Assembly: GCF_011492945.1 (NCBI RefSeq) | Contig: NZ_CP045119.1 | Coordinates: forward strand, 2,604,001-2,668,000 | Direction of reading: 5' to 3' | DNA: 64,000 bases | Source of the DNA: Rubrobacter tropicus | Lineage (GTDB): Bacteria > Actinomycetota > Rubrobacteria > Rubrobacterales > Rubrobacteraceae | In this document: piece by piece, positions 1 to 64,000 of the stretch | How positions within the stretch are numbered: the first letter of the stretch is position 1 | Layout: each line of letters begins with the position of its first letter | Position numbers and translations under genes: made by a program | Notes under the pieces: generated by a model | What the model was told of the DNA's origin: nothing | What the model saw: only the letters and a program-made list of their open reading frames with translations | Database searches by the model: none

Positions 1-1185
1 GAAGAACGCCAGGACCGAGGCGACGATGCCGGTGATGATCGTGATCCTGTACGGCGTGCGGAAGCTCGGGTGCACCCGGGCCAGGCCCCGCGGCAACAAA
101 TTGTCCCGGCTCATGGCGAACGCGACCCGGCTCTGGCCGAGCATCAGGATCATGACGACAACGGTGAGCCCGACGAGTATCGCCGCGGAGACGACCAGCT
201 GCGCGGCCGGGAAGGGCGTGTTCTCCAAAGCCGTCGCCGCCGGGGCGGCGGTTGCGAGCTCCTTGTAGGGCCTGAGCCCGGTAAAGACCACGGAGGCCAG
301 GATATACAGGACCGTGCAGATCCCGAGCGACGCGAAGATCCCGATGGGTATGTCCCTCTGCGGGTTGCGCGCCTCCTCCGAGGTGGTTGCCACGATGTCG
401 AAACCGATGTAGGCGAAAAACACGAGCGCGGCCCCGGTAAAGATGCCCGTGATCCCGTAGATGGTGTCTATTCCGAGGATGCTCGGCAGCAGGTAGGCGT
501 CGAGCGCGGTGCCGTAAGCCTCTTCGCCCGGCGCCGGCGCCGGGATAAAGGGCGTGAGGTTCGCCGCGTCTATGAACCACACGCCGAAGCCAATGATAAA
601 GAGCGTAACCAGGACCTTGATCGCCGTGATCACCTGGTTGAACTGCGAGCTCAGCTTGATCCCGATTACCAGAATAACCGTCATGCCCAGGATCACGAGC
701 ACCGCCAGCCAGTCGTGCGAGATGGCGCTGTCCGGCTCCGCCGCGTATAACCCCGGCGGCACGGTTATCCCGAGACCCTTGAAGACGCTCACGAAGTAGC
801 CGGACCAGCCCTTGGCGACGGTGGCGGCCCCGAGGGTGAACTCCAGTATGAGGTCCCAGCCGATCAACCACGCCACGAACTCGCCCAGGGCCGCGTACGA
901 GAACGTGTACGCGCTACCCGCGACCGGCACGGTGCTCGCGAACTCCGCGTAGCAGAGCGCCGCAAGCGCGCAGGCGAGCCCCGCGACGACGTAGGAGAGC
1001 GCGATGGCCGGTCCGGCGTACCCGGCCGCGGCCTCGCCGGTCAGGACGAAGAGCCCGGTTCCGATGATGACGCCTATGCCGAAGACCGTCAGGTCGAGGG
1101 GTCCCAGGGACTTGCTAAGCCTGAACTCGGGCTCTTCCGTGTCCCTGATAGATTGCTCGATGGACTTGGTGCGCATGATCCCCAC
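1..1185 (-). CDS. APC-superfamily amino acid permease (C-terminus cut off by window edge)
   Basis: Inner-membrane amino acid transporter resembling cationic amino acid permeases. About 395 codons are present and the reading frame runs off the left edge. The GTG at 1185 is preceded by GGAGGGAGG at about 5 bases, better placed than for the ATG three codons later. After a charged N-terminal tail the protein shows GIGVIIGTGLF, the glycine-rich first helix that contacts substrate in APC carriers, and then a long series of hydrophobic segments including a VAGSAYTFSY stretch typical of the family. It stands alone, transcribed away from the next gene's 3' end. The substrate cannot be told from sequence alone. 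Confidence 0.85.
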   Translation of the reverse strand, partial: MGIMRTKSIEQSIRDTEEPEFRLSKSLGPLDLTVFGIGVIIGTGLFVLTGEAAAGYAGPAIALSYVVAGLACALAALCYAEFASTVPVAGSAYTFSYAALGEFVAWLIGWDLILEFTLGAATVAKGWSGYFVSVFKGLGITVPPGLYAAEPDSAISHDWLAVLVILGMTVILVIGIKLSSQFNQVITAIKVLVTLFIIGFGVWFIDAANLTPFIPAPAPGEEAYGTALDAYLLPSILGIDTIYGITGIFTGAALVFFAYIGFDIVATTSEEARNPQRDIPIGIFASLGICTVLYILASVVFTGLRPYKELATAAPAATALENTPFPAAQLVVSAAILVGLTVVVMILMLGQSRVAFAMSRDNLLPRGLARVHPSFRTPYRITIITGIVASVLAFF

Positions 1186-1295
1186 GGCGGCCTCCCTCCA
1201 GCTTTCACCCGTCACCCGCGTCTTCGCGTTGCGCGCATTCTAAAGGGTTGAGGCGGCGTACGCTGCCGCCCGTGGCGGACGCGGCGGCCCCGGCC

Positions 1296-2114
1296 TTACT
1301 GGGCCGCGGGAGAGGCGCTGGCGTCGGGGTTGTTCTTGCCCCCGGCCGCGGGCGAAGCGCTCGCGGGAGGTTCTTCGGGGGCGGGTTCCTCGGCGGCCGG
1401 AGACGCGCTGGATGGGGCCTCCTCCGCGGCGGGCGAGGCGCTGGAGCCGCCCGCGGGGTCTTCGCCGCCCGGCACGGCCGGGATGTCCTGCACGCGGTCG
1501 ATGACCCCTCCTCCGCCGCCGCCGCCAAGGTCCACGTCCCCACCGGAGAGCGTGGAGCCCGCGCCGGAGTCGTCGAACCCGGCCACGTGGATGCCGGGCG
1601 CGGCGCCGTAGGGGCACTCGGCCCAGAGCCCGCACGAGAGGCTGTTGCCAATGACTTTCTCTACGCCCCAGATGGCGACCAGGCAGATGACCAGCGCCAC
1701 GGCGGCGGCGGCGAGGGCTTTTATGAGGATCGGGCGCCTCGCAGGCGTCGGCAGCCCGCGGAACCACTCCACGGCGGCCCTCATGCGGCCCGCGAAGTTG
1801 TTGCGCAGGTCGGGGCGTCCCGGGGGGTTGGCCGCCTCCGCCGTGACCGCTTGTTCGGCCGGAGCGGCAGCCGCGCCCGCTTCCCGGCGCTCGCGGAGCC
1901 TCGTCGCGCCGCCGCGCACGCGGCCCGCGGCGTTCTCGATGTACGCCTTGAGAACGGCCGAGCCGCCGGTGATGATCATGGCCGTGACGGCCGCGCCGAG
2001 AAGCGTGCCCGCCACGCCGAAGCGGGACGTCACGAAAGCCGCCCCGGTGGCGGCGAGCCCGGCGGCCATGACCTGATGGGTATCTATGCCTGGGTTTGCG
2101 TTCCTGGTGCTCAC
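1296..2114 (-). CDS. membrane protein with Ser-Ala-Pro repeat tail, unknown function
   Basis: I do not recognise a family. The 272-residue product has a hydrophobic stretch near residues 33-50 and a clear membrane helix near 130-150 (ALAAAAVALVICLVAIWGV). A glycine-rich segment follows, and then a low-complexity tail with four copies of an SASPAA core mostly joined by Glu/Pro. Such tails are often extracytoplasmic linkers or wall-spanning stalks; that role here is inference. Very long frames overlap it in all directions because of high GC, but only this one has membrane helices and ordinary composition. Confidence 0.6.
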   Translation of the reverse strand: MSTRNANPGIDTHQVMAAGLAATGAAFVTSRFGVAGTLLGAAVTAMIITGGSAVLKAYIENAAGRVRGGATRLRERREAGAAAAPAEQAVTAEAANPPGRPDLRNNFAGRMRAAVEWFRGLPTPARRPILIKALAAAAVALVICLVAIWGVEKVIGNSLSCGLWAECPYGAAPGIHVAGFDDSGAGSTLSGGDVDLGGGGGGGVIDRVQDIPAVPGGEDPAGGSSASPAAEEAPSSASPAAEEPAPEEPPASASPAAGGKNNPDASASPAAQ

Positions 2115-2257
2115 GGGCCTTGAATCTATCAGCCGGCCAAAGCGGTTTCAAAGACGATTTTCGGTGTGTATTCGCTCCCCGGCCGCCGCCACCCGTAGCG
2201 GCGGGGACCCACCCGCGGTTAGAATCCTCCCTATTCTGCGACAAAGAAAGGGGGAGA

Positions 2258-2707
2258 ATGTCCTCCACGAATAACGGAAAATTCTCCGAGCTGTTCGGGG
2301 TCATAGAAGACTATGCCCAGAGGGAGTACCACTACCAGGACAAGGCGCTCCAGGTCATAGCCGGGTCATACGTCTTCATGTTCGAGAGCGAGGACATGCC
2401 GGACGCCAGGCCCGTGCTCGACAACATCCTCGAACAGTACGACTACGTCTTCACGACCATCGAGCGCGGCAACCTGGATCCCCTCATCGTGGACGCCATC
2501 GTAAAGGTGGCCCTCTACCGCGAGGAGCACATGGAATGGGGCATCAACCGCCTCGGCAGGATCCTCGAAGCCCTCTTCCGTCGCTCCCGCACCGACGAGA
2601 CCTACGAGGACTACGTGACGGACACCAACCTCGTCATCCGGGGCCTCGAAAGGATGGTAACGGGCTCGGTTCTGGAAGAGTTCGTGGAGGCGAGCAACGG
2701 GGGATAG
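2258..2707 (+). CDS. hypothetical protein, all-alpha, 149 aa
   Basis: Not a family I recognise. The start at 2258 is chosen because AAAGAAAGGGGGAGA lies directly upstream; the open frame extends further 5' without a ribosome site. The acidic soluble protein (MSSTNNGKFSELFGVIEDYA...) has no signal peptide or membrane segment. It looks mostly helical, with amphipathic stretches such as VVDAIVKVALYREEHMEWG-like runs near residues 80-100. It lies between a membrane protein gene on the opposite strand and the 3' end of uvrA, so its neighbours say little about its job. Confidence 0.7.
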   Translation: MSSTNNGKFSELFGVIEDYAQREYHYQDKALQVIAGSYVFMFESEDMPDARPVLDNILEQYDYVFTTIERGNLDPLIVDAIVKVALYREEHMEWGINRLGRILEALFRRSRTDETYEDYVTDTNLVIRGLERMVTGSVLEEFVEASNGG

Positions 2708-2710
2708 AGC

Positions 2711-2877
2711 TTTCGGCTGTCAGCCCTCGGCTATCAGCTTTTTGGTCCTGTTGATTGGCCTTTCTCGCCGGGTCTGCGGGCCGTTCTCCCGCAACGCAGC
2801 CCGTAGCCTGGCCGCGTTGCCACACAAAACGGTCGGCCACCCGCCAAGAAGCTGAGGGCTGAAAGCTGGAGGCTGAT
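2711..2877. repeat. inverted pair of heptameric repeats
   Basis: Four heptads of type NNTCRGC (TTTCGGC, TGTCAGC, CCTCGGC, TATCAGC) at 2711-2738 face four heptads of the complementary type RGCTGRN (AGCTGAG, GGCTGAA, AGCTGGA, GGCTGAT) at 2850-2877. The two arms could pair and enclose about 110 bases. The element fills the gap between two convergent genes and matches arrays at other intergenic sites in the window. Confidence 0.75.
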
Positions 2878-2878
2878 A

Positions 2879-5731
2879 CTAAGACGCCGCCATCACTTCC
2901 GGCATGAGGTCGCGGAGGAAGCGGCCCGTGTGCGAGGCTTCGGCGTGCGCTATCTCCTCGGGGGTGCCCGTGGCGACTATCTCGCCGCCCCCGTCGCCGC
3001 CCTCGGGGCCGAGGTCTATCACGTGGTCGGCGGAGCGGATCACGTCGAGGTTGTGCTCGATGACGATGACGGTGTTGCCGGCGTCGACGAGCCTGTGCAG
3101 TATGTGCAGCAGCTTCTCCACGTCCGCGAAGTGCAGGCCCGTCGTCGGCTCGTCGAGGATGTAGACGGTCTTTCCGGTCGCCCTCTTCCCGAGCTCACTG
3201 GCGAGCTTGACCCTCTGCGCCTCACCGCCCGAGAGCGTCGTCGCGGGCTGGCCGAGCCGGACGTAGCCGAGGCCCACGTCCCTCAAGGTCTCCATGCGGC
3301 GGGCGATGGCCGGAACCGGCGCGAAGAAGCCGCAGGCCTCTTCGACGGTCATGTCCAGAACGTCCGAGATGGACTTGCCCTTGTAGGTGGCGCGGAGGGT
3401 CTCGGTGTTGTAGCGGCGGCCCTTGCAGACCTCGCAAGGGACGTAGACGTCCGGGAGGAAGTGCATCTCTATCCGGATCTGGCCGTCCCCCTTGCACGCC
3501 TCGCACCGCCCGCCCTTCACGTTGAAGGAGAAGCGCCCCGGCTTGTAGCCCCGGATCTTGGCCTCCGCCGTCGAGGCGAAGAGCTGGCGGATGTGGTCGA
3601 AGACCTTGGTGTAGGTGGCCGGGTTGGAGCGCGGGGTCCTTCCTATCGGGCTCTGGTCTATGTCTATGACCTTGTCGACGTTCTCGATCCCCTTGAGGCC
3701 GGCGTGCCTCCCCGGGCGGTGCTTGCCGCGGCTCACGGCGTTGGCGAGCGCCTTGTACAGGATCTCGTTGACGAGCGTGCTCTTCCCGGAACCCGAGACC
3801 CCCGTTATGCACGTCAACACCGACAGCGGAAACTCCACGTCGACGCTTTTCAGGTTGTGCTCGGTCGCGCCGATCAGGCCTATCGTCCCGGTCGGCTCGC
3901 GCCGCTCCTCGGGGGGCTCTATGCGCCGGCGGCCGGAGAGGAAGTCGCCCGTTATCGAGCGCTCCTCCGCTTCGACGTCCCCGACGGAGCCGGTGGCGAT
4001 GATCTCGCCGCCGTGGACCCCGGCACCCGGGCCGACGTCCACGACGTAATCGGCGGCCCGGATCGTGTCCTCGTCGTGCTCGACGACTATGAGCGTGTTG
4101 CCAAGGTCCCTGAGCTTCTCGAGCGTGGTCAGGAGCCTGCGGTTGTCCCGCTGGTGCAGCCCGATCGAAGGCTCGTCTAGCACGTAGAGCACGCCGACGA
4201 GCCCGCTGCCTACCTGAGAGGCCAGCCTGATCCTCTGCGCCTCCCCACCCGAAAGCGTCCCAGCCGAGCGGGCGAGGGTCAGGTAGCCCAAGCCCACGTC
4301 GACCAGGAAGCCGAGCCTCTCCCGGATCTCCTTGACGACCCGCTCCCCGATCAGCCACTCCCTGGTCGTGAAATCGACCTCCTGGAAGAAGTCCTGCGCT
4401 TTCCAGACGGAGAGCTCGGTGAACTCGGAGATGCTCTTCTCCCCCACCGTGACGGCGAGCGCCTCCGGACGGAGCCTCGCGCCCTTGCACTTGGGGCAGG
4501 GGACGTGGCTCATGAACTCCTCGATCTTCTCCCGCCGATACTCGGAGTCCGTCTCGACGTATCGCCGCTGCAGGTTGCTCACGACGCCGTCGAACTGGGT
4601 CATGTACTGGCGCCTGCGGTTGTAGCGGTTCCTGTAGGAGACGTAGATGCGCTCCCCGTCCGTCCCGTAAAGGATGAGGTTCTTGTGCTCCTCCGGGAGG
4701 TCCCGCCACGCCACGTCCAGATCTATGTCGTACTTCTCGGAGAGCGCCCCGAGCACGCTCCTGTGGTACTCCGTCTGCGAGTTGGCCCACGGCACGACCG
4801 CGCCCTCGTTGACGCTCAGATCCTCGTTCGGCACCACGAGCGCCGGGTCTATCTCAAGCCTGCTCCCGAGCCCGTCGCACCTGTCGCAGGCCCCGTGCGG
4901 GCTGTTGAACGAGAACGTCCGCGGCTGTATCTCCGCTATGGACGCCCCGCAGTTCGTGCAGGTGAACGACTCCGAGAAGAGCATCGACTCGCCGGCCCCG
5001 CCGCCGTCCTTCTCGACCGTCTCTATCTGGACCAGTCCGTCGGCCAGTTTCAGCGCGGTCTCGATCGAGTCGGTCAGGCGGCGCTCCATGCCGTCCCGGA
5101 TCACGAGCCGGTCGACCACCACCTCGATGTCGTGCTTGTAGTTCTTGTCGAGCCCGAGGTCAACCGGCAACTCGTGGGTCTCCCCGTCGACGCGGACCCT
5201 CGCGAAGCCCTGCTCGGCGAAGTCCTTGAACATCTTGGAATGCTCGCCCTTGCGCCCGCGCACGACGGGCGCGAGCACCATAAAGCGCGTCTTCTCCGGC
5301 AACGTCAGCACCTTCTCGACCATCTGCTGCGGGGTCGACGAGGCGACCGGGTAGCCGCAGACGTGGCAGTGCGGGCGTCCGGCGCGGGCGTAGAGGAGGC
5401 GCAGGTAGTCGTAGATCTCGGTGACCGTAGCAACCGTCGAACGCGGGTTGTTGGAGGTAGTCTTCTGGTCGATGGAAACGGCCGGCGACAGCCCGTCTAT
5501 GTGGTCGACGTCCGGCTTGTCCATCTGCCCGAGGAACTGGCGGGCGTAGGCCGAGAGGCTCTCGACGTAGCGGCGCTGCCCCTCGGCGTAGATGGTGTCG
5601 AAGGCAAGCGACGACTTGCCGCTCCCGGAGAGGCCCGTGACGACGACCATCACGTCGCGGGGCAGGGAGACGGTAACGTCCTTCAGGTTATGCTCGCGCG
5701 CTCCCCGCACGACGATCTGATTATCGGCGAT
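2879..5731 (-). CDS. uvrA: UvrABC excinuclease subunit A, probable ATC start
   Basis: DNA damage-recognition ATPase of nucleotide excision repair; it loads UvrB on lesions. Two ABC modules are visible: a first Walker A (GLSGSGKSS, Lys about 39), zinc-binding CxxC pairs (CHVCGYP; CTNCGAS with [14 protein letters not shown]), signature [13 protein letters not shown] and [12 protein letters not shown]. The second has GVSGSGKST, the CEACKGDG...CEVCKGRR zinc module, [13 protein letters not shown] and [12 protein letters not shown]. Length is 950 aa from 5731, normal for the family. The usual N-terminus ([16 protein letters not shown]) is restored only by initiating at an ATC at 5731, which has GAAGGGGTGAT five bases upstream. 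The first conventional codon, a GTG at 5710, lies about 26 bases from that site and has no SD of its own. Confidence 0.95.
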
Positions 5732-5767
5732 GGGCCATCACCCCTTCTCTAAAGAACGCTACCGGCA

Positions 5768-5795
5768 AGTATACGGCCCCCTCTAGGGAGGCCAA
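5768..5795 (-). promoter_or_regulatory. candidate uvrA promoter
   Basis: On the minus strand TTGGCC (5795-5790) and TATACT (5773-5768) are separated by 16 bases. This would start RNA about 30 bases before the proposed ATC start. No clear LexA-type palindrome was seen nearby. Confidence 0.45.
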
Positions 5796-5845
5796 AGAAC
5801 CAGATTACTCTCCGCGAAATTTTAGCACCAGAAAGCTCGCCAGCT

Positions 5846-6004
5846 AGTCAGCATTTCAGCCTGTCAGCTTCCTGGTCTCGCTGACCGACAGGTCTCGACT
5901 ACGCCACCAGGCGCCGTCAACAACCACAGAAGCTGACGAGCTGAAAGCGAGGGCCGCAAGGCCCTATGCGTGCCGAGAGCGGAGGCGAAGCCGCAGCGCG
6001 CTGA
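5846..6004. repeat. heptad-type repeats plus 27-bp shared module in the uvrA-regulator gap
   Basis: The 398-base gap between uvrA and the next gene has no convincing ORF. It holds TCAGC-type units at 5846-5868, facing GCTGA-type units around 5932-5947, and a hairpin GGGCCGCAAGGCCC near 5951. A 27-bp module at 5978-6004 begins AGCGGAGGCGAAGCCG and ends GCTGA. Nearly identical modules lie at 8045-8071 and 37829-37855. Confidence 0.65.
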
Positions 6005-6129
6005 CAAGCGTAGCCCGGAGGGCGAAGCGAGCGCGACGACCGAAGGGAGGAGCCCGCCGTTTGCCAAAGTTCCTCGCGGGCTTCACAATGATACGGGCCG
6101 GTTACAGCGTGTTGCGAACGGAGACGGCC

Positions 6130-7819
6130 GTGATCCTTAAAGACTTCTCCCGGGTGCTCTTGGAAGAATTGGACGCCGACTGCCCGCTGCCCGGCGACCC
6201 CTCCCGCCCCGTCGCCGGCCTCGCCGTGGACGAACCTCTGAAGGGTTGGATCGGCAGGGACGAGGCGGTCTTCACGGCGAGGGAGGCCCTGGACGAGGAC
6301 TTTTTGGAGAACGTCGCCTCCTTCGGTTCCCCCGTCGTGGTCTGGCGCTCGGACGCCGCGGTCGCGTCCGCCGCAACGGAGAAGATGTCGGCCCTCGGCC
6401 TCGCGCTTCTCGTGCTCCCCCCGACGTGCCGCTGCGGCGGTTGCAGGTGACGCTCTCGGGGGCAACGACCTGCTCCTGCTCTCCCACAGCGCGGGGAGGA
6501 CGCTGCTCGAGGGCGCCGGGGGCGAGACCTCCTTGGCCGGGACCGTCGCGCGCGTCGCGGGGCTACTGGGCCGCTCCGTGGTGGTCGAGGACCCGGTGGG
6601 GCGTCTGATCTCCGGCTCACCCGAAGCCCGCGGGGAGAACAGCCTGTGGGGTTTGCTCGAGGATCTGTCGCTGCGGGCGTCCAGGGCGTCGGGCGTAGAC
6701 GAGACCCGCCGCGAGCGCAGGGACCGCTACGCGAGGCTGCCCGACGGTTACCTCTCCGTCCCCGTCGAACGCTGGCGCGTCGAGGACCGCGAGTTTTTCT
6801 GGACCCCGATCGGCACCGGCGCCCCCGCCGGATACCTCTGGGTCGACCTCGAAGGCGAGACCCTGCGCCCCGAAGACGTGGTCCACCTGTACTGGGCCAG
6901 GCGCGTCCTCGAATCCGAGCTCGCCAAAGACCGCGTCCGCCTCGAAACCGAGCTCGGCGTCCGTGGGGACTTCGTCGACGACCTGGTAAACGGCCACTAC
7001 GGGTCGGTCGACTTGCTCCTGCAACGCGCCGGCTACCTCGGGGCCGATCTCGCCAACGGGGCGCTCGTCCTGATCGTGGACATCGACGACTTCGCCCGCT
7101 ACCTGGAACGCCGCAAACCAAAGGAACCGGCCATCCAGGAGCTGAAGCGCCGTCTGGCCGAGGCCGTGAGGATGCAGACCCGCCAGCTCTTCTCCAACTT
7201 CCTCCTCGGCCCTCGCTCGGACAACGTAATCGTCTTCCTGGGCTCCTCCGAGGACACCCCGCCGGAAGACCTGCCCGAGAAGGCGCAGCTTTTGGCAAAG
7301 GGCGTTCAGCGTTACGTAAAAGGCCTCCTCCCCGACCTGACGATCTCCGTCGGCATCGGGCGCAACAAGAGGAACCCGGCGCTCCTTCCCGACGCCTACT
7401 CGGAGGCCGAGGTGGCCCTGGAGATCGGTCACCGCATCCACGGCCCATCCTCCGTCTCCACGTTCGAAGGCACCGGCACCTACAAGCTCCTCTTCCGCGT
7501 CTTCCAGGAGAACCCGGAGGAACTAATAGCCTTCTACGAGGAGACCCTGGAGCCCGTCGTCCGCTACGACTCCCGCTACAGCACGGAGCTCGTCCAGACC
7601 CTCGTAACCTACCTCGGCAACGACGCCTCCACCGTCAGAACCGCCTCCGACCTCTACGCCCACCGCCACACCATCCGCTACCGCCTCGACCGCGTGAGCG
7701 AGCTGACCGGCCTCGACGTCGACAAGAGCGAAGACCGCGAACGTCTCACCCTCGGCATAAAAGCCATGCAACTCCTCGGCCGCGTCCCCGAACGCCCGAC
7801 CAGCTTCGCTGATCGGTAG
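6130..7819 (+). pseudogene. PucR/CdaR-type transcriptional regulator, interrupted by two one-base gaps
   Basis: Transcriptional activator type with an N-terminal sensor-like domain, a central GGDEF-like CdaR domain (about residues 250-400) and a C-terminal PucR helix-turn-helix (HRHTIRYRLDRVSELTGLD). The frame starting at GTG 6130 (CGGAGA just upstream) reads to LLVLPP. It then continues as DVPLRRLQVTLSG in another frame and as GNDLLLLSHSAG in the third, which runs intact to 7819. The breaks sit at a C run (6417-6422) and a G run (6458-6462). Adding one base to each restores a normal 563-aa protein. Apart from these two sites there is no decay, so an assembly error is as likely as a true mutation. 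It lies upstream of amt and could regulate nitrogen or purine genes. Confidence 0.8.
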
Positions 7820-7837
7820 CCCGCCGCCCTTCGGGCA

Positions 7838-8071
7838 GCTTTCAGCCCGCTCCGCCCTGTCGGGCTCCGCTCTCAGCGCGCTTCGGCCCGCTTCGCAGTC
7901 TTAGCTCTCAGCCAGTCAGCTTCCCGCCGCGCAGGCCACGACCGGGCCGCGCCCCGCGCGATGGTTCCTCCGACGCGTGGCGCAACAGTACCTGACAACT
8001 TGCTGATAGCTGATGGCTGAAAGGCGCGAAGCGCCGGGCTGACAAGCGGAGGCGAAGCCGGAGCGCGCTGA
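7838..8071. repeat. facing heptad repeats with 27-bp module, upstream of amt
   Basis: This fills most of the 392-base gap between the regulator and amt. The left arm has TTTCAGC, CTCTCAGC, TCTTAGC and AGTCAGC units (7841-7921). The right arm has TGCTGAT, AGCTGAT and GGCTGAA near 8001-8023, followed by the 27-bp module at 8045-8071. No ORF there has coding character. Confidence 0.65.
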
Positions 8072-8211
8072 TGCCCGCCCCCTTGGACATTCGCCTCAAC
8101 AAACAAGTCCCGCGGGGTGGGCATCTTTGTCCAGACGGCCAAAGATCCTCCCGGGGGCGACACATAGACTAGGTTCCGAGAGAATATACTCCCGTTTCCT
8201 AAGGAGGGACT

Positions 8212-9636
8212 TTGCGGCGGTTAACCATTTTCATGCTCACGACGATGATGCTCGTCCTGGCGTTGCCGGCCCTGGCTTTCGCGCAGGACGCGCCCTCGAC
8301 GGCGGACCTATCGCTCGCCATGGACACCATGTGGGTAGTTATAGCGGCCGTCCTCGTCCTGTTCATGCAGGCGGGGTTCGCGATGCTCGAGGTCGGGTTC
8401 TCGAGCATGAAGAACGTCGGCAGCGTGGTGGCCAAGATCCTGGTGAACCTCGCGATAGCGGCCCTGCTCTTCTGGGCGGTCGGCTTCGCAATCACGTTCG
8501 GCACCGGCAACGCCATCTTCGGGACCCAGGGCTGGTTCCTGGCGGTGCCGGCGGGCCAGGTAAACGACGTCTACGCGGGGCTTTCGTGGACACAAGTTCC
8601 GCTCTCGGCCAAGTTCCTGTTCCAGGTCGCCTTCTGCGCCGTCTCGCTGGCGATCGTGTGGGGCACGATGCTGGAGCGGACCAAGTTCGCCGTCTACGTC
8701 GTCTTCGCCGTGGTCTTCGCGGGGCTGCTCTACCCGCTGGTGGGGCATTGGATCTGGGGCGGCGGCTGGCTTACCGAACTCGGTATGCAGGACTTCGCCG
8801 GCTCCACGGTCGTCCACCTCTCGGGCGCCATGGCCGCGCTCGCCGGGACGCTGCTTCTCGGCCCCAGGCTCGGCAAGTACGACGACGAGGGCCGTCCGGT
8901 GAACATACCCGGCCACAACATGCCGCTCGCGGTTCTGGGCGTCCTGATCCTGTGGGTCGGCTGGTACGGCTTCAACCCGGGCTCCACGATGGCGGCGAGC
9001 ACCCAGGTCGCCGACATCGCCCTGACCACCACCCTCGCCGCCGCCGCCGGCGTGCTCGGCGCCATGAGCATGAGCTACATGTATCGGAGGAACATCGACG
9101 TCGGCATGGGCGGCAACGGCGCCATCGCGGCACTCGTCGCCATCACCGCCCCCTGCGCCTTCGTCGCGCCCTGGGCCTCCATCGTGATCGGCTTCCTGGC
9201 GGGCGTCATCATGTACGCGACGCTGGTCTTCGTGGACAGGATCGGCGTCGACGACCCGCTCGGCGCCATCGCGGCGCACGGCATGGGCGGCATCTGGGGC
9301 ACGCTTTCCTGCGGCCTCTTCACGACCCCGGCGCTCGCGGCGGTCGGCGAGCCCGGCCTCTTCTACGGCGGCGGCTTCTACCAACTCGGCATCCAGGCCC
9401 TCGGCATCGTGGCCTGCGGCGGCTTCGTCTTTATAGCCTCGCTCGCGGTCTTCGCGGCCCTAAAGGCAACCATCGGCATCAGGGTCAAGCCAGACCAGGA
9501 GCTCGACGGCCTCGACATCCACGAGCACGGGGTCTTCGGCTACCCCGACCTCGTCGCCACGGACTACCAGAACGGCAACGGTCACACCAGGAGAGCCCCC
9601 GAGCCGGTGAGCGACACCGCGGAAGGCACCGCGTAA
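8212..9636 (+). CDS. amt: ammonium transporter (Amt/Mep/Rh family)
   Basis: Trimeric ammonium channel in the cytoplasmic membrane. The 474-aa product starts at TTG 8212 behind TAAGGAGGGAC. A signal peptide (LVLALPALAFAQDA) precedes a periplasmic N-terminus and about 11 hydrophobic segments. Typical Amt stretches are visible: QAGFAMLEVGF, DFAGSTVVHLSGAMAALAG, VLGVLILWVGWYGFNPGS and DDPLGAIAAHGMGGIWGTL with the pore histidine. The C-terminal tail contains the regulatory GLDIHEHG motif. No glnK/PII gene follows; the gene is ended by a strong hairpin, so it appears monocistronic. The preceding PucR-type gene is a plausible regulator. Confidence 0.97.
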   Translation: MRRLTIFMLTTMMLVLALPALAFAQDAPSTADLSLAMDTMWVVIAAVLVLFMQAGFAMLEVGFSSMKNVGSVVAKILVNLAIAALLFWAVGFAITFGTGNAIFGTQGWFLAVPAGQVNDVYAGLSWTQVPLSAKFLFQVAFCAVSLAIVWGTMLERTKFAVYVVFAVVFAGLLYPLVGHWIWGGGWLTELGMQDFAGSTVVHLSGAMAALAGTLLLGPRLGKYDDEGRPVNIPGHNMPLAVLGVLILWVGWYGFNPGSTMAASTQVADIALTTTLAAAAGVLGAMSMSYMYRRNIDVGMGGNGAIAALVAITAPCAFVAPWASIVIGFLAGVIMYATLVFVDRIGVDDPLGAIAAHGMGGIWGTLSCGLFTTPALAAVGEPGLFYGGGFYQLGIQALGIVACGGFVFIASLAVFAALKATIGIRVKPDQELDGLDIHEHGVFGYPDLVATDYQNGNGHTRRAPEPVSDTAEGTA

Positions 9637-9649
9637 AGACAGGGTTTCG

Positions 9650-9682
9650 GCACCGGCCGGGAATTCCCGGCCGGTGCTTTTT
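9650..9682 (+). terminator. rho-independent terminator after amt
   Basis: A perfect 14-bp palindrome arm GCACCGGCCGGGAA with its complement (9650-9677) is followed directly by five T residues (9678-9682), 14 bases after the amt stop codon. Confidence 0.95.
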
Positions 9683-9756
9683 CGCGCCCGCCCTTCCGCG
9701 GGTAGAGTTCTGTATGCTGAAACGAAACACGAACCCGAGTAGGCACGGAGGGCAGT

Positions 9757-10038
9757 TTGGAGGCACCCATAACCCAGGCCACGGCCCACAACAACACGAT
9801 AGTCGCGGTCTTCGAAGACCGCGTCGAGGTCAAGAGCGGCTGGCAGTCGCAGAACGTGGAGGCTTTGGACCTGAAGCAGGTCGCGACGGTCGCGATCCGG
9901 GGCCTCGTCAACGCAACGCTGACGCTCGAAACGAACACCGGCCGCGTCCTCCGACTCAACCGCATGGCCCTCCCCGACGCCCGCAAGGTCAAGAAGGCAA
10001 TCGAACGGCAGAAGCAGAGGGCGGGACTGTACGATTGA
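9757..10038 (+). CDS. small PH-like domain protein
   Basis: This 93-aa soluble protein starts at TTG 9757 behind CGGAGGGC. The sequence (AVFEDRVEVKSGW..., LTLETNTGRVLRLNRM, then a helical tail DARKVKKAIERQKQ) looks like a compact bacterial PH-like fold, with alternating strands capped by a C-terminal helix. This is a fold impression and not a firm family call. No partner gene is adjacent: amt is terminated before it and a repeat region follows. Confidence 0.65.
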   Translation: MEAPITQATAHNNTIVAVFEDRVEVKSGWQSQNVEALDLKQVATVAIRGLVNATLTLETNTGRVLRLNRMALPDARKVKKAIERQKQRAGLYD

Positions 10039-10048
10039 AGCTAATGGC

Positions 10049-10069
10049 TGTCGGCCTTCGGCTTTCAGC
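10049..10069. repeat. three heptad repeats (TGTCGGC, CTTCGGC, TTTCAGC)
   Basis: A short left-type heptad array directly after the 93-aa gene, of the same family as the arrays at 2711, 26091 and 37789. Confidence 0.6.
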
Positions 10070-10154
10070 CAGAAGCGCCGGGCGACGCGGTAGCGACCGG
10101 AGCCAGGCCTGTCGGTTCTCCGTGGAGGAGCCGAACGACAAGCGCCACCTCTAG

Positions 10155-10310
10155 AGCGGTTTGCGGAGGTATCGAGCCTACCGCGAGCAGGCATCCGGGT
10201 TCTCGGGTTCTCAGGGGTGGAAGGTCGGGGCCCGCCCGCGGCCTCGGGGCGCACCCCTAAGAGCCTCGGCGCCCACGGGGCGCCGAGGGTCGGTCCTTCC
10301 GCAAACCGCT
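10155..10310. repeat. MITE-like element with terminal inverted repeats
   Basis: This 156-bp non-coding element starts AGCGGTTTGCGGAGG and ends with the inverse of AGCGGTTTGCGGAAG (10296-10310). It contains a 46-bp core (10213-10258) that recurs at 53137-53182 with about three differences, and an internal hairpin built on CTCGGCGCC. It accounts for a large part of the 463-base gap before the TetR gene and carries no transposase. Confidence 0.75.
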
Positions 10311-10427
10311 GTAGAACCCCGGATCCAACCAAACCGGCGCCGGCCAGCCTCGGACGGCGCGCATCACCGGTCGCGACCCCTCTCGCCGCGCAGATTTCTT
10401 ACTCGGACCGTCTCTCCGATGTCGCCC

Positions 10428-10451
10428 TTACATCGTACACTTACGATGTAA
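10428..10451. promoter_or_regulatory. palindromic operator upstream of TetR gene
   Basis: A perfect 10-bp inverted repeat, TTACATCGTA and TACGATGTAA, with a 4-base spacer. It lies about 50 bases before the TetR start. Size and symmetry are typical of TetR-dimer operators, so autoregulation is likely. Confidence 0.75.
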
Positions 10452-10501
10452 TCATGCCGTGAATCCTGTAAGCTGTCGGCAAAGGCGTGGGAGGGCTACT
10501 G

Positions 10502-11128
10502 TTGGTCGAGGCGAAGAGGCGGCCGTTGAGCCGTCGGCGGGTGTTGGAGGCGGCGGTAAGGTTCGTGGACCGGGAGGGGCTCGGGGCCCTCAGCATGAGG
10601 AAGCTCGGGGCGGATCTTGGCGTTGAGGCGATGTCCCTCTACAACCACGTCCCGAACAAGGACGCGTTGCTCGACGGGATGGTCGAGGTATTGCTCGGGG
10701 AGTTGGAGGTCCCTTCCGAGGGTGGGGATTGGGAGGAGCGGGTTCGGGAGGCGTACAGGGGGTTTCGGAGGCTGGCGCGGGAGCATCCCAACGTCTTTCC
10801 GCTGCTGGTCGTCCGTCCGGCGAACACCATGGACGGGGTCTGGCTCGTGGAGGAGTTTCTGAAGACGTTGCGGGAGGCCGGCTTCGACGCGGTTACTGCC
10901 TTGTACGCTTTCAGGACGCTCTCCGGGTACGCGATGGGTTACGCGATGGCCGAGATCCGGGGCTTCGCCATGGAACCGGGCGGCGACCGCGCGGGCGTCC
11001 GGGCCCTTCCGGCGGATGAGTTTCCGCGCATCTCGGAGCTCGAAGGACGGCTGGGCGAGGTCGACCGGGACGCGGAGTTCGAGTTCGGGCTGGGCCTCAT
11101 CCTGGGTGGGTTGAGGGAGAAACTCTGA
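10502..11128 (+). CDS. TetR-family transcriptional regulator
   Basis: Ligand-responsive repressor of 208 aa. The N-terminal helix-turn-helix is clear (VLEAAVRFVDREGLGALSMRKLGADLGVEAMSLYNHVPNKDALL, read across residues about 15-60). The C-terminal part resembles the tetracycline-repressor-like ligand domain. TTG 10502 is preferred because GGAGGG lies 7 bases upstream; a GTG five codons earlier has no such site. A perfect palindrome sits about 50 bases upstream. The gene for a CPBP membrane protein starts 31 bases after its stop, so the two probably form one unit with the membrane protein as a regulated target. Confidence 0.9.
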   Translation: MVEAKRRPLSRRRVLEAAVRFVDREGLGALSMRKLGADLGVEAMSLYNHVPNKDALLDGMVEVLLGELEVPSEGGDWEERVREAYRGFRRLAREHPNVFPLLVVRPANTMDGVWLVEEFLKTLREAGFDAVTALYAFRTLSGYAMGYAMAEIRGFAMEPGGDRAGVRALPADEFPRISELEGRLGEVDRDAEFEFGLGLILGGLREKL

Positions 11129-11159
11129 GAAACGAGGAGATCCGGCAGGCAGGGCGCAG

Positions 11160-11972
11160 ATGAGGCGCTTCCCCGAGAGGCGTCCGGTGGTCTTCTGCCT
11201 GCTGGTGACGCTGGCGCTCTTCGCGCTCACGGCCTTGAGCCGGTTCTCGTTCCCGAGGGCGCCGGTCGGCAACATCAAGCGGCTGCCGCAGAAGGCCTTC
11301 GAGACGCCCACGGGCCTCGACCGGGTAATCGAAGACCTCAAGAGCCCGGAAGTGCTGTTCTGGGGACTGGCCATACTGCTGGCCCTCGCCCTGCTCCTCT
11401 GGACCGGCCTGTGGCGCGAGGCCGGCTTCAACCGGCCCATCGTGAAGAACCTGCGCCTGCTGTGGTTCCCGCTCTTCGTCGGTGCCCTCACGCTCTCGGG
11501 GGGCGTGTTCGTGTCGGGCATCGACGCCTTCGTCTCGGCGTTCCTGGTGGTGCTCGTGGCGGCCTTCGGGCAGGAGTTGCTTTTCCGCGGCCTCCTGTGG
11601 CGGGCGCTCGCGCCCGTGGGGCCCGTGGGGGCAACGATCCTGACCTCCCTGCTCGCCGGGGCCCTGATCTTCGGCAGGACCTTCACCGACGGTCCCTGGC
11701 CCGAGGCCGTCCGGCTCACCTCCCTCGCCGTCTGCAGCGGCTTCACCTACGGCGCCCTCCGCTGGCGGACCGCCTCCATCTGGCCCGTCATCCTCGTCCA
11801 CACCGTCTTTGCCCTCGCCGTCGACGTGGCCGCCCTCGGTACGGTCACCTACCAGATCCTCATAATCCTGAGCACCGTTGGCTTCGTCCTCTACGGCCTC
11901 TTCCTCCTGCGAAACCGCGCCGTCCGAGCCGACGGCGGTCTCGCGGGGCCTAAATCCCCCCGCGTCAGGTAA
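11160..11972 (+). CDS. CPBP (Abi/CAAX protease-like) membrane protein with altered first motif
   Basis: This 270-aa multi-pass membrane protein has about seven hydrophobic segments. CPBP proteins carry EExxxR, FxxxH and HxxxN/D motifs that form a glutamate-histidine metalloprotease site. Here the first motif reads QELLFRG (residues 138-143), so the first Glu is Gln. The second histidine motif is not evident near residues 165-180 (LIFGRTFTDG), while a late histidine is kept in WPVILVHTVFAL. Loss of these residues suggests a catalytically weak or non-proteolytic member. It directly follows a TetR gene. Confidence 0.75.
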   Translation: MRRFPERRPVVFCLLVTLALFALTALSRFSFPRAPVGNIKRLPQKAFETPTGLDRVIEDLKSPEVLFWGLAILLALALLLWTGLWREAGFNRPIVKNLRLLWFPLFVGALTLSGGVFVSGIDAFVSAFLVVLVAAFGQELLFRGLLWRALAPVGPVGATILTSLLAGALIFGRTFTDGPWPEAVRLTSLAVCSGFTYGALRWRTASIWPVILVHTVFALAVDVAALGTVTYQILIILSTVGFVLYGLFLLRNRAVRADGGLAGPKSPRVR

Positions 11973-12096
11973 CCACAGCGTAGAAACGTCTACCCCAAAA
12001 GGACCAGAAAAAGATCATGCACAAATGCCATGCGAAGCACAAGCGTTCCGAGAGATACTGCTGCAGGACGGAGAGGCCAGAAGCGGAGGAGATACC

Positions 12097-12243
12097 ATGA
12101 CCCAGGAAGAGATCATTCGGTTCGCGCTGGTGCTCAGGGAGGCCGACAAAGTCCGCGCCAGGATCGCCGAAGACGAGGCCGCCGAAGCAGGAGCGTTCGA
12201 GGACGATTTACTCCCCGAGGTCCCGCTCGGTATCGCCGCTTGA
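12097..12243 (+). CDS. small acidic hypothetical protein, 48 aa
   Basis: A short frame with an ideal ribosome site (GCGGAGGAGATACC) before ATG 12097. The product starts MTQEEIIRFALVLREADK, is strongly acidic in the middle, and ends in GIAA. It has no membrane segment, looks helical, and belongs to no family I recognise. It sits alone between the CPBP gene and the convergent uvrB. Confidence 0.55.
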   Translation: MTQEEIIRFALVLREADKVRARIAEDEAAEAGAFEDDLLPEVPLGIAA

Positions 12244-12283
12244 GCTCCCGTGGCATCGGCCGGCCGCGCCGGCGGCCACGTTC

Positions 12284-14281
12284 CTACGAGATGACCTCCT
12301 GTAGCTGACGCTCCAGGTCCTTGACCTCGTCGCGGAGCTTGGCCGCGTACTCGAACTTGAGCTCTTCGGCGGCTTCCAGCATCTCGGCTTCGAGGTCGGC
12401 GATGAGGGCGCGAAGCTCGTCCGGGTCGCGGGGGGCCTCGCGACCGCTCTTTTTGTTTGCCTTGTAGAGGCCCTTGGCTTCGGCGGCTACCAGGATGTCG
12501 GAGACGCCCTTCACTATGGTGCGCGGCTCGATGTTGTGGCGCTCGTTGTAGGCGGTCTGGATCTCTCGCCTGCGGTTCGTCTCCCCGAGCGCGACCCGCA
12601 TCGAGTCCGTCTCCCGGTCCGCGTACATGATGACCCGCCCCTTGACGTTACGGGCGGCACGGCCGATGGTCTGGATGAGAGCCCGCTCCCCGCGCAGGAA
12701 GCCCTCCTTGTCCGCGTCCAGGATGGCGACCAGCGTTACTTCCGGCAGGTCCAACCCTTCTCGCAGGAGGTTGATGCCAACCAGCACGTCGAACTCGCCG
12801 GTTCTCAATCCCCTTATGATCTGGATCCGGTCCAGCGTCTCGATGTTGGCGTGCATGTAGCGGGCCTTGACGTTGTGCTCCAGCAGGTAGTCCGTCAGGT
12901 CCTCGGCCATCTTTATGGTGAGGGTGGTGATGAGGACTCGTTCGCCGTGCTCGACGCGCACGGCGACCTCGTTGAGGAGGTCGTCGATCTGGTTCTTCGT
13001 GGGCCTGACCTCGACCTCCGGGTCGATGAGACCGGTCGGGCGGATGATCTGCTCGACTATCTGCCCCGAGTTCTCGAGCTCGTACGGCCCCGGCGTTGCC
13101 GAGACGAAGACCATCTGCTCGGTCTTTAGCAGGAACTCCTCGAAGGTGAGCGGCCTGTTGTCGAGTGCTGAGGGAAGCCTGAAGCCGAAGTCGACGAGGG
13201 TCGTCTTGCGGCTCCGGTCGCCCTTGTACATGCCCCGGATCTGGGGCAGCGTGATGTGCGACTCGTCCACGAAGGTTACGTAGTCTTCCGGGAAGTAGTC
13301 GAGCAGGGTGTAGGGCGTCGAGCCGGGCGGCCGCCCGTCCATGTGGCGGGAGTAGTTCTCGATCCCGCTCGTGAACCCGAGCTCGCGCATCATCTCCAGG
13401 TCGTACTGGGTCCGCTGCTTGAGCCGGTACGCCTCCAGCACCTTGCCCTCGCCTTCGAGCTCGGCGACGCGCTCTTCGGCCTCTATCTCGATGTTCTTGA
13501 TGGCCGTCGCCATCCGGTCCTCGCCGGTGACGAAGTGGGTGGCCGGGTAGACGGTCAGGACGTCTAGCTCGCGCAGGACCTCACCGGTCAAGGGGTCGGC
13601 CTCGACCATGCTCTCGACCTCGTCCCCGAAGAAGGAGACCCGGTAGATCGTGTCCTGGTAAGCCGGGTGGACCTCGAGAACGTCGCCGCGTACCCTGAAC
13701 GTGCCGCGGTTCAGCTGAAAATCGTTGCGGGTGTACTGGATCTTGACGAGGTCCCGCAGGATGTGGTCCACGTCGTAGAAGCCGCCTTGCTCCAAGAGCA
13801 CCATCTTGTTGCGGTACTCCTCGGGGCTACCGAGGCCGTAGATGGCCGAGACGCTGGCGACCACTATGACGTCGCGGCGCGTGAACAGGCTGCTCGTGGC
13901 CGAGTGCCTGAGCCTGTCTATGTCCTCGTTGATCTGGGCGTCCTTCTCGATGAAGGTGTCCGTGCGCGGGACGTAGGCCTCGGGCTGGTAGTAGTCGTAG
14001 TAGGAGACAAAGTACTCTACGGCGTTGTTCGGGAAGAACTCGGCGAACTCGCTGGCGAGCTGCGCCGCGAGCGTCTTGTTGTGCGCGATGACCAGCGACG
14101 GACGCCCGACCTTCTCGATGACCCGGGCCATCGTGTGCGTCTTGCCGGAGCCCGTAACACCGAGCAGGGTCTGCGCCCTTAGCCCCGAGTCGAGGCCGGA
14201 GGCAAGTTTCTCTATGGCCTGGGGCTGATCTCCGGTCGGCCTGTACTCGCTGTTTACCTGAAAGCTGCTGCGGGTCTCGAT
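12284..14281 (-). CDS. uvrB: UvrABC excinuclease subunit B, probable ATC start
   Basis: DNA helicase-like subunit that opens and holds damaged DNA for UvrC incision. Helicase motifs are visible: Walker [10 protein letters not shown] (Lys about 47), the [12 protein letters not shown] beta-hairpin region, DESH, the SATPGPYE motif, [24 protein letters not shown] and a C-terminal UVR motif ([23 protein letters not shown]). The first ATG in frame (14131) lies after Walker A, so it cannot be the start. Between the upstream in-frame stop (14327-14329) and Walker A there is no ATG, GTG or TTG. The ATC at 14281 has GGGGAGGG six bases upstream and gives [19 protein letters not shown], the expected UvrB N-terminus, and a 665-aa protein. 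Confidence 0.95.
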
Positions 14282-14353
14282 GCGGGTCCCTCCCCTACGC
14301 GGATTGCGCGGGCCCCGAAAAGGCCATCACCATCGGCCCCGACCCGCCCGTAA

Positions 14354-14359
14354 ATTATA
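14354..14359 (-). promoter_or_regulatory. candidate -10 element for uvrB
   Basis: TATAAT on the minus strand, about 70 bases before the proposed uvrB start. No good -35 hexamer is seen at the normal distance. No LexA-like box was recognised. Confidence 0.4.
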
Positions 14360-14409
14360 CGGCAGTAACCCCGTTTTTCCTCTCTTTTATTGGCGGGAAG
14401 ACCGGCTCT

Positions 14410-14670
14410 TTACTGCCCGCCGCCTGCCTTCTCCTCCGCCTGCTTCTGGGCGTTCCTGGCGCCTTCCTCGACCTGTTTTTGGGCCTTCTTGGCCTCTTTT
14501 TCGAGTCTATCTTTGCCTTTCTGGATCTCCTCGTTGGCCCGCTTCTTGCCCTTGTCTACCTGCTTGTTGACCTCGTCGCGCACCTGGTCTTCGACCGCCT
14601 GGCCGCACGCCACCGCGCCGGTGGACGGGATCAGGGCGACCATCAACAGTATTGCCAGCCTTCTTCTCAT
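14410..14670 (-). CDS. small probable lipoprotein with charged coiled-coil
   Basis: This 86-aa product begins MRRRLAILLMVALIPSTGAVACGQ, a signal peptide ending in a plausible lipobox with Cys 22. A highly charged helix rich in Lys, Glu and Gln follows (EVNKQVDKGKKRANEEI and similar), which should form a coiled coil. It lies immediately downstream of the lytic transglycosylase gene on the same strand (27-base gap) and may be co-transcribed. An envelope role is inference; the family was not recognised. Confidence 0.65.
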   Translation of the reverse strand: MRRRLAILLMVALIPSTGAVACGQAVEDQVRDEVNKQVDKGKKRANEEIQKGKDRLEKEAKKAQKQVEEGARNAQKQAEEKAGGGQ

Positions 14671-14697
14671 GCGTCTCCTATCTGACGACCCATTCTG

Positions 14698-15363
14698 TTA
14701 CGAGTCGCCGAACCTGCGGGTTTCGTCGTAGATGTTCGTGAACGGGATCGACCAACCGGGGTCCCGCCGCAAATCCTCACCGTAGAGGTCCCCGTAGACC
14801 TCCCTGGCTTCGAGCGAGTTCTCGACGTAGTCCCTGGTCTCTTTAAAGGGTATGTCCTTTGCTATGTCGAAGCCTTCTTCGGAGATCCAACCATCCACCC
14901 TGCCCTCTCCGGAGTTGTAAGCCGCGAGCATGAGCCGCTCGTCGCCCCTGTACCGCTCGTCGAGGTAGCCCAGGTACCACGCGCCCAACCTGATGTTCGT
15001 CCGCGGCTCCCTGTAGTCGCCCCGGATACCGCTGCGCTGCTGGACGAACTCGGCGGTCTCCGGGAGCATCTGCATGAGGCCGTAGGCCGTCTGGTGGGAT
15101 TCCGCGTCGGGCCTGAAGCGGCTCTCGGTGTAGATCACGCCGGCCACGAACGCGGGCTCCAGCCCGTTCTCCCGGCTGGCCTGGCGGATGGTCTCCTCGT
15201 AGCGCAAGGGGTAGACGGTCTTCCTGACGGTCTCGGGCGCCCCGAGGACGAAGGGGAGCGCGAAGAGCGCGGCGACGCCGGCGAGTGCGGCCGCCAGCAA
15301 CAGCAAGACCCCCCGCCGGCGGCGTGCCCGCGACTTGCCGTACCTACGCCTCTTGTCCGCCAC
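14698..15363 (-). CDS. lytic murein transglycosylase (SLT/GH23 domain)
   Basis: Cleaves peptidoglycan glycan strands to 1,6-anhydro products outside the membrane. The 221-aa protein has a basic N-terminus (KRRRYGKSRARRRRG) and one membrane anchor near residues 18-42, then a compact Slt70-type domain. The catalytic glutamate is in GVIYTESRFRPDA, followed by AYGLMQMLPETA and LMLAAYNSGEGRV, the usual family signatures. It overlaps coaE by 20 bases, so it is translated from the rpsA-coaE side of the operon. A coupling of these functions is common in actinobacterial genomes only as gene order and needs no shared role. Confidence 0.92.
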   Translation of the reverse strand: MADKRRRYGKSRARRRRGVLLLLAAALAGVAALFALPFVLGAPETVRKTVYPLRYEETIRQASRENGLEPAFVAGVIYTESRFRPDAESHQTAYGLMQMLPETAEFVQQRSGIRGDYREPRTNIRLGAWYLGYLDERYRGDERLMLAAYNSGEGRVDGWISEEGFDIAKDIPFKETRDYVENSLEAREVYGDLYGEDLRRDPGWSIPFTNIYDETRRFGDS

Positions 15364-15955
15364 CGCCTTCAGAGCTCTTCTCCCCCAGGATCTCCGCCCA
15401 CAATTCCTCGGCCTGCTCCTTGAGTCTATCCGGGCCTCCGTCGTTTTGTACCACGACGTTGGCCCGCCGGGCCTTCTCCTCGGACGGCAACTGCCGCCCC
15501 TCTATCGCCCGCAACGCCGCCTCGTCCACGCCCCGCTCGGCGGCCCACTCCTTCCGCCGATCTTCCGGTACGACCACGGCCACGGTACGGTCGAAGTCCT
15601 CCCCGCGCCCCGCCTCGAACAGGAGCGGGATCTCTACCACGAACACCTCGGAGCAGGAGTAGCTCACGAGCCTGTCCGTCTCGTCGTGGACCAGGGGGTG
15701 GAGTATTTTTTCTAGCTCAGCGAGCTTGGCCGGGTCCGCGAAGACGACGCGGCCGAGGGCCTTGCGGTCCACGCCCTCGTCTCCAAGCACTTCTGCACCG
15801 AAGCGCTCCGAGATGTCCGAGATGGCCTCTTCGTTCTGGCGGAGCAGGCTGTGGACTATCTCGTCGGCCGAGTGGGTCTCGGCGCCAAGATCTCCGAGCA
15901 TCCGGACGAAGGTGCTCTTGCCGGACGCGAAAGGGCCGGTGACCGCGATGGTCAC
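15344..15955 (-). CDS. coaE: dephospho-CoA kinase
   Basis: Last step of coenzyme A synthesis: ATP-dependent phosphorylation of the ribose 3'-hydroxyl of dephospho-CoA. The 203-aa protein begins with the P-loop (VTGPFASGKSTF) right after the start, has the SADEIVHSLL segment (in place of the common DADxIxH), and shows EIPLLFEAG and VVVQNDGG in the expected order. GTG 15955 is the start, with GGGAGGGG five to six bases upstream. It lies 41 bases after rpsA and overlaps the transglycosylase gene by 20 bases. Confidence 0.95.
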   Translation of the reverse strand: MTIAVTGPFASGKSTFVRMLGDLGAETHSADEIVHSLLRQNEEAISDISERFGAEVLGDEGVDRKALGRVVFADPAKLAELEKILHPLVHDETDRLVSYSCSEVFVVEIPLLFEAGRGEDFDRTVAVVVPEDRRKEWAAERGVDEAALRAIEGRQLPSEEKARRANVVVQNDGGPDRLKEQAEELWAEILGEKSSEGGGGQEA

Positions 15956-15996
15956 CGGCCCCTCCCTTTCGGGGCAGCCCTCTTTGGGGGGCCCGG

Positions 15997-17277
15997 TTAT
16001 CTCTCCTCGAGGTCCAGGTCGGAGAGCGAGTCGAAGGCGCCCGTGCGCAGGCCGCTACCTTCGGTGCCGCCCCGGCCCCGGTCGGTGCCGCGGTCGGAAC
16101 GCTCGTCGCGGCGCGGAGGACGGTCGTCGCGCTGGCGCGGCGGGCGGTCGGCCCGCTCTTCACGCTCCTCGCGCTTCGGACGCAGGGAGAGCGAGAGGCG
16201 GCGGCGCTTCGCGTCGACGTCGATGATGCGGGCGTCGACCTCGTCGCCGGAGCGTACGATCTCGTCCGGCGTCTCGACGTGGTGCTCCGCGAGCTCGGAG
16301 ATGTGGATCAGGCCCTCGACCCCCTCCGCGACCTCGACGAAGGCGCCGAAGGAGACCAGCTTGGTGACGCGGCCCTGGATCTGCTCGCCGACGTTCACCT
16401 TCTCGACGATCTCCTGCCACGGGTCCTTGCGGGTCTGCTTGAGCCCGAGCGAGATCCTCTCCCGGTCCCTGTCCACTTCGAGGACCTTGACCTCGACCTC
16501 CTCGCCCACCTCGACGACCTCGGACGGGTGGTCGACGTGCTGCCAGGAGAGCTCGCTTATGTGGATCAGGCCGTCGATGCCCTCGAGGTCGACGAACGCG
16601 CCGAAGTCCACGAGGTTCGAGACGGTGCCCTTGATGATCTGGCCCTCTTCGAGGGAGGTGAGGATCTTCTCCCGCTCCTCCTTGCGCTCCTCTTCGAGCA
16701 CGGCGCGGCGCGAGAGCACCACGTTGTTGCGGCTGCGGTTGAGCTCGATGACCTTGCACTCCAGCTTCTGGCCGAGGAAGGACTCGAGGTTCCTGACGCG
16801 CCGGATGTCCACCAGGCTCGCCGGCAGGAAGCCGCGCAGGCCGATGTCCAGGATCAGGCCGCCCTTGACGACCTCGATGACCGGGCCCTCGACGGTCCGC
16901 TGCTCGTTGTAGGACTCCTCGATCCGGTTCCACGCCCGCTCGAAGGCGGCACGCTTGGCCGAGAGTATGAGCCTGCCGTCGGCGTCCTCTTTCTGAAGCA
17001 CCAGTGCTTCGAGGCGCTGGCCGAGGTCGACCACGTCGTGCGGGTCGGCGCCCTTGCGGATGGTCAGCTCGTTGGACGGGACGAGCCCTTCGGACTTGTA
17101 CCCGATGTCGACGAGCACCTCGTCCCGGTCGATGCGGACTACCTCGCCCTCGACTATGTCGCCGTCCTTGAAATCTATGAGGACGCTCTCGTCGACGGGA
17201 ACGACCTCTCCGTTCTCTTCCCGGAAGAAGTCCTTCATCGTCAACTCGCGGGTGGTCTTTTCGGTGGTGTCAGTCAT
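15997..17277 (-). CDS. rpsA: 30S ribosomal protein S1
   Basis: Binds mRNA on the small ribosomal subunit and aids initiation. The 426-aa protein carries four S1 RNA-binding domains (about residues 30-100, 115-185, 200-270 and 285-355; e.g. IIKGTVSNLVDFGAFVDLEGIDGLIHIS and GRVTKLVSFGAFVEVAEG, read across positions). Four domains are usual in Actinobacteria, against six in E. coli. A charged Arg/Asp/Glu tail (RQRDDRPPRRDERSDRG) follows. ATG 17277 is used; a -10 TATAAT lies about 42 bases upstream. It heads the rpsA-coaE-transglycosylase run. Confidence 0.96.
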   Translation of the reverse strand: MTDTTEKTTRELTMKDFFREENGEVVPVDESVLIDFKDGDIVEGEVVRIDRDEVLVDIGYKSEGLVPSNELTIRKGADPHDVVDLGQRLEALVLQKEDADGRLILSAKRAAFERAWNRIEESYNEQRTVEGPVIEVVKGGLILDIGLRGFLPASLVDIRRVRNLESFLGQKLECKVIELNRSRNNVVLSRRAVLEEERKEEREKILTSLEEGQIIKGTVSNLVDFGAFVDLEGIDGLIHISELSWQHVDHPSEVVEVGEEVEVKVLEVDRDRERISLGLKQTRKDPWQEIVEKVNVGEQIQGRVTKLVSFGAFVEVAEGVEGLIHISELAEHHVETPDEIVRSGDEVDARIIDVDAKRRRLSLSLRPKREEREERADRPPRQRDDRPPRRDERSDRGTDRGRGGTEGSGLRTGAFDSLSDLDLEER

Positions 17278-17318
17278 CTAACCGGTTGCTTCCTTTTTGC
17301 CTAGTTTGCCGAACAGGG

Positions 17319-17324
17319 ATTATA
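17319..17324 (-). promoter_or_regulatory. candidate -10 element for rpsA
   Basis: TATAAT on the minus strand 42 bases before the rpsA start, inside the 83-base gap after polA. The -35 region is not a good match to TTGACA. Confidence 0.5.
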
Positions 17325-17360
17325 ACAATGAACCGTTACCGGATCGTTGCGAAATCTTCT

Positions 17361-19880
17361 CTAGTTTACCTCATTCACCGCCAGAGGTCGCACCCGCCCC
17401 CAGCGCTCCCCCACCTTGGCTTCTACCTCCAGCGGCGGGTGCAGGTCGTAGGCGGCGACCATCCTGTCGATGGCGAGCGCGGCGACCGTCTCTTCCCGGC
17501 CGCGGTCCACGTCGAAGACCAGCTCGTCGTGGACCTGCATGATCATGTCCGCCCCGAAAGACCGTAACCTGGCCTGCAAGTCCACCATGGCCACCTTGAT
17601 GATGTCGGCCGCCGTCCCCTGGACCTTCGCGTTGAACGCGAGCCTCTCCCCGAGCTTCCTGACGTTCTTGTTCGAGTTCTTCAGCTCCGGCACGTACCGC
17701 CGCCGCCCGAACAGCGTCGTCGAGTACCCGAGCTCCTCGGCCTCCTCCAGAGTCTCCTTCATAAACTCCGTTACCCGCGGGTAACGCTCGAAGTACCGCT
17801 TGATGTAGCGCTCGGCCTCCGCCGGGTGCACGTTTCCGAGCCGTGTGGCTAGGCCAAAACCGGAGATCCCGTACAGGATCCCGAAGTTGACCATCTTCGC
17901 CCGCCGGCGCAACTCCGGCGTAACGCTCTCCATCCGCGTGTCGAAGACCTCCGAGGCCGTCCTCGTATGTATATCCTCGCCGTTCTCGAACGACTCGACG
18001 AGCGACGGTTCGCCGGTCATGTGGGCGAGTATCCTGAGCTCTATCTGCGAGTAGTCCGCGACGACGAGGCGCCTACCCGGGGAGGCCGTGAAAGCGTCCC
18101 GGATGCGCGCGCCGGTCTCGGTCCTGATGGGGATGTTCTGGAGGTTCGGCTTGTCGCTCGAGATGCGCCCGGTCGACGTCGCCGCCTGTCTCAGCGTGGT
18201 GTGGATGCGGCCGTCTTCGGTGATGAGGTCGCGCAGCCCGTCTATGTAGGTGCCCTTTAGCTTGGCGTACTCCCGGTACTCGACTACGAGCTCGGCTATG
18301 GTGTGGCCCTGGATGCGCAACTGCTCGAGCACCTTCGCGTCGGTCGAGTAGCCCGTCTTCGTCTTTCGGATCGGCGGAAGGCCCATCTCCTCGAAGAGGA
18401 CCTCGCCGAGCTGCTTCGGCGAGCCGATGTTGAACTCGTGGCCGACCTCCTCGTAGATGCGGGTCTCGAGGTCGCTTATCCGCCCGACGAGATCCTCGCC
18501 GATCTCTTCGAGGGCGGCCCGGTCGACGGGCATCCCGACGTCCTCGACCTCCCCGAGCACGTCCGCCAGCGGCAACTCGACGTCGTAGTAGAGACGGGCG
18601 AGCCCCATCTCTTCGAGTTCGGACTGCAGCTTCGGGTAAAGCGCGAAGATGAGGGCCGCCCTACGCGCCGCCGCCTCGACCTCGGGGTCCTCCTGCCCCA
18701 CTTCGACCTCGGCCAGCCCCCGCTCCCCGGCAAGCGCCTCCAGCTCGTAGCTCCCGAGACCCGGCTTGACGAGGTACGCCGCGAGAAACGTGTCGAAGGC
18801 CGCCCCCCGCACCCCGAGCTGCTTCGCGTCGTGGACCTTCAAGGGGACGTCGGGCACGCCATCGACGAGCCGCACCTCCCCCTCGGAGACGGCCACGCAC
18901 CACCGGCCGCCCTCCCCGACCGGCGCCGCCGCGACTGGCTCGAAGGACAGCTCCACCGGCTCCTCCGAGACGCTCACTTCCAGCCTCTCGGGGGGCGGTG
19001 GCGCCTCACCACCGATGACGGGAAGCGTCGCGAAGCGCGGCTGGAGGGTTCGGAACTCGTAGCGGCGCAGGACGACGTCGTGGCTCTCCGGGGAGACGCC
19101 CTCGAAACGCAGCGCCTCCGGGTCGAACCGGACCGGCGCGTCGAAACGCATCTTCGCCAGCTCCAGCGACATGAAGGCGCTGTCCTTGCCCTCCTCCAGC
19201 TTCTTGCGGGTGCCTTTTGCGGAGATATCGTCCAGGTTCTCGTAGATCTCCGCCACCGTGCCGAACCTCTGGAGCAGGTTCGAAGCTCCCTTCGGGCCGA
19301 TGCCGCGGACGCCGGGGATGTTGTCGGACGGGTCGCCGATGAGGGCCTTGTAGTCCGGGATCTGCTCCGGCGTAACCCCGTACTCCTCGACGACCTCGTC
19401 CCGCCCATAAGTCTTGGTCTCCGAGACGCCGCGCGTCGTCCGCAGCACCTTCACGTTTCCGTCGACCAACTGCATCGCGTCCTGGTCGCCCGTGACTATG
19501 AACAGCTCGGTGCCCTCCGGGATCTGGCGCGACATCGTCGCCAAGGCGTCGTCGGCCTCGAAGCCTTCGGCACGCACGGCGGGGATGTTCATGGCGTCCA
19601 GGATCTCGTCCAGGTGGTCGAGCTGGACCTTGAGCTCCTCCGGCATCGCCGAGCGTTGGGCCTTGTAATCCGGGAAGACGTCCATGCGGAACTGGGGCTT
19701 GCCCGCGTCCCAGACCACGCCGAGGCCCACCTCTTCTTCCGATTCCAAAAGCTTCAGGATCATGCTCGTAAAGCCGTACAGCGCGTTCGTGGGCAATCCG
19801 CTGCTCGTCGAGATGCTCTGCGGCAGCGCGTAGAACGCCCGGTAGAGCAGGGAGAAACCGTCGATGAGATAGACACGCAT
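17361..19880 (-). CDS. polA: DNA polymerase I, without proofreading residues
   Basis: Repair and Okazaki-fragment polymerase. The N-terminal 5' nuclease domain starts MRVYLIDGFSLLYRAFYALP and includes the helix-hairpin region GDPSDNIPGVRGIGPKGA. The polymerase domain has motif A (VVADYSQIELRILAH), motif B (RRRAKMVNFGILYGISGFG) and motif C (QVHDELVF). The middle 3'-5' exonuclease region is shortened. The usual FDTET aspartate/glutamate pair is missing (VPLKVHDAKQLGVRGAAFDTFLAAYL is seen instead, over about residues 355-380), so proofreading is probably absent, as in Taq and mycobacterial enzymes. Length, 839 aa, is close to Taq polymerase. Confidence 0.97.
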   Translation of the reverse strand: MRVYLIDGFSLLYRAFYALPQSISTSSGLPTNALYGFTSMILKLLESEEEVGLGVVWDAGKPQFRMDVFPDYKAQRSAMPEELKVQLDHLDEILDAMNIPAVRAEGFEADDALATMSRQIPEGTELFIVTGDQDAMQLVDGNVKVLRTTRGVSETKTYGRDEVVEEYGVTPEQIPDYKALIGDPSDNIPGVRGIGPKGASNLLQRFGTVAEIYENLDDISAKGTRKKLEEGKDSAFMSLELAKMRFDAPVRFDPEALRFEGVSPESHDVVLRRYEFRTLQPRFATLPVIGGEAPPPPERLEVSVSEEPVELSFEPVAAAPVGEGGRWCVAVSEGEVRLVDGVPDVPLKVHDAKQLGVRGAAFDTFLAAYLVKPGLGSYELEALAGERGLAEVEVGQEDPEVEAAARRAALIFALYPKLQSELEEMGLARLYYDVELPLADVLGEVEDVGMPVDRAALEEIGEDLVGRISDLETRIYEEVGHEFNIGSPKQLGEVLFEEMGLPPIRKTKTGYSTDAKVLEQLRIQGHTIAELVVEYREYAKLKGTYIDGLRDLITEDGRIHTTLRQAATSTGRISSDKPNLQNIPIRTETGARIRDAFTASPGRRLVVADYSQIELRILAHMTGEPSLVESFENGEDIHTRTASEVFDTRMESVTPELRRRAKMVNFGILYGISGFGLATRLGNVHPAEAERYIKRYFERYPRVTEFMKETLEEAEELGYSTTLFGRRRYVPELKNSNKNVRKLGERLAFNAKVQGTAADIIKVAMVDLQARLRSFGADMIMQVHDELVFDVDRGREETVAALAIDRMVAAYDLHPPLEVEAKVGERWGRVRPLAVNEVN

Positions 19881-19937
19881 TCCGAAGGATTATACCGAAG
19901 AAGCTTCGATCAAACCCCGCCGAAATCGTAAGGAGAG

Positions 19938-19965
19938 GGCCCGGCGTACGAATCTTCGCCGGGCC
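19938..19965 (-). terminator. hairpin terminator between the 150-aa gene and polA
   Basis: A 9-bp stem GGCCCGGCG/CGCCGGGCC with a 10-base loop, 34 bases after the stop of the upstream minus-strand gene. The following T content is weak, so it may be an inefficient terminator. Confidence 0.55.
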
Positions 19966-19998
19966 ACTCCGTCTCTTTCCGCTGTTCTACGAATCCCT

Positions 19999-20451
19999 TC
20001 AGAGGCGGCGGAAGTGCAGCCTACCGCCTTCTTCCCCGGGCGTGAGCTCGTAGCGCTCCAGGTCGTAGGAGACGTACATTCTGGACGTGATGCTGGCGGC
20101 CTGCTCGTGCTTTTTGCCGCCCGAGGCCCCGAGCGCCGCTTCGCGGCTCTCCCAGAGGCAGAAGGAGAGGCAGCGGCGTCTCTCGTCGGCGTCGCCCTTG
20201 AAGTAGCGGAGGAGGCCGCCGGACCTCAACGCTTCCGCGTATGCCAGGTCGTCGAACCAGCGGAGCAGGTCCAGGTCGGCGTCGGGGCGGCGCACGGAGC
20301 GGAAGACGACCAGGTAGAGCCGATCGAAGTCGTATCCGGCGATAACGGGCCAGTCGAAGCCCTGTTCTATGGGTAGGTTCTGGTAGTCCGAACGGACGGG
20401 AGAAATTCTTTGGGCTGCCTCTTGCAGGCCAACCCGAAGGGAGAGCGTCAT
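19999..20451 (-). CDS. hypothetical protein, 150 aa
   Basis: Family not recognised. The soluble protein has no signal peptide. It contains AGYDFDRLYLVVFRSVRRPDAD, a tryptophan-rich RWFDDLAYAEAL stretch and CLSFCLWESREAA, and ends in RMYVSYDLERYEL. The alternation of strands and helices suggests a ferredoxin-like or dimeric alpha-beta barrel, but that is an impression. The ATG at 20451 is preceded by AGAGAGGTGAAC. A hairpin follows its stop, so it is probably its own unit. Confidence 0.7.
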   Translation of the reverse strand: MTLSLRVGLQEAAQRISPVRSDYQNLPIEQGFDWPVIAGYDFDRLYLVVFRSVRRPDADLDLLRWFDDLAYAEALRSGGLLRYFKGDADERRRCLSFCLWESREAALGASGGKKHEQAASITSRMYVSYDLERYELTPGEEGGRLHFRRL

Positions 20452-20724
20452 TGTTCACCTCTCTGGGTTCTGTTCTCTAGGCTTCACCTCCTCTTGCATG
20501 GACGGCACGGTACCTTCCCTTGCGCCCGATCACGGTCCCGCGCAGATCGCCGGGCTGCCTCACGTTCGTGTGGCCGAACCCGTAGGAGCCGAAAGCGAGA
20601 CGCCTGTACCTGTGGGACGGCGCGTAGAACGACGGTAGTGACAGAACGAATGGCCTTATACCAGACACGCTATTACTATACGCTTTTGGTCCGCTAAAGT
20701 CTACTTAGCCTGTGCAGAAAGCCA

Positions 20725-21438
20725 TTACATCTCACCGAGGTACGCCTCGCGGACCTTCGGGTCCTGGCGCAGCTTCTCGGCCGGGGCCGAGTTGACGATG
20801 GAGCCTGACTCCAGGACGTAGCCACGGGTGGCTATCTCGAGGGCCACGTTCGCGTTCTGCTCGACGAGGAGGATGGTCGTGCCCTGCTTGTTGATCTCCT
20901 CGATTATGTCGAAGATGCGCTCCACGAGCACGGGCGCCAGGCCCATCGAGGGCTCGTCCAGGAGAAGGAGCTTTGGGCTGCTCATCAGGGCGCGGCCGAT
21001 GGCGAGCATCTGCTGCTCGCCGCCGCTCATCGTGCCGGCCTCCTGCTTGATGCGCTCCTGCAGGCGGGGGAAGAGCTCGAAGACGCGGTCCATGTCCCGG
21101 CGGATGCCGTCGCGGTCGTTGCGGTGGTAGGCGCCCATCTCCAGGTTCTCGCGGACCGTCATGCGGGAGAAGATCTTGCGCCCCTCGGGACTCTGGGCGA
21201 TGCCCTTCTTGATCATGCCGTGGGCGGGTACTTCCTGTATCTCCTCGCCGTCGAAGATTATCTTCCCCTGTCGGGGCGGCAAGACGCCGTTAATGGAGCG
21301 CAGCGTCGTAGTCTTGCCCGCGCCGTTCGAGCCGATCAGGGTGACGACCTCCCCCTCCTCGACCGTTAGAGAGACCCCGCGCAGGGCGTGGATGTTCCCG
21401 TAGTAGCTGTGCATGTCCTGGACCTCTAGGAGCGGCAC
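20725..21438 (-). CDS. livF: branched-chain amino acid ABC transporter, ATPase LivF
   Basis: One of two ATPases of a HAAT-type importer for leucine, isoleucine, valine or related amino acids. The 237-aa protein has Walker A GSNGAGKTT, Q-loop region, signature MSGGEQQMLAIGRAL, Walker B LLLLDEPSMGLAPVL and the switch His region. The phrase AQSPEGRKIFSRMTVRENL is characteristic of LivF. Last gene of the operon livK-livH-livM-livG-livF; only 2 bases separate it from livG. Confidence 0.95.
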   Translation of the reverse strand: MPLLEVQDMHSYYGNIHALRGVSLTVEEGEVVTLIGSNGAGKTTTLRSINGVLPPRQGKIIFDGEEIQEVPAHGMIKKGIAQSPEGRKIFSRMTVRENLEMGAYHRNDRDGIRRDMDRVFELFPRLQERIKQEAGTMSGGEQQMLAIGRALMSSPKLLLLDEPSMGLAPVLVERIFDIIEEINKQGTTILLVEQNANVALEIATRGYVLESGSIVNSAPAEKLRQDPKVREAYLGEM

Positions 21439-21440
21439 GG

Positions 21441-22235
21441 CTAACCCGTCTTCGCCGTTCCGAGGTAGGCCTCGATCACCCTCGGGTCCTGGCGGACCTC
21501 CGAGGGCAGGCCCTCGGAGATCTTCTCCCCGTGGTCGAGAACCGTCACCCTATCGGAGATGCTCATCACCACGCGCATCTCGTGCTCGATGAGCAGGATG
21601 GAGATCCCACGCTCCTCCCGCAGCCTGCGGATGAGGTCCGTCAGCCGCGCGGTCTCCTGCGGGTTCATGCCCGCCGTCGGCTCGTCGAGCAGGAGGAGGG
21701 TAGGCTCCGAAGCGAGCGCCCGCGCTATCTCGAGCCTCCGCTGGTCGCCGTAGGAGAGGTTCTTCGCGAAGGTCTGCCGGTTGCTGATGCCCACGAAATC
21801 GAGCAGCTCGCTCGCCCGCTCGGCGGACTCCTTCTCTTCGCGCCGGGTGGCGGGGGTGCGGAGGATGGCGCCGAGGATGCCGCTCTTGAGGCGCGTGTGC
21901 ATGCCGGAGAGCACGTTGTCCACGGCGCTCATCGTGCCGAAGAGCCGGATGTTCTGGAACGTGCGCCCGATCCCCATCTGCGCCCGCTGGTGGGCCTTGA
22001 GACGCGTGATGTTCTTGTCCTTGAAGACGAAGGACCCCGAGGTCGGCCCGAAGAGGCCGCTCACCATGTTGAAGAACGTCGTCTTGCCGGCGCCGTTCGG
22101 CCCGATCAGGCTGACGATGGACCGCTCCGGGATGTCGAAGTTCACGGAGTTGACGGCCACGAGGCCGCCGAAGACCTTGGTTATGCCGCGCGCCTCCAGC
22201 AGGGGCGTCTCCTTCTGGCCGTTCCCCTCAGGCAC
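21441..22235 (-). CDS. livG: branched-chain amino acid ABC transporter, ATPase LivG
   Basis: Second ATPase of the importer, 264 aa. Walker A is GPNGAGKTTFFN, the LivG-type phrase GIGRTFQNIRLFGTMSAVDNV follows, then signature LSYGDQRRLEIARAL (SYGDQ replaces SGGQ, as usual in LivG) and Walker B LLLLDEPTAGMNP. Its start overlaps the end of livM by 8 bases, indicating translational coupling. Confidence 0.95.
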   Translation of the reverse strand: MPEGNGQKETPLLEARGITKVFGGLVAVNSVNFDIPERSIVSLIGPNGAGKTTFFNMVSGLFGPTSGSFVFKDKNITRLKAHQRAQMGIGRTFQNIRLFGTMSAVDNVLSGMHTRLKSGILGAILRTPATRREEKESAERASELLDFVGISNRQTFAKNLSYGDQRRLEIARALASEPTLLLLDEPTAGMNPQETARLTDLIRRLREERGISILLIEHEMRVVMSISDRVTVLDHGEKISEGLPSEVRQDPRVIEAYLGTAKTG

Positions 22236-23394
22236 GGGCGCCCCCCATCGCGTCGCCGGTGCCGGGGTCCTCGTCGCGCAACTCCTCCTGGCGCTGGCGG
22301 TTGGGGATGATGCCCTCGGGTCTCAGGAGCATCATCAGCACGAGGACCACGCCGAAGATAAAGAAGTTGTAGCGGGCCAGGTCCACGTTGCTCATCGCCG
22401 CGCTGCCCACCGTGTCGCCGATGGCGTGAACGACGGTGCTCAGCTGCGGCAGTACGTAGAAGTTGATGCCCTGGAGTGCTATGGCGCCCAGGATCACGCC
22501 GTAGATGTTCCCCATCCCCCCGAGCACGACCATGCAGAGTATCAGAATGGAGATGTTGAACGAGAAGGCGTCGGGGAAGATGTTCTTGATGAACGCCCCG
22601 TAGAACGCGCCGGCGAACCCGCCGAACAGCGCGCCCAGGGCGTAGGCCCACAGCTTCGTCGTTACGGGGTTTATGCCCATGGCGGCGGCGGCCGTCTCGT
22701 CCTCGCGCACCGAGATCCAGGCCCGCCCGAGCCTGGAGTTCTGCAGGCGCACGTTTACGTAGACCGTGACGAGGACCATCGCGAGGATGGTGTAGTACCA
22801 GGGGTTGAGATCGAGGGTGCTGAACCGCTGCCACGTGTCGAGCGAGTCGGGCAGAAACGGGAAGCCCGGCGAGTCTATGGCCTTGATGCCGATGGTCCCG
22901 TTCGTGAGGTTGAAGCCGCCGAGGTCGTCCCCGTTCTGGAAGAACCGGGGGATGATCTCACCGAACCCGAGCGTGACTATGGCGAGGTAGTCCCCCCGCA
23001 GCCTGAGGGTCGGGAAGCCGATGATCATGCCGCAGACCGCGGAGAAGGCCCCCGCAAGTAGGAGCAATATCCAGAACGAGACGTGTATCCCCGGCAGGGC
23101 CTCGCCGCTCAAGGACGTCGCCGTCGAGCCGAAGGAGAAGCTCACCCCGTTGAAGTGGCTCGACGCGAACCACCCGACCACGTAGGCCCCGAGCGCGTAG
23201 AACGCCACGAAGCCCAGGTCGAGAAGGCCCGCGAAACCGACCACGATGTTCAGGCCCAGGGCCAGCATCACGAAGATGGCGATGGTGATGGCGGTAAACA
23301 GGGCGTCAGTGCCGAGCGCCGCGTCAATAAACGGGAGCAAGACGGCGAGCACGATCAGGACCGCCGGCAGCACGAACCTCCTGTAGCGGGCCAA
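22228..23394 (-). CDS. livM: branched-chain amino acid ABC transporter permease LivM
   Basis: Membrane subunit of the importer, 388 aa with about nine to ten hydrophobic segments. LivM hallmarks are visible: GLNIVVGFAGLLDLGFVAFYALGAY near the N-terminus, PTLRLRGDYLAIVTLGFGEI in the middle and GGMGNIYGVILGA near the end. The C-terminus is charged and cytoplasmic. It lies one base from livH and overlaps livG. Confidence 0.95.
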   Translation of the reverse strand: MARYRRFVLPAVLIVLAVLLPFIDAALGTDALFTAITIAIFVMLALGLNIVVGFAGLLDLGFVAFYALGAYVVGWFASSHFNGVSFSFGSTATSLSGEALPGIHVSFWILLLLAGAFSAVCGMIIGFPTLRLRGDYLAIVTLGFGEIIPRFFQNGDDLGGFNLTNGTIGIKAIDSPGFPFLPDSLDTWQRFSTLDLNPWYYTILAMVLVTVYVNVRLQNSRLGRAWISVREDETAAAAMGINPVTTKLWAYALGALFGGFAGAFYGAFIKNIFPDAFSFNISILILCMVVLGGMGNIYGVILGAIALQGINFYVLPQLSTVVHAIGDTVGSAAMSNVDLARYNFFIFGVVLVLMMLLRPEGIIPNRQRQEELRDEDPGTGDAMGGARA

Positions 23395-23395
23395 G

Positions 23396-24481
23396 CTACT
23401 CGCCCCCGCCCTGCACGGCCGATCGGTCCCCGAGAAGGCCCCGCGGCCTGAAGACGAGAACCGCGATCAGGACGGCGAAGATCACCACGGACGTCCACCT
23501 CACGCCGATGTACTGGTCCGCCATCGAGCCGATGATCCCGATCAAGAACCCGCCGACAACCGCCCCGCTCAGGTTCCCGATGCCGCCGAGCACCGCCGCC
23601 GTGAAGGCGAAGAGGCCCTGGGTGAAGCCGACGTTGAAGACGGTGATGCCGTTGAAGAGCCCGTACATGACGCCGGAGGCGCCGGCGAGGATACCGCCGA
23701 GCATGAAGGTGATGGAGATGGTGCGGTTCACGTTGATGCCCATCATGGAGGCCGCCTCCTTGTCCTGGGCGACCGCCCGCATCGCCTTGCCCTGGCGGGT
23801 GTTGGAGATAAAGTAGGAGAGGGCGACGAGCAGGGGAACCGTCACCGCGATCACGAACAGGTCCTTCCAGCGGAAGATCACGGCCTCCCCGGGCAGGATG
23901 TTGGCGCTGGAGATCAGCTCGGGGAACGGGACCTGGGCCGGTCCCTTCCAGATAAGCCCGACGTTCTGCAGGATAAAGGACATGCCTATGGCCGTGATGA
24001 GCACGGCCAGCCGCGGCGAGTTCCTCAAGGGCTTGTACGCCACCCGCTCGATGCCGACGCCGAGCAGGCCGCAGACCACCATCGCGACCACGAGCGCGAT
24101 CACGACGCCCAGGATCTTCAGCAGGGTCCCGCCGTCGCCGGTGATCGGGGCGAAGAACTGCAAGCCCACGAACGTCCCCGACAACACCGTGATGCCGACG
24201 AAGGAGCCGATCATGAAGTTGTCGCCGTGGGCGAAGTTGATGAGCTCGATGATGCCGTAGACGAGCGTGTAGCCGAGCGCGATGAGCGCGATGATGGCCC
24301 CATTTGTAACTCCGATAACGAGCTGGGATGCGAACTGCCCCGGCTCCTGGACGGCCTGGGAGAAGAGCAACACCAGCACGACCGCGAGAACGACCGCGGA
24401 CAGGCGCGTGCTCCAGCTGGACGCCCTGACGCTCTGCAGCAGGGCCTCCGACCTGCTCTTGGCCGCTCCACCCGTCGTCAT
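23396..24481 (-). CDS. livH: branched-chain amino acid ABC transporter permease LivH
   Basis: Partner permease, 361 aa. It has an N-terminal tail of about 30 residues, then membrane segments including GVTNGAIIALIALGYTLVYGIIELINFAHGD, the typical LivH opening, then MRAVAQDKEAASMMGINVNRTI (the cytoplasmic ATPase-contact loop) and AAVLGGIGNLSGAVVGG. It lies 70 bases downstream of the binding-protein gene. Confidence 0.95.
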   Translation of the reverse strand: MTTGGAAKSRSEALLQSVRASSWSTRLSAVVLAVVLVLLFSQAVQEPGQFASQLVIGVTNGAIIALIALGYTLVYGIIELINFAHGDNFMIGSFVGITVLSGTFVGLQFFAPITGDGGTLLKILGVVIALVVAMVVCGLLGVGIERVAYKPLRNSPRLAVLITAIGMSFILQNVGLIWKGPAQVPFPELISSANILPGEAVIFRWKDLFVIAVTVPLLVALSYFISNTRQGKAMRAVAQDKEAASMMGINVNRTISITFMLGGILAGASGVMYGLFNGITVFNVGFTQGLFAFTAAVLGGIGNLSGAVVGGFLIGIIGSMADQYIGVRWTSVVIFAVLIAVLVFRPRGLLGDRSAVQGGGE

Positions 24482-24551
24482 AGGACCCCTCTTCTAGCGG
24501 TGGGGACCGGCCCGAAAGGCCGGCCCCCAGGCGAACTGTACGTGGCTCCTC

Positions 24552-25808
24552 CTAGAGGTCCGCTACGTCGACTACCCGGTCGAGCGTGAACTCGCCGCCG
24601 TCGACGGTCTGGACCGAGAGCTCGGTGAGGCTCGTGTCGCCGTCCTCGTCGAAGCTCCAGGTTCCGAGCACGCCCTCGAAGTCCTCCGTTGCGAAGACCT
24701 CCTCGATGACGGCCTGGCGCTCGGGCACGCCGCCGGCGTCTTCCGCGGCGCGCTCGATGGCGTCGAGCATCACGTTGGCGGCCTCGTAGGCGTAGGCGGT
24801 GTAGGGCTGGATCTGATCGTCGTACTTGCTCTCGTAGGTCTCGACGAACTCCTGGCCCTCGGCGGAGAGCTCGCTCTCCGGCAGGCCGCCGAAGGTGACG
24901 TAGATGCCGTTGGCGGCGTCCCCGGCCTGGCCGAGAAGCTCGTCGACGAAGATGCCGTCGGGGCCGACGAAGAGAACCTCGTCGTTGGGCATACCGGCGC
25001 CGACCTTGTCCTTTATGAGCTGGGCGGCGTTGTTCTCGATGATGCCGCCGAAGTAGACGGCGTCGGGCTCGGCCTGGGCGACCTTGTTCATCAGGGAACG
25101 GTAGTTGGAGGCCGAGCCGTCGATGCCCTCACGGCCCAATACCTCGATGCCCTGCTCCTCGGCGGCCTTCTGGAACTGGTCGGCGAGGCCCTTGCCGTAG
25201 GTCTCCTTGTCGTCGAGGATGTAGACGGACTGCACATCCTCCTGCTGCATCAGCGCGGCACCCGCCTGGCCCTGCTTGTCGTCGGCCACGATCACGCGGG
25301 CATAGTTGCGCTCGCCCGTCGGGTAGTACTTGTCCGGCTCGTCCGGCTCGCCGCCGGGCTTGGTGAGGCCGATGTAGGTGTTGGCCGGGCTGACCATCGC
25401 GAGGCCGGCCTCGTTGAGGGTCGGGATCTGGGTGGCGGCGCACCCGGAGTTGAACGGGCCGATCCAGCCGATGACCGCCTCGTCCTGCGCGGCCTGCTGC
25501 GCGTTCTCGGCGCACTTGGCCGGGTCCCACTGACCGGCCTGGGCGGTCGCGTCGTCGAGGGACTCGTAATCTATCTGAAGGCCCGCGACCTCGCCGTCGC
25601 GCTGCTGGATGGCGAGCTTGATCGCGTTGACCATCGTCGTCGTCTGGGCGCGGTTCGCGCCCTGCAGCGGCAGGTCGCTGACTATCTTGACAGACTCCCC
25701 GCCGCCGGAGCCGCCGCCGCCGTTGCTCGCCCCGCCGCATCCCACTACTAACAGGGCCGACAATAGCCCCGCGACCACCAAGGTCGTTACTCGACGCGCT
25801 TTCCTCAA
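24552..25808 (-). CDS. livK: branched-chain amino acid ABC transporter, substrate-binding lipoprotein
   Basis: Periplasmic-binding-protein type I family (receptor family ligand-binding region). The start is TTG 25808 with GGAGGAG directly upstream; the open frame extends 24 codons further without support. The precursor begins with a basic stretch, a hydrophobic LVVAGLLSALLVVGCGG signal with lipobox Cys, and a Gly/Ser linker. The mature part opens VKIVSDLPLQG, and AVIGWIGPFNSGCAATQIP and the hinge-type VYILDDKETYGKGLADQF follow. It is the first gene of the liv operon and the most upstream, with a good promoter. Confidence 0.93.
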   Translation of the reverse strand: MRKARRVTTLVVAGLLSALLVVGCGGASNGGGGSGGGESVKIVSDLPLQGANRAQTTTMVNAIKLAIQQRDGEVAGLQIDYESLDDATAQAGQWDPAKCAENAQQAAQDEAVIGWIGPFNSGCAATQIPTLNEAGLAMVSPANTYIGLTKPGGEPDEPDKYYPTGERNYARVIVADDKQGQAGAALMQQEDVQSVYILDDKETYGKGLADQFQKAAEEQGIEVLGREGIDGSASNYRSLMNKVAQAEPDAVYFGGIIENNAAQLIKDKVGAGMPNDEVLFVGPDGIFVDELLGQAGDAANGIYVTFGGLPESELSAEGQEFVETYESKYDDQIQPYTAYAYEAANVMLDAIERAAEDAGGVPERQAVIEEVFATEDFEGVLGTWSFDEDGDTSLTELSVQTVDGGEFTLDRVVDVADL

Positions 25809-25878
25809 TTCTCCTCCTCGATTCCCATCTACCCGAGTTCGCCGCCGCGGCGGCCCGAAAAAGTCTTGTTGAAACGGC

Positions 25879-25908
25879 ATTATGGGTATGCATACTCCGG
25901 TTTGTCAA
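25879..25908 (-). promoter_or_regulatory. liv operon promoter with palindrome in spacer
   Basis: Minus-strand TTGACA (25908-25903) and CATAAT (25884-25879) are 18 bases apart. The spacer contains the palindrome GTATGCATAC (25886-25895), a possible operator. RNA would begin about 64 bases before the livK start. Confidence 0.7.
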
Positions 25909-25970
25909 GCAGCGTGTGCCCGCGCCCGGAACACCTTTTATACGTTGGTATAATGCTCCCCGTTCCGCAC

Positions 25971-26054
25971 GCCGGAGTGGCGGAATCGGTAGACGCGCCG
26001 GACTCAAAATTCGGTGAGGGAAACCTCGTGTGGGTTCGAGTCCCACCTCCGGTA
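25971..26054 (+). tRNA. tRNA-Leu (anticodon CAA)
   Basis: A cloverleaf is readable by eye: acceptor GCCGGAG pairs with CTCCGGT, discriminator A at 26054. Anticodon stem CCGGA/TTCGG holds loop CTCAAAA with anticodon CAA. There is a long class II variable arm (GAGGG AAA CCTC) and a T-arm GTGGG-TTCGAGT-CCCAC. CCA is not encoded. TATAAT at 25949-25954 may be its -10 element, and a strong hairpin follows. Confidence 0.97.
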
Positions 26055-26058
26055 CTTG

Positions 26059-26088
26059 GTGTACGAAGGGCCACGGCCCTTCGTACAC
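26059..26088 (+). terminator. terminator hairpin after tRNA-Leu
   Basis: A perfect 13-bp stem GTGTACGAAGGGC with its complement, loop CACG (26072-26075), followed by a T-containing stretch that is itself a heptad repeat array. Confidence 0.8.
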
Positions 26089-26090
26089 GC

Positions 26091-26118
26091 TTTCAGCTTT
26101 TAGCTATCAGCCGTCAGC
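26091..26118. repeat. four perfect-register heptad repeats
   Basis: TTTCAGC, TTTTAGC, TATCAGC, CGTCAGC in direct tandem, immediately after the tRNA terminator. Confidence 0.8.
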
Positions 26119-26145
26119 TTTTGTTTGGGTTATTGGTCGGTTGGA

Positions 26146-26619
26146 TCAGGTTTCTATGTTGATGGTCAATAGGCCGGAGAGGCCGTTTTCGTCCACGCCC
26201 ACGAAGTAGATCGGGACTTCGGCGGTGCCGGTCTCGCAGCGGTAGACAGCAAGTTCTTCATAACGGCGGTGGAAGAGCTTCCCCAGCCTGCGGAAGCCGC
26301 GGGCGCTCTTTTTCTGGCCCGCGTCCATCCAGGGCTGGACGTCACCCAGGCGGTCGAAGGTGGCCTCGAAGCCAGAGCGGGACACACCACCCGCGGGGCA
26401 GCCGGTGAGCCCGGAGAAACGTTCGGCCGAGGGTAGTTCGTCCTCGCCCGGGTAGGAGACGAACCACCAGCGGCTGTCCGCCTCGGAACCAGGCATCTGG
26501 AGGCCTTCGGATGCTTTTAGAAGCCGCCCCTCCTCGTCCTGCGCGTTGGCGGCGGTCGCGAGCAGGAGGCCGGCCAGGAGCGCCGCCGTTCCTACCAGTA
26601 CGCCCTTCCATCTGTTCAT
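26146..26619 (-). CDS. secreted hypothetical protein, 157 aa
   Basis: Not recognised as a family. ATG 26619 is chosen for the preceding GAGAGGAAG; the frame is open 10 codons upstream. A clear signal peptide (MNRWKGVLVGTAALLAGLLLAT, then ANAQ cleavage site) precedes a soluble domain of about 130 residues. That domain has one CPAGG and one YRCETG cysteine that could form a disulfide, and ends in PIYFVGVDENGLSGLLTI. Exported, function unknown. Confidence 0.75.
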   Translation of the reverse strand: MNRWKGVLVGTAALLAGLLLATAANAQDEEGRLLKASEGLQMPGSEADSRWWFVSYPGEDELPSAERFSGLTGCPAGGVSRSGFEATFDRLGDVQPWMDAGQKKSARGFRRLGKLFHRRYEELAVYRCETGTAEVPIYFVGVDENGLSGLLTINIET

Positions 26620-26759
26620 CTTCCTCTCCCTCGCCGGTTGCGGAACCATGCGCGGGGTATCGGCGGGGCCGGGGGTCTTGTTTAGCGTTGCGGAGGACGG
26701 AGTAAGATGGGCGCGGGACCGGCGACGGGGCCGTCCCGGGTTATCGGAGAGGAGTCGGG

Positions 26760-27299
26760 ATGCCGCATCCCTGGCACGACGTGGAGATAGGGGAAGACGC
26801 CCCCCGGGAATTTCAGGCGCTGGTCGAGATCCCCAAGGGCTCCAAGGTCAAGTACGAGTTGGACAAGGAGACGGGCCTTCTAAAAGTGGATAGGGTGCTT
26901 TACGCCTCGATCCATTACCCCGCCAACTACGGCTTCATCCCGCGCACTTTGGGCGACGACGACGACCCGCTCGACGTCCTGGTGCTCATGCAGGAGCCGG
27001 TCCATCCCCTGAGCCTGCTCGTCGTAAGGCCCATAGGGATGATGCACATGGTCGACGACGGCGAGAACGACGAGAAGATCATCTGCGTCCCCCTGGAGGA
27101 CCCGGAGTACCGCTCCTACGAGAGCTACGACCAGCTGCCCAAACATCGCCTGGACGAGCTGCGCAGCTTTTTCGAGGACTACAAGAAGCTCGAAAACAAG
27201 GAGGTGGACGTCGAGGACTTCGCCGACGCCGGAGAGGCCGTGGAGGCCGTCAGGCACGCCATGAAACTCTACGACGAACAATTCCCCGCAAACGGCTGA
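26760..27299 (+). CDS. ppa: inorganic pyrophosphatase
   Basis: Hydrolyses pyrophosphate to phosphate in the cytoplasm and pulls biosynthetic reactions forward. The 179-aa length is normal for soluble bacterial family I enzymes. Family residues are in place: [38 protein letters not shown] with the metal-binding aspartates (D-D-D-D-P-L-D), and [12 protein letters not shown] with the later Asp/Lys contacts. It is alone on the plus strand between minus-strand genes and is followed by a 15-bp hairpin. Confidence 0.97.
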
Positions 27300-27325
27300 C
27301 CGTTGCAGTCCGCCATCCGCACGCA

Positions 27326-27360
27326 AGAAGGGCCGGCGTCTCGTAGACGCCGGCCCTTCT
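27326..27360. terminator. hairpin between convergent ppa and SRPBCC genes
   Basis: A perfect 15-bp stem AGAAGGGCCGGCGTC with its complement and a 5-base loop TCGTA, 26 bases after the ppa stop. Few T residues follow, but it is symmetrical and could serve both strands. Confidence 0.7.
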
Positions 27361-27371
27361 CTACAACTGAC

Positions 27372-27399
27372 TGCTGAAAGCTAATCGCTGACAGCTAGT
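27372..27399. repeat. four heptad repeats (right-facing type)
   Basis: TGCTGAA, AGCTAAT, CGCTGAC, AGCTAGT in tandem, placed between the hairpin after ppa and the stop codon of the next minus-strand gene. Confidence 0.75.
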
Positions 27400-27402
27400 A
27401 CG

Positions 27403-28014
27403 CTAAAACTCGAAAATTATGCGCGACTTGCCCCTGCCGCCCGAAGAACCACCCCGGCGGAGCAAGAGCCACAGCACCACGACGCCACCTATGACGAGGA
27501 GACCGGTGCCCGAGGTGAGCGTGGCTATGGCGCCGCTGTGCGCGTCGGCTGCGGCGGGACGCTGCTGGACTTCTTCGGGGGTCGCCTTGCCCTCTATGAT
27601 GTCCTTGAAGTTGCGCAGGTCCTGCTCCATGATCGCCTTGGGGCCCGAGGTCAGCCTCGAGGCCGCCTCCCCGAGCTTGCCGGCGGGCGGGTCCGCGTAC
27701 TTCATCTGGACCTCTAGCCTCGTGCGGTTCGGGGTGACTTCCTGGAAGCGCACCTGCCCGGAGGTCTGGACGTCGCCGTCCAGGGTGTTCCACCCGATGG
27801 CACTGTTCGGCTCGTCCTGGGTGGTCCTGGCGTCGAACTCGGCCCTGTAGCCGAGGGGTCCCTTGACGACCCAGTGGGTGGTGTCCGGCCCCGTGGAGCG
27901 CACCTCTTCGATGTTCTTCATGAAGCTCGGCAGGTTCTCCAGGTCGCGCCAGTACTCGTAGACCTTCGCTACCGGGGCTTCTACCTCTATGCTTCCAGTG
28001 ATCGGCTCCGCCAT
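27403..28014 (-). CDS. SRPBCC-domain protein with C-terminal membrane anchor
   Basis: The 203-aa product has a START-like (SRPBCC/polyketide cyclase-type) domain at residues 1-140: ITGSIEVEAPVAKVYEYWRDLENLPSFMKNIEEV at the start and WNTLDGDVQTSGQVRFQEV later, giving a helix-grip fold that binds a hydrophobic ligand. A Pro/Ala linker and one membrane helix (GLLVIGGVVVLWLLL) follow, then a basic tail. This suggests a lipid- or pigment-handling protein held at the membrane. It lies just downstream of the carotenoid genes on the same strand, but that link is weak. Confidence 0.85.
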   Translation of the reverse strand: MAEPITGSIEVEAPVAKVYEYWRDLENLPSFMKNIEEVRSTGPDTTHWVVKGPLGYRAEFDARTTQDEPNSAIGWNTLDGDVQTSGQVRFQEVTPNRTRLEVQMKYADPPAGKLGEAASRLTSGPKAIMEQDLRNFKDIIEGKATPEEVQQRPAAADAHSGAIATLTSGTGLLVIGGVVVLWLLLRRGGSSGGRGKSRIIFEF

Positions 28015-28114
28015 CCTTAACGACCTCCAGTGTCTGGGAATCCTGCAAGACTTCGATGAGCCCTCTGTGTACCCCCCCAGACCGGACGGGTAAACCTTGA
28101 CCCGGCCCCCGCTC

Positions 28115-29197
28115 TCAAGTTACTGGACCATGCCCGGCTCCCGCCGGCGGAAGGGACCTTTTCCAGACGCCCTGACGGAGGTCCATGTACGCCACGAGGG
28201 AGGCGTGCGGGAGCGTTAGCGCCGAGACGAGCACGAGGTAGAGGGCGAGCAGGGAACCGGGGTCTTGCGCCGCCCTCGGAACCGCGAAGTAGAGCCCGGC
28301 GAGCAGCGCCAGGGCCAGGCCCGTCAGCGGCGCCGCGTCCTTCGCGAACCGGGACACGGCGCGTCCCGGACGCCCAGCGAGAAAGTCGGTAGAAGCCCCG
28401 GGGTCGAGCAGAACGAGCCTTGCTATGTGCCTGGGGGCGTGCCAGATCGTGAAGTACAGTCCGACCGCGAGGATCGGCGGCACTACGGCGAAGAACGCGA
28501 AGAGCAGCAGCGTCTCCAGCGCCAGGGGCGGAAAGACCGCGCGCCGCGCGACCCCGTCGCGGACCGCGCGGGAAACCAGGACCAGGGCCACCACCGACAG
28601 CGCCGCCCCAGCCGCGAGCCGGAAGGCCGGCCCGAACGCCCACGATGGGGCCGCGCCAGGGCCAAACAACCCGGCGGCGTCGGCCGCAACCCCCTCGTAC
28701 GCGTCCGGGAAGAAGAGGAGGGGGACGAGCATGGGTATGCCGCCGCGCAGCAGAACCAAGAAGACCCGGCCCGTTGGTCCCAAACCGCCGAGCCCGTCCG
28801 GACCGAAGAAGAGCGCGGCGTGCAATTCCCCGGCTCCCCAGTGAAAGACCGTAACGCAGATGAAGAGGGCAAAGGCGATGGCCGGGGCGACGAACCACAG
28901 GATGAGGCAGAGCCCCGAAAGGAATATATAGAGGAGCACGACGGCGAGGATGCCCCGCCCATCCGCCTTGCGGCCCGAGAAGCGGGATGGCACCAGATGG
29001 TCCACCGCGCCGTGCGGCAGCCCGAAGAGCACGAGGCTCGCGGCGAACGGCAGGTACTGGGCCCAGGCCGGCGCGTGAAGCCCCGCGGCGAAGGCGACCG
29101 TCAGGGCAAGGACGATGAGTAGGGAAGGCCAGACCACGGCGCCCCGGACGGCCGGGGGCGCGGGCCTCGGATCCGAATCAGAGGATTTCGCGGACAC
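28115..29197 (-). CDS. blh: Brp/Blh-type beta-carotene 15,15'-dioxygenase
   Basis: Membrane enzyme that cleaves beta-carotene to two retinal molecules. The 360-aa protein has about eight to nine hydrophobic segments. The iron-ligand type histidine motifs are well preserved: GLPHGAVDHL (near residue 60), FHWGAGELH (near 120) and WHAPRHIARL (near 245). It overlaps the lycopene cyclase gene by 20 bases, so the two are co-translated. The pair converts lycopene to beta-carotene and then to retinal. No rhodopsin gene was seen in this window. Confidence 0.9.
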   Translation of the reverse strand: MSAKSSDSDPRPAPPAVRGAVVWPSLLIVLALTVAFAAGLHAPAWAQYLPFAASLVLFGLPHGAVDHLVPSRFSGRKADGRGILAVVLLYIFLSGLCLILWFVAPAIAFALFICVTVFHWGAGELHAALFFGPDGLGGLGPTGRVFLVLLRGGIPMLVPLLFFPDAYEGVAADAAGLFGPGAAPSWAFGPAFRLAAGAALSVVALVLVSRAVRDGVARRAVFPPLALETLLLFAFFAVVPPILAVGLYFTIWHAPRHIARLVLLDPGASTDFLAGRPGRAVSRFAKDAAPLTGLALALLAGLYFAVPRAAQDPGSLLALYLVLVSALTLPHASLVAYMDLRQGVWKRSLPPAGAGHGPVT

Positions 29198-30419
29198 CGT
29201 CGATACTCTCCCCGGCGGCCAGGCGCAGGAACGGGAGCTTCGGGAGAGCCCGGATCAGGCCAGCCTCGTCGGAGGGCGAGCTCCTTTCGGTCAGGAAGCG
29301 CACGAGCGCGTCGGGGCGCGTACCGGCGAACATGCGGGCGTAGATCCCCGGGCACCTCTCCGGCTGCTCGCGCAGGAGGCGCAGGAAGACCCGGTCAAGA
29401 AGCCCGTAACGCCGGGGGTGGACCCTCTCCGGGTCTCCCCCGCCGCCGGTCACGCTCGCCGCGAGCGCGCGGCAGTAGCGCTGGACGCGGAGGAAGGTGT
29501 AGCCGGTGGATGGGCGGGTCTCGCCGCCGAGCGTCCCGATGGCCCGGATGCGGGTTCCGGGTTTCCGCGGGAAGCGGCGGGACGTCATGGGTATGTCACC
29601 CCACTCTTCTCCCTCCGCCTCGTAGTCCCCTTCGGCGAGCCCGTAACGGTCGCGCAGGTAGGCCGAGAGCTCGGCCCGGTGGGTTTCGGGTGGGGCGCCG
29701 GTTCGGGACAGGTAGACGTTCTCGACCAGCGCCTCGCGCTCGTCGAAGGGCAGCACGTAGGCAAAACGTAGACCGCGGCCCTGGTCGACCGTGAAATCCA
29801 TAAGGGTGCAGGTATCCGGGTCGAAGGTGGGGCGGCTCGCGCGGAGGCGAAGGCCGAGGAACTGTTGGGAGATCCAGGCCGGTTCCCGCCGCGCCTCTTT
29901 CAGGACCGGGGAGTCGGGCGGCAGGCCGCGCCCGTCGAACACGTTGCCGGCGAGGTAGGACCCCGCGGGGGTGCCGATCAGGACGCCGTCGTCCAACTCT
30001 TCGAGGGTCTCCACACTCTCTCCCAACCGGACCGTTACGTTGCCGCGGGCGGAGATCTTCTCTAGCGCGTCCTCGTAGAAGTCCGCGCCCGTCAGGCAGA
30101 GGTAAGGATACCGGGCGCTGGTGTGGACGATCTCCCTCTCTCCGGCGCGGACGGCCCAGGAGTCCCAGCGGCGGGTGGCGCGGCCGGAGAAGGGCGTCTC
30201 CTCGACGTCCCAGAAGCACCAGGTCCTGTCGTCGGTGAAGGTCTCTTTGCGGTCCAAGATCAGGATGGGCTCGTCCACGCCCCGTTCGAGGAGGTAATGA
30301 CAGAGGCTCAAACCCGCACACCCGGCGCCCAGAATCACGTACCTCTCGGGGCCGGCGCCGCGGGGCCGCAGACGATCCGGCAGCGGCACCGACCTTCCCC
30401 GCCGCATCCGGGCAGTCAC
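29178..30419 (-). CDS. crtY: lycopene beta-cyclase (CrtY/CrtL type)
   Basis: FAD-dependent cyclisation of lycopene to beta-carotene. The 413-aa protein has an N-terminal Rossmann segment (YVILGAGCAGLSLCHYLL) followed by DRTWCFWDVEETPF, the conserved cyclase motif, then YPYLCLTGADFYE. The late GGETRPSTGYTFLRVQRYCRALA segment is the usual one near the C-terminus of this family. Most likely a two-gene operon with the retinal-forming oxygenase that overlaps its 3' end. An upstream gap of about 190 bases to galK holds no other visible feature. Confidence 0.88.
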   Translation of the reverse strand: MTARMRRGRSVPLPDRLRPRGAGPERYVILGAGCAGLSLCHYLLERGVDEPILILDRKETFTDDRTWCFWDVEETPFSGRATRRWDSWAVRAGEREIVHTSARYPYLCLTGADFYEDALEKISARGNVTVRLGESVETLEELDDGVLIGTPAGSYLAGNVFDGRGLPPDSPVLKEARREPAWISQQFLGLRLRASRPTFDPDTCTLMDFTVDQGRGLRFAYVLPFDEREALVENVYLSRTGAPPETHRAELSAYLRDRYGLAEGDYEAEGEEWGDIPMTSRRFPRKPGTRIRAIGTLGGETRPSTGYTFLRVQRYCRALAASVTGGGGDPERVHPRRYGLLDRVFLRLLREQPERCPGIYARMFAGTRPDALVRFLTERSSPSDEAGLIRALPKLPFLRLAAGESIDGVREIL

Positions 30420-30609
30420 GGCCCCGCCTGATCTCTGTTCCCCAACATCCCAGCGATCATAGCGGATACCGGCAGTTCGGCCCGTCTGTTGAATCGCAAA
30501 CGGGGGATCAGAGATCCTGGCGGAGATAAACGACCCTGCGGGGTGTCCTTGCAGGTTGGGTGTGCCGCCTCCGCGGCGCAGGCGTTCCAGGAACGGCGAG
30601 GACCTTCCC

Positions 30610-31731
30610 TTACTCCGGGCTCACCACCTCGGCCCCGGCCGCGGGCGAGAACTCGTAGAACTCCGGTCTCTCGAACCCGCGCCTGGCAAACGACTTCAGA
30701 CAGGCCTCGGCAAGTGTCTCGGTGTTGCCCGCGGGCATGAGGGCTATGGCGCAGCCCCCAAAGCCGGCGCCCGTCAGCCGCGCGCCGGGGGCGCCGTTGT
30801 CCCTGGCGACCTCGACGAAGGCGTCGAGCTCGGGGGTTGAGATCTCGTAATCGTCGCGCATGGACCGGTGCGAGGCGTACATCAGGTGACCGAACGCCTC
30901 GAAGTCCCCGGCCCGCAGGGACCGGACGGCCCGGATCACACGCGCGTTCTCCGTGACGATGTGGCGGGCCCGCCGCAACTCCTCGCCCGAGAGCCGGTCA
31001 AGATCGTCCTCCGTGGCGTCGCGAAGCTGCTCGACGCCGAGGGTCTTGGCGGCCCGTTCGCAGGAAGCCCGGCGGTCGTTGTAGCCGGTGTCGGCGAGGC
31101 CGCGCTCGACGCGGGTGTCGCAGACTACCAAGGAGAGGCCCGCGCCTTCGAGGTCGAGGGGGACGGTCTCGGCTTCGAGCGAGCGGCAGTCGATCAGGAG
31201 CGCCGAGCCCGCCTCGCAGAGCAGGGAGGCGTACTGGTCCATGATGCCGCTCTGCACGCCGACGTACTCGTTCTCGGCCCTCTGGCAGATCCTGGCCAGG
31301 GACTTCTTGTCGAGGCCGAACCCGAAGAGTCGGTCGATGGCGAGGGACGTGGCCGCCTCGATGGCCGCCGAGGAGGAGAGGCCCGAGGCGCGGGGCACGT
31401 CACCGGCTAGAGCCGCCTGGAAGCCGCCCGCCTCGTGGCCGGCCTCCCGCAGCGCCCAGGCCACGCCGCGCGGGTACTTCGCCCAGGAGTCGTCCTCGCG
31501 GCGCAAGGGAAGGGCGCGGTCGAAGTCCGCGGAGTAGAGGAGTTCCTCGCCGTCCTGGGCTGCGGCGACGGCGATGCGGCGGTCGATCGCGCACGGGAGG
31601 ACGAAGCCGCCGTTGTAGTCCGTGTGCTCCCCGATCAGGTTGACCCGACCCGGCGCGCTGGCGACGATCCCGGGCTCGCCGCCGAACTTCTCGGCGTACG
31701 CTTCGTATGCCCTGCGCTCGGTCTCGCGCAT
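30610..31731 (-). CDS. galK: galactokinase
   Basis: GHMP-family kinase that makes galactose 1-phosphate, the first step of the Leloir pathway. The 373-aa protein shows the galactokinase signature VNLIGEHTDYNGGFVLP (residues about 29-45), the ATP-binding ASGLSSSAAIEAA loop (about 115-127), and the third GHMP motif GARLTGAGFGGCAIAL near the end. The catalytic Asp region (GIMDQYASL) is present. It is the last gene of galT-galE-galK, with a 4-base gap after galE. Confidence 0.96.
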   Translation of the reverse strand: MRETERRAYEAYAEKFGGEPGIVASAPGRVNLIGEHTDYNGGFVLPCAIDRRIAVAAAQDGEELLYSADFDRALPLRREDDSWAKYPRGVAWALREAGHEAGGFQAALAGDVPRASGLSSSAAIEAATSLAIDRLFGFGLDKKSLARICQRAENEYVGVQSGIMDQYASLLCEAGSALLIDCRSLEAETVPLDLEGAGLSLVVCDTRVERGLADTGYNDRRASCERAAKTLGVEQLRDATEDDLDRLSGEELRRARHIVTENARVIRAVRSLRAGDFEAFGHLMYASHRSMRDDYEISTPELDAFVEVARDNGAPGARLTGAGFGGCAIALMPAGNTETLAEACLKSFARRGFERPEFYEFSPAAGAEVVSPE

Positions 31732-31735
31732 CCAG

Positions 31736-32710
31736 CTACTCGTATCCGCCTGGGTGGTCTTGCATCCAGGCCCAGGCGTCGGAGATCATGGCTTCGAGGG
31801 AAGGTTTCTCGGGTTTCCAGCCGAGCTCGGTCTTTATCTTGTCGCTGGAGGCAACGAGCTCGGGCGGGTCCCCCGTCCTGCGCGGCGCCTCTTTGGCCCT
31901 GATGTCTACCCCCGCAACCTTTCTGGCGACCTCTATCACCTGGAGCACGGAGAAGCCCGAGCCGTTGCCGAGGTTGTAGACGCGGTGCTCGCCCGGCTCC
32001 GAGGCTTCGAGCGCCAGCAGGTGGGCTCGTCCGAGGTCCTCTATGTGGATGTAGTCGCGGACGGCCGTGCCGTCGCGGGTCGGGTAGTCGGTGCCAAAGA
32101 TCTTGACCGACTCGCGCGTCCCGGCGGCGGCCTGGAGGACTATCGGAATCAGGTGCGTCTCGGGCTCGTGGTCCTCGCCGAACCGCCCACTGGCGCCGGC
32201 CACGTTGAAGTACCGCAAACTCGTCGCGCAGAGTCCCCGCGCCCGCGCTACGTCCCGGATCAGCCCGTCCACCGCGAGCTTGGATGACCCGTAGGGGTTG
32301 GTCGGCCTCGTCGGGGCCGTCTCGGGAATCGGAACCTCCTCGGGCTCACCGTAGACGGCCGCCGTGGACGAGAACACGAGCCGCCGAACGCCGGTCTCCA
32401 CCATCGCCTCCAGAAGGTTGAGGGTGCCGACGACGTTGTTGCGGTAGTAGCGCTCGGGCTGCTCCACGGACTCGGCCACGAGAGAGAGCGCCGCGAAGTG
32501 GAGGACCCCGTCGAAGCCGCCCGAGAGCGTCTCGCGCAAGAAACCCTCATCTAGCAGGGAGCCTTCGACGAGCAAAGCCCCCTCCGGAACGGCGTTCGCG
32601 TGGCCCTTCGAGAGGTCGTCCAGGACGACCGTCTCGTGCCCGGCCTCCACGAGTTGGGAGGCGACGACGCTACCCACGTACCCGGCCCCGCCCGTAACGA
32701 GGAGCTTCAA
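31736..32710 (-). CDS. galE: UDP-glucose 4-epimerase
   Basis: NAD-dependent short-chain dehydrogenase/epimerase interconverting UDP-galactose and UDP-glucose. The 324-aa protein begins with VTGGAGYVGS. It has the VVVLDDLSKG-type strand, FSSTAAVYG (Ser/Thr catalytic) and NPYGSSKLAVD with the YxxxK pair. It starts at TTG 32710, overlapping the galT stop (TTGA), so the two are translationally coupled. Confidence 0.96.
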   Translation of the reverse strand: MKLLVTGGAGYVGSVVASQLVEAGHETVVLDDLSKGHANAVPEGALLVEGSLLDEGFLRETLSGGFDGVLHFAALSLVAESVEQPERYYRNNVVGTLNLLEAMVETGVRRLVFSSTAAVYGEPEEVPIPETAPTRPTNPYGSSKLAVDGLIRDVARARGLCATSLRYFNVAGASGRFGEDHEPETHLIPIVLQAAAGTRESVKIFGTDYPTRDGTAVRDYIHIEDLGRAHLLALEASEPGEHRVYNLGNGSGFSVLQVIEVARKVAGVDIRAKEAPRRTGDPPELVASSDKIKTELGWKPEKPSLEAMISDAWAWMQDHPGGYE

Positions 32711-33693
32711 CGCGCCGCCCCGACGGCCTCCCGAAGCTTACCCGCCGTCTCTTCGGGGAGGGCATCCACTATGTAGGCGCCGGCGCCCGTCTCGCTGCCG
32801 GCGAGGTACTTCAGCTTGTCCGCGGTCCGGTTCGGGGGGTAAAACTCCACGTGGAAGTGGGCGACGCCGGCGTGGTCCCCGCCGTCGGTTGGGGCCTGGT
32901 GCATCACCATCATGTAAGGCAGGGAGAAGCCGAAGAGTTTGTCGTAGCCGACTAAAAGCCGCTTCAGGACGCGGGCGAGGTCGCGGCGCTCCGGGGCTTC
33001 GAGGTCGGCTATGGACGGGGCGCAACGGCGGGCGTAGACGTGCGCTTCGTAGGGGAAGTGGGCGTGGTACGGGACGAAGGCGGCGAAGTGTTCGCCCTCG
33101 ACGACGACGCGGCGCCCGTCGTCGAGTTCCCCGGCGAGGAGGTCGCAGTGGAGGCAGGAGCCTCCGTTTTCGGCCCTGTAGTCGCGGGCCGCCTCAAGCT
33201 CTTTCTTGGGGCGGGGCGGGACGAATGGGTAGGCGTAGATCTGGCCGTGCGGGTGGTGAAGCGTCACCCCGATTGCCTCGCCTTTGTTCTCGAAGATGAA
33301 CACGTACTCGACAAAGTCCAGGGCGCCGAGCTCCTCGTAGCGGTCGGCCCACACGTGGACGAGGTTGCGGATGCGTCCCTCGGGCATACCAGCCAGGGTG
33401 GAGTCGTGGTCCTGGGAGTAGAGGACGACCTCGCAGACCCCCCGCCCCGGGGCGACGGTCATCTGCGGATCGCCGACCCCGCCGGCCTCCGCGGCGTTCG
33501 GGGAGAAAGACGGGAACTTGTTCTCGAAGACGACGATGTCGTAGGACTCGCGGGGGACCTCGGTCGGGAAGCCGCCCGGCTTCGTGGGGTCCAGGGGGCA
33601 GTATTCGGCAGGCGGGAGGAAGGTTCGGTCCTGGCGGTGCGTCGCGTAGGCCACCCACTCGCGGAGCGTCGGGTCCCAGCGGAGCTGGTTCAT
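32707..33693 (-). CDS. galT: galactose-1-phosphate uridylyltransferase
   Basis: Transfers UMP from UDP-glucose to galactose 1-phosphate. The 328-aa HIT-superfamily enzyme carries the catalytic HPHGQ motif (in GVTLHHPHGQIYAYPF), a Cys pair CLHC that may bind metal, and the later histidines in GVAHFHVEFYPP. Its ATG overlaps the stop codon of a 40-residue ORF upstream by the ATGA arrangement, and its own stop overlaps galE, so three reading frames are chained. Confidence 0.96.
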   Translation of the reverse strand: MNQLRWDPTLREWVAYATHRQDRTFLPPAEYCPLDPTKPGGFPTEVPRESYDIVVFENKFPSFSPNAAEAGGVGDPQMTVAPGRGVCEVVLYSQDHDSTLAGMPEGRIRNLVHVWADRYEELGALDFVEYVFIFENKGEAIGVTLHHPHGQIYAYPFVPPRPKKELEAARDYRAENGGSCLHCDLLAGELDDGRRVVVEGEHFAAFVPYHAHFPYEAHVYARRCAPSIADLEAPERRDLARVLKRLLVGYDKLFGFSLPYMMVMHQAPTDGGDHAGVAHFHVEFYPPNRTADKLKYLAGSETGAGAYIVDALPEETAGKLREAVGAAR

Positions 33694-33812
33694 TTCTCCC
33701 CGTCCGCGTCGCGCTCCTCCGGCATCTCTTCCTCCTCGAACGTGTAGAAGATTATGTAGCGGCCGTCGTCCTTGGCCTCTCGCTCCTTCTGGACGCCTGT
33801 CTGCTCCTGCAA
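33690..33812 (-). CDS. short ORF at the head of the gal operon, 40 aa
   Basis: The frame starts at TTG 33812 with GGGGAGGGCT just upstream and ends in an ATGA overlap with galT. The product is very polar and acidic: QEQTGVQKEREAKDDGRYIIF, then YTFEEEEMPEERDADGEK. No family was recognised. Good ribosome site, stop/start overlap and normal codon pattern support it; it is too short to exclude a chance frame. It could be a small partner of the Leloir enzymes or a coupling leader. Confidence 0.5.
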   Translation of the reverse strand: MQEQTGVQKEREAKDDGRYIIFYTFEEEEMPEERDADGEK

Positions 33813-33889
33813 AAGCCCTCCCCGGCTCCTATGCTTTCGGCTCTTCCGGCAGTCTAGCTAAGGTCTCCGTCCCGCACAGGCTGATTCCA

Positions 33890-34150
33890 TTATGACCTCT
33901 GTTTACGTGTCAGGTAAGCCTGGACGAGGACGACGGCGATCAGGAAGACGCCGCTTACGAGTTGCTGGATGTAGGAGCCGAGGGTCCCTAGATCCCCAGC
34001 AGCAAAACCCTGGCCAGGGTCCCGCTCAAAGTCCCAGCCCCGCCCGTCAGCAACGTCCCGCCGACGACGGCGGAGATCGCGTCCAGCTCCCCGGCCGGAG
34101 GTGTGGGGCTCTCGGTCCTCTGGGGGTTGATGGGCGCGAGGACCGGGTTC
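33890..34150 (-). pseudogene. remnant of ribose-type ABC permease (RbsC-like), frameshifted fragment
   Basis: Reading the minus strand gives ELDAISAVVGGTLLTGG and GTLSGTLARVLLLGI in one frame. The next frame gives LGTLGSYIQQLVSGVFLIAVVL ending TRKQRS and a stop at 33890. Together these match the end of RbsC/XylH-type permeases (the ELDAIAAVV-GGTSLFGG and Q-QVVKG-LLAV stretches). The upstream part of the gene is absent, an isoleucine-type residue is missing, and a stop plus frameshift occurs near 33993. Only about 85 codons survive, so this is a decayed relic. It occupies nearly all of the gap between the gal operon and the GMC gene. Confidence 0.75.
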
Positions 34151-34215
34151 GGACTATGCTGATCGCGCGAGGGCTGTTTGTTTGAGCCTGGTGGCGTAGG
34201 GGAGGAGAACCGGCG

Positions 34216-36450
34216 TTGTTGGCGTTGAACCGGCGCGAGTCACGGACGGCGGCGGCGCTCTTCGAGCGCCTGTTTCCAAACGACGAGAACGGGCCGGGGG
34301 CGGGTGGGATCGGGGTGCTCGCTTATCTGGATCGGGCGCTGGCGGGCGCGTACCGGGAAGAGGCCGAGACCTACCGCCGCGGCCTCGCGGCCTTGGATGG
34401 GGCTTCCGTGGAGAGGTACGGAGAAACCTTCGCAGGCTGCAAGATCGATCAGCAGGATGCCCTGATCTCCGCCCTCGAAAGGGGCGAGCTGACCGGCTTT
34501 GCGGTCCCTGACGGGCGCTCGTTCTTCGCGCTGGCGCGGGCGCACCTGCAGGAAGGCCTCTTCGCGGACCCCATCCACGGCGGCAACCGCGACAAGCTGG
34601 GCTGGAGGTTCCTGGACCATCCCGGAATAAACTTCGAGAACCCCGTCGAGGCGAGCTTCTCCGACGAGCCTGCGACCAGGAACGGCATACAGGCCCTCGA
34701 AGACCTGAACCCGGACGAGGGGGCGGCCGGGGAGATCCCGGGCCACGACCCGCAACGCGGAGCCGAACCTCCCTCCGGCCCCGCCGACGTCGTGCTGGTC
34801 GGGGTCGGCGCGGTCGGCGCCCTCGTCGCCCCAATACTCGCCCGCGCCGGCCTGCGCGTGGTCGGGCTGGAGGCCGGCCCCTGGCGCCGGACGGGCGACT
34901 ACGTGCCCGACGAGCTAACCTCGGCCTTCTACTGCCGGGGCGACATGGGCCGGAAGTTCCTGGACGAGACGCCCCGCTGGCGGCGCAACGAGGGCGAACC
35001 CACGCGCGAGGCGACCTTCTCGCTGGGGCGCATGATGAACGGCGTCGGCGGCTCCGTCGTCCACTGGGGCGGCGCGCTTCGGCGCTGCCACCCGCACCAC
35101 TTCAGGTACCTCACGCACGTGCGCGAGCGCTTCGGCGAGGGGGCGCTGCCGGAGGGTCACACCCTCGCCGACTGGCCCGTCACCTACGAGGACCTGGAAC
35201 CGTACTACGCGGCGATCGAACACCACGTCGGGGTCTCCGGCGACGCCGGCGCAAACCCCTTCGTCCCGCGCGACGATCCCTACCCCATGCCGCCGCTGCG
35301 AGGCTCCCGCACGAGCGAGGCCTTCCGCGAGGCGGCCGAGGCGATGGGACTCCACCCTTATCCCACGCCGGTCGCCGTCAACAGCGTGCCGTACAACGGG
35401 CATCAGGCGACGGGCTACGGGGGTTGGATGGCCGGTTTCGGGCCTTTCAGGGACGACCGCTGGACCCCGGGTCTGACCTCGGTCCCTGAGGCCCTGGCCA
35501 CCGGAAACCTCGACCTGAGGACCGGCTGCCGGGTCGTGAAGGTCCTGACCGACGGCGGCGGACGCGCGACCGGCGTCGAGTACGTGGACGCGGGCGGGGA
35601 GGCGCGCGTGCAGATGGCGCGCACGGTCATCCTGTGCGGCTACACCTTCGAGAACGTGAGGCTGCTGTTGCTCTCGGGCGACGGTCGTCACCAGCACGGC
35701 CTCGGCAACGACGAGGGACAGGTAGGCAGGCACTTCATGACCAAGATGTGGGCGGACGTCTACGGGCACTTCCCCGACACCGCTTTCAACCGCCACGCCG
35801 GGCCGTCGGCCCAGATGTGGGGCCTCGACGACTTTATAGCCGAGGACTTCGATTCGCCGGCGCACGGCTTCGTGGGCGGGGCCACGCCGAACGTCGAGAA
35901 CCAGCAGTTGCCCATCCAGATCTCCCGCGAAGGACTCCCGCCCGGCGTGCGGGCCTGGGGAAAAGAATACAAAGACCACCTCAGAAGGTGGCAGCACGTC
36001 TGCCCGATCCGGATTCAGCCCGAGTCTCTCTCCTACGAGACGGACTTCCTGGACCTGGACCCCCGCCACCGCGACAGGAGCGGGCGCGGGCTGCCCGTGG
36101 TCCGTATCACCTGCGACCTGCGCGAGAACGAGCGGCGCTTGGCCGAGTTCATGGAAGGCAAGGCCGAGGAGATACTGCGCGAAATGGGCGCGGAGAAGAC
36201 CTGGCGCGGCCCGCGCTTTCGGGGCGTCTGCAGCAGCCACGACCTCGGCGGGGCGAGGACGGGCGAGGACCCCGCATCGTCCGTGGTGAACCCCGACCTG
36301 CGCGTCCACGACACGCCTGGCCTCTACGTCTTCGGCGGGGCCGTCTTCCCGACCTGCCCGGGCGTCAACCCGACGCTCACCATGTGGGCGCTCTGCTGCC
36401 GGGCGGCGGAGCAATTGGTCGGGCGTCTGAAAGCCGGGGAAGAGCGATGA
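34216..36450 (+). CDS. fusion of gluconate 2-dehydrogenase subunit 3-like domain and GMC oxidoreductase
   Basis: Residues about 8-165 resemble the small (gamma) subunit of membrane-bound gluconate dehydrogenase (TAAALFERLFPND, FADPIHGGNRDKLGWRFLDHPG). Residues about 185-735 form a GMC-type flavoprotein like the large subunit: FAD fold VVLVGVGAVGALVAPIL, GLEAGPW, GGSVVHWGGALRR, and the C-terminal SSHDLGGARTGEDP and NPTLTMWALCCRAAE regions. These two chains are normally separate; here they are one 744-aa polypeptide. No cytochrome c subunit follows. It probably oxidises a sugar or sugar acid. The TTG start at 34216 has GGGGAGGAG upstream. An enolase-superfamily gene follows after 25 bases. Confidence 0.85.
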   Translation: MLALNRRESRTAAALFERLFPNDENGPGAGGIGVLAYLDRALAGAYREEAETYRRGLAALDGASVERYGETFAGCKIDQQDALISALERGELTGFAVPDGRSFFALARAHLQEGLFADPIHGGNRDKLGWRFLDHPGINFENPVEASFSDEPATRNGIQALEDLNPDEGAAGEIPGHDPQRGAEPPSGPADVVLVGVGAVGALVAPILARAGLRVVGLEAGPWRRTGDYVPDELTSAFYCRGDMGRKFLDETPRWRRNEGEPTREATFSLGRMMNGVGGSVVHWGGALRRCHPHHFRYLTHVRERFGEGALPEGHTLADWPVTYEDLEPYYAAIEHHVGVSGDAGANPFVPRDDPYPMPPLRGSRTSEAFREAAEAMGLHPYPTPVAVNSVPYNGHQATGYGGWMAGFGPFRDDRWTPGLTSVPEALATGNLDLRTGCRVVKVLTDGGGRATGVEYVDAGGEARVQMARTVILCGYTFENVRLLLLSGDGRHQHGLGNDEGQVGRHFMTKMWADVYGHFPDTAFNRHAGPSAQMWGLDDFIAEDFDSPAHGFVGGATPNVENQQLPIQISREGLPPGVRAWGKEYKDHLRRWQHVCPIRIQPESLSYETDFLDLDPRHRDRSGRGLPVVRITCDLRENERRLAEFMEGKAEEILREMGAEKTWRGPRFRGVCSSHDLGGARTGEDPASSVVNPDLRVHDTPGLYVFGGAVFPTCPGVNPTLTMWALCCRAAEQLVGRLKAGEER

Positions 36451-36475
36451 CGAGACACGCACGAGGGAGGCTTCG

Positions 36476-37558
36476 ATGAAGATAGATCGCATAGAGACCG
36501 CCTACTACCGGCTGCCGCTCGAGCCCTTCGGGGACGCGGGGCACGGGGCGATCGACTCGGAGGAGTTGATCACCGTCAAGCTCCACTCGGAAGGCCTCGT
36601 GGGCCACGGCTACTCCTACACCATCGGCCGCGGCGGTCGCGCCGTCAAGGCCCTCCTCGACCACGACATAGTCCCCCTGCTGGAAGGAAGGGACGCGGAG
36701 GACATCGAAGGCCTGTGGGACCTCATGTGGCAACGACTGCTCTACGTGGGACGTGGCGGCCTCGCCTCGTTCGCCATCGCCGCGGCGGACATCGCGCTGT
36801 GGGACCTGCGCGGCGTTCGTGAGGGACGACCCCTGTACGCGCTGCTCGGCGCGGGGGCGCGCGAGATCCCGGCCTACGGCTCGGGCGTCGACCTGCCGAA
36901 GCCGCTGGACGAACTACTGAAACAGACGGAAGGCTTCCTGGAACGGGGCTTTCCTGGCGTGAAGGTGAAGGTCGGTCGGGAGGACCCGAAAGAAGACGAA
37001 AAACGGGTCGGGGCGGTCCGAGAGCTGGCCGGCGACGGCGTGGATTTGATGATCGACGCCAACATGGCCTGGGGCGCGGAGGAGGCCCTGGAGCGCGGGC
37101 GGCGGATGGAGGAGTTCGGGCTCTACTGGTACGAGGAGCCGACGATACCCGAGGACGTGGCGGGCCACTCGCGGCTCGCGCGCGAGATGGCGACGCCCAT
37201 AGCGGTCGGGGAGAGCCTGCACTCGCCGCACGAGTTCCGGCGTTACGTGGAGGAGAAAGCCCTGCACGTGCTCCAGATAGATCCCGTAACCAACGGCGGC
37301 ATCACCGCCTCGCTGGCGGCGCTGAAGACGGCCGACGAGGCAGGCCTGAAGACCAGCAGCCACTACACCGACGAGCTGAGCGCCCACCTCCTCTGCGCCT
37401 CCAAAGAGCCCATCTACCTGGAGAAGCACGCCTTTGCGCTAGACCCCTACCTGGAAGAACCGCAGAAGGTCACCAACGGCCGCGTCAGACCTACCGAGTC
37501 ACCTGGTACCGGCCTTCGCTTCGACGAGCGGGCGCTGGATCCCCACCGCGTCGCGTAG
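36476..37558 (+). CDS. enolase-superfamily enzyme, mandelate racemase subgroup
   Basis: A metal-dependent proton-abstraction enzyme, most often a sugar-acid dehydratase in such settings. The 360-aa protein has a capping N-terminus and a barrel with KVKVG (KxK base), DANMAW, EEP and VGESLHS carrying the three metal-ligand acids, and SSHYTDE with the second-base histidine. This is the mandelate-racemase arrangement (KxK plus His). It is co-oriented and close to the GMC fusion, so the two may act in sequence: oxidation, then dehydration of the acid. The substrate is not assignable from sequence. Confidence 0.88.
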   Translation: MKIDRIETAYYRLPLEPFGDAGHGAIDSEELITVKLHSEGLVGHGYSYTIGRGGRAVKALLDHDIVPLLEGRDAEDIEGLWDLMWQRLLYVGRGGLASFAIAAADIALWDLRGVREGRPLYALLGAGAREIPAYGSGVDLPKPLDELLKQTEGFLERGFPGVKVKVGREDPKEDEKRVGAVRELAGDGVDLMIDANMAWGAEEALERGRRMEEFGLYWYEEPTIPEDVAGHSRLAREMATPIAVGESLHSPHEFRRYVEEKALHVLQIDPVTNGGITASLAALKTADEAGLKTSSHYTDELSAHLLCASKEPIYLEKHAFALDPYLEEPQKVTNGRVRPTESPGTGLRFDERALDPHRVA

Positions 37559-37598
37559 CGCGGGGATCCGGCACGAGTAGTGCGCCTTCCAACGCGAT

Positions 37599-37690
37599 AG
37601 CGGCTTGCGTAGGGAATGAACCTCGATGTTCGTAAGGTTTTGAGGCATCGAGGTTCTGACAGCGGCTTGCGGAAGGATCGATCCTCCGCC
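37599..37690. repeat. two partial copies of the AGCGGYTTGC element end
   Basis: AGCGGCTTGCGTAGGGA at 37599 and AGCGGCTTGCGGAAGGA at 37661 resemble the terminal repeat of the elements at 10155 and 53072. Both point the same way, so these look like decayed or solo ends. Confidence 0.5.
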
Positions 37691-37788
37691 GGCGGGGCTA
37701 CAGGTATCAGGCTTCGGGCATCAACAAGGGATTGCCGGACGTGCGGCCTCCCGGTAGGGGATCAATACTCACGAACGCCGCTATGAGG

Positions 37789-37855
37789 CATCAGCTTTCG
37801 GCCAAGAACAATAGAGCTGATGGCTGATAGCGGAGGCGAAGCCGCAGCGGGCTGA
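37789..37855. repeat. facing heptads plus 27-bp module
   Basis: Left-type heptads CATCAGC, TTTCGGC at 37789-37802 face AGCTGAT, GGCTGAT at 37815-37828, which run straight into the 27-bp module (37829-37855) shared with 5978 and 8045. Part of the 360-base gap between two convergent genes, which also holds a terminator hairpin; no ORF is supported there. Confidence 0.7.
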
Positions 37856-37866
37856 CGGCTGACCGC

Positions 37867-37901
37867 GCGGATTGCGGTGGCTCAAGGCCACCGCAATCCG
37901 C
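37867..37901. terminator. hairpin between convergent enolase-superfamily and GH127 genes
   Basis: A perfect 15-bp stem GCGGATTGCGGTGGC with its complement, loop TCAAG, followed by TTT on the plus strand. It lies 17 bases after the GH127 stop on the minus strand. Confidence 0.75.
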
Positions 37902-37918
37902 TTTAGGTCACTACGGGA

Positions 37919-39829
37919 TCAGCGCGACCTGATCCAGACGCGCATGGGACCCGGCTCGCGGTTGGCCCAGGCAAGGTACGGGACCGCCCTTAGCCGCGTG
38001 GTTCCGATCGGCTTCTCGCCCTGCCGCGTCGCCGTGCGGTAGAGACGCCCGTCCCAACCTTCGCCTGGGGGAGATACTTCGGCCTCCCCCGCCAACACGA
38101 CCACGCCGCCCAGCTGTTCAGGCTGAAAATCCTCCGAGAGTCGAACTTCGTTGGGCAGCACGAGGTCGCGCGGGTCGAGGCCGGGGTTGTCCGCTCCCTC
38201 GACGCAGAAGAGGATCGGGCCCCGCATCAACGCGACGCGGCCGACGTTCTCCGCCGCGTAAGGGTGGGCCTCCACCCGACGCACCGGCATCGGAAGGCGC
38301 AGCCGCACGGCGTCGCCGGGCCGCCAGACGCGCCTGACCTCGGCGTAAGCGCCGGGCGAAGCCTGCTCTGGGAACGGCTCCCCGTTCACCTCGATGGAGG
38401 CACCACCCTCGCACCAGGAGGGAACGCGGAGCATAACGGCGAACTCGCCCTCGCCGTCTAGCTGGATCTCCACGTCCCCTTCCCACGGGTAGTTCGTGCG
38501 CTGGCCCAGGCGGAAGGCACGGCCTCCGTTCAGCCTGACCTCCGCGCTTCCCTCCGCGTAGAGGTGGACCCAGACGGCGTCGTCGGAAGCGCTGTAGAAG
38601 TAGCCCGGGATCGAGGCGAGCATACGGGCCACGTTCGGCGGGCAACACGCGCACCCGAACCAGGGCTGGCGGCGGTGCGTGCCTTCGTCTTCTAAGGGGT
38701 TCTCGTAGAAGTAGTGGCCGCCGTCGAGGGAGAAGCCCGGCAGGACGGCGTTGTAGAGGGTGTGCTCGATCAGATCCGCGTAGCGGGCGTCCCCCTCCAG
38801 CACCAGCATCCGCCAGTTCCACATGACGCTGCCTATCGCGGCGCAGGTCTCCGTGTAGGCCCGCCCGTTGGGAAGCTCGAAATCTTCCCCGAAAGCCTCG
38901 CCCTCATGACGGGACCCGAGGCCGCCGCTAACGTACATCCTGCGCGTGGTCATGTTGTTCCACAGACGACGGAGGGCTTTGAGAAGCTCCGGTTCTCCCG
39001 TCTCGGCGTAGACGTCCGTCGCCCCGGAATACAGGTAGAGGGCGCGCACGGCGTGGCCGACGACCTCGTCCTGTTCGCGAAGGGGACTGTGGTCCTGGCT
39101 GTATGACGGGTCGTGCAGCCCGTAGGGCCTGCCGAGTAGGCCACGGCCGCGCGCGTCCACGAAGAATTCAGCCTGTTCGAGGTAGCGCCGGTCCCCCGTC
39201 ACCCTGAAAAGCTCGACGAGGGCCATCTCGACCTCCTCGTGCCCGTCAACGGCCCGACGCTTGCCTTCCTCCTCGGGGCCGAAGGTGTCGCAAATGTGGT
39301 CGGCGAAGCGGGTGGCGACGCCCAGGAGGCGCGTAGAGCCCGTTGCCTGGAAGTGGGCGACGGCGGCCTGGAAGAGGTGCCCGGCGCAGTACATCTCGTG
39401 CAGGTCGAAGTTTGTCCAGCGTTTGTCGGCGCGCTCGAAGGTAAAGTACGTGTTCAGGTAGCCGTCGGGCTCCTGGGCGTCCTCGATCTCCGTGATGGCG
39501 GCGTCCACCATCTTCGTTAGTTCCGGATCTGGATCAGTGGCGAGCGACCACGCGGCGGCCTCAAGCCACTTGTACACGTCGGAGTCGTTGAAGTAGATGC
39601 CCTCGAACCTGCCCTCCATCTTGCCCGAGGCTTTACGGAAGTTGTCCAGGCGGCCGGTCTCTTCGAGGTGACGGTACTGAGAGGGCAGCGTCTCCTCGCG
39701 GTTGGCGCGCCGCCGCGGCCCCCAAAACCCGTCCGAGAGCCGGACGTCGGTCAGGGGCAGCGGCCTGAGCCTGGCGTGCGGGCTCTTCGACGTGTCGACC
39801 ACGACCGGGCGCCGCGTCGAATCGAGCAC
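37919..39829 (-). CDS. GH127 beta-L-arabinofuranosidase
   Basis: Releases L-arabinose from beta-L-arabinofuranosyl ends. The 636-aa protein is a DUF1680/GH127 type with an (alpha/alpha)6 barrel. Family marks are visible: LSDGFWGPRRRAN, YWLEAAAWSLA-like VYKWLEAAAWSL, and the zinc/nucleophile cysteine set. YTETCAAIGSVMWNW supplies Glu and Cys, and GCACCPPNVAR supplies the Cys pair in which one is the nucleophile in studied enzymes. Last gene of the arabinan-type operon, 4 bases after GH51. No signal peptide, so it acts on imported oligosaccharides. Confidence 0.92.
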   Translation of the reverse strand: MLDSTRRPVVVDTSKSPHARLRPLPLTDVRLSDGFWGPRRRANREETLPSQYRHLEETGRLDNFRKASGKMEGRFEGIYFNDSDVYKWLEAAAWSLATDPDPELTKMVDAAITEIEDAQEPDGYLNTYFTFERADKRWTNFDLHEMYCAGHLFQAAVAHFQATGSTRLLGVATRFADHICDTFGPEEEGKRRAVDGHEEVEMALVELFRVTGDRRYLEQAEFFVDARGRGLLGRPYGLHDPSYSQDHSPLREQDEVVGHAVRALYLYSGATDVYAETGEPELLKALRRLWNNMTTRRMYVSGGLGSRHEGEAFGEDFELPNGRAYTETCAAIGSVMWNWRMLVLEGDARYADLIEHTLYNAVLPGFSLDGGHYFYENPLEDEGTHRRQPWFGCACCPPNVARMLASIPGYFYSASDDAVWVHLYAEGSAEVRLNGGRAFRLGQRTNYPWEGDVEIQLDGEGEFAVMLRVPSWCEGGASIEVNGEPFPEQASPGAYAEVRRVWRPGDAVRLRLPMPVRRVEAHPYAAENVGRVALMRGPILFCVEGADNPGLDPRDLVLPNEVRLSEDFQPEQLGGVVVLAGEAEVSPPGEGWDGRLYRTATRQGEKPIGTTRLRAVPYLAWANREPGPMRVWIRSR

Positions 39830-39833
39830 GTCT

Positions 39834-41309
39834 TCAGCCGCGGAGGCCGGCGCGCAGGACCGTGACCGAACACGCGGGAAAGGTGTGCTCGAAGTCGGCC
39901 CCGCCAGCGTCCACGGTCCGCTCGCTTGCGTCTACCCGCTCCTTGCCGAAGTCGTTGGTGGCGGTCGGGTCGTCTCCCGTGACCTCGTGGACGGTGACGG
40001 TCCCGTCGAAGGCCGCGTCGGTGAGCTGGACGGTGGTCTGGACCGAGTTGTCCGGGTCGCGGTTGACCACGACTAGGGTGAGATCCCGGCCCGACCCGTC
40101 GCAAGTCGCTGAGACGTCGAGGACGTCGAAGGGCCCCATGTCGGCCACGCGGTGCGGCCAGGTCGACTCTTCTACGGTCAGGTCGTGTTTTTCGCAGACG
40201 ACGTGGGCGTCGAGGACCACCTCCTGCATGTGCTCGGCGCAGAGCTTGAGGGGGTGGTAGATGGTCTGGAGGAAGAGGTCTTCTTTGTTTGTGAAGATCG
40301 GGGCTATGACGTTTACCATCTGCGCGAGGTTGGCGATCTTGACGGTCTCGCAGTGGCGCGCGAAGACGTTGAGGTAGGTGGCGACGGCGAGGGCGTCGGA
40401 GAGGTTGTAGCGCTCCTCCAGCTTCGTCTCCGCGGTGCGCGCCCGGAACCAGACGTTCCACTCGTCGTAGGCGACGTGTATGGGGTGCTCTATCCCCTGC
40501 TCGTAACGGGCGCGCTCTATCATCGACCGCACGGTCCGGAGCGCCCGGTCGGCGGCGTGCGGGGCGAGCACGTTCGACCAGTGGTCGTCGCTGCCGGTGT
40601 AGATGTGGACGCTGTGGTAGTCGACGAAGGGCGCTAGGCCCTCGACGACCACGCGGTCCCAGTCCGTGACGCCGCTCAGGCCGCAGCCGATGAGCTCTAT
40701 GGACGGGTCCGTCCAGCGCATCACCTTGGCGAACTCGCGGGCCTTCTTTACGTACTCCTCGGCCGAGAGCGCCCCGATCTGCCAGTCACCGTACATCTCG
40801 TTGCCAAGACCCCAGTACTTGACGTTGAAAGGCTCCTCCTGCCCGTTGGCGCGCCTGAGGTTCGCCCAGTACGTGTCGCCCGTCCCGTTGCAGTACTCGA
40901 CCCAGCCTTGCGCCTCGTCCATAGTACCCGTGCCCATGTTGACGCAGATGTACGGCTCGACGTCGAGGGTCCGGCAGTACTCGATGAACTCGTGCGTGCC
41001 GAAGCGGTTCGACTCCTCGCTGAACCACGCGAGCTCGGTCTTGCGGGGCCGCTCTTCGCGCGGGCCGATGCCGTCCGTCCAGTGGTAGCCGGAGACGAAG
41101 TTGCCGCCGGGCCAGCGCAGGATCGGCATACGAAGTCCCTTCGCGGCCTCCAGCACGTCCCGGCGGAAGCCCCGCTCATCGCTAAGGGGCGATCCCTCGT
41201 CGAAGACGCCGCCGTAGATGCAGCGGCCCAGGTGCTCGATAAAGCCGCCGAAGACCCTCCGGTCGAGTTCGCCCACCTTGCGCTCGGGATCTATCTTGAT
41301 CTTCGCCAA
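39834..41309 (-). CDS. GH51 alpha-L-arabinofuranosidase
   Basis: Cytoplasmic exo-enzyme that removes alpha-L-arabinofuranosyl residues. The 491-aa length is typical for intracellular GH51. Acid/base Glu lies in KYWGLGNEMYGDWQ and the nucleophile region in HVAYDEWNVWF. The opening (IDPERKVGELDRRVFGGFIEHLGRCIYGG, read over residues 6-35) is the family N-terminus, and PILRWPGGNFVSGYHW is also conserved. It lies 3 bases from the LacI regulator gene and is followed at once by GH127. The pair handles both alpha and beta arabinofuranosides. Confidence 0.95.
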   Translation of the reverse strand: MAKIKIDPERKVGELDRRVFGGFIEHLGRCIYGGVFDEGSPLSDERGFRRDVLEAAKGLRMPILRWPGGNFVSGYHWTDGIGPREERPRKTELAWFSEESNRFGTHEFIEYCRTLDVEPYICVNMGTGTMDEAQGWVEYCNGTGDTYWANLRRANGQEEPFNVKYWGLGNEMYGDWQIGALSAEEYVKKAREFAKVMRWTDPSIELIGCGLSGVTDWDRVVVEGLAPFVDYHSVHIYTGSDDHWSNVLAPHAADRALRTVRSMIERARYEQGIEHPIHVAYDEWNVWFRARTAETKLEERYNLSDALAVATYLNVFARHCETVKIANLAQMVNVIAPIFTNKEDLFLQTIYHPLKLCAEHMQEVVLDAHVVCEKHDLTVEESTWPHRVADMGPFDVLDVSATCDGSGRDLTLVVVNRDPDNSVQTTVQLTDAAFDGTVTVHEVTGDDPTATNDFGKERVDASERTVDAGGADFEHTFPACSVTVLRAGLRG

Positions 41310-41312
41310 TTT

Positions 41313-42350
41313 CTATTCCTTTCCGAAAGGCATCTCGTTCACGACCTTGTTGCCGCCGCACGACTCGCGCACGACGAGCCTCACCGGCAGCAGCACGCGC
41401 TCGGGCTCTTTCACTTCCCCCGCGATGGTATCCAGCAGCAGGCGCACGGCGGTCTTCCCGGTCTCGTAGAAAGGCACGTGGACCGTGGTTAGCGGGGGCG
41501 CCGCGTGCGCGGCTAGCGGGATGTCGTCGCACCCGACCACGGCGCGGTCGTCGGGAACCGCGAGCCCCTTCTCGCGCAAGGCGCTCAGGACGCCGAGCGC
41601 CATGACGTCGTTCTGGGCGAAGAAGGCGGAAGCGTCTGGCGCCCGGTCGAGCAGCCGCAGCGTGGCCTCGTAGGCCCCGTCCGCGTCCCAGTTCCCGCTC
41701 TCGACCAGCGCGGGATCGAACGGGACTTCGGCGTCGTCGAGGGCTTTCTTGTAGCCCTCGAGCCTGTGGGCCGTGACCTGGCGGTTCTCGGAGCCCGTCA
41801 CTGTCGCGATGCGGCGGTGGCCGAGGCGGAGGAGGTGTTCGGTTGCGAGGCGGCCGGTGCGGCGGTGGTCGGAGCCCACGAGCGAGATGCCGCGTCCCGG
41901 GATGCGGTGGATGCTTACGGCCGGCGTCGGGCCGCGCAGGAGCTCGCCCACGCGCTCGTCGTGCTCCATCTGCGGGGCCGCGGTCAGGATGCCGTCGACC
42001 CGGCGCTCCAGGAGCATCCCCAAGTAGCGTTCGGCGTCCGTGCCCTCGCGGTTCACGTTGCCGATGAGGACGCCGTGGCCCCGGCGCCTGGCCTCGCGCT
42101 CGGCGCCGACCACGAAGCGGGCGAGCTCGGCGTCGCCCAGGTCGCTGGCGACGATGCCTATGGTAAAGGTCTTCCTGGTGACGAGGCCCCTGGCGACGGC
42201 GTTCGGGACGTAGTTCAGGTCGCGGGCGGCGAGCAGGATGCGCTGCCTCGTGGCCTCCGAGACCGAGCCCTTGCCGTTGAGCACCTTGCCGGCGGTCTGG
42301 AAGCTCACGCCCGCCTTCGAGGCGACGTCCCGCAGGGATGCGCGGATCAT
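41313..42350 (-). CDS. LacI-family regulator of the arabinan-type operon
   Basis: 345-aa sugar-responsive repressor. The N-terminal HTH is SLRDVASKAGVSFQTAGKVLNGKGSVSE; the effector domain follows (FTIGIVASDLGDAELARFV, HLLRLGHRRIATVTG, DASAFFAQNDVMALGVLS). It sits inside the operon it probably controls (binding protein, two permeases, LacI, GH51, GH127), 16 bases after the permease gene. A 14-bp palindrome right behind the operon promoter (45561-45574) is the likely operator. Confidence 0.93.
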   Translation of the reverse strand: MIRASLRDVASKAGVSFQTAGKVLNGKGSVSEATRQRILLAARDLNYVPNAVARGLVTRKTFTIGIVASDLGDAELARFVVGAEREARRRGHGVLIGNVNREGTDAERYLGMLLERRVDGILTAAPQMEHDERVGELLRGPTPAVSIHRIPGRGISLVGSDHRRTGRLATEHLLRLGHRRIATVTGSENRQVTAHRLEGYKKALDDAEVPFDPALVESGNWDADGAYEATLRLLDRAPDASAFFAQNDVMALGVLSALREKGLAVPDDRAVVGCDDIPLAAHAAPPLTTVHVPFYETGKTAVRLLLDTIAGEVKEPERVLLPVRLVVRESCGGNKVVNEMPFGKE

Positions 42351-42366
42351 GGCGACTCCTGCGGGA

Positions 42367-43245
42367 TCAACCCTTAAGGCCCGTACCGGCGACGCCCTGG
42401 ACGATCTGGCGCTGGAAGAAAAGGAACACGATTATGAGCGGCAGGCCGGCGAGCACGGCCGAGGCCATGATGTCGGCGTAGCGGACGCCGTAAGAGCTCT
42501 GCACCGTGGCGATGCCGACCGGTATCGTCATCATGTCCGTGTTCGTCACTATGATGAAGGGCCAGAGGAAGTTGTTCCAGGAGATCACGAACGTAAAGAT
42601 GGCGACCGCCGCGATGGCGGGCCTCGCCAGGGGCATCCAGATCTGCCAGTAGATCCTGAACCGGCTGGCCCCGTCCACCCTCGCGGCGTCCTCGAGCTCG
42701 TGCGGTATCCCGTCGAAGAACTGCTTGAAGATGAAGACCGAGAGCGGCGCCGCTATCTGGGGCAGGATTATTCCCCAGTACGTGTCGACGAAGCCCAAAG
42801 CGTCCATCTCCGCGAAGAGCGGAACTATGAGGATCTGCGGCGGGATGATGAGCCCCGCGATGATGACGAGGAACAGCAAACGCCGCCCCCGAAACGCCAC
42901 CCGCGAGAACCCGAAGGCCGCCAGGCTGCCCAGCAGCACTACGAGCAGGGTGATGATGGACGACGTGAGGAAGCTGTTGAAGTACCAGCGCAGCATGTTG
43001 CCCGCGGACAGTATCTGCCAGAAGGATTCCAGCGTGAAGCCCGACGGCGGTATCCAGGTCACGGGGACGGTGGTGGTATCGGCCTCCGTCTTCAGGGCGG
43101 TGTCCAGGGCCCAGAGGAGGGGTATGAGCCACACTATCGCGGCGAGGGTCAGCACGGCGAAGGCGATCCAGCCCATCACCCTGTCCTGGAGGGGTTTGCC
43201 CGTGGCTTCGGAGCGCTCCGGGGCGCTCGGGGTATCGAGGGCCAT
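42367..43245 (-). CDS. carbohydrate ABC transporter permease (MalG/CUT1 type)
   Basis: Inner membrane subunit, 292 aa, six membrane segments. The EAA loop is recognisable: IPHELEDAARVDGASRFRIYWQIWMPLARPA. The C-terminus ends with the typical FFQRQIVQGVAGTGLKG. Its start overlaps the stop of the partner permease (TGATG). With the binding protein and partner it forms the importer for arabinose-type oligosaccharides; no ATPase gene is adjacent. Confidence 0.94.
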   Translation of the reverse strand: MALDTPSAPERSEATGKPLQDRVMGWIAFAVLTLAAIVWLIPLLWALDTALKTEADTTTVPVTWIPPSGFTLESFWQILSAGNMLRWYFNSFLTSSIITLLVVLLGSLAAFGFSRVAFRGRRLLFLVIIAGLIIPPQILIVPLFAEMDALGFVDTYWGIILPQIAAPLSVFIFKQFFDGIPHELEDAARVDGASRFRIYWQIWMPLARPAIAAVAIFTFVISWNNFLWPFIIVTNTDMMTIPVGIATVQSSYGVRYADIMASAVLAGLPLIIVFLFFQRQIVQGVAGTGLKG

Positions 43246-44174
43246 CAGGCGTCCCTCCTTCTACGGCTGCTTACCGCGAACTGCGCGAGCCCCACGACGA
43301 GGACGAGCATGAAGAAGACGTAGGACATGGCGGAGGCGAAGCCCACCCGGTAGGAGGTGAAGCCCTGCTCGTAGATATACTGGATGATCGGGCGGGTCGC
43401 CGTGTAGTTGAGGCCGCCCGAGGTGTTCATTATGTAGATCTGGTCGAACACGTTCAGGGAGGCGAAGATCTGGAGCGTGAGCACCAGGAGGGTAGTCCGC
43501 GTCAACAGCGGGATAGTGATCCAACGAACCTGGGCGAAAGGCCCGGCCCCGTCGGTGGCCGCGGCGTCGTAGACGTCCTGCGGTATCTCCTGCAATCCCG
43601 CGAGGTAGAGAATAAAGTTGAACCCGAGCGTCCACCATACGGTGGCTATGACCACCGAGAACATCGCCACGCTCTCGTCAGGCAGCCAGGCCACCTCGGG
43701 CAACCCCAGCATCACGAGGTAACTGTTTATGAGCCCGAACCCCGGCTGGTAGAGCCACACCCAGATGAGCGCCACGACGGAAGAGGGCAAGACCCAAGGC
43801 GCGAAGAACGAGAGCCTGAAGAACCACCGCGCGGGGATGGCCCGGTTGGCGAGCAGCGCGAAGACGAGGGCCAGTATCACCAGCGGCGGCGTACTCAGCA
43901 GGGTGAAGAGGACCGTGTGCCACAACGAACCCCAGAAGTCCGAGTCGCCCAATAGCTCCCGGTAGTTGGCGAGACCCAGGAATTGCGAGTCCGTCCCTAC
44001 GAGGCTCGCGTTGAAGAAGCTCATCCTCAAGCCCAGCAGGACCGGGAAGATCAGGAACGCCGCGTACGCCAGCAAGAAGGGCGCTACGAAAAGGTATCCC
44101 GCGAGGTCGGTCCGTCCCCGCGAACCCTCTTTCTTGCTCTGCGCCACCCCCGCGGTCTCCGCCCGTGCCGCCAT
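43245..44174 (-). CDS. carbohydrate ABC transporter permease (MalF/CUT1 type)
   Basis: Partner permease, 309 aa with six membrane segments. Its N-terminal tail (SKKEGSRGRTDLAGYLFVAPFLLAYAAFLIFPV) and EAA loop (IPQDVYDAAATDGAGPFAQVRWITIPLL) are standard. It lies 35 bases downstream of the binding-protein gene and overlaps the second permease by one base. Confidence 0.94.
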   Translation of the reverse strand: MAARAETAGVAQSKKEGSRGRTDLAGYLFVAPFLLAYAAFLIFPVLLGLRMSFFNASLVGTDSQFLGLANYRELLGDSDFWGSLWHTVLFTLLSTPPLVILALVFALLANRAIPARWFFRLSFFAPWVLPSSVVALIWVWLYQPGFGLINSYLVMLGLPEVAWLPDESVAMFSVVIATVWWTLGFNFILYLAGLQEIPQDVYDAAATDGAGPFAQVRWITIPLLTRTTLLVLTLQIFASLNVFDQIYIMNTSGGLNYTATRPIIQYIYEQGFTSYRVGFASAMSYVFFMLVLVVGLAQFAVSSRRRRDA

Positions 44175-44209
44175 ATGCTAGACCTCCCCTTCCAGCTCTT
44201 CCGTGGTAC

Positions 44210-45544
44210 CTAAAGCGGTGATGGCGTGTCCACGAGCTCCTGCATCGAGGCCCGCATCGTGTCTACCGCCTCTTTCGGTTTGATCCCCCCGGCCATCGCC
44301 TGCTGCAGCGGGATGGCAGCCTGCGTCTCCATGTCCGACCCCGACCCGCTGAACCACGCGTTCGGGTCGAGCACCACGTTGTCGGCCACCCCCGCGTAGT
44401 TGGACTGCGGCGTCAGGTCCTTGTACCTCTGGCTCTCCAGGATGGGCCTGTAGGCCGGGATGTGCCCGCCCTGCGCCCAGATAAAGCTGTTCTTCATCAT
44501 CGAGGAGACGAACGTGAGCGCCGCGTCCATCCTTCGCCGGTCCTTCGCGACGCCCTTCGGGATGACGAAGGTGTGCCTGTCGGCCTGGACCCTGTTGCCG
44601 AAGATGTTAGGAAACGGGACGATGCTGAACGGCATCCCCGCGTCCTCGAAGGTCGTCACCTCCCACTCCCCGTTCCAGTGGAACCCCGCGTTGCCGCTCT
44701 GGAACTGTGCGACCGCGGCGGGATAGTCCTGGTTGGCCGACGTTAGCTCCTCCCCCACCGTGAGCTCGACCATGTACTCGACGGCGGTCTCGGCCTTCTC
44801 CTGGTCGAGGATCACCTCTTTCGCATCCGGCGAGAGGACCTCGCCGCCGAGCTGCCCGTAGAGCGTGTAGAAGATGCGCCAAGGCACGGCCGCGTCCGCG
44901 GGGGCGAACGAGACGCCCTGCTCCTTGGTGACCTCCTTGGCCTTCTTGAACGCCTCTATGACGGCGTCGGGACCCTCTATTGGCTTGAGCTCCCCGTTTG
45001 GGTCCAGGAGCCCGGCTTTTTTGGCGATGTCGGTGTTGTAGAACATGACCTGGGGGTGCGTATCGAGGGGGACCGTGAAGATCTCACCCTCGAACTTGGC
45101 GCTCTCCAATACCTCGGGCAGGAACTTGTCCGGCCCGATGTCGTACTCCGCGAGCATGTCGGGATCCAGCGCCTCCAGCAACCCCGCGGGCGCGTACGCC
45201 CCGAGCCTGGTCTGGTGCATGACGGCGACCTCGGGGGGACGCCCGCCGACCGTGGACATCGAGAGCTTGGTGTAGTACGGGGCGCCCCACGTAAGGGTGG
45301 TCGACTCTAGCTCTATGCCAGGGTTGGAATCGACGAAGTTGCTCTGCATGTCGGTCAACCGCGCGCCGTCACCCCCGCCGAAGAGGTTCCAGAAGTGGAC
45401 GATCCGGCCAGATCCACCCAGCGGAGCCCCCGAACACGACGACAGAGCGAGCCCGCCAAGGGCCGCCCCCGCCCCGTACAGGAACCGCCTCCGGCTTACG
45501 CGCCGCACGCGACGGCCGACGCCGTTCCCGAACCCCTCGCCCAT
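44210..45544 (-). CDS. extracellular sugar-binding lipoprotein (CUT1), arabinan-type operon
   Basis: Captures oligosaccharide for the two downstream permeases. ATG 45544 is used (GAAAGGGGAAAGGGC upstream); the open frame continues 5' across the operator and promoter without reason. The precursor has a twin-arginine motif (SRRRFLYGAGAALGG) and lipobox LSSC, so it may be exported folded and then lipidated. The mature part is a family 1 solute-binding protein (IVHFWNLFGGGDGARL, VAVMHQTRLGAYAPAGLLEAL, NAGFHWNGEWEVTTF). First gene of the six-gene operon. Confidence 0.93.
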   Translation of the reverse strand: MGEGFGNGVGRRVRRVSRRRFLYGAGAALGGLALSSCSGAPLGGSGRIVHFWNLFGGGDGARLTDMQSNFVDSNPGIELESTTLTWGAPYYTKLSMSTVGGRPPEVAVMHQTRLGAYAPAGLLEALDPDMLAEYDIGPDKFLPEVLESAKFEGEIFTVPLDTHPQVMFYNTDIAKKAGLLDPNGELKPIEGPDAVIEAFKKAKEVTKEQGVSFAPADAAVPWRIFYTLYGQLGGEVLSPDAKEVILDQEKAETAVEYMVELTVGEELTSANQDYPAAVAQFQSGNAGFHWNGEWEVTTFEDAGMPFSIVPFPNIFGNRVQADRHTFVIPKGVAKDRRRMDAALTFVSSMMKNSFIWAQGGHIPAYRPILESQRYKDLTPQSNYAGVADNVVLDPNAWFSGSGSDMETQAAIPLQQAMAGGIKPKEAVDTMRASMQELVDTPSPL

Positions 45545-45560
45545 GCCCTTTCCCCTTTCG

Positions 45561-45574
45561 AGCGAACGTTCGCT
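45561..45574. promoter_or_regulatory. LacI-type operator, perfect palindrome
   Basis: AGCGAACGTTCGCT lies just downstream of the operon promoter (about +7 to +20) and 17 bases before the binding-protein start. The centred CG and 14-bp symmetry are typical of LacI/GalR operators; the operon encodes its own LacI member. Confidence 0.8.
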
Positions 45575-45587
45575 TTCCCTGCCGGGC

Positions 45588-45616
45588 ATCGTAGCAGCGG
45601 ACACAAGACCGGTCAA
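45588..45616 (-). promoter_or_regulatory. promoter of the arabinan-type operon
   Basis: Minus-strand TTGACC (45616-45611) and TACGAT (45593-45588) with a 17-base spacer, facing the binding-protein gene. Confidence 0.7.
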
Positions 45617-45712
45617 CAGCCCCTGGGGTTTGCCGGCCTGATCCACGGTGACGCCGTCAGGGACGGTCATCGGGCGGGTTTGGAACTCGTCCCTACGGCC
45701 TCGGGCGTTGCG

Positions 45713-47516
45713 TTACGCTCTTGGTCTCTCTCGCGCCGTGACGTCGTGTACGCGGCCGAGGTCGGCTTTGGGTTTCCGGTCGTAGGTGAGGAGGCCGTTT
45801 ACCTCCTGCTCGACGTCGGTGAGTTGCGTGTAGCAGAAGCCCTGGACGGGCTCGCAGGCGAGGAGGGCTTCGATCATGGCCTCGTACCGGGTCAGGAACT
45901 CCTCGGCGTCGGCGACGGTGCTGTAGCCCCACCCCCCTCTTCCCCGGCGAAGGCGATCCCCCGAACTCCGTGACGAGAATCGGCTCTCCCCCGTAGCCGT
46001 GACCGGGGACGTAGATGGACCGGTTCGCGGGCTCCGCCGCGACGGCCGATTCCGGTGTCGAGTAGGCCTTGGCCAGCGCCTTTGCGTCGCGGTAGTCGTG
46101 GATGGCGCAGAGGTCGGTCACGGCGTGTTCCCACCCGTCGTTGGAGACGACGGGGCGGGTCCCGTCCAGGGAGCGCGTAAGGTGGTAGAGGGCCAGGAGG
46201 TGCTCGACCTGCGCCGGGTCGGACTCGAGGTTGGGGACGCCCCAGCTCTCGTTCATGGGAACCCAGGCGACGATGGAAGGGTGGTTGTAGTCGCGCATGA
46301 CGGCCTCCTGCCACTCGGCCGTCATGCGCCCGACGTACTCGGGGCTGTACTGGTAGGCGTTCGCCATCTCGCCCCAGACCAGGAAGCCCAGAGTGTCGGC
46401 CCAGAAGAGCCAGCGCGGGTCCTCGACCTTCTGGTGTTTGCGGGCGCCGTTGAAGCCCATCTCCCTGGCGAGCTCGATGTCCCGGCGCAGGTCGTCGTCC
46501 GTGGGGGCGGTGAGGACCCCCTCGGGGAAGTAGCCCTGATCCAGGACGAGCCGCTGGTAGTAAGGGTTGCCGTTCAGGAAGACCTTGCCGTCTCTGGTTT
46601 CCACTTTTCTCATCCCGAAGTAGCTGTGGGCGGCGTCCAGGATCTTGCCAGCTCCGTCCAGGAGTTCGAGGCGCAGATCGTAGAGGTTCGGCTCTTCCGG
46701 GCTCCAGAGGGCGAGGCCGGTCCAGGCGGAGAGGCGGGATTCGTCCGGGGCCTCGCCGCGGCGCACGAGCGGGAGGCGGCGTTCGAGGAGCGCCGACCGG
46801 ACCGCGAAAGCGTCGTCGAGCACCGTCTCCCCGTCTAACTCGACGACGACGCGCAGGGACGTGCCGGGTTCGGCGCTTTCGATCTCGACCTCGACGTCCA
46901 CGCAGGCTGCGTCGACGTTCGGGGTCAGGCGGAGGCGGTTTATCCTGGTGCGGTTTACGGGTTCGAGCCAGACGGACTGCCAGATGCCGGTGGTCCGAGT
47001 GTAGAAGATACCCTCGGACTCTTCCCGCCAGTACTGCTTGCCCCTCGGTATCGTGACGTCCCGGCTTGGGTCCTCGGCCCGCACGACGAGCACGTTCTCC
47101 GGGCCGCCGAGCGCGTGCGTCACGTCGGCCGAGAAGGGCGTGTGGCCGCCCTCGTGCGAGGCGACGTGCACCCCGTTGACCCAGACCTCGGCCCTGTAAT
47201 CCACGGCGCCGAAGTGGAGCAGCAGGCGCTCGTCGTTTGAGACGGCGTAGTCGAACGTCCGCGCGTACCAGACCACGTCGTGAAAGGAAGTCTCGCCGAT
47301 ACCGGAGAGTCTGGACTGGTAGCAGAAAGGTACGGTTATCGTCCGGTCGAAGGCCGAGGATCCGTCGCGCAGGGAGCCGCCGAAGACGTTCTGCCAGCCT
47401 TCGCGGCGTCCCCGGTCTTCGTCGTCGAAGGCGAAGCGCCACTCGCCGTTCAGGTTCGTCCAGTCCTTACGTCGAAACTGCGGGCGCGGGTACTCGGGAC
47501 GCGGCACGGTGCTCAC
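45713..47516 (-). pseudogene. GH2 beta-galactosidase/glucuronidase-type glycosidase, broken by two one-base gaps
   Basis: The protein reads normally from GTG 47516 (GGAGGGGAGAG upstream): N-terminal jelly-roll (DWTNLNGEWRFAFDDED), immunoglobulin-like middle, then a TIM barrel with acid/base Glu in PMNESWGVP and nucleophile Glu in ILVTEFGG. There the frame breaks. It resumes as IAFAGEEGG in one frame and WGYSTVADAEEFLTRYEAM in another, ending TARERPRA at 45713. The breaks are runs of 5 C (45958-45962) and 6 C (45932-45937) on the plus strand. Adding one base to each restores 601 aa. It probably acts on the sugars handled by the adjacent arabinan-type operon; sequence error is likely. Confidence 0.82.
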
Positions 47517-47539
47517 GGATGCTCTCCCCTCCTGCGAAG

Positions 47540-47556
47540 CGGACGCTGGGCGTCCG
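47540..47556. promoter_or_regulatory. inverted repeat in GH2 upstream region
   Basis: CGGACGC and GCGTCCG with a 3-base spacer, about 24 bases before the GH2 start and just behind a TATATT -10-like sequence on the minus strand. It could be an operator; it differs from the palindrome at 45561. Confidence 0.45.
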
Positions 47557-47580
47557 GGCAATATAGCAGCCGGCGCCGGG

Positions 47581-47868
47581 TCAGTCCTCGAAGACGTAAT
47601 CGACGTCCTCGAAGGAGTCCGCGGCCAGGACGTAGGCGACCCGCAACTCCGATGCGCCGGTGTTCTCGCACGAATGCGCGGCGTCGCCCGGTATAAAGAC
47701 GGCGGAGCCCGCTTCGATAGGCGCCTCCTCGCCGTCCACCCGGACGCACCCGCTGCCCGAGAGCACCAGGTAGACCTCGGCCTGCCGGTGGCGGTGTTCG
47801 CCTAGAGTTCCGCCCGGCGGCATCTTCGCGACGCCCAGGTCGCGCGCCACGACGGGTTTGGGGCTCAC
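47581..47868 (-). CDS. single-domain cupin protein
   Basis: 95-aa beta-barrel protein. Motif 1 is GEHRHRQAEVYLVLSGSG and motif 2 is PGDAAHSCENTG, giving the usual His/Glu metal set (HRH...E...H). It lies 64 bases upstream of the GH2 gene on the same strand. Such small cupins are often sugar isomerase-like or metal-binding regulators; the function is not assignable. Confidence 0.85.
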   Translation of the reverse strand: MSPKPVVARDLGVAKMPPGGTLGEHRHRQAEVYLVLSGSGCVRVDGEEAPIEAGSAVFIPGDAAHSCENTGASELRVAYVLAADSFEDVDYVFED

Positions 47869-47938
47869 GCTCCCTCCCGCGGCGCTCCGGGCGCCGGCAG
47901 CCCGGCCGCGCGGGTTCGCCCCCGACCGCGGGGGCGCT

Positions 47939-48454
47939 TCATGCCCGGCTTCCGAGGCCCTGCTCCCGGAGGTCGAGGTCCAGGAACCTGTCCCAGTTCT
48001 CGGCGATGCGGGCCGCCATCGCCTCCTCCTCGGCGCGGTTCACGCGGGCGACCTCGGCGGTCTCCCGGTCACCGGCCCGCTCGGCCAGGCGGCCGAGCAG
48101 TTCGTAGGCGGCTATCTCCGCGTGCTCGGTGACGAACGCGTCGCGGGCGTTCTGCACGCCCTTGTCCGGGCGCAGGACGTCGCCCACGCCCTTGACCTGG
48201 GCCGCGGCGATGGCCGCGAGGTCCTTGCGCGCGGACGAGAGTCCCAGCCCGCGACCGAGGGCCGTCCGGCGCTCGCGCAGGCGACGCTGCTGGTCCCTGG
48301 TCTCCTCTTTGTGCTGGCGGAAGATCCCGGCAAGCTCCGGGTCGCGGGTGTTCAGGATCAGGGAATCCAACTGGAGCAGGACGTTCTGCTCCAGAGCGCG
48401 GACGTACTCCACGTATTCGACGAGCTTCCTGCGAAGCCCCTGGGTGTCGGACAT
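47939..48454 (-). CDS. ferritin-like DUF892 (YciE/YciF-type) protein
   Basis: 171-aa all-helical protein. The Glu/His pattern of the family is visible: YVRALEQNVLLQLDSL, ELAGIFRQHKEETRDQ and FVTEHAEIAAYELLGRLAERAGD. The last helix ends with RAEEEAMAARIAENWDRFL. Such proteins form di-iron four-helix bundles tied to stress or dormancy. It lies between the cupin and a small hypothetical gene, all on the minus strand. Confidence 0.8.
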   Translation of the reverse strand: MSDTQGLRRKLVEYVEYVRALEQNVLLQLDSLILNTRDPELAGIFRQHKEETRDQQRRLRERRTALGRGLGLSSARKDLAAIAAAQVKGVGDVLRPDKGVQNARDAFVTEHAEIAAYELLGRLAERAGDRETAEVARVNRAEEEAMAARIAENWDRFLDLDLREQGLGSRA

Positions 48455-48478
48455 GCTCTCTCCCTTCGGTTTTCGGAT

Positions 48479-48838
48479 CTACTTGCGGTGTTCCGTCCGG
48501 CGCATCCGAAACCGGCCGAGCGCGCGCCCGGCGAGCACGGTGCGCCCGATCCAGGAACCCCCAGGCTCGGCCCGCACCTCGTCGACGAGCGACGAGAAAG
48601 GCGGCCGGTAGACCAGCGCGAACCCCTCCTCACGCCTCTGGACGCAAAAGGGCCAGCCGGGCAAGGGTCCCACGCGGGTCGTACCCTCCTTGCCCCCGAT
48701 GCGCTTCCGAACACCGGCCATAGGCGGTAGGAGGCCGTCCACGCGTTCCACGCGCCACTCGCCTTCGAGGTCGGCCAGGGCCACGTTCGGGAGAGCGCCG
48801 GGGTCGGCGCGCGGCCCGCTCCTGCTATCCGGTTCCAT
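48479..48838 (-). CDS. hypothetical protein, about 119 aa
   Basis: Family not recognised. From ATG 48838 the protein has a disordered start and the ADLEGEWRVERVDGLLPP segment. A compact strand-rich middle follows (WPFCVQRREEGFALVYRPPF), and the end is very basic (RALGRFRMRRTEHRK). The start is uncertain: the frame is open 16 codons further. It lies 24 bases upstream of the ferritin-like gene. Confidence 0.55.
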   Translation of the reverse strand: MEPDSRSGPRADPGALPNVALADLEGEWRVERVDGLLPPMAGVRKRIGGKEGTTRVGPLPGWPFCVQRREEGFALVYRPPFSSLVDEVRAEPGGSWIGRTVLAGRALGRFRMRRTEHRK

Positions 48839-48885
48839 GAGAACCGTGTACCACCGCGGGGAGGCGGGCAAACTTCCGGCGCGCA

Positions 48886-48927
48886 AACCAAGGGGGGCGC
48901 CGCTCGTGCGCGGGCGCCCCCCTGGTT
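48886..48927 (-). terminator. hairpin terminator after the 184-aa membrane protein gene
   Basis: On the minus strand AACCAGGGGGGCGCC pairs with its complement (one bulged base), loop about 11 bases, then TTGGTTTG. It starts about 16 bases after the stop codon at 48943. Confidence 0.7.
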
Positions 48928-48942
48928 GCTAGTTTCGGAACG

Positions 48943-49497
48943 TTACGGCAGGATGCGGGAAATAGCGCTCCATTTCGTGGACTCGCCGGCCTTCATGGAG
49001 AGGATCGTCGACACCGCGATAATCGAGCCGAGGAGCCCGAGGGTTACGGTACCCAGGGTGTTGACCGTGCGCAGCAGGGAGGCGGCCTCCTCGGGCGTCT
49101 GGGCCGAGGGCTCGCTCCCGGTCGCGATGGGCACGGCCCCGTCGGGCGCCAGGCGCGAGAGCCTCAGCCCGCTGACCATGCTGGCGAGACCGGTGAGGAT
49201 CGAGGCCACGAACAGCGCGTCCTTGGTGAGCACGAGGCCGCGGGCCTCCTCGTCGATCGCCTCGCCCGAGATACCGGCCCTGCCGACGAACCAGGTGGCG
49301 GCGGCCGTGCCGACCGAAACGGCGTTGACGACGTTGAAACGGTTCCAGGTCTTGTTGAGTACCTTGCCACGCTCGGCCTCGGAGCTTATGGCGTCGAGGT
49401 TGGGATTCAGGGCGGCCCTGCCAAAGAGTTGTCCCCCGAAGGAGGCGGCCAGGCCCAACTCGTGGGCGACCCATGCGGCCGTAGTGAGCTTCGTCAT
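48943..49497 (-). CDS. membrane protein, 184 aa, unknown function
   Basis: ATG 49497 is chosen (CCGGAGGAACCCGC upstream); the frame is open 39 codons further. Hydrophobic segments occur around residues 20-35, 55-75, 95-115 and 150-170. Small-residue-rich helices such as VVNAVSVGTAAATWFVG and TLGTVTLGLLGSIIAVSTI are seen. No recognised family; the length and four helices resemble small integral membrane proteins of unknown role. A terminator follows. Confidence 0.75.
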   Translation of the reverse strand: MTKLTTAAWVAHELGLAASFGGQLFGRAALNPNLDAISSEAERGKVLNKTWNRFNVVNAVSVGTAAATWFVGRAGISGEAIDEEARGLVLTKDALFVASILTGLASMVSGLRLSRLAPDGAVPIATGSEPSAQTPEEAASLLRTVNTLGTVTLGLLGSIIAVSTILSMKAGESTKWSAISRILP

Positions 49498-49755
49498 GCG
49501 GGTTCCTCCGGTTCGCTTGGCTTTTGCGGTCTCTTCCCCGCTAAGACAGTTCCGAAACCGGCCGGCTTCCTCAAGGGCCCGGTCTCTTGGTTCTTCTGCA
49601 TGCCGTGGGCGCAAACGCGGGTCGGTGCCGACGGAGCGGTGTCGAGGGGGTAGGCCGGTACCTCGCCTTCGGGTAGCGCGCGAACGTAGGCCGAGATGGC
49701 TGGATGATCCGGCGTCCGTCGGTGTGGCGGTTCGAAAACAGGGACTGTCGAAGAT

Positions 49756-50598
49756 CTACTCCTTCAGGGAGCCGCCGAAGACGCCGGAGACTATGTACTT
49801 CTGGAAGAAAAAGAACAGGAGGACCAGCGGTACGAGTCCTATCACGGCGGCCACCATGATCGGGCCGTACTCGACGGCCCCGCCCTGGCGTACCAGGCTC
49901 GACAGCATCAACGGGTACGTAAACTTCTCGGGCGTGCTTATGACCACGAGCGGCCACAAAAAGTTCCCCCACTGGCTCATGAACGTGACGATGCCCAGGG
50001 CCGCGCACGCGGCCTTCATGTTGGGCAACACTACCCGGAAAAACACCCCCAGCTCGCCGTTGCCGTCGATGCGGGCGGCGTCGATCAGGTCGTTCGGGAA
50101 GCCCATCATCTGCTGGCGCATCAGAAAGACGCCGAAGCCGGTGACGAGGTACGGGACTATGAGGGCCGCGTAGCTGTCCACCCACCCCAGTTGCAGCATG
50201 ATAATGAAGAGGGGGACTATCATGATCTCCGTCGGCAACATCAGCGTGCCGAGCACCACGGCGAACAGGACCTTGCGCCCCCTGAAGGCGAACTTGGCGA
50301 ACGCGTACCCGGCAAGCGCCGAGAGGAGAACCGTCGTCACGGTCGTAACGGTCGAGACGAAGATGCTGTTCAGGAGCGCCCGCATGAACGGAACGGACCG
50401 GGAGAGGGCCTCCAGGTTGTCGGCGAAGTTGCCACCGGGAAAGAGGCGGGGCGGGGACTTGAAGATCTCGGACTCCGTCAGAGTGGCCGCCGTGAGCGTC
50501 CAGTAAAAAGGGTAGAGCGTCACGAGCGCACCGACGCCCAGGAAAATGTACATGATTAGTCGCATCGGCTGGCTCATCGCGCGCTTCTCGTCCTTCAC
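49756..50598 (-). CDS. carbohydrate ABC transporter permease (MalG/CUT1 type), second importer
   Basis: 280-aa six-helix permease. The EAA loop is GFPNDLIDAARIDGNGELGVFFRVVLPN and the C-terminal FFFFQKYIVSGVFGGSLKE is typical. Last gene of the binding protein-permease-permease set (52845 to 49756), one base from its partner. No ATPase or regulator is nearby. Confidence 0.94.
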   Translation of the reverse strand: MKDEKRAMSQPMRLIMYIFLGVGALVTLYPFYWTLTAATLTESEIFKSPPRLFPGGNFADNLEALSRSVPFMRALLNSIFVSTVTTVTTVLLSALAGYAFAKFAFRGRKVLFAVVLGTLMLPTEIMIVPLFIIMLQLGWVDSYAALIVPYLVTGFGVFLMRQQMMGFPNDLIDAARIDGNGELGVFFRVVLPNMKAACAALGIVTFMSQWGNFLWPLVVISTPEKFTYPLMLSSLVRQGGAVEYGPIMVAAVIGLVPLVLLFFFFQKYIVSGVFGGSLKE

Positions 50599-50599
50599 C

Positions 50600-51496
50600 C
50601 TAGACCTCCCCCCACCGGGCGAGCCGGATCTGGGCGTAGGCCATCACCGCCACTATGGCGGACAGAACGTACGTCCCCGCGGCGGCCAGCCCGAAGTCGA
50701 AGCGGGCGAAGCCGGTGTCGTAGATGTAGAAGAAGCTCGTGAGCGTCGCGTTGTTCGGGCCGCCGCCGGTGAGGATGTACGGCTCCGTGAAGAGCTGGAG
50801 GGTGCCTATGGTCCCGAGGACCGTGCAGAACAGGATCACGGGCCGAAGAAGGGGGACGGTTATTCGCAGGAACCGCGTGACGCTGCCCGCCCCGTCGACG
50901 CTGGCGGCGTCGTACAGATCCTTCGGGATGTTCTGCAGGCCCGAGAGCAGGATCACGGCGTTGTACCCAGTCCACCGCCAAGTCACCGCGAGGATTATGA
51001 GCACCCGCGCCCACACGGGGTCGGAGCGCCACGCTATTCCGTCGAACCCTACCAATCCGAGCGCCTGGTTCACGACGCCGTAGGTCTCCGAGAAGATCAG
51101 GGAGAAGACAACGGAGTAGGTAACGAGGTCTATCGCCACGGGCAAAAAGAACGCGAGCCTGAAAGCCGCCTTCCTCCTCTTCCCGAGTAGGTCCGAGTCG
51201 ATGACGGAGGCGATTACCGTGGCGAGCCCGATCATGAGCGGCACCTGAACCACCAATATGAGCCCCGTGTTCAACAGCGACTTCAGGAACAGCCCGTCGG
51301 AGAGCAGCCTCCTGTAGTTCTCCAGCCCGACGAACGAGATGCTCCCCCCGCTGAACTGACCGAAACTCAGGGCCGCAGAGTACAGGATCGGGTACAGGAT
51401 AAACCCCGCGAAGAGCAGAAAAAACGGCACTATGAACAGGTAGGGGGCCAGGGTAGACCACCCGCCTCGCGGCCCCCTCTTGCGCTCTCCCGCCAA
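50600..51496 (-). CDS. carbohydrate ABC transporter permease (MalF/CUT1 type), second importer
   Basis: 298-aa six-helix permease with N-terminal basic tail, WSTLAPYLFIVPFFLLFAGFILYPI opening, and EAA loop IPKDLYDAASVDGAGSVTRFLRITVPLL. It lies 14 bases downstream of the binding-protein gene. Confidence 0.94.
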   Translation of the reverse strand: MAGERKRGPRGGWSTLAPYLFIVPFFLLFAGFILYPILYSAALSFGQFSGGSISFVGLENYRRLLSDGLFLKSLLNTGLILVVQVPLMIGLATVIASVIDSDLLGKRRKAAFRLAFFLPVAIDLVTYSVVFSLIFSETYGVVNQALGLVGFDGIAWRSDPVWARVLIILAVTWRWTGYNAVILLSGLQNIPKDLYDAASVDGAGSVTRFLRITVPLLRPVILFCTVLGTIGTLQLFTEPYILTGGGPNNATLTSFFYIYDTGFARFDFGLAAAGTYVLSAIVAVMAYAQIRLARWGEV

Positions 51497-51510
51497 GCCG
51501 CTACGCCTCT

Positions 51511-52845
51511 CTAGGCGATGCCGAGGCCGGACGCGGAGGCCGCCCGTTCCTCGGCCTGGGCCATGGCTTCCTGCGGCGCCGTGTCCCCCGTCAGGACAGC
51601 CGCGTAGGCGTCCATGAGCGGCTTCTGGAAGTCGAGGAAGTGCGGGCCGTAGTCGAGCGCTGGTACGTTACGGGCGATGTCGGCGAACTTCGGGGCGATG
51701 GGGAAGCCGAAGTACGAGTCGGCCTCGTTGAAGGCTTCGGTCTCCCAGTACGGCTCCCACGAGGGGAACAGGCCCTGCGCCCAGGACTCGGCCTGGCCCT
51801 CCTTCGTGAGCAGCGCCTGCTCTATGAAGTCCCACGCCGCGTCCTCGTTCTGGGTCTGGGAGGAGATGACGAGGACCGAACCGCTCAGGGTCGCCTCGCG
51901 CGGCCCGCCCCGCATGAAAGCCGGAAGCGGCATCACGTCCCATTTCTCTTTCTGGTCCTTGCCGCCCGCGTTCTTTATGGTGCCCACGTCCCAGGCGGCG
52001 CCCATCGAGGTGGCGGTGTCGCCGTTGGAGATGGCGCGGCTGCTCTCGTCGTAGGTCGGGGTGTCTATGACGATGTCCTCGTTCACGAAGCGGTCGAGGA
52101 GGTCCATCGCCGCGTAGCTCTTCTCGTTGGTGAAGTCGATCTTGCCGCCCGAACCGTAGAAAGATCCGCCCTGCTGGTTGAGCAGGATGTGGTAGTGGGA
52201 AGGGTTCGTGCCGCCGCCGGACGCGTCGAACGCCGTCATCTTCGTCCCCCCGCCGACCTTCTGCTCCAGTTCCTTGCCGGCCTGGATAAAGCCGTCGTAG
52301 GTAGACACGTCTTCAGGCACGATGCCGGCCCTCTCGAAGAGGTCCTTGCGGTACCAGAGGCCGACCGGGCCCATGTCCCACGGCACGCCGAAGTACTTGC
52401 CGTCCTTGCGGGCGTGGGAGAGGGGGGCCTCGGCGAACTGGCTGGCGTACTTCTCCATCCTGTCGGTAACGTCGACGAACTCGCCGGGGAAACGCATCAG
52501 GAAGTTCTGGAAGTCCTGCTGGGCCAGGGAGAAGACGTCGGGCGCCCCGCTGCCGGCCTGCAGGCGCGGGACGAGCTGCTGGTAGTCGATGGTGATCGAC
52601 TGCATGGACACGTCCGTGCCGGGTCGCTTCTTCTTGAAGAGCGGGATCGTGTTCCTCAAGGCGTCGCTCGCTATGTCCCACGAGGCGACCGTGAGTCCCC
52701 CGCCCCCGGACGACCCGCCGCACCCGGCCAGCGCCCCGCTCCCGAGCAGGGCCGTTCCGGCCAGGCCCGCGCCACCGAGCCTCAAGAACTCCCTGCGGTT
52801 CATGCCGCCCCGGGCCAACGTCCTACTCCTGCGCGCCATAGACAA
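51511..52845 (-). CDS. extracellular sugar-binding lipoprotein (CUT1), second importer
   Basis: The start is best placed at TTG 52845, with GGAAGGG 7 bases upstream (ATG 52839 two codons later is possible). A twin-arginine signal (NRREFLRLGGAGLAG) and lipobox LAGC are present. Family 1 solute-binding features follow: IASDALRNTIPLFKKKRPGTDVSM, GVPWDMGPVGLWYRKDLFERAG, then ATSMGAAWDVGTIKNAGG. First gene of the second importer. Its 5' region is full of decayed repeat elements and no convincing operator was seen. Confidence 0.93.
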   Translation of the reverse strand: MSMARRSRTLARGGMNRREFLRLGGAGLAGTALLGSGALAGCGGSSGGGGLTVASWDIASDALRNTIPLFKKKRPGTDVSMQSITIDYQQLVPRLQAGSGAPDVFSLAQQDFQNFLMRFPGEFVDVTDRMEKYASQFAEAPLSHARKDGKYFGVPWDMGPVGLWYRKDLFERAGIVPEDVSTYDGFIQAGKELEQKVGGGTKMTAFDASGGGTNPSHYHILLNQQGGSFYGSGGKIDFTNEKSYAAMDLLDRFVNEDIVIDTPTYDESSRAISNGDTATSMGAAWDVGTIKNAGGKDQKEKWDVMPLPAFMRGGPREATLSGSVLVISSQTQNEDAAWDFIEQALLTKEGQAESWAQGLFPSWEPYWETEAFNEADSYFGFPIAPKFADIARNVPALDYGPHFLDFQKPLMDAYAAVLTGDTAPQEAMAQAEERAASASGLGIA

Positions 52846-52960
52846 GCGAGTTCCCTTCCGTTCGACTGCGAGAGGTTGGCCCATTCTCATCCAGCCTGGG
52901 GGGAACTTATGTGTTAGAGGCTACTCGGATCGGGAGGGTCTGAAGCTTTGAGACTTTCGC

Positions 52961-53360
52961 GGCGGCTTGCAGAACGACTGGTCCTCGATGCCGGCGAGGT
53001 TCTGAGGTTTTGAGGGGCGGGAAGCCGGCGCCCGACCCCGCGAAGCACGCACGAAAACCCGAAAGCCTCACAGCGGTTTGCAGAATCATCGAGCCCGTTG
53101 GGAATAGGCTTACGGGTTTTTGGCTTTCGGGTTCCGAGGGGTGGAGGGTCGGGGCCTGCCCGCGGCCTCGTGGCGCACCCCTCAAGACCTCTATGCCTCA
53201 AAACCTAAAAACCTTACCAACACCAGGGTTCAGTCCTTACGCAACCCGCTAGCAGAACCTATCCACCGGCCCGGTCTTTCTGCGAATCGCTATAGGTTGT
53301 CAGGTTCTTAGGTTCTTAGGGGCGCGGCGCGGGCCGGGTTTCGGAGTCGCCCCCCTCAAT
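52961..53360. repeat. cluster of MITE-like repeats, best copy 53072-53250
   Basis: The 540-base gap between the binding-protein gene and the aldo/keto reductase gene holds no credible ORF. The clearest copy runs 53072-53250: it begins AGCGGTTTGCAGAAT, ends with the inverse of AGCGGGTTGCGTAAG, and has a 46-bp core at 53137-53182 nearly identical to 10213-10258. A partial copy starts GCGGCTTGCAGAACGA near 52961, and another fragment ends near 53360. Simple motifs such as GGTTTTGAGG and GGTTCTTAGG recur between them. Confidence 0.7.
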
Positions 53361-53385
53361 ACCTCAACAACTCAATGCCTTCTCG

Positions 53386-54372
53386 CTACCAGAGGTGGTG
53401 GACCTGGGGCCTGACCGAGGCGTCGTAGATCTCGCGCGCGCGTTTCATCACCTCGTCGGAGAGCGGCGCCATCTCCGCCGCGGCGACGTTGTCCTCGACC
53501 TGCGAGGGGTTCTTGCCGCCCGGGATGGCGCACGAGACCGCCGGGTGCATCAAGATCCAACGCAGAGCGAACTGCGCCAGCGTGGCGCCATCGGGAACCA
53601 ACTCCTTGAGTTCCTCCGCAGCCCGCAACCCCGTCTCGAAGTCGACGCCGGAGAAGGTCTCGCCCTTGTCGAAGGCCTCCCCGTTGCGGTTGAAATTTCT
53701 GTGGTCGCCCTCGTCGAACCGGCGGTCGGCGCTCATCTTGCCCGAGAGCAGGCCGCTGGCGAGAGGGACGCGGGCGAGGATGCCGACGTCGCGCTCTTCG
53801 GCCAACGGTAAGAACTCCTCGGCCGGCTTCTGGCGGAAGACGTTGAATATGATCTGGACGGTCTTTACGCTGGGGTACTCCAGCGCCATCCTGGCCTCTT
53901 CGACCTTCTCCACGCTCACGCCGTGGTTTTTGATCTTGCCGGCCTCTTGCAACTCATCCAGAGCCCCAAAAGTCTCGTCCTGGCGGTACGCCTCCGTCGG
54001 CGGGCAGTGGAGCTGGAGCAGGTCGAGCGCTTCGACCCCGAGGTTGTTCAGGCTACGCTCGACGAAAGCCGTGAGGTTCTCGGCGTTGTACCCCTCTGCG
54101 GTGTGGGGGTCGAGGCGTCGGCCGGCTTTGGTGGCGACGAAGATCTCATCGTTCGTCCGGTCCTTGAGCAGCCTCCCGATCAGCCTCTCGCTGCGGCCGT
54201 CGCCGTAGACGTCGGCGGTGTCGAGGAAATTGACGCCGAGGTCAACAGCGCGGTTCAGGGCCGCGTAGGCGTCGTCTTCGCTGACGGAGCCCCAGTCGCC
54301 GCCGAAGGCCCAGGTGCCGAGGCTGATCTCGGACACGCGCATTCCCGTCTCTCCAAGGTTGCGGTAGTTCAA
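53386..54372 (-). CDS. aldo/keto reductase
   Basis: NADPH-dependent TIM-barrel reductase, 328 aa. The catalytic tetrad is partly visible: NFLDTADVYGDGRSE holds Asp and Tyr, VATKAG the Lys and LLQLHCPP the His. The C-terminal RWILMHPAVSCAIPGGKNPSQVEDN is the cofactor-binding region. It starts at TTG 54372 behind CTAGGAGAG. Last gene of the operon beginning with the binding protein at 60155, 34 bases after the phosphatase gene. A sugar or sugar-aldehyde substrate is plausible. Confidence 0.93.
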   Translation of the reverse strand: MNYRNLGETGMRVSEISLGTWAFGGDWGSVSEDDAYAALNRAVDLGVNFLDTADVYGDGRSERLIGRLLKDRTNDEIFVATKAGRRLDPHTAEGYNAENLTAFVERSLNNLGVEALDLLQLHCPPTEAYRQDETFGALDELQEAGKIKNHGVSVEKVEEARMALEYPSVKTVQIIFNVFRQKPAEEFLPLAEERDVGILARVPLASGLLSGKMSADRRFDEGDHRNFNRNGEAFDKGETFSGVDFETGLRAAEELKELVPDGATLAQFALRWILMHPAVSCAIPGGKNPSQVEDNVAAAEMAPLSDEVMKRAREIYDASVRPQVHHLW

Positions 54373-54406
54373 AGTACTCTCCTAGATATCGATCGTTTGG
54401 GCTTTC

Positions 54407-55075
54407 TTACTCTACGGGATCTCCGCCCGTCGCGGCCTCCTCGTCGGGGTCTGCCGAGAGGTGTCCGACTTCGTTGGTGTAGAGGAACTTCGTGGGTCCG
54501 TCCCCGTTCGGGGCTATTGCGGCCTCCGTGATGGAGCAGTTATCGAGCCTGGTGTAGTCGTGGGGCCACTCCCCATCTGGCTCCTTGAGGAGGTGCGCGA
54601 TGATCCAGGCGAGCGTCCCCCCGTGCGACACGAGCAAGACGGCACCCGACTTATGCCTGTGAGATCTCAAGATGCGGTCCATCTCCCTCTCGGCGCGCGC
54701 CGACAGGTCCCGCCCGCTCTCCCCGCCGGGCCAGGCGTAGTCGACGCCCTCTTGCCTGAACCGCTCCGCCTCCTCCGGGAACTCCTCGACCCAGGCCTCG
54801 AAGCGGTACCCGGCGGCCCGGCCGACGTCCAACTCCGCGAGCGCGGGGCGCGGCTCGGGCTGGAAGCCTAGAGCGTCGCCGATGGCCCGCGCCGTGTCGA
54901 AGGCCCGCCGGTACGGGCTCGCGTACAGCGCCGAGACGTCGCTTCTGTCCGAGAGGTGAGCCGCGAGCTCCCGCGCCTGCCGCCGCCCGCGTTCCGTGAG
55001 CGGGTCCTCGGCCCCCTGGAGCCTCCGGCTCACGTTGCCCTCGGTCTCCCCGTGCCGTACGAGGAGCAGTCTCAA
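54407..55075 (-). CDS. histidine phosphatase family protein
   Basis: 222-aa phosphoglycerate-mutase-like phosphatase. The phosphohistidine motif is LLLVRHGETEGNVSRRL near the start, with the second histidine in LLVSHGGTLAWII. The segment SALYASPYRRAFDTA adds the conserved Arg. It starts at TTG 55075, overlapping the GH1 stop (TTGA), so it is coupled to the glycosidase; it may dephosphorylate a sugar phosphate. Confidence 0.92.
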   Translation of the reverse strand: MRLLLVRHGETEGNVSRRLQGAEDPLTERGRRQARELAAHLSDRSDVSALYASPYRRAFDTARAIGDALGFQPEPRPALAELDVGRAAGYRFEAWVEEFPEEAERFRQEGVDYAWPGGESGRDLSARAEREMDRILRSHRHKSGAVLLVSHGGTLAWIIAHLLKEPDGEWPHDYTRLDNCSITEAAIAPNGDGPTKFLYTNEVGHLSADPDEEAATGGDPVE

Positions 55076-56454
55076 CGGGACGGATCCCCCAGCCCGTTAC
55101 GCCGGATGACCCCCGAGTACCAGCGGGCGCTCGCCTTCGGAATGCGCTTCTGGGTACCGTAATCCACGAAGACGAGGCCGAAACGCATCGAGTACCCCTC
55201 GCCCCACTCGAAGTTGTCCAAAAAAGACCAGACCATGTATCCCCGCAGGTCCACGCCAAGATCCATCGCCTCGCGCGCGGCCCGGAAGTGGGCGTCGAGG
55301 TAGGAGACGCGCTCCTCGTCCTTCACCTCCCCCCCCGGGTCCACGTAATCGTGGACGGCGCGGCCGTTCTCCGTGACGTAGAGGGGGATTTGCGTGTACT
55401 CCTCGTGCAGCCGGACGAGGAGGTCGGTCAGGCCGTCTGCCTCGGCCGGCCAGCCCATCGCGGTGGTCTCGACCCCCGCCGGGATGACGGTTACGGCGTT
55501 CAGGTCGCGGAAGTTCATCGCCGGCTGGAGGTCGGTCTTCGTGCCGGGGTCGACGACGGTGTGGCGCATGTAGTAGTTGACGCCCAGAAAGTCAACGGGG
55601 GCCGAGATCTTCTCCAGGTCCCCATCCCGCACGAAACCGAAGCCGCCCGCCTCGCGGTAGTCTTCGGCGTCCTCCGGGTAGGAGCCGCGGAACAGGGGGT
55701 CCAGGTACAGGCGGTTCGCGTTCAGGTCGACCCTGCGCGCGGCCTCGACGTCCGCGGGATCTTCGGTCGCTGGCCGCACGGGAGAGAGGCTGAGGGTAAC
55801 GCCGAGGCGGTTGTCGTCGCCGGGGTTTCCCATCTCGCGCATCCTCTCCAGCGCGAGGCCGTGGCCGAGGAGCAGGTGGTGCGTCGCGGAGAGGGCGTCG
55901 CCCACGTCTTTCTTGCCCGGGGCGTGGAGCCCGAGGCCGTAGCCGAGCCACGCGGCGACCCAGGGCTCGTTCAGGGTGATCCAGTACGAGACAGTGTCGG
56001 AGAGCGCCTCGTAGACGATCCCGGTGTATTCGGCGAACCGCTCGCTCGTCTCCCGGCTCGTCCAGCCGCCCCGGTCCTCCAGAGCCTGCGGCAAATCCCA
56101 GTGATAGAGCGTAAGCATCGGCTCGATGTCCCTCCGCCTCAACCCGTCGACCAACCGCCGGTAGAAGTCCAGGCCCTTCTGGTTGGCCGCGCCAACCCCG
56201 TCCGGCTGGATACGGGGCCAGGCCACGGAGAAGCGGTAGGCCCGTAGTCCGAGGTCGGCCATGAGGTCGAGGTCCTGTTCCAGGCGGTGGTAGTGGTCGC
56301 AGGCTATATCGCCCGTGTCGCCGTGGTATGTCTTGCCCGGCGTGTGGGAGAACGTGTCCCAGATGGAGGTGCCGCGGCCGTCCTCGTGTACGGCGCCCTC
56401 TATCTGGTACGAGGCGGTCGCCGTGCCCCACAGGAAACCTTCCGGGAAATCCAT
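55072..56454 (-). CDS. GH1 beta-glucosidase/beta-glycosidase
   Basis: 460-aa retaining glycosidase. From ATG 56454 (GGAGGAGAG just upstream) it opens MDFPEGFLWGTATASYQIEG, the GH1 N-terminal signature. The acid/base Glu is in YWITLNEPWVAAWLG and the nucleophile Glu in LYVTENGRAV. The end has WSFLDNFEWGEGYSMRFGLV, all standard. No signal peptide, so it hydrolyses imported disaccharides. It is in the importer operon controlled by the divergent LacI gene. Confidence 0.96.
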   Translation of the reverse strand: MDFPEGFLWGTATASYQIEGAVHEDGRGTSIWDTFSHTPGKTYHGDTGDIACDHYHRLEQDLDLMADLGLRAYRFSVAWPRIQPDGVGAANQKGLDFYRRLVDGLRRRDIEPMLTLYHWDLPQALEDRGGWTSRETSERFAEYTGIVYEALSDTVSYWITLNEPWVAAWLGYGLGLHAPGKKDVGDALSATHHLLLGHGLALERMREMGNPGDDNRLGVTLSLSPVRPATEDPADVEAARRVDLNANRLYLDPLFRGSYPEDAEDYREAGGFGFVRDGDLEKISAPVDFLGVNYYMRHTVVDPGTKTDLQPAMNFRDLNAVTVIPAGVETTAMGWPAEADGLTDLLVRLHEEYTQIPLYVTENGRAVHDYVDPGGEVKDEERVSYLDAHFRAAREAMDLGVDLRGYMVWSFLDNFEWGEGYSMRFGLVFVDYGTQKRIPKASARWYSGVIRRNGLGDPSR

Positions 56455-56480
56455 CTCTCCTCCGATCGATAGCGTCGACT

Positions 56481-56960
56481 CTACTTGTAGATAACGCGAA
56501 ACCGCTCGCACACGAGCGGCATGTCTTCGGCGAACGTGCGTCCAATCGTCGGGAGCGTTCGACCAAAGAAGCGCCGGTGCGCCCCGCGCCAGTACTCCAA
56601 CGAGAGGTCGCCTTCTCCTTCTTCGCGGGCGAACCGCCCATCGACCTCGTCGAAGCGACGGATCGCGACTTCCGTCGTCTCTATGATGCAGAGAGGGTTG
56701 CCCCCGCCGTCGAGCACCACGGACTTTTCGCCGGGTCGGACGGGCGTCTCGCCCTCGGCCTCCCACTCCCAGAGCGCCGAACACGTGGCGGTCTTCTTGC
56801 CGGCCAGGATCAGGGCCCCCAGCTCGTCGGCCAACTCCGGCCCGTCCCCGAACGGTTCGGCCTCGTACCGCTCCTCCCGCACGGGCGAGCCGGGCGGCAG
56901 CGTCTCCAGATATTCCCGCCAGTACGCCCCAACCGCGTTCTCGTCCACCCTCTCCCCCAT
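56481..56960 (-). CDS. ASCH-domain protein
   Basis: 159-aa protein. The family's hallmark is present: GALILAGKKTATCSALWEWE, then VLDGGGNPLCIIETTEVAIRRFDEV and the acidic EGEGDLSLEYWRGAHRRFF. ASCH domains are thought to bind RNA, and some hydrolyse acylated nucleosides. Its place inside a sugar operon, between the permeases and GH1 (21 and 26 bases apart), suggests it is co-expressed but does not explain why. Confidence 0.9.
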   Translation of the reverse strand: MGERVDENAVGAYWREYLETLPPGSPVREERYEAEPFGDGPELADELGALILAGKKTATCSALWEWEAEGETPVRPGEKSVVLDGGGNPLCIIETTEVAIRRFDEVDGRFAREEGEGDLSLEYWRGAHRRFFGRTLPTIGRTFAEDMPLVCERFRVIYK

Positions 56961-56981
56961 CGTCGGCCGTCGATCAAGATA

Positions 56982-57818
56982 CTAACCCTTCACGGCCCCG
57001 GCGGTGAGGGCTTCGATGAACCGGCGTTGGGCGATAAGGAAGACGATGATGATCGGGAGCGTGCTCAGGAAAGCCCCGGCCATGACCGCGCCGTACTCCT
57101 GGCTGTAGGGGCCGAGCAGGGTCGGAAGCCCCAGGGCGACCGGGAACTTGTTGTCCTCGGTCATCACGACCAGCGGCCAGATAAAGTCGTTCCAGGCGGT
57201 CGTGAAGAAGAGGATGCCCAGCACGGCCATGACGGGCGTGGAGAGGGGCAGGACCACGCGCCAGAAGACGCCCCACTCAGTCGCCCCATCGACGCGGGCT
57301 GCGTCCAGGATCTCGTCCGGGATCGAGAGGAGGTACTGCCGCGCCAGGAATACGCCGATAGCCTGGGCCGCGAACGGCAGGATCAGGGCGACGTACCGGT
57401 CCGTCCAGCCGAGCGTGACCATCATGTCGTAGAGCGGGACTATGAGGACGTAGATCGGGAGGGTAAGCGTCGCGAGCACGAAGACGAACAGGAGGTTCTT
57501 GAACCGGAACTCGAACTTGGCGAAGGCGTAGCCGGCCATTACGGAGACGATCACGGCGATAGCCATGCGCGAGAGGCCGACGAAGACGCTGTTCAGGAAC
57601 CAGCGCGGGAAGTTCGTCTCCTCAAAAAGGATCCGGTAGTTCCCGAGGTGAAGCCCCTGGGGCAGGACCTCGATCGGGATCGAGAAGATCTCGTTCCCCT
57701 CCTTGAAGGAGGCGCTTATCATGTACAGGTAGGGCATGATCAATAGGAAGACCGCGAAGAGCAGCACCCCGTTCACCGCCACCTGCAAGATCCGCGTCTG
57801 CGCCCTGTTGCCGACCAT
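56982..57818 (-). CDS. carbohydrate ABC transporter permease (MalG/CUT1 type), third importer
   Basis: 278-aa six-helix permease, EAA loop IPDEILDAARVDGATEWGVFWRVVLPL and end AQRRFIEALTAGAVKG. It follows its partner by 12 bases and precedes the ASCH gene by 21 bases. Confidence 0.94.
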   Translation of the reverse strand: MVGNRAQTRILQVAVNGVLLFAVFLLIMPYLYMISASFKEGNEIFSIPIEVLPQGLHLGNYRILFEETNFPRWFLNSVFVGLSRMAIAVIVSVMAGYAFAKFEFRFKNLLFVFVLATLTLPIYVLIVPLYDMMVTLGWTDRYVALILPFAAQAIGVFLARQYLLSIPDEILDAARVDGATEWGVFWRVVLPLSTPVMAVLGILFFTTAWNDFIWPLVVMTEDNKFPVALGLPTLLGPYSQEYGAVMAGAFLSTLPIIIVFLIAQRRFIEALTAGAVKG

Positions 57819-57830
57819 CTCCCCTCCCCC

Positions 57831-58781
57831 TTACCTGTCGAACCTGCGGGCCGCGAGGAGCTGGACCGCGGCCAGGACTATCGCGATGATCGCCATCGAG
57901 TACCCGATGGCCGCCGCGTAGCCCCGGTCGAACTGCCTGAAACCGACCTCGTACAGGTAGATCGCGAGCGTCAGCGTCGAGTCCGACGGCCCGCCGCCGG
58001 TGAGCAGGAACGGTATCTCGAAGATCTGGTACGAAAAGATGGTCGCCTGGACCACCACGAAGAGGATGACCGGCCGCAGCAGCGGCAACGTCACCCTCCA
58101 GAAGGTCTGCAGGCGTCCGGCCCCGTCCACCGCCGCCGCCTCGATGACCTCCACCGGCACGTTCTGCAACCCGGCCAGAAAGTAGAGCGCGTTGATCCCG
58201 AGGTAAGTCCAGATACCGACGAGGATGATCGCCGGCAGCGCCACCCGCTCGTTGCGCAGCCAGTCGAGCGTCGGCAGCCCGAGCGACGAGAGCGCGTTGT
58301 TGAGCAACCCGAACTCGTTGTTGAAGACCAGGTTGAACATCAGCGCGATCACCACGAAAGAGGTGATGAACGGCAGGAAGAAGACGACGCGGTAGAAGCT
58401 CTTGAAGGTCGCCGTCGGCACCACGAAGGACCGGATCGAGATCGCGACGAGCAACGCCAGCGGGCTCAGGATAAAGACGCTCGCAAGCGCGTAGAGCGTC
58501 GTGTTCCTGAGCGCCTCAAGGTAGCGCGGGTCCCGCAACAACCTGGTGTAGTTGGCGAGACCCGCGAACGTGTCGCCGCCGAAGCCGGACGACTCGTAGA
58601 AGCTCAGGCGGAACGCGGCGAGGACGGGGTAGATCAGGAATACCGCGTAGATCAGGAAGAAGGGCAGCACGAACAGGTACGGGGCCATTCCCCCCCTGCC
58701 CCCGGGCCGCCCCCTGCGGGGCTTGGGCGCCGTTCCCCCCTGTCGCTCCGTCGCCAGGTTCTCCCCGGATCGGGTCTCCAC
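57831..58781 (-). CDS. carbohydrate ABC transporter permease (MalF/CUT1 type), third importer
   Basis: 316-aa permease with a Pro/Arg/Gly-rich N-terminal tail of about 30 residues, then MAPYLFVLPFFLIYAVFLIYPVL and EAA loop VPVEVIEAAAVDGAGRLQTFWRVTLPLL. It lies 52 bases downstream of the binding-protein gene. Confidence 0.94.
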   Translation of the reverse strand: METRSGENLATERQGGTAPKPRRGRPGGRGGMAPYLFVLPFFLIYAVFLIYPVLAAFRLSFYESSGFGGDTFAGLANYTRLLRDPRYLEALRNTTLYALASVFILSPLALLVAISIRSFVVPTATFKSFYRVVFFLPFITSFVVIALMFNLVFNNEFGLLNNALSSLGLPTLDWLRNERVALPAIILVGIWTYLGINALYFLAGLQNVPVEVIEAAAVDGAGRLQTFWRVTLPLLRPVILFVVVQATIFSYQIFEIPFLLTGGGPSDSTLTLAIYLYEVGFRQFDRGYAAAIGYSMAIIAIVLAAVQLLAARRFDR

Positions 58782-58833
58782 CCTCGCCTCCTCCCGGACG
58801 AAATGGCGGGGTCTGGCCCCGCCCTGAAACGCC

Positions 58834-60155
58834 TCACCCCTGCTTCATACCCTCCACGGTCGCACGCAGGTCCGTGAGCGCGGTTTGGGCGTCCTTCTTG
58901 TCCTGCATGACAGGGGTGATGACCTCCCTGTTGAGCGCCTCCGTGGCCTGCCCCCAGACGGTCGACTGGTTGAACGGCGGCAGTCCCGGCGCGAGATCCG
59001 AGTAGACCTGGCCGAGCTTCTGCCCCCCGAAGTACTCCGTCGGCTTCTGCAGGGCCGGGTCCTCGTAGGCTGGCTTGTAGGCCGGGTAGGCGGTGCGGGC
59101 CTTGAAGTCCGCCACGACGCCCTCGGTGGTGAGGTTGGCGATGCGGACGAGGTCGTAGGCGGCGTCGGGGTTCTGGCTCTGCGTGGTGACGCACTGGCCG
59201 GTGCCGCCAAAGTTGGCCGTGGGCAGGCCCTCCCCGAGCCCGGACGGCAGTTCCTGAACGGTCCAGTCGCCGGACTGGTCGGGGACGTCCGTGAGCAGGA
59301 AGCTCAGGTGCCACGGCGGCCCGAAGAGCGCCACGAACTTCTCGGCCCGGAAGGCCGCCCGGTACTGCGGCGGGTACCAGTTGTCGCTGGCGACGGCTGG
59401 CGCGATCCCGGCGATGCCGGTGTCGTGGACCATGTCGCGGAGGAACTGCATGGCCTCGACGCTCCGGTCGTTGTCCCCGATGTAGTTGCCCTCATCATCG
59501 AAGTACGCGGTGCCGGCGCTCTGTGAGAGCATGTAGTGGTCCCCGAAGGCGAGGTCGTGCAGGGCGAACATCTTTCGGTCGTTGTTGGAGATCTCCTCTC
59601 CCGCGGCCACGACGTCGTCCCACGTCTCGAAGGGCGTGCTTATGCCGGCGTCCTCCATAAGGTCCCTGCGGTAGGCGAGGACGCAGGTGTTGAGCTCGTT
59701 GCCGACGCCGTAGATCTTGCCCTGCCACGTCCACGGGTCGGTCGCCGCCGGCTTGTAGACGTCGTTTATATCGTCCCCGATCCTGTCGCTCAGGTCGATG
59801 AAGGGCAGCTCGTCGCCCTTTATGAAGTTGGAGAAGCGCGAGATCTCGACGTCCGCCACATCAGGCGCCCCCTTGCCGGAGACGAGCGAGGTCAGAAGCT
59901 TGTCGTGCATCTGCTCGTAGGGGAAGATCCTGAAGTTGACCTTCATCTTCCCGTGGGCCCCTTTCCACGCGTCGGTCTCTATCGCAGCCCGCGCCAGGTT
60001 GGCCCGCCCCTCATCGAAAGCCCAGAACTCGAGAGTGTTTCCCCCGAACCACCCTGCCCCCCACCACCGCACCCGGCGATCCCCAACGCGGAAGCGCCAA
60101 GCAAGGCACCCCCTCCGGCGCGCAAAAAGTCGCGCCGCGACAGACCTCTCGCCAT
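58834..60155 (-). pseudogene. sugar-binding lipoprotein (CUT1), third importer, broken by one one-base gap
   Basis: From ATG 60155 (CGAGGAGGAGAGCGT upstream) the precursor reads ARGLSRRDFLRAGGGALLG (Tat motif) and ASALGIAGCGGG (lipobox). It then loses frame at a 5-base C run (60041-60045 on the plus strand). The next frame continues NTLEFWAFDEGRANLARAAI and on to the stop at 58834. One extra base restores a 440-aa protein with all normal features (SNFIKGDELPFIDLS, AFRAEKFVALFGPPWHLSF). The apparently longer open frame starting at 60591 is an artefact of this break. Most likely functional in reality, with a sequence error. Confidence 0.88.
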
Positions 60156-60198
60156 ACGCTCTCCTCCTCGATTTCCCTACAGCCCCGGCCCACCCGCC

Positions 60199-60210
60199 GA
60201 AACCGGTTTC
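60199..60210. promoter_or_regulatory. LacI-type operator in front of the binding-protein gene
   Basis: Perfect palindrome GAAACCGGTTTC, about +8 to +19 from the minus-strand promoter and 44 bases before ATG 60155. A near copy lies at 60309. Confidence 0.8.
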
Positions 60211-60224
60211 CTCATCCCTCTGGC

Positions 60225-60254
60225 ACGGTAGCACATTTCGGAACAATCCGTCAA
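60225..60254 (-). promoter_or_regulatory. promoter of the third importer operon
   Basis: Minus-strand TTGACG (60254-60249) and TACCGT (60230-60225) with an 18-base spacer. Confidence 0.65.
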
Positions 60255-60267
60255 GCGGGTACCCCTG

Positions 60268-60296
60268 TTGACAGGAGGCAGTCGTCGTATCATTAT
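60268..60296 (+). promoter_or_regulatory. promoter of the divergent LacI gene
   Basis: TTGACA (60268-60273) and CATTAT (60291-60296) with a 17-base spacer. Its -35 lies only 13 bases from the -35 of the opposing promoter, so the two start back to back. Confidence 0.75.
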
Positions 60297-60308
60297 GGCA
60301 ATAGTTGC

Positions 60309-60320
60309 GAAACCGGTTTT
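60309..60320. promoter_or_regulatory. LacI-type operator in front of the LacI gene
   Basis: GAAACCGGTTTT, an 11-of-12 match to the site at 60199, at about +6 to +17 from the LacI promoter and 11 bases before ATG 60332. Position is the mirror image of the first site. Confidence 0.78.
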
Positions 60321-60331
60321 GAAAGGCTGGC

Positions 60332-61363
60332 ATGTCGGGACGGCGTACGGCCAACGGCAAGACGAGGATGGCCGAGATCGCGGCGCTCGCGGGCGTCTCC
60401 AAGCCGACGGTCTCGAAGGTGATGAACGGGCAGCCCGGGGTGGCCGCGGCGACGCGGGAGCGGGTGGAGCGCGTGATCGCCGAGCGCGGGTACGTCAGGC
60501 ACAGCGCCGCGCGGGCGTTGAGCGCGGGGCGGGCTGGTTCGGTCAACCTGGTCGTCAAGGAGATAGACAACGCGTACTTCTCGGAGATCATCCGCGGCGT
60601 CGAGGAGACGTTGGAGCGGGCCGGGCTCTCGATGGTCCTGACGGCGACGCACGACGAGGCGAGGCGTCACCGGCGCTGGTTGGCGCGGGTGGTCGAGCAC
60701 GGGACGGACGGCGCGATCCTGGTCCTCCCCGACGAGCACTTCGCCCACCTGGGGGAGTTGCGGCGCCACGGCGTCCCCGTTGCGCTCGTGGACGACCGGG
60801 GGGAGAGCCCGCCGGACGTGCCTTCCGTGGGGGCTACGAATTTCGCCGGCGGCTTCGCGGCGACGGAGCACCTGCTCTCCCTCGGGCACCGGCGCATCGC
60901 CATGATCTCAGGCCCGGCCTTCAAGTCCACGCGGGAGAGGGCCGCCGGATACCGCACGGCCTTGCAGGAGGCCGGCATCCAGCCCGAACCGCTCCTCGAA
61001 AAGCCTGGCGGGTTCGTGGCCGAGACCGGTCATGGGGCGACGCGCGAGTTGCTCCGTTTGCCTGATCCGCCGACCGCCATCTTCACCGGCAACGACCTGC
61101 AGGCGATGGGCGTCTACCGGGCGCTGTACGAGGCGGGCCTGCGCGCCCCGGACGACGTGAGCGTCGTCGGGTTCGACGACCTGCCCTTCGCCCGCCTCCT
61201 GACGCCAGCCCTGACCACCGTCCGCCAGCCCGTGCGCGAGATGGGCGCGCTCGCGACCAGGATGCTGCTCAGGGTCATAGCCGGGGAGAAGCTCGAAAGC
61301 GCCCGCGTCGAGCTCGCGACCTCCCTGATCGTGCGCGAGTCCTCGGCCCCACCTCGCCCCTGA
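60332..61363 (+). CDS. LacI-family regulator, divergent from third importer operon
   Basis: 343-aa repressor. HTH: RMAEIAALAGVSKPTVSKVMNGQPGVA. Effector domain: VNLVVKEIDNAYFSEIIRGVEE, HLLSLGHRRIAMISG, AIFTGNDLQAMGVYRALYEAG and SVVGFDDLPFARLL. It is transcribed away from the binding-protein gene, with two near-identical operators placed behind each of the two promoters. It thus controls both itself and the seven-gene importer/GH1 operon. It converges with GH42 on its right. Confidence 0.94.
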   Translation: MSGRRTANGKTRMAEIAALAGVSKPTVSKVMNGQPGVAAATRERVERVIAERGYVRHSAARALSAGRAGSVNLVVKEIDNAYFSEIIRGVEETLERAGLSMVLTATHDEARRHRRWLARVVEHGTDGAILVLPDEHFAHLGELRRHGVPVALVDDRGESPPDVPSVGATNFAGGFAATEHLLSLGHRRIAMISGPAFKSTRERAAGYRTALQEAGIQPEPLLEKPGGFVAETGHGATRELLRLPDPPTAIFTGNDLQAMGVYRALYEAGLRAPDDVSVVGFDDLPFARLLTPALTTVRQPVREMGALATRMLLRVIAGEKLESARVELATSLIVRESSAPPRP

Positions 61364-61404
61364 CGGGCGATACGGACCGTGGCCCGGTGGCCGGACCGGC
61401 GCCG

Positions 61405-63441
61405 TCAACCCTCCAGCAGCACCGCCGCGCCGAAGGGTTCTAGGGGGAGCGAGCGCTCGTGTTCGGAGCCGGTGAGGAGATCCTTGGCCGGACCTCTCAG
61501 CCCGACCTCGACGGCTTCCTCGTTGTGGTTCAAGACGAACAGGAACGAGGCGTCCCCGGTCCACCGGCGCACGACCTCGACGCCAGGCGGGGCGTCGGCG
61601 TTGACCTCTATACCGGCCTCCCGGCAGAGCCGCCTCAAGAGTTGGTCCGTGTAGTCACCGGAGGGGCGAGCTCCGAGATAGTAGGCAAGGCCGTTCCCGA
61701 AGGCGTTGCGCGTCACGGCAGTGCAGTCCGCGTAAAAACCGCTGGCGAATCGGGCCAGGGTCTCCGCCCCTTCGGGGTGGATCAGGTCGGCCCAGGTGTC
61801 GCAGGGGTAACCGGCCCCGTCCCCGGCGACGATCCTGTTCTCCTCCCCCTCTGACATCGGTACGAAGTCCTCGACGCGCAGGCCAAGAAGCTCCCTGAAC
61901 GGCGCCGGGTAGCCGCCCAGCCTGACGTGGTCGTTTTCGTCGGAGATGCCGGAGAAGAAGTTCATGAGCAGCGTGCCGCCCTCCCGCACGAAGCCTTTGA
62001 TGTTCTCGGCCGCCTCGTCCGTTACCAGGTACAGGTTCGGGGCGATGACGAGCCCGTAGGACGAGAGGTCGGCTTCGGGATGGGCGAAGTCCACGGGCAC
62101 GTTCGCCTCGAAGAGGGGCTTGTAGAACGAGTAGATCGCGTCATACGGAGGTCTGTCCGGTGAGTGGGATCCCGCGACCATCCGCACGTCCATCGACGGT
62201 TTCGAGTCGAGCTCCAGCGCCCACCAGTTGTTCCAGTCGAGCAGGATGGCGACCCTGGCTTCGCCCCTCGCCCCGAGCAACGAGTCGAGCTTCGTGAGGT
62301 CCTCGCCAAGCCTCTTCACCTCGTGCCAACTGCGCGATTCTTTGGGCTCGACGTGCGGGACCATGGCGCTGTGGAACTTCTCGGCCCCGGCCTTAGACTG
62401 GCGCCACTGGAAGAACATGATCCCCTCGGCGCCGCGGGCCACGGACTGCAGGCTCCACAGGCGCATCTGGCCCGGCCTCTTGGGGGCGTTGCGCCGGCGC
62501 CAGTTCACCCTGACCGTGGTCTGTTCCATGAGGACCCAGGGATCTCCCCCGCCGAGAGACCTCATCAGGTCGCGGCTCGCGGCCGCCCGAACGTGGGCCT
62601 CGGGGTCGGCGGGGTCGGGGTAGGAGTCGTCGGAGACCACGTCCTCGCGCGCGGCCCACTTCCAGTAGTCGACGGGCTTGAAGAAACCCATGAAGTTCGT
62701 GGTGATGGGAACGTCGGGCGTTGCTCCCCTGAGTATCCCTTTCTCCATCTCGTACAGCTCCAGCAGGGCGTCGGAGGAGAAGCGGCGGAAGTCCAACTGC
62801 TGGGTAGGGTTGGCGAAGGTAGGGGCGCTCCGCGGGGGCAGTATCTCGCCCCAGTCGCCGTAGCCCTGGCTCCAGAACGCCGTCCCCCACGCCTCGTTGA
62901 GCGTTTCGAGGTCGCCGTAGCGGTCCCGCAGCCAGCCGCGGAAGTGAACGGCGGAGGCGTCACAGTAGCACTCGGCAACGTGGCAACCGTACTCGTTGTT
63001 GACGTGCCACATCGCTAGCGCCGGGTGGTCCCCGTAGCGCCCGGCCATGCGCCCGACCAGGTCCGCGGCACGCTCTTTGTAGGCGGCGCTGCTCGGGCAG
63101 TAGTGCTGGCGGGCGCCGGGATAGAGGATCGTCCCGTCCTCCGTGACGGGCAGGCTCTCGGGGTGGAGTACGCTGAGCCAGGGCGGCGGGGAGGCGGTCG
63201 CCGTCGCGAGGTTCGCCATGATGCCGTTGTCGTGCAACAGGTCGAGGATCCGGTCCAGCCAGCCGAAGTCGTGCTCGCCGGGGCGCGGCTCCAACTTCGC
63301 CCAGGAGAAGATGCCGACGGAGACCAGGTTGACGTTCGCCTCGCGCATCAGGCGGACGTCTTCGCGCCAGACTTCTTCCGGCCACTGCTCGGGGTTGTAG
63401 TCGCCGCCGTAGATGACGTGCGGGACTTTCGGGGAGATCAA
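61405..63441 (-). CDS. GH42 beta-galactosidase
   Basis: 678-aa retaining beta-galactosidase. Opening: VIYGGDYNPEQWPEEVWREDV. The acid/base Glu is in MWHVNNEYGCHVAECYC, whose cysteines belong to the zinc cluster seen in some members. The nucleophile Glu is in PWVLMEQTTVRVNW. The C-terminal part holds the trimerisation-type and beta domains. No signal peptide. TTG 63441 is the start, behind GAGGAGG. It follows a permease gene by 43 bases, so it belongs to the fourth importer operon; galactose produced would feed galK-galT-galE. Confidence 0.95.
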   Translation of the reverse strand: MISPKVPHVIYGGDYNPEQWPEEVWREDVRLMREANVNLVSVGIFSWAKLEPRPGEHDFGWLDRILDLLHDNGIMANLATATASPPPWLSVLHPESLPVTEDGTILYPGARQHYCPSSAAYKERAADLVGRMAGRYGDHPALAMWHVNNEYGCHVAECYCDASAVHFRGWLRDRYGDLETLNEAWGTAFWSQGYGDWGEILPPRSAPTFANPTQQLDFRRFSSDALLELYEMEKGILRGATPDVPITTNFMGFFKPVDYWKWAAREDVVSDDSYPDPADPEAHVRAAASRDLMRSLGGGDPWVLMEQTTVRVNWRRRNAPKRPGQMRLWSLQSVARGAEGIMFFQWRQSKAGAEKFHSAMVPHVEPKESRSWHEVKRLGEDLTKLDSLLGARGEARVAILLDWNNWWALELDSKPSMDVRMVAGSHSPDRPPYDAIYSFYKPLFEANVPVDFAHPEADLSSYGLVIAPNLYLVTDEAAENIKGFVREGGTLLMNFFSGISDENDHVRLGGYPAPFRELLGLRVEDFVPMSEGEENRIVAGDGAGYPCDTWADLIHPEGAETLARFASGFYADCTAVTRNAFGNGLAYYLGARPSGDYTDQLLRRLCREAGIEVNADAPPGVEVVRRWTGDASFLFVLNHNEEAVEVGLRGPAKDLLTGSEHERSLPLEPFGAAVLLEG

Positions 63442-63484
63442 GGGCGTGCCTCCTCTGTGTTCGGCGTGCAGGTGGTCCCCGTCC

Positions 63485-64000
63485 TCAGTCCTTCAGGGCG
63501 CCGAAGGTGAGGCCGCCCTGCCAGAACCGTTGCAAAAACAGGAAGGAGACGACGATGGGCAGGATGGAGACCAGCGCCCCCGTGATGACGAGCGGGAAGA
63601 GCGGTTGGGCGCCGCCGCCGGCGCTCGCTATGGAGTTCCACGAGGCGAGGCCGACGGTTAGCGGGTACAGCTCCGGCGTGCTCAGGACGACCAGGGGCAG
63701 GAAGTAGTTGTTCCACGTCGCCACGAAGGAGAGAAGCAGCACCGTCACGAAGCCGGGCATGAGCACGCGAAGGGCGACGCTCCAGAAGATGCGAAGTTCT
63801 CCGGCGCCGTCTACCCTGGCCGCGTTCAGGAGGTCGTCGGGAACGGACTGTTCCGCGTAGACCCGCATCAGGTAGACGCCGAAAGGCGAGACGAGGGAGG
63901 GCAGGATCACGGCGAGCGGGGTGTCGATGAGCCCGATCTTGCTCAGCAGCAAGTAGGTGGGTATCACGAGCGCTGTCTGCGGGATCATGATGGAGCCCAG
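63485..64000 (-). CDS. carbohydrate ABC transporter permease (MalG/CUT1 type), fourth importer, N-terminus outside window
   Basis: The last 172 codons of a permease. The EAA loop is VPDDLLNAARVDGAGELRIFWSVALRV and the end is FLFLQRFWQGGLTFGALKD, both standard. The frame is open to the right edge, so the N-terminal membrane segments lie outside. It directly precedes the GH42 gene in the direction of transcription, forming an importer-beta-galactosidase unit. Confidence 0.93.
   Translation of the reverse strand: MGSIMIPQTALVIPTYLLLSKIGLIDTPLAVILPSLVSPFGVYLMRVYAEQSVPDDLLNAARVDGAGELRIFWSVALRVLMPGFVTVLLLSFVATWNNYFLPLVVLSTPELYPLTVGLASWNSIASAGGGAQPLFPLVITGALVSILPIVVSFLFLQRFWQGGLTFGALKD

Follow-up and report, generated by a model that had tools for sequence, protein, structure and literature searches.

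Several gaps between genes in the 64,000-nucleotide stretch analyzed here (the window, G000:C1:2604001-2668000, where G000 is the source genome) contain short tandem units, often as two arrays that face each other across a spacer. This raises the question of whether these arrays form a true repeat family and, if so, whether they serve the genes beside them or are simply tolerated there.

Anatomy and abundance of the arrays

The preliminary description gave the units as NNTCAGC and RGCTGAN and placed them at ten positions. We found units of one family at all ten, each of them intergenic by our own codon-model gene predictions. The formula, however, required correction: the unit is GCTGANN (TCAGCNN on the opposite strand), with five fixed and two free letters and a period of 7. 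Clean or nearly clean period-7 tandems are present at 2711/2850, 8001, 26091, 27372, and 37815. The arrays at 5846, 10049, and 37789 are period-8, degenerate, and a two-unit arm, respectively, and 7841 is part of a longer element rich in hairpins. The layout of a full element is TAGCNN(TCAGCNN)n - spacer - (GCTGANN)nGCTA, with typically 3 to 4 units per array in the source genome (Table 1); some arrays are single arms with no facing partner.

The dispersed arrays, which follow hundreds of genes on the chromosome, are real and far above chance. The window contains 7 arrays, against a mean of 0.18 and a maximum of 1 over 60 first-order Markov random windows, and we counted 60 arrays in 464 kb of the source genome versus 1 in the reversed sequence. 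The genome-wide count for which the preliminary description called gave 443 forward and 443 reverse matches to a 3-unit pattern, versus 1 + 1 for the control. The source genome (4.58 Mb) consists of a 4.38-Mb chromosome and a 205-kb contig, for which we use the name plasmid. We sampled it twice: a first sample of 864 kb (824 kb chromosomal), made up of 20-kb stretches and the window, held 127 arrays, and an independent second sample of 220 kb of chromosome, taken with the remainder of the plasmid, held 49. No arrays were found on the 205-kb plasmid, where the chromosomal density predicts about 30 to 45. A bias in strand or replichore was dropped as a candidate feature; the samples show both strands everywhere.

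Table 1. Arrays and related features. Positions without an L handle are window coordinates.
Feature	Position	Strand	Remarks
Left arm of first element	2708..2738	-	Four units, TCGGC/TCAGC cores; begins straight after TAG stop of gene 2258-2707
Spacer of first element	2739..2850	.	112 nt, unique; no likeness to other spacers
Right arm of first element	2851..2878	+	Four units; ends at TAG stop of uvrA (2879-5710, minus strand)
Period-8 TCAGC array	5848..5868	-	Three units; variant TCAGCATTTCAGCCTGTCAGC
Period-8 GCTGA array	5932..5944	+	Faces 5848-5868
Left side of longer element	7838..7920	-	TCAGC cores interspersed with GC hairpins
Element core	7926..8001	.	Aligned part 7928-7982; other copies in source genome and relative G006
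GCTGA arm of 7838-8020 element	8002..8020	+	Three units
Degenerate TCGGC/TCAGC array	10051..10069	-	Three units; TCGGCCTTCGGCTTTCAGC
AGG-dialect composite element	10157..10312	.	AGCGGTTTGC outer ends; arms vary among copies
Single arm	26093..26118	-	Four units; after hairpin that follows tRNA-Leu
Single arm	27366..27391	+	Four units, two exact; after GC hairpin
AGG-dialect array	37635..37655	+	Shares gap with GCTGA arrays
Second AGG-dialect array	37695..37720	+	Gap shared with GCTGA arrays and 37635..37655
Left arm	37791..37802	-	Two units (TCAGC, TCGGC)
Right arm	37816..37862	+	Pieces 37816-37834 and 37851-37862 around small GGCGAAGCC hairpin
AGG-dialect facing arrays	52996..53380	.	Includes copy of composite element
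Copies of AGG-dialect composite	Window 10157-10312, 53072-53275; L033, L177, L179, L181
Orthologous gaps with AGG-type facing arrays in relatives	Next to uvrA; L042:5457; L042:9348; L034:3658
Facing heptamer arrays with other cores	L448:10553-10739, L381:11637-11744, L390:8245-8338, L298:6744-7501, L155:7080-7203		GTCGA, TCAGT, CAGAA, GTGGT, GTCGT; unrelated contigs

Facing pairs have a fixed polarity, TCAGC-spacer-GCTGA, at 33:0 in the first sample and 14:1 in the second. Among 54 facing elements the arms are mostly of 3 to 4 units, and the gap between them is bimodal, either 10 to 19 nt or about 80 to 120 nt with a peak at 100 to 109. When the long spacers (~100 nt) were compared with one another, no common sequence was found, although two contain a hairpin or core module with further copies in the source genome. 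The inner flank of the arms shows a weak preference for T-rich sequence. Three short-loop elements (L050:16744-16786, L025:1478-1527, and L037:657-701) have similar T-rich loops (about TTTTTGTCTTTG), which may resemble a cold-shock-protein heptamer site. A pair of units has expanded at L039:11528-11584 into a minisatellite of TCAGCTCTCAGCCTG with period 15. The window element at 7841-8065 has a core of ~75 nt, ending in CACAGACGACT, that lies between TCAGC/GCTGA arms and GC hairpins. Further copies of this core lie at L037:5680-5900, L041:19751-19832, and L202:12157-12231; about ten were found in 824 kb, and relative G006 has it as well.

Bacterial genomes have an excess of heptamer repeats, for which polymerase slippage is a proposed cause (quoted in PMC4692102). 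Replication slippage or quasi-palindrome template switching might then account for the arrays with no element or function involved, and some arrays elsewhere are indeed runs of identical units. However, adjacent units here avoid identity: neighboring free dinucleotides were the same in 2 of 77 cases in the first sample (9.7 expected; P = 0.0015) and in 1 of 23 in the second (3.4 expected; P = 0.1). Template switching meets the difficulty that the arms within an element are no more alike than the arms of different elements. We consider this origin highly improbable.

Gene ends and the predicted stem

The preliminary description had proposed a test for bias toward gene 3' ends and had named random placement, including inside genes, as the result that would speak against it. 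Placement is not random: 122 of 127 arrays in the first sample and 47 of 49 in the second are intergenic. By orientation of the flanking genes, the first sample has 54 convergent, 62 tandem, and 2 divergent cases, where the intergenic bases available are 15, 74, and 26 kb, respectively; the second has 26, 20, and 1. The first array met on leaving a gene 3' end is of the TCAGC type at 66:16, then 28:8 in the second sample, with the opposite polarity in about one fifth of first arrays. Many arrays begin no more than 10 nt from the stop codon, often flush with it. In a search for a GTAG/CGTC tag, we observed that the arms often begin with TAGC and that the TAG there coincides with stop codons. 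Enrichment of TAG beside arrays had P = 1.4e-4 in the first sample but P = 0.58 in the second, and it is therefore not claimed.

As the preliminary description suggested, the facing arrays can form large stems: the predicted fold of 2705-2881 reaches -89 kcal/mol (z = -6.0). Its statement that arrays usually sit beside terminators held only in part. Strong GC hairpins (26060-26088, 27323-27360, and 37863-37903) do adjoin arrays, but no hairpin with a convincing T-tail accompanies the 2711/2850 pair, and many arrays start at the stop codon itself. A canonical intrinsic terminator was rejected for that pair, which has no T-tract, and a scan of 2600-10600 for a stem plus T-tract at the arms gave no convincing case. 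Rfam matched nothing in the studied sequence but tRNA. Arms of the same element paired no better than swapped arms (mean of -38.64 for true versus -38.68 kcal/mol for permuted pairs), and thus there is no sign of selection on the whole stem. The stem is nevertheless strong, by virtue of the fixed cores.

Our tentative preference is for a chromosome-only, lineage-expanded family of small repeats in intergenic DNA at gene 3' ends, with a bidirectional stem at transcript ends as their candidate function. Directly shown are the element anatomy, its polarity, the siting at gene 3' ends, the expansion in this lineage, and the exchange of word between species at shared sites. We suggest that transcripts leaving either neighbor gene would carry UCAGC blocks and then GCUGA blocks and would fold into a long stem in which 5-bp blocks alternate with 2x2 loops. 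Because every core would pair with every other, the stem could adopt several registers, with no match needed at the free letters. REP/BIME elements are thought to limit read-through and 3' exonuclease entry. By analogy, the likely use here would be a transcript-end structure working in both directions, one that may limit read-through into the opposing gene and also exonuclease entry. The repeats would first have spread as non-autonomous elements, with their arms turning over in place. Placement, TCAGC-first polarity, facing polarity, the strong stem, other-word arrays at orthologous gaps, and dispersal argue for such a stem, which we hold provisionally and at somewhat less than even odds. Against it are the missing T-tract at the main pair, the arm-swap result, the single arms, and the opposite polarity in about one fifth of cases. 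A further point against this still tentative function is L042:14391: it lies between tandem genes, and a true terminator at such a place would have a polar effect.

An entirely passive, mobile origin has almost the same likelihood, if somewhat doubtful: the arrays would be selfish, non-autonomous miniature elements that survive just past stop codons, and the RNA stem would be a by-product. The burst in this lineage, the empty sites in relatives, and the avoidance of genes and promoters are consistent with this. So is the AGG-dialect composite, a MITE-like element of ~155 to 200 bp with AGCGGTTTGC outer ends. Its six copies conserve the outer ends and core, whereas the AGG arrays between them vary in length; thus, it supports dispersal of whole elements together with fast change of the arms. 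The long spacers of the GCTGA elements are unique, however, and therefore most of these elements did not arise by copying of the entire unit. No autonomous partner flanked by AGCGGTTTGC ends was found in 824 kb. We also found no RAYT (Y1 transposase): PF01797 had no match in the source genome, while the same search was positive in two congeners and five control genomes. The empty plasmid and the presence of another word at common sites are unexpected under random insertion.

Sites and words in relatives

The preliminary description would have counted absence from close relatives against the family if there were no sign of mobility. The family is scarce there, with 4 to 30 GCTGANN pattern matches in each of eight congeners versus about 750 in the source genome, where it is dispersed. 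We compared orthologous gaps at 83 to 87% identity in the flanking DNA; the relatives' genomes are drafts, the AGG detector is crude, and several site comparisons were made by eye. Three relatives have facing AGG-type arrays at orthologous gaps, with similar gap sizes (Table 1). The word in G007 is GCTGANNN with period 8, and the period differs (7 or 8) between congeners; 7 is dominant in the GCTGA family. At L176:16264, the source genome has TCAGCNN, whereas a clean array of TCAGGNN is present in G004 and decayed arms in G005 and G006; the spacers of these three relatives look alike by eye (unscored). Sites were shared more often than by chance: of the gaps that hold an element in the source genome, 5 of 16 were shared, versus 2 of 66 of those without one (P = 0.0026). 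The excess was only moderate among non-divergent gaps of at least 60 nt (P = 0.03); some shared sites visible by eye fall under the automatic detector's threshold. Thus, layout seems more lasting than sequence, because relatives carry paired arrays with another word at some common sites.

Other orthologous sites are empty or nearly empty in relatives, whose divergence is too great to fix the edges to the base for a target-site duplication. For example, where the source genome has the L042:14391 element, two tandem genes in G006 are separated by 9 bp. Spacers could be aligned within the closest pair, G004 and G005, clearly at 2 of 5 sites (z of 10.6 and 6.7); no spacer homology between the source genome and relatives was found at any scored site.

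Species-specific words could also arise if the arrays are bound by a putative protein that recognizes DNA or RNA through 5 of every 7 bases, with a specificity that varies by species. This might be a nucleoid, uptake, or translation/stability factor, on which facing pairs would load symmetrically. The fixed core, free dinucleotide, and strict period and polarity would suit such a protein, as would the protein-binding role proposed for TAACTGA arrays (PMC4679880). However, we found no candidate protein, the word would have to change at hundreds of sites together, and the period is 7 or 8 among congeners. We regard this as unlikely.

Known repeats and arrays beyond the genus

The preliminary description saw no evident function, which still stands, but the anatomy has a precedent. 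Intergenic heptamer arrays occur in Xanthomonas (GGGANTN) and Nostoc (GGGGA(C/T)T), with five conserved positions per 7-nt unit, most often four units, and many inverted facing pairs. About 90% are intergenic, near the 3' end of the upstream gene, with few between divergent genes and none on plasmids (Rehm et al. 2015, PMC4692102). Nearly all of this anatomy is common to our arrays, including period, unit number, facing pairs, gene-end placement, and absence from the plasmid, which makes it the closest precedent. In contrast, GCTGANN copy number is several times higher, the spacers are mostly unique, and the word is exchanged between close relatives at common sites. The Xanthomonas and Nostoc arrays were attributed to G-quadruplexes (PMC4692102), and the shared architecture might suggest the same here. 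However, the GCTGA/TCAGC core has no G run, so a quadruplex is impossible with the same architecture nonetheless present; we give this explanation practically no credence. Lacking G-tracts, the GCTGANN family is an architecture variant outside the G-rich family.

TAACTGA direct repeats in Beggiatoaceae, Cyanobacteria, and Bacteroidetes (MacGregor 2015, PMC4679880) are likewise intergenic tandem heptamers with a patchy taxonomic spread. They occur as 2 to 6 copies immediately before start codons and are hardly ever paired in inverted orientation, whereas ours face each other downstream of stop codons. REP/REPIN/BIME elements are high-copy, intergenic, and mostly downstream of coding regions, as inverted pairs 20 to 100 bp apart that are plausibly transcribed as hairpins (Di Nocera et al. 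2013, PMC3733652). Our arrays resemble them in copy number, downstream sites, and inverted pairs but consist of tandem 7-nt units, where those elements have single tagged palindromes. MITEs are similar in being short and dispersed with inverted ends, but most GCTGA elements lack a common interior, and no transposase was found, nor any target duplication at the resolution that the diverged relatives allow; conserved ends plus interior occur only in the AGG composite. Slippage, fold-back copying, and REPIN mobility all fit poorly because units avoid identity, swapped arms pair equally well, and no Y1/RAYT was found. The best reading is that these are dispersed BIME-like repeats, tolerated or used as candidate bidirectional stems at transcript ends.

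Four exact consecutive GCTGANN units occur in at least 117 stretches in genomes of many phyla, including unrelated families of the source phylum and viral-labelled contigs. Among the matches listed (117 loci), 36 have the same facing direction and 4 the opposite. Unrelated contigs contain facing heptamer arrays with other cores (Table 1), and the facing architecture looks independent of the word. We claim no preference for GCTGA over other cores, because the loci were chosen by the GCTGA word. An AGTCG scan was rejected as a negative control because 13 of its 79 loci hold another facing heptamer dialect.

Observations of heptamer arrays have accumulated piecemeal over decades, with no agreed function. 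A broader and rather improbable proposal is that facing heptamer arrays are one widespread bacterial gene-end class, in which site and architecture would be inherited, the word would be a fast-changing species dialect, and both arms would be rewritten together to the lineage's current word. If true, this would unite many separately described heptamer families, and explanations by quadruplexes or specific words would be unneeded. The close species set studied here has the same architecture and several common sites with different words, so the comparison distinguishes the features that persist (placement, polarity, short period, and pairing) from those that do not (sequence, quadruplex ability, and spacer). 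It is the word unlike those of Xanthomonas and Nostoc that makes the case informative, and the species set is a testable system for the making and renewal of arms. The viral-labelled contigs L322, L323, and L331 have 9 to 14 exact four-unit GCTGANN matches per about 9 kb, a density exceeding that of the source genome; they are possibly mislabelled bacterial DNA.
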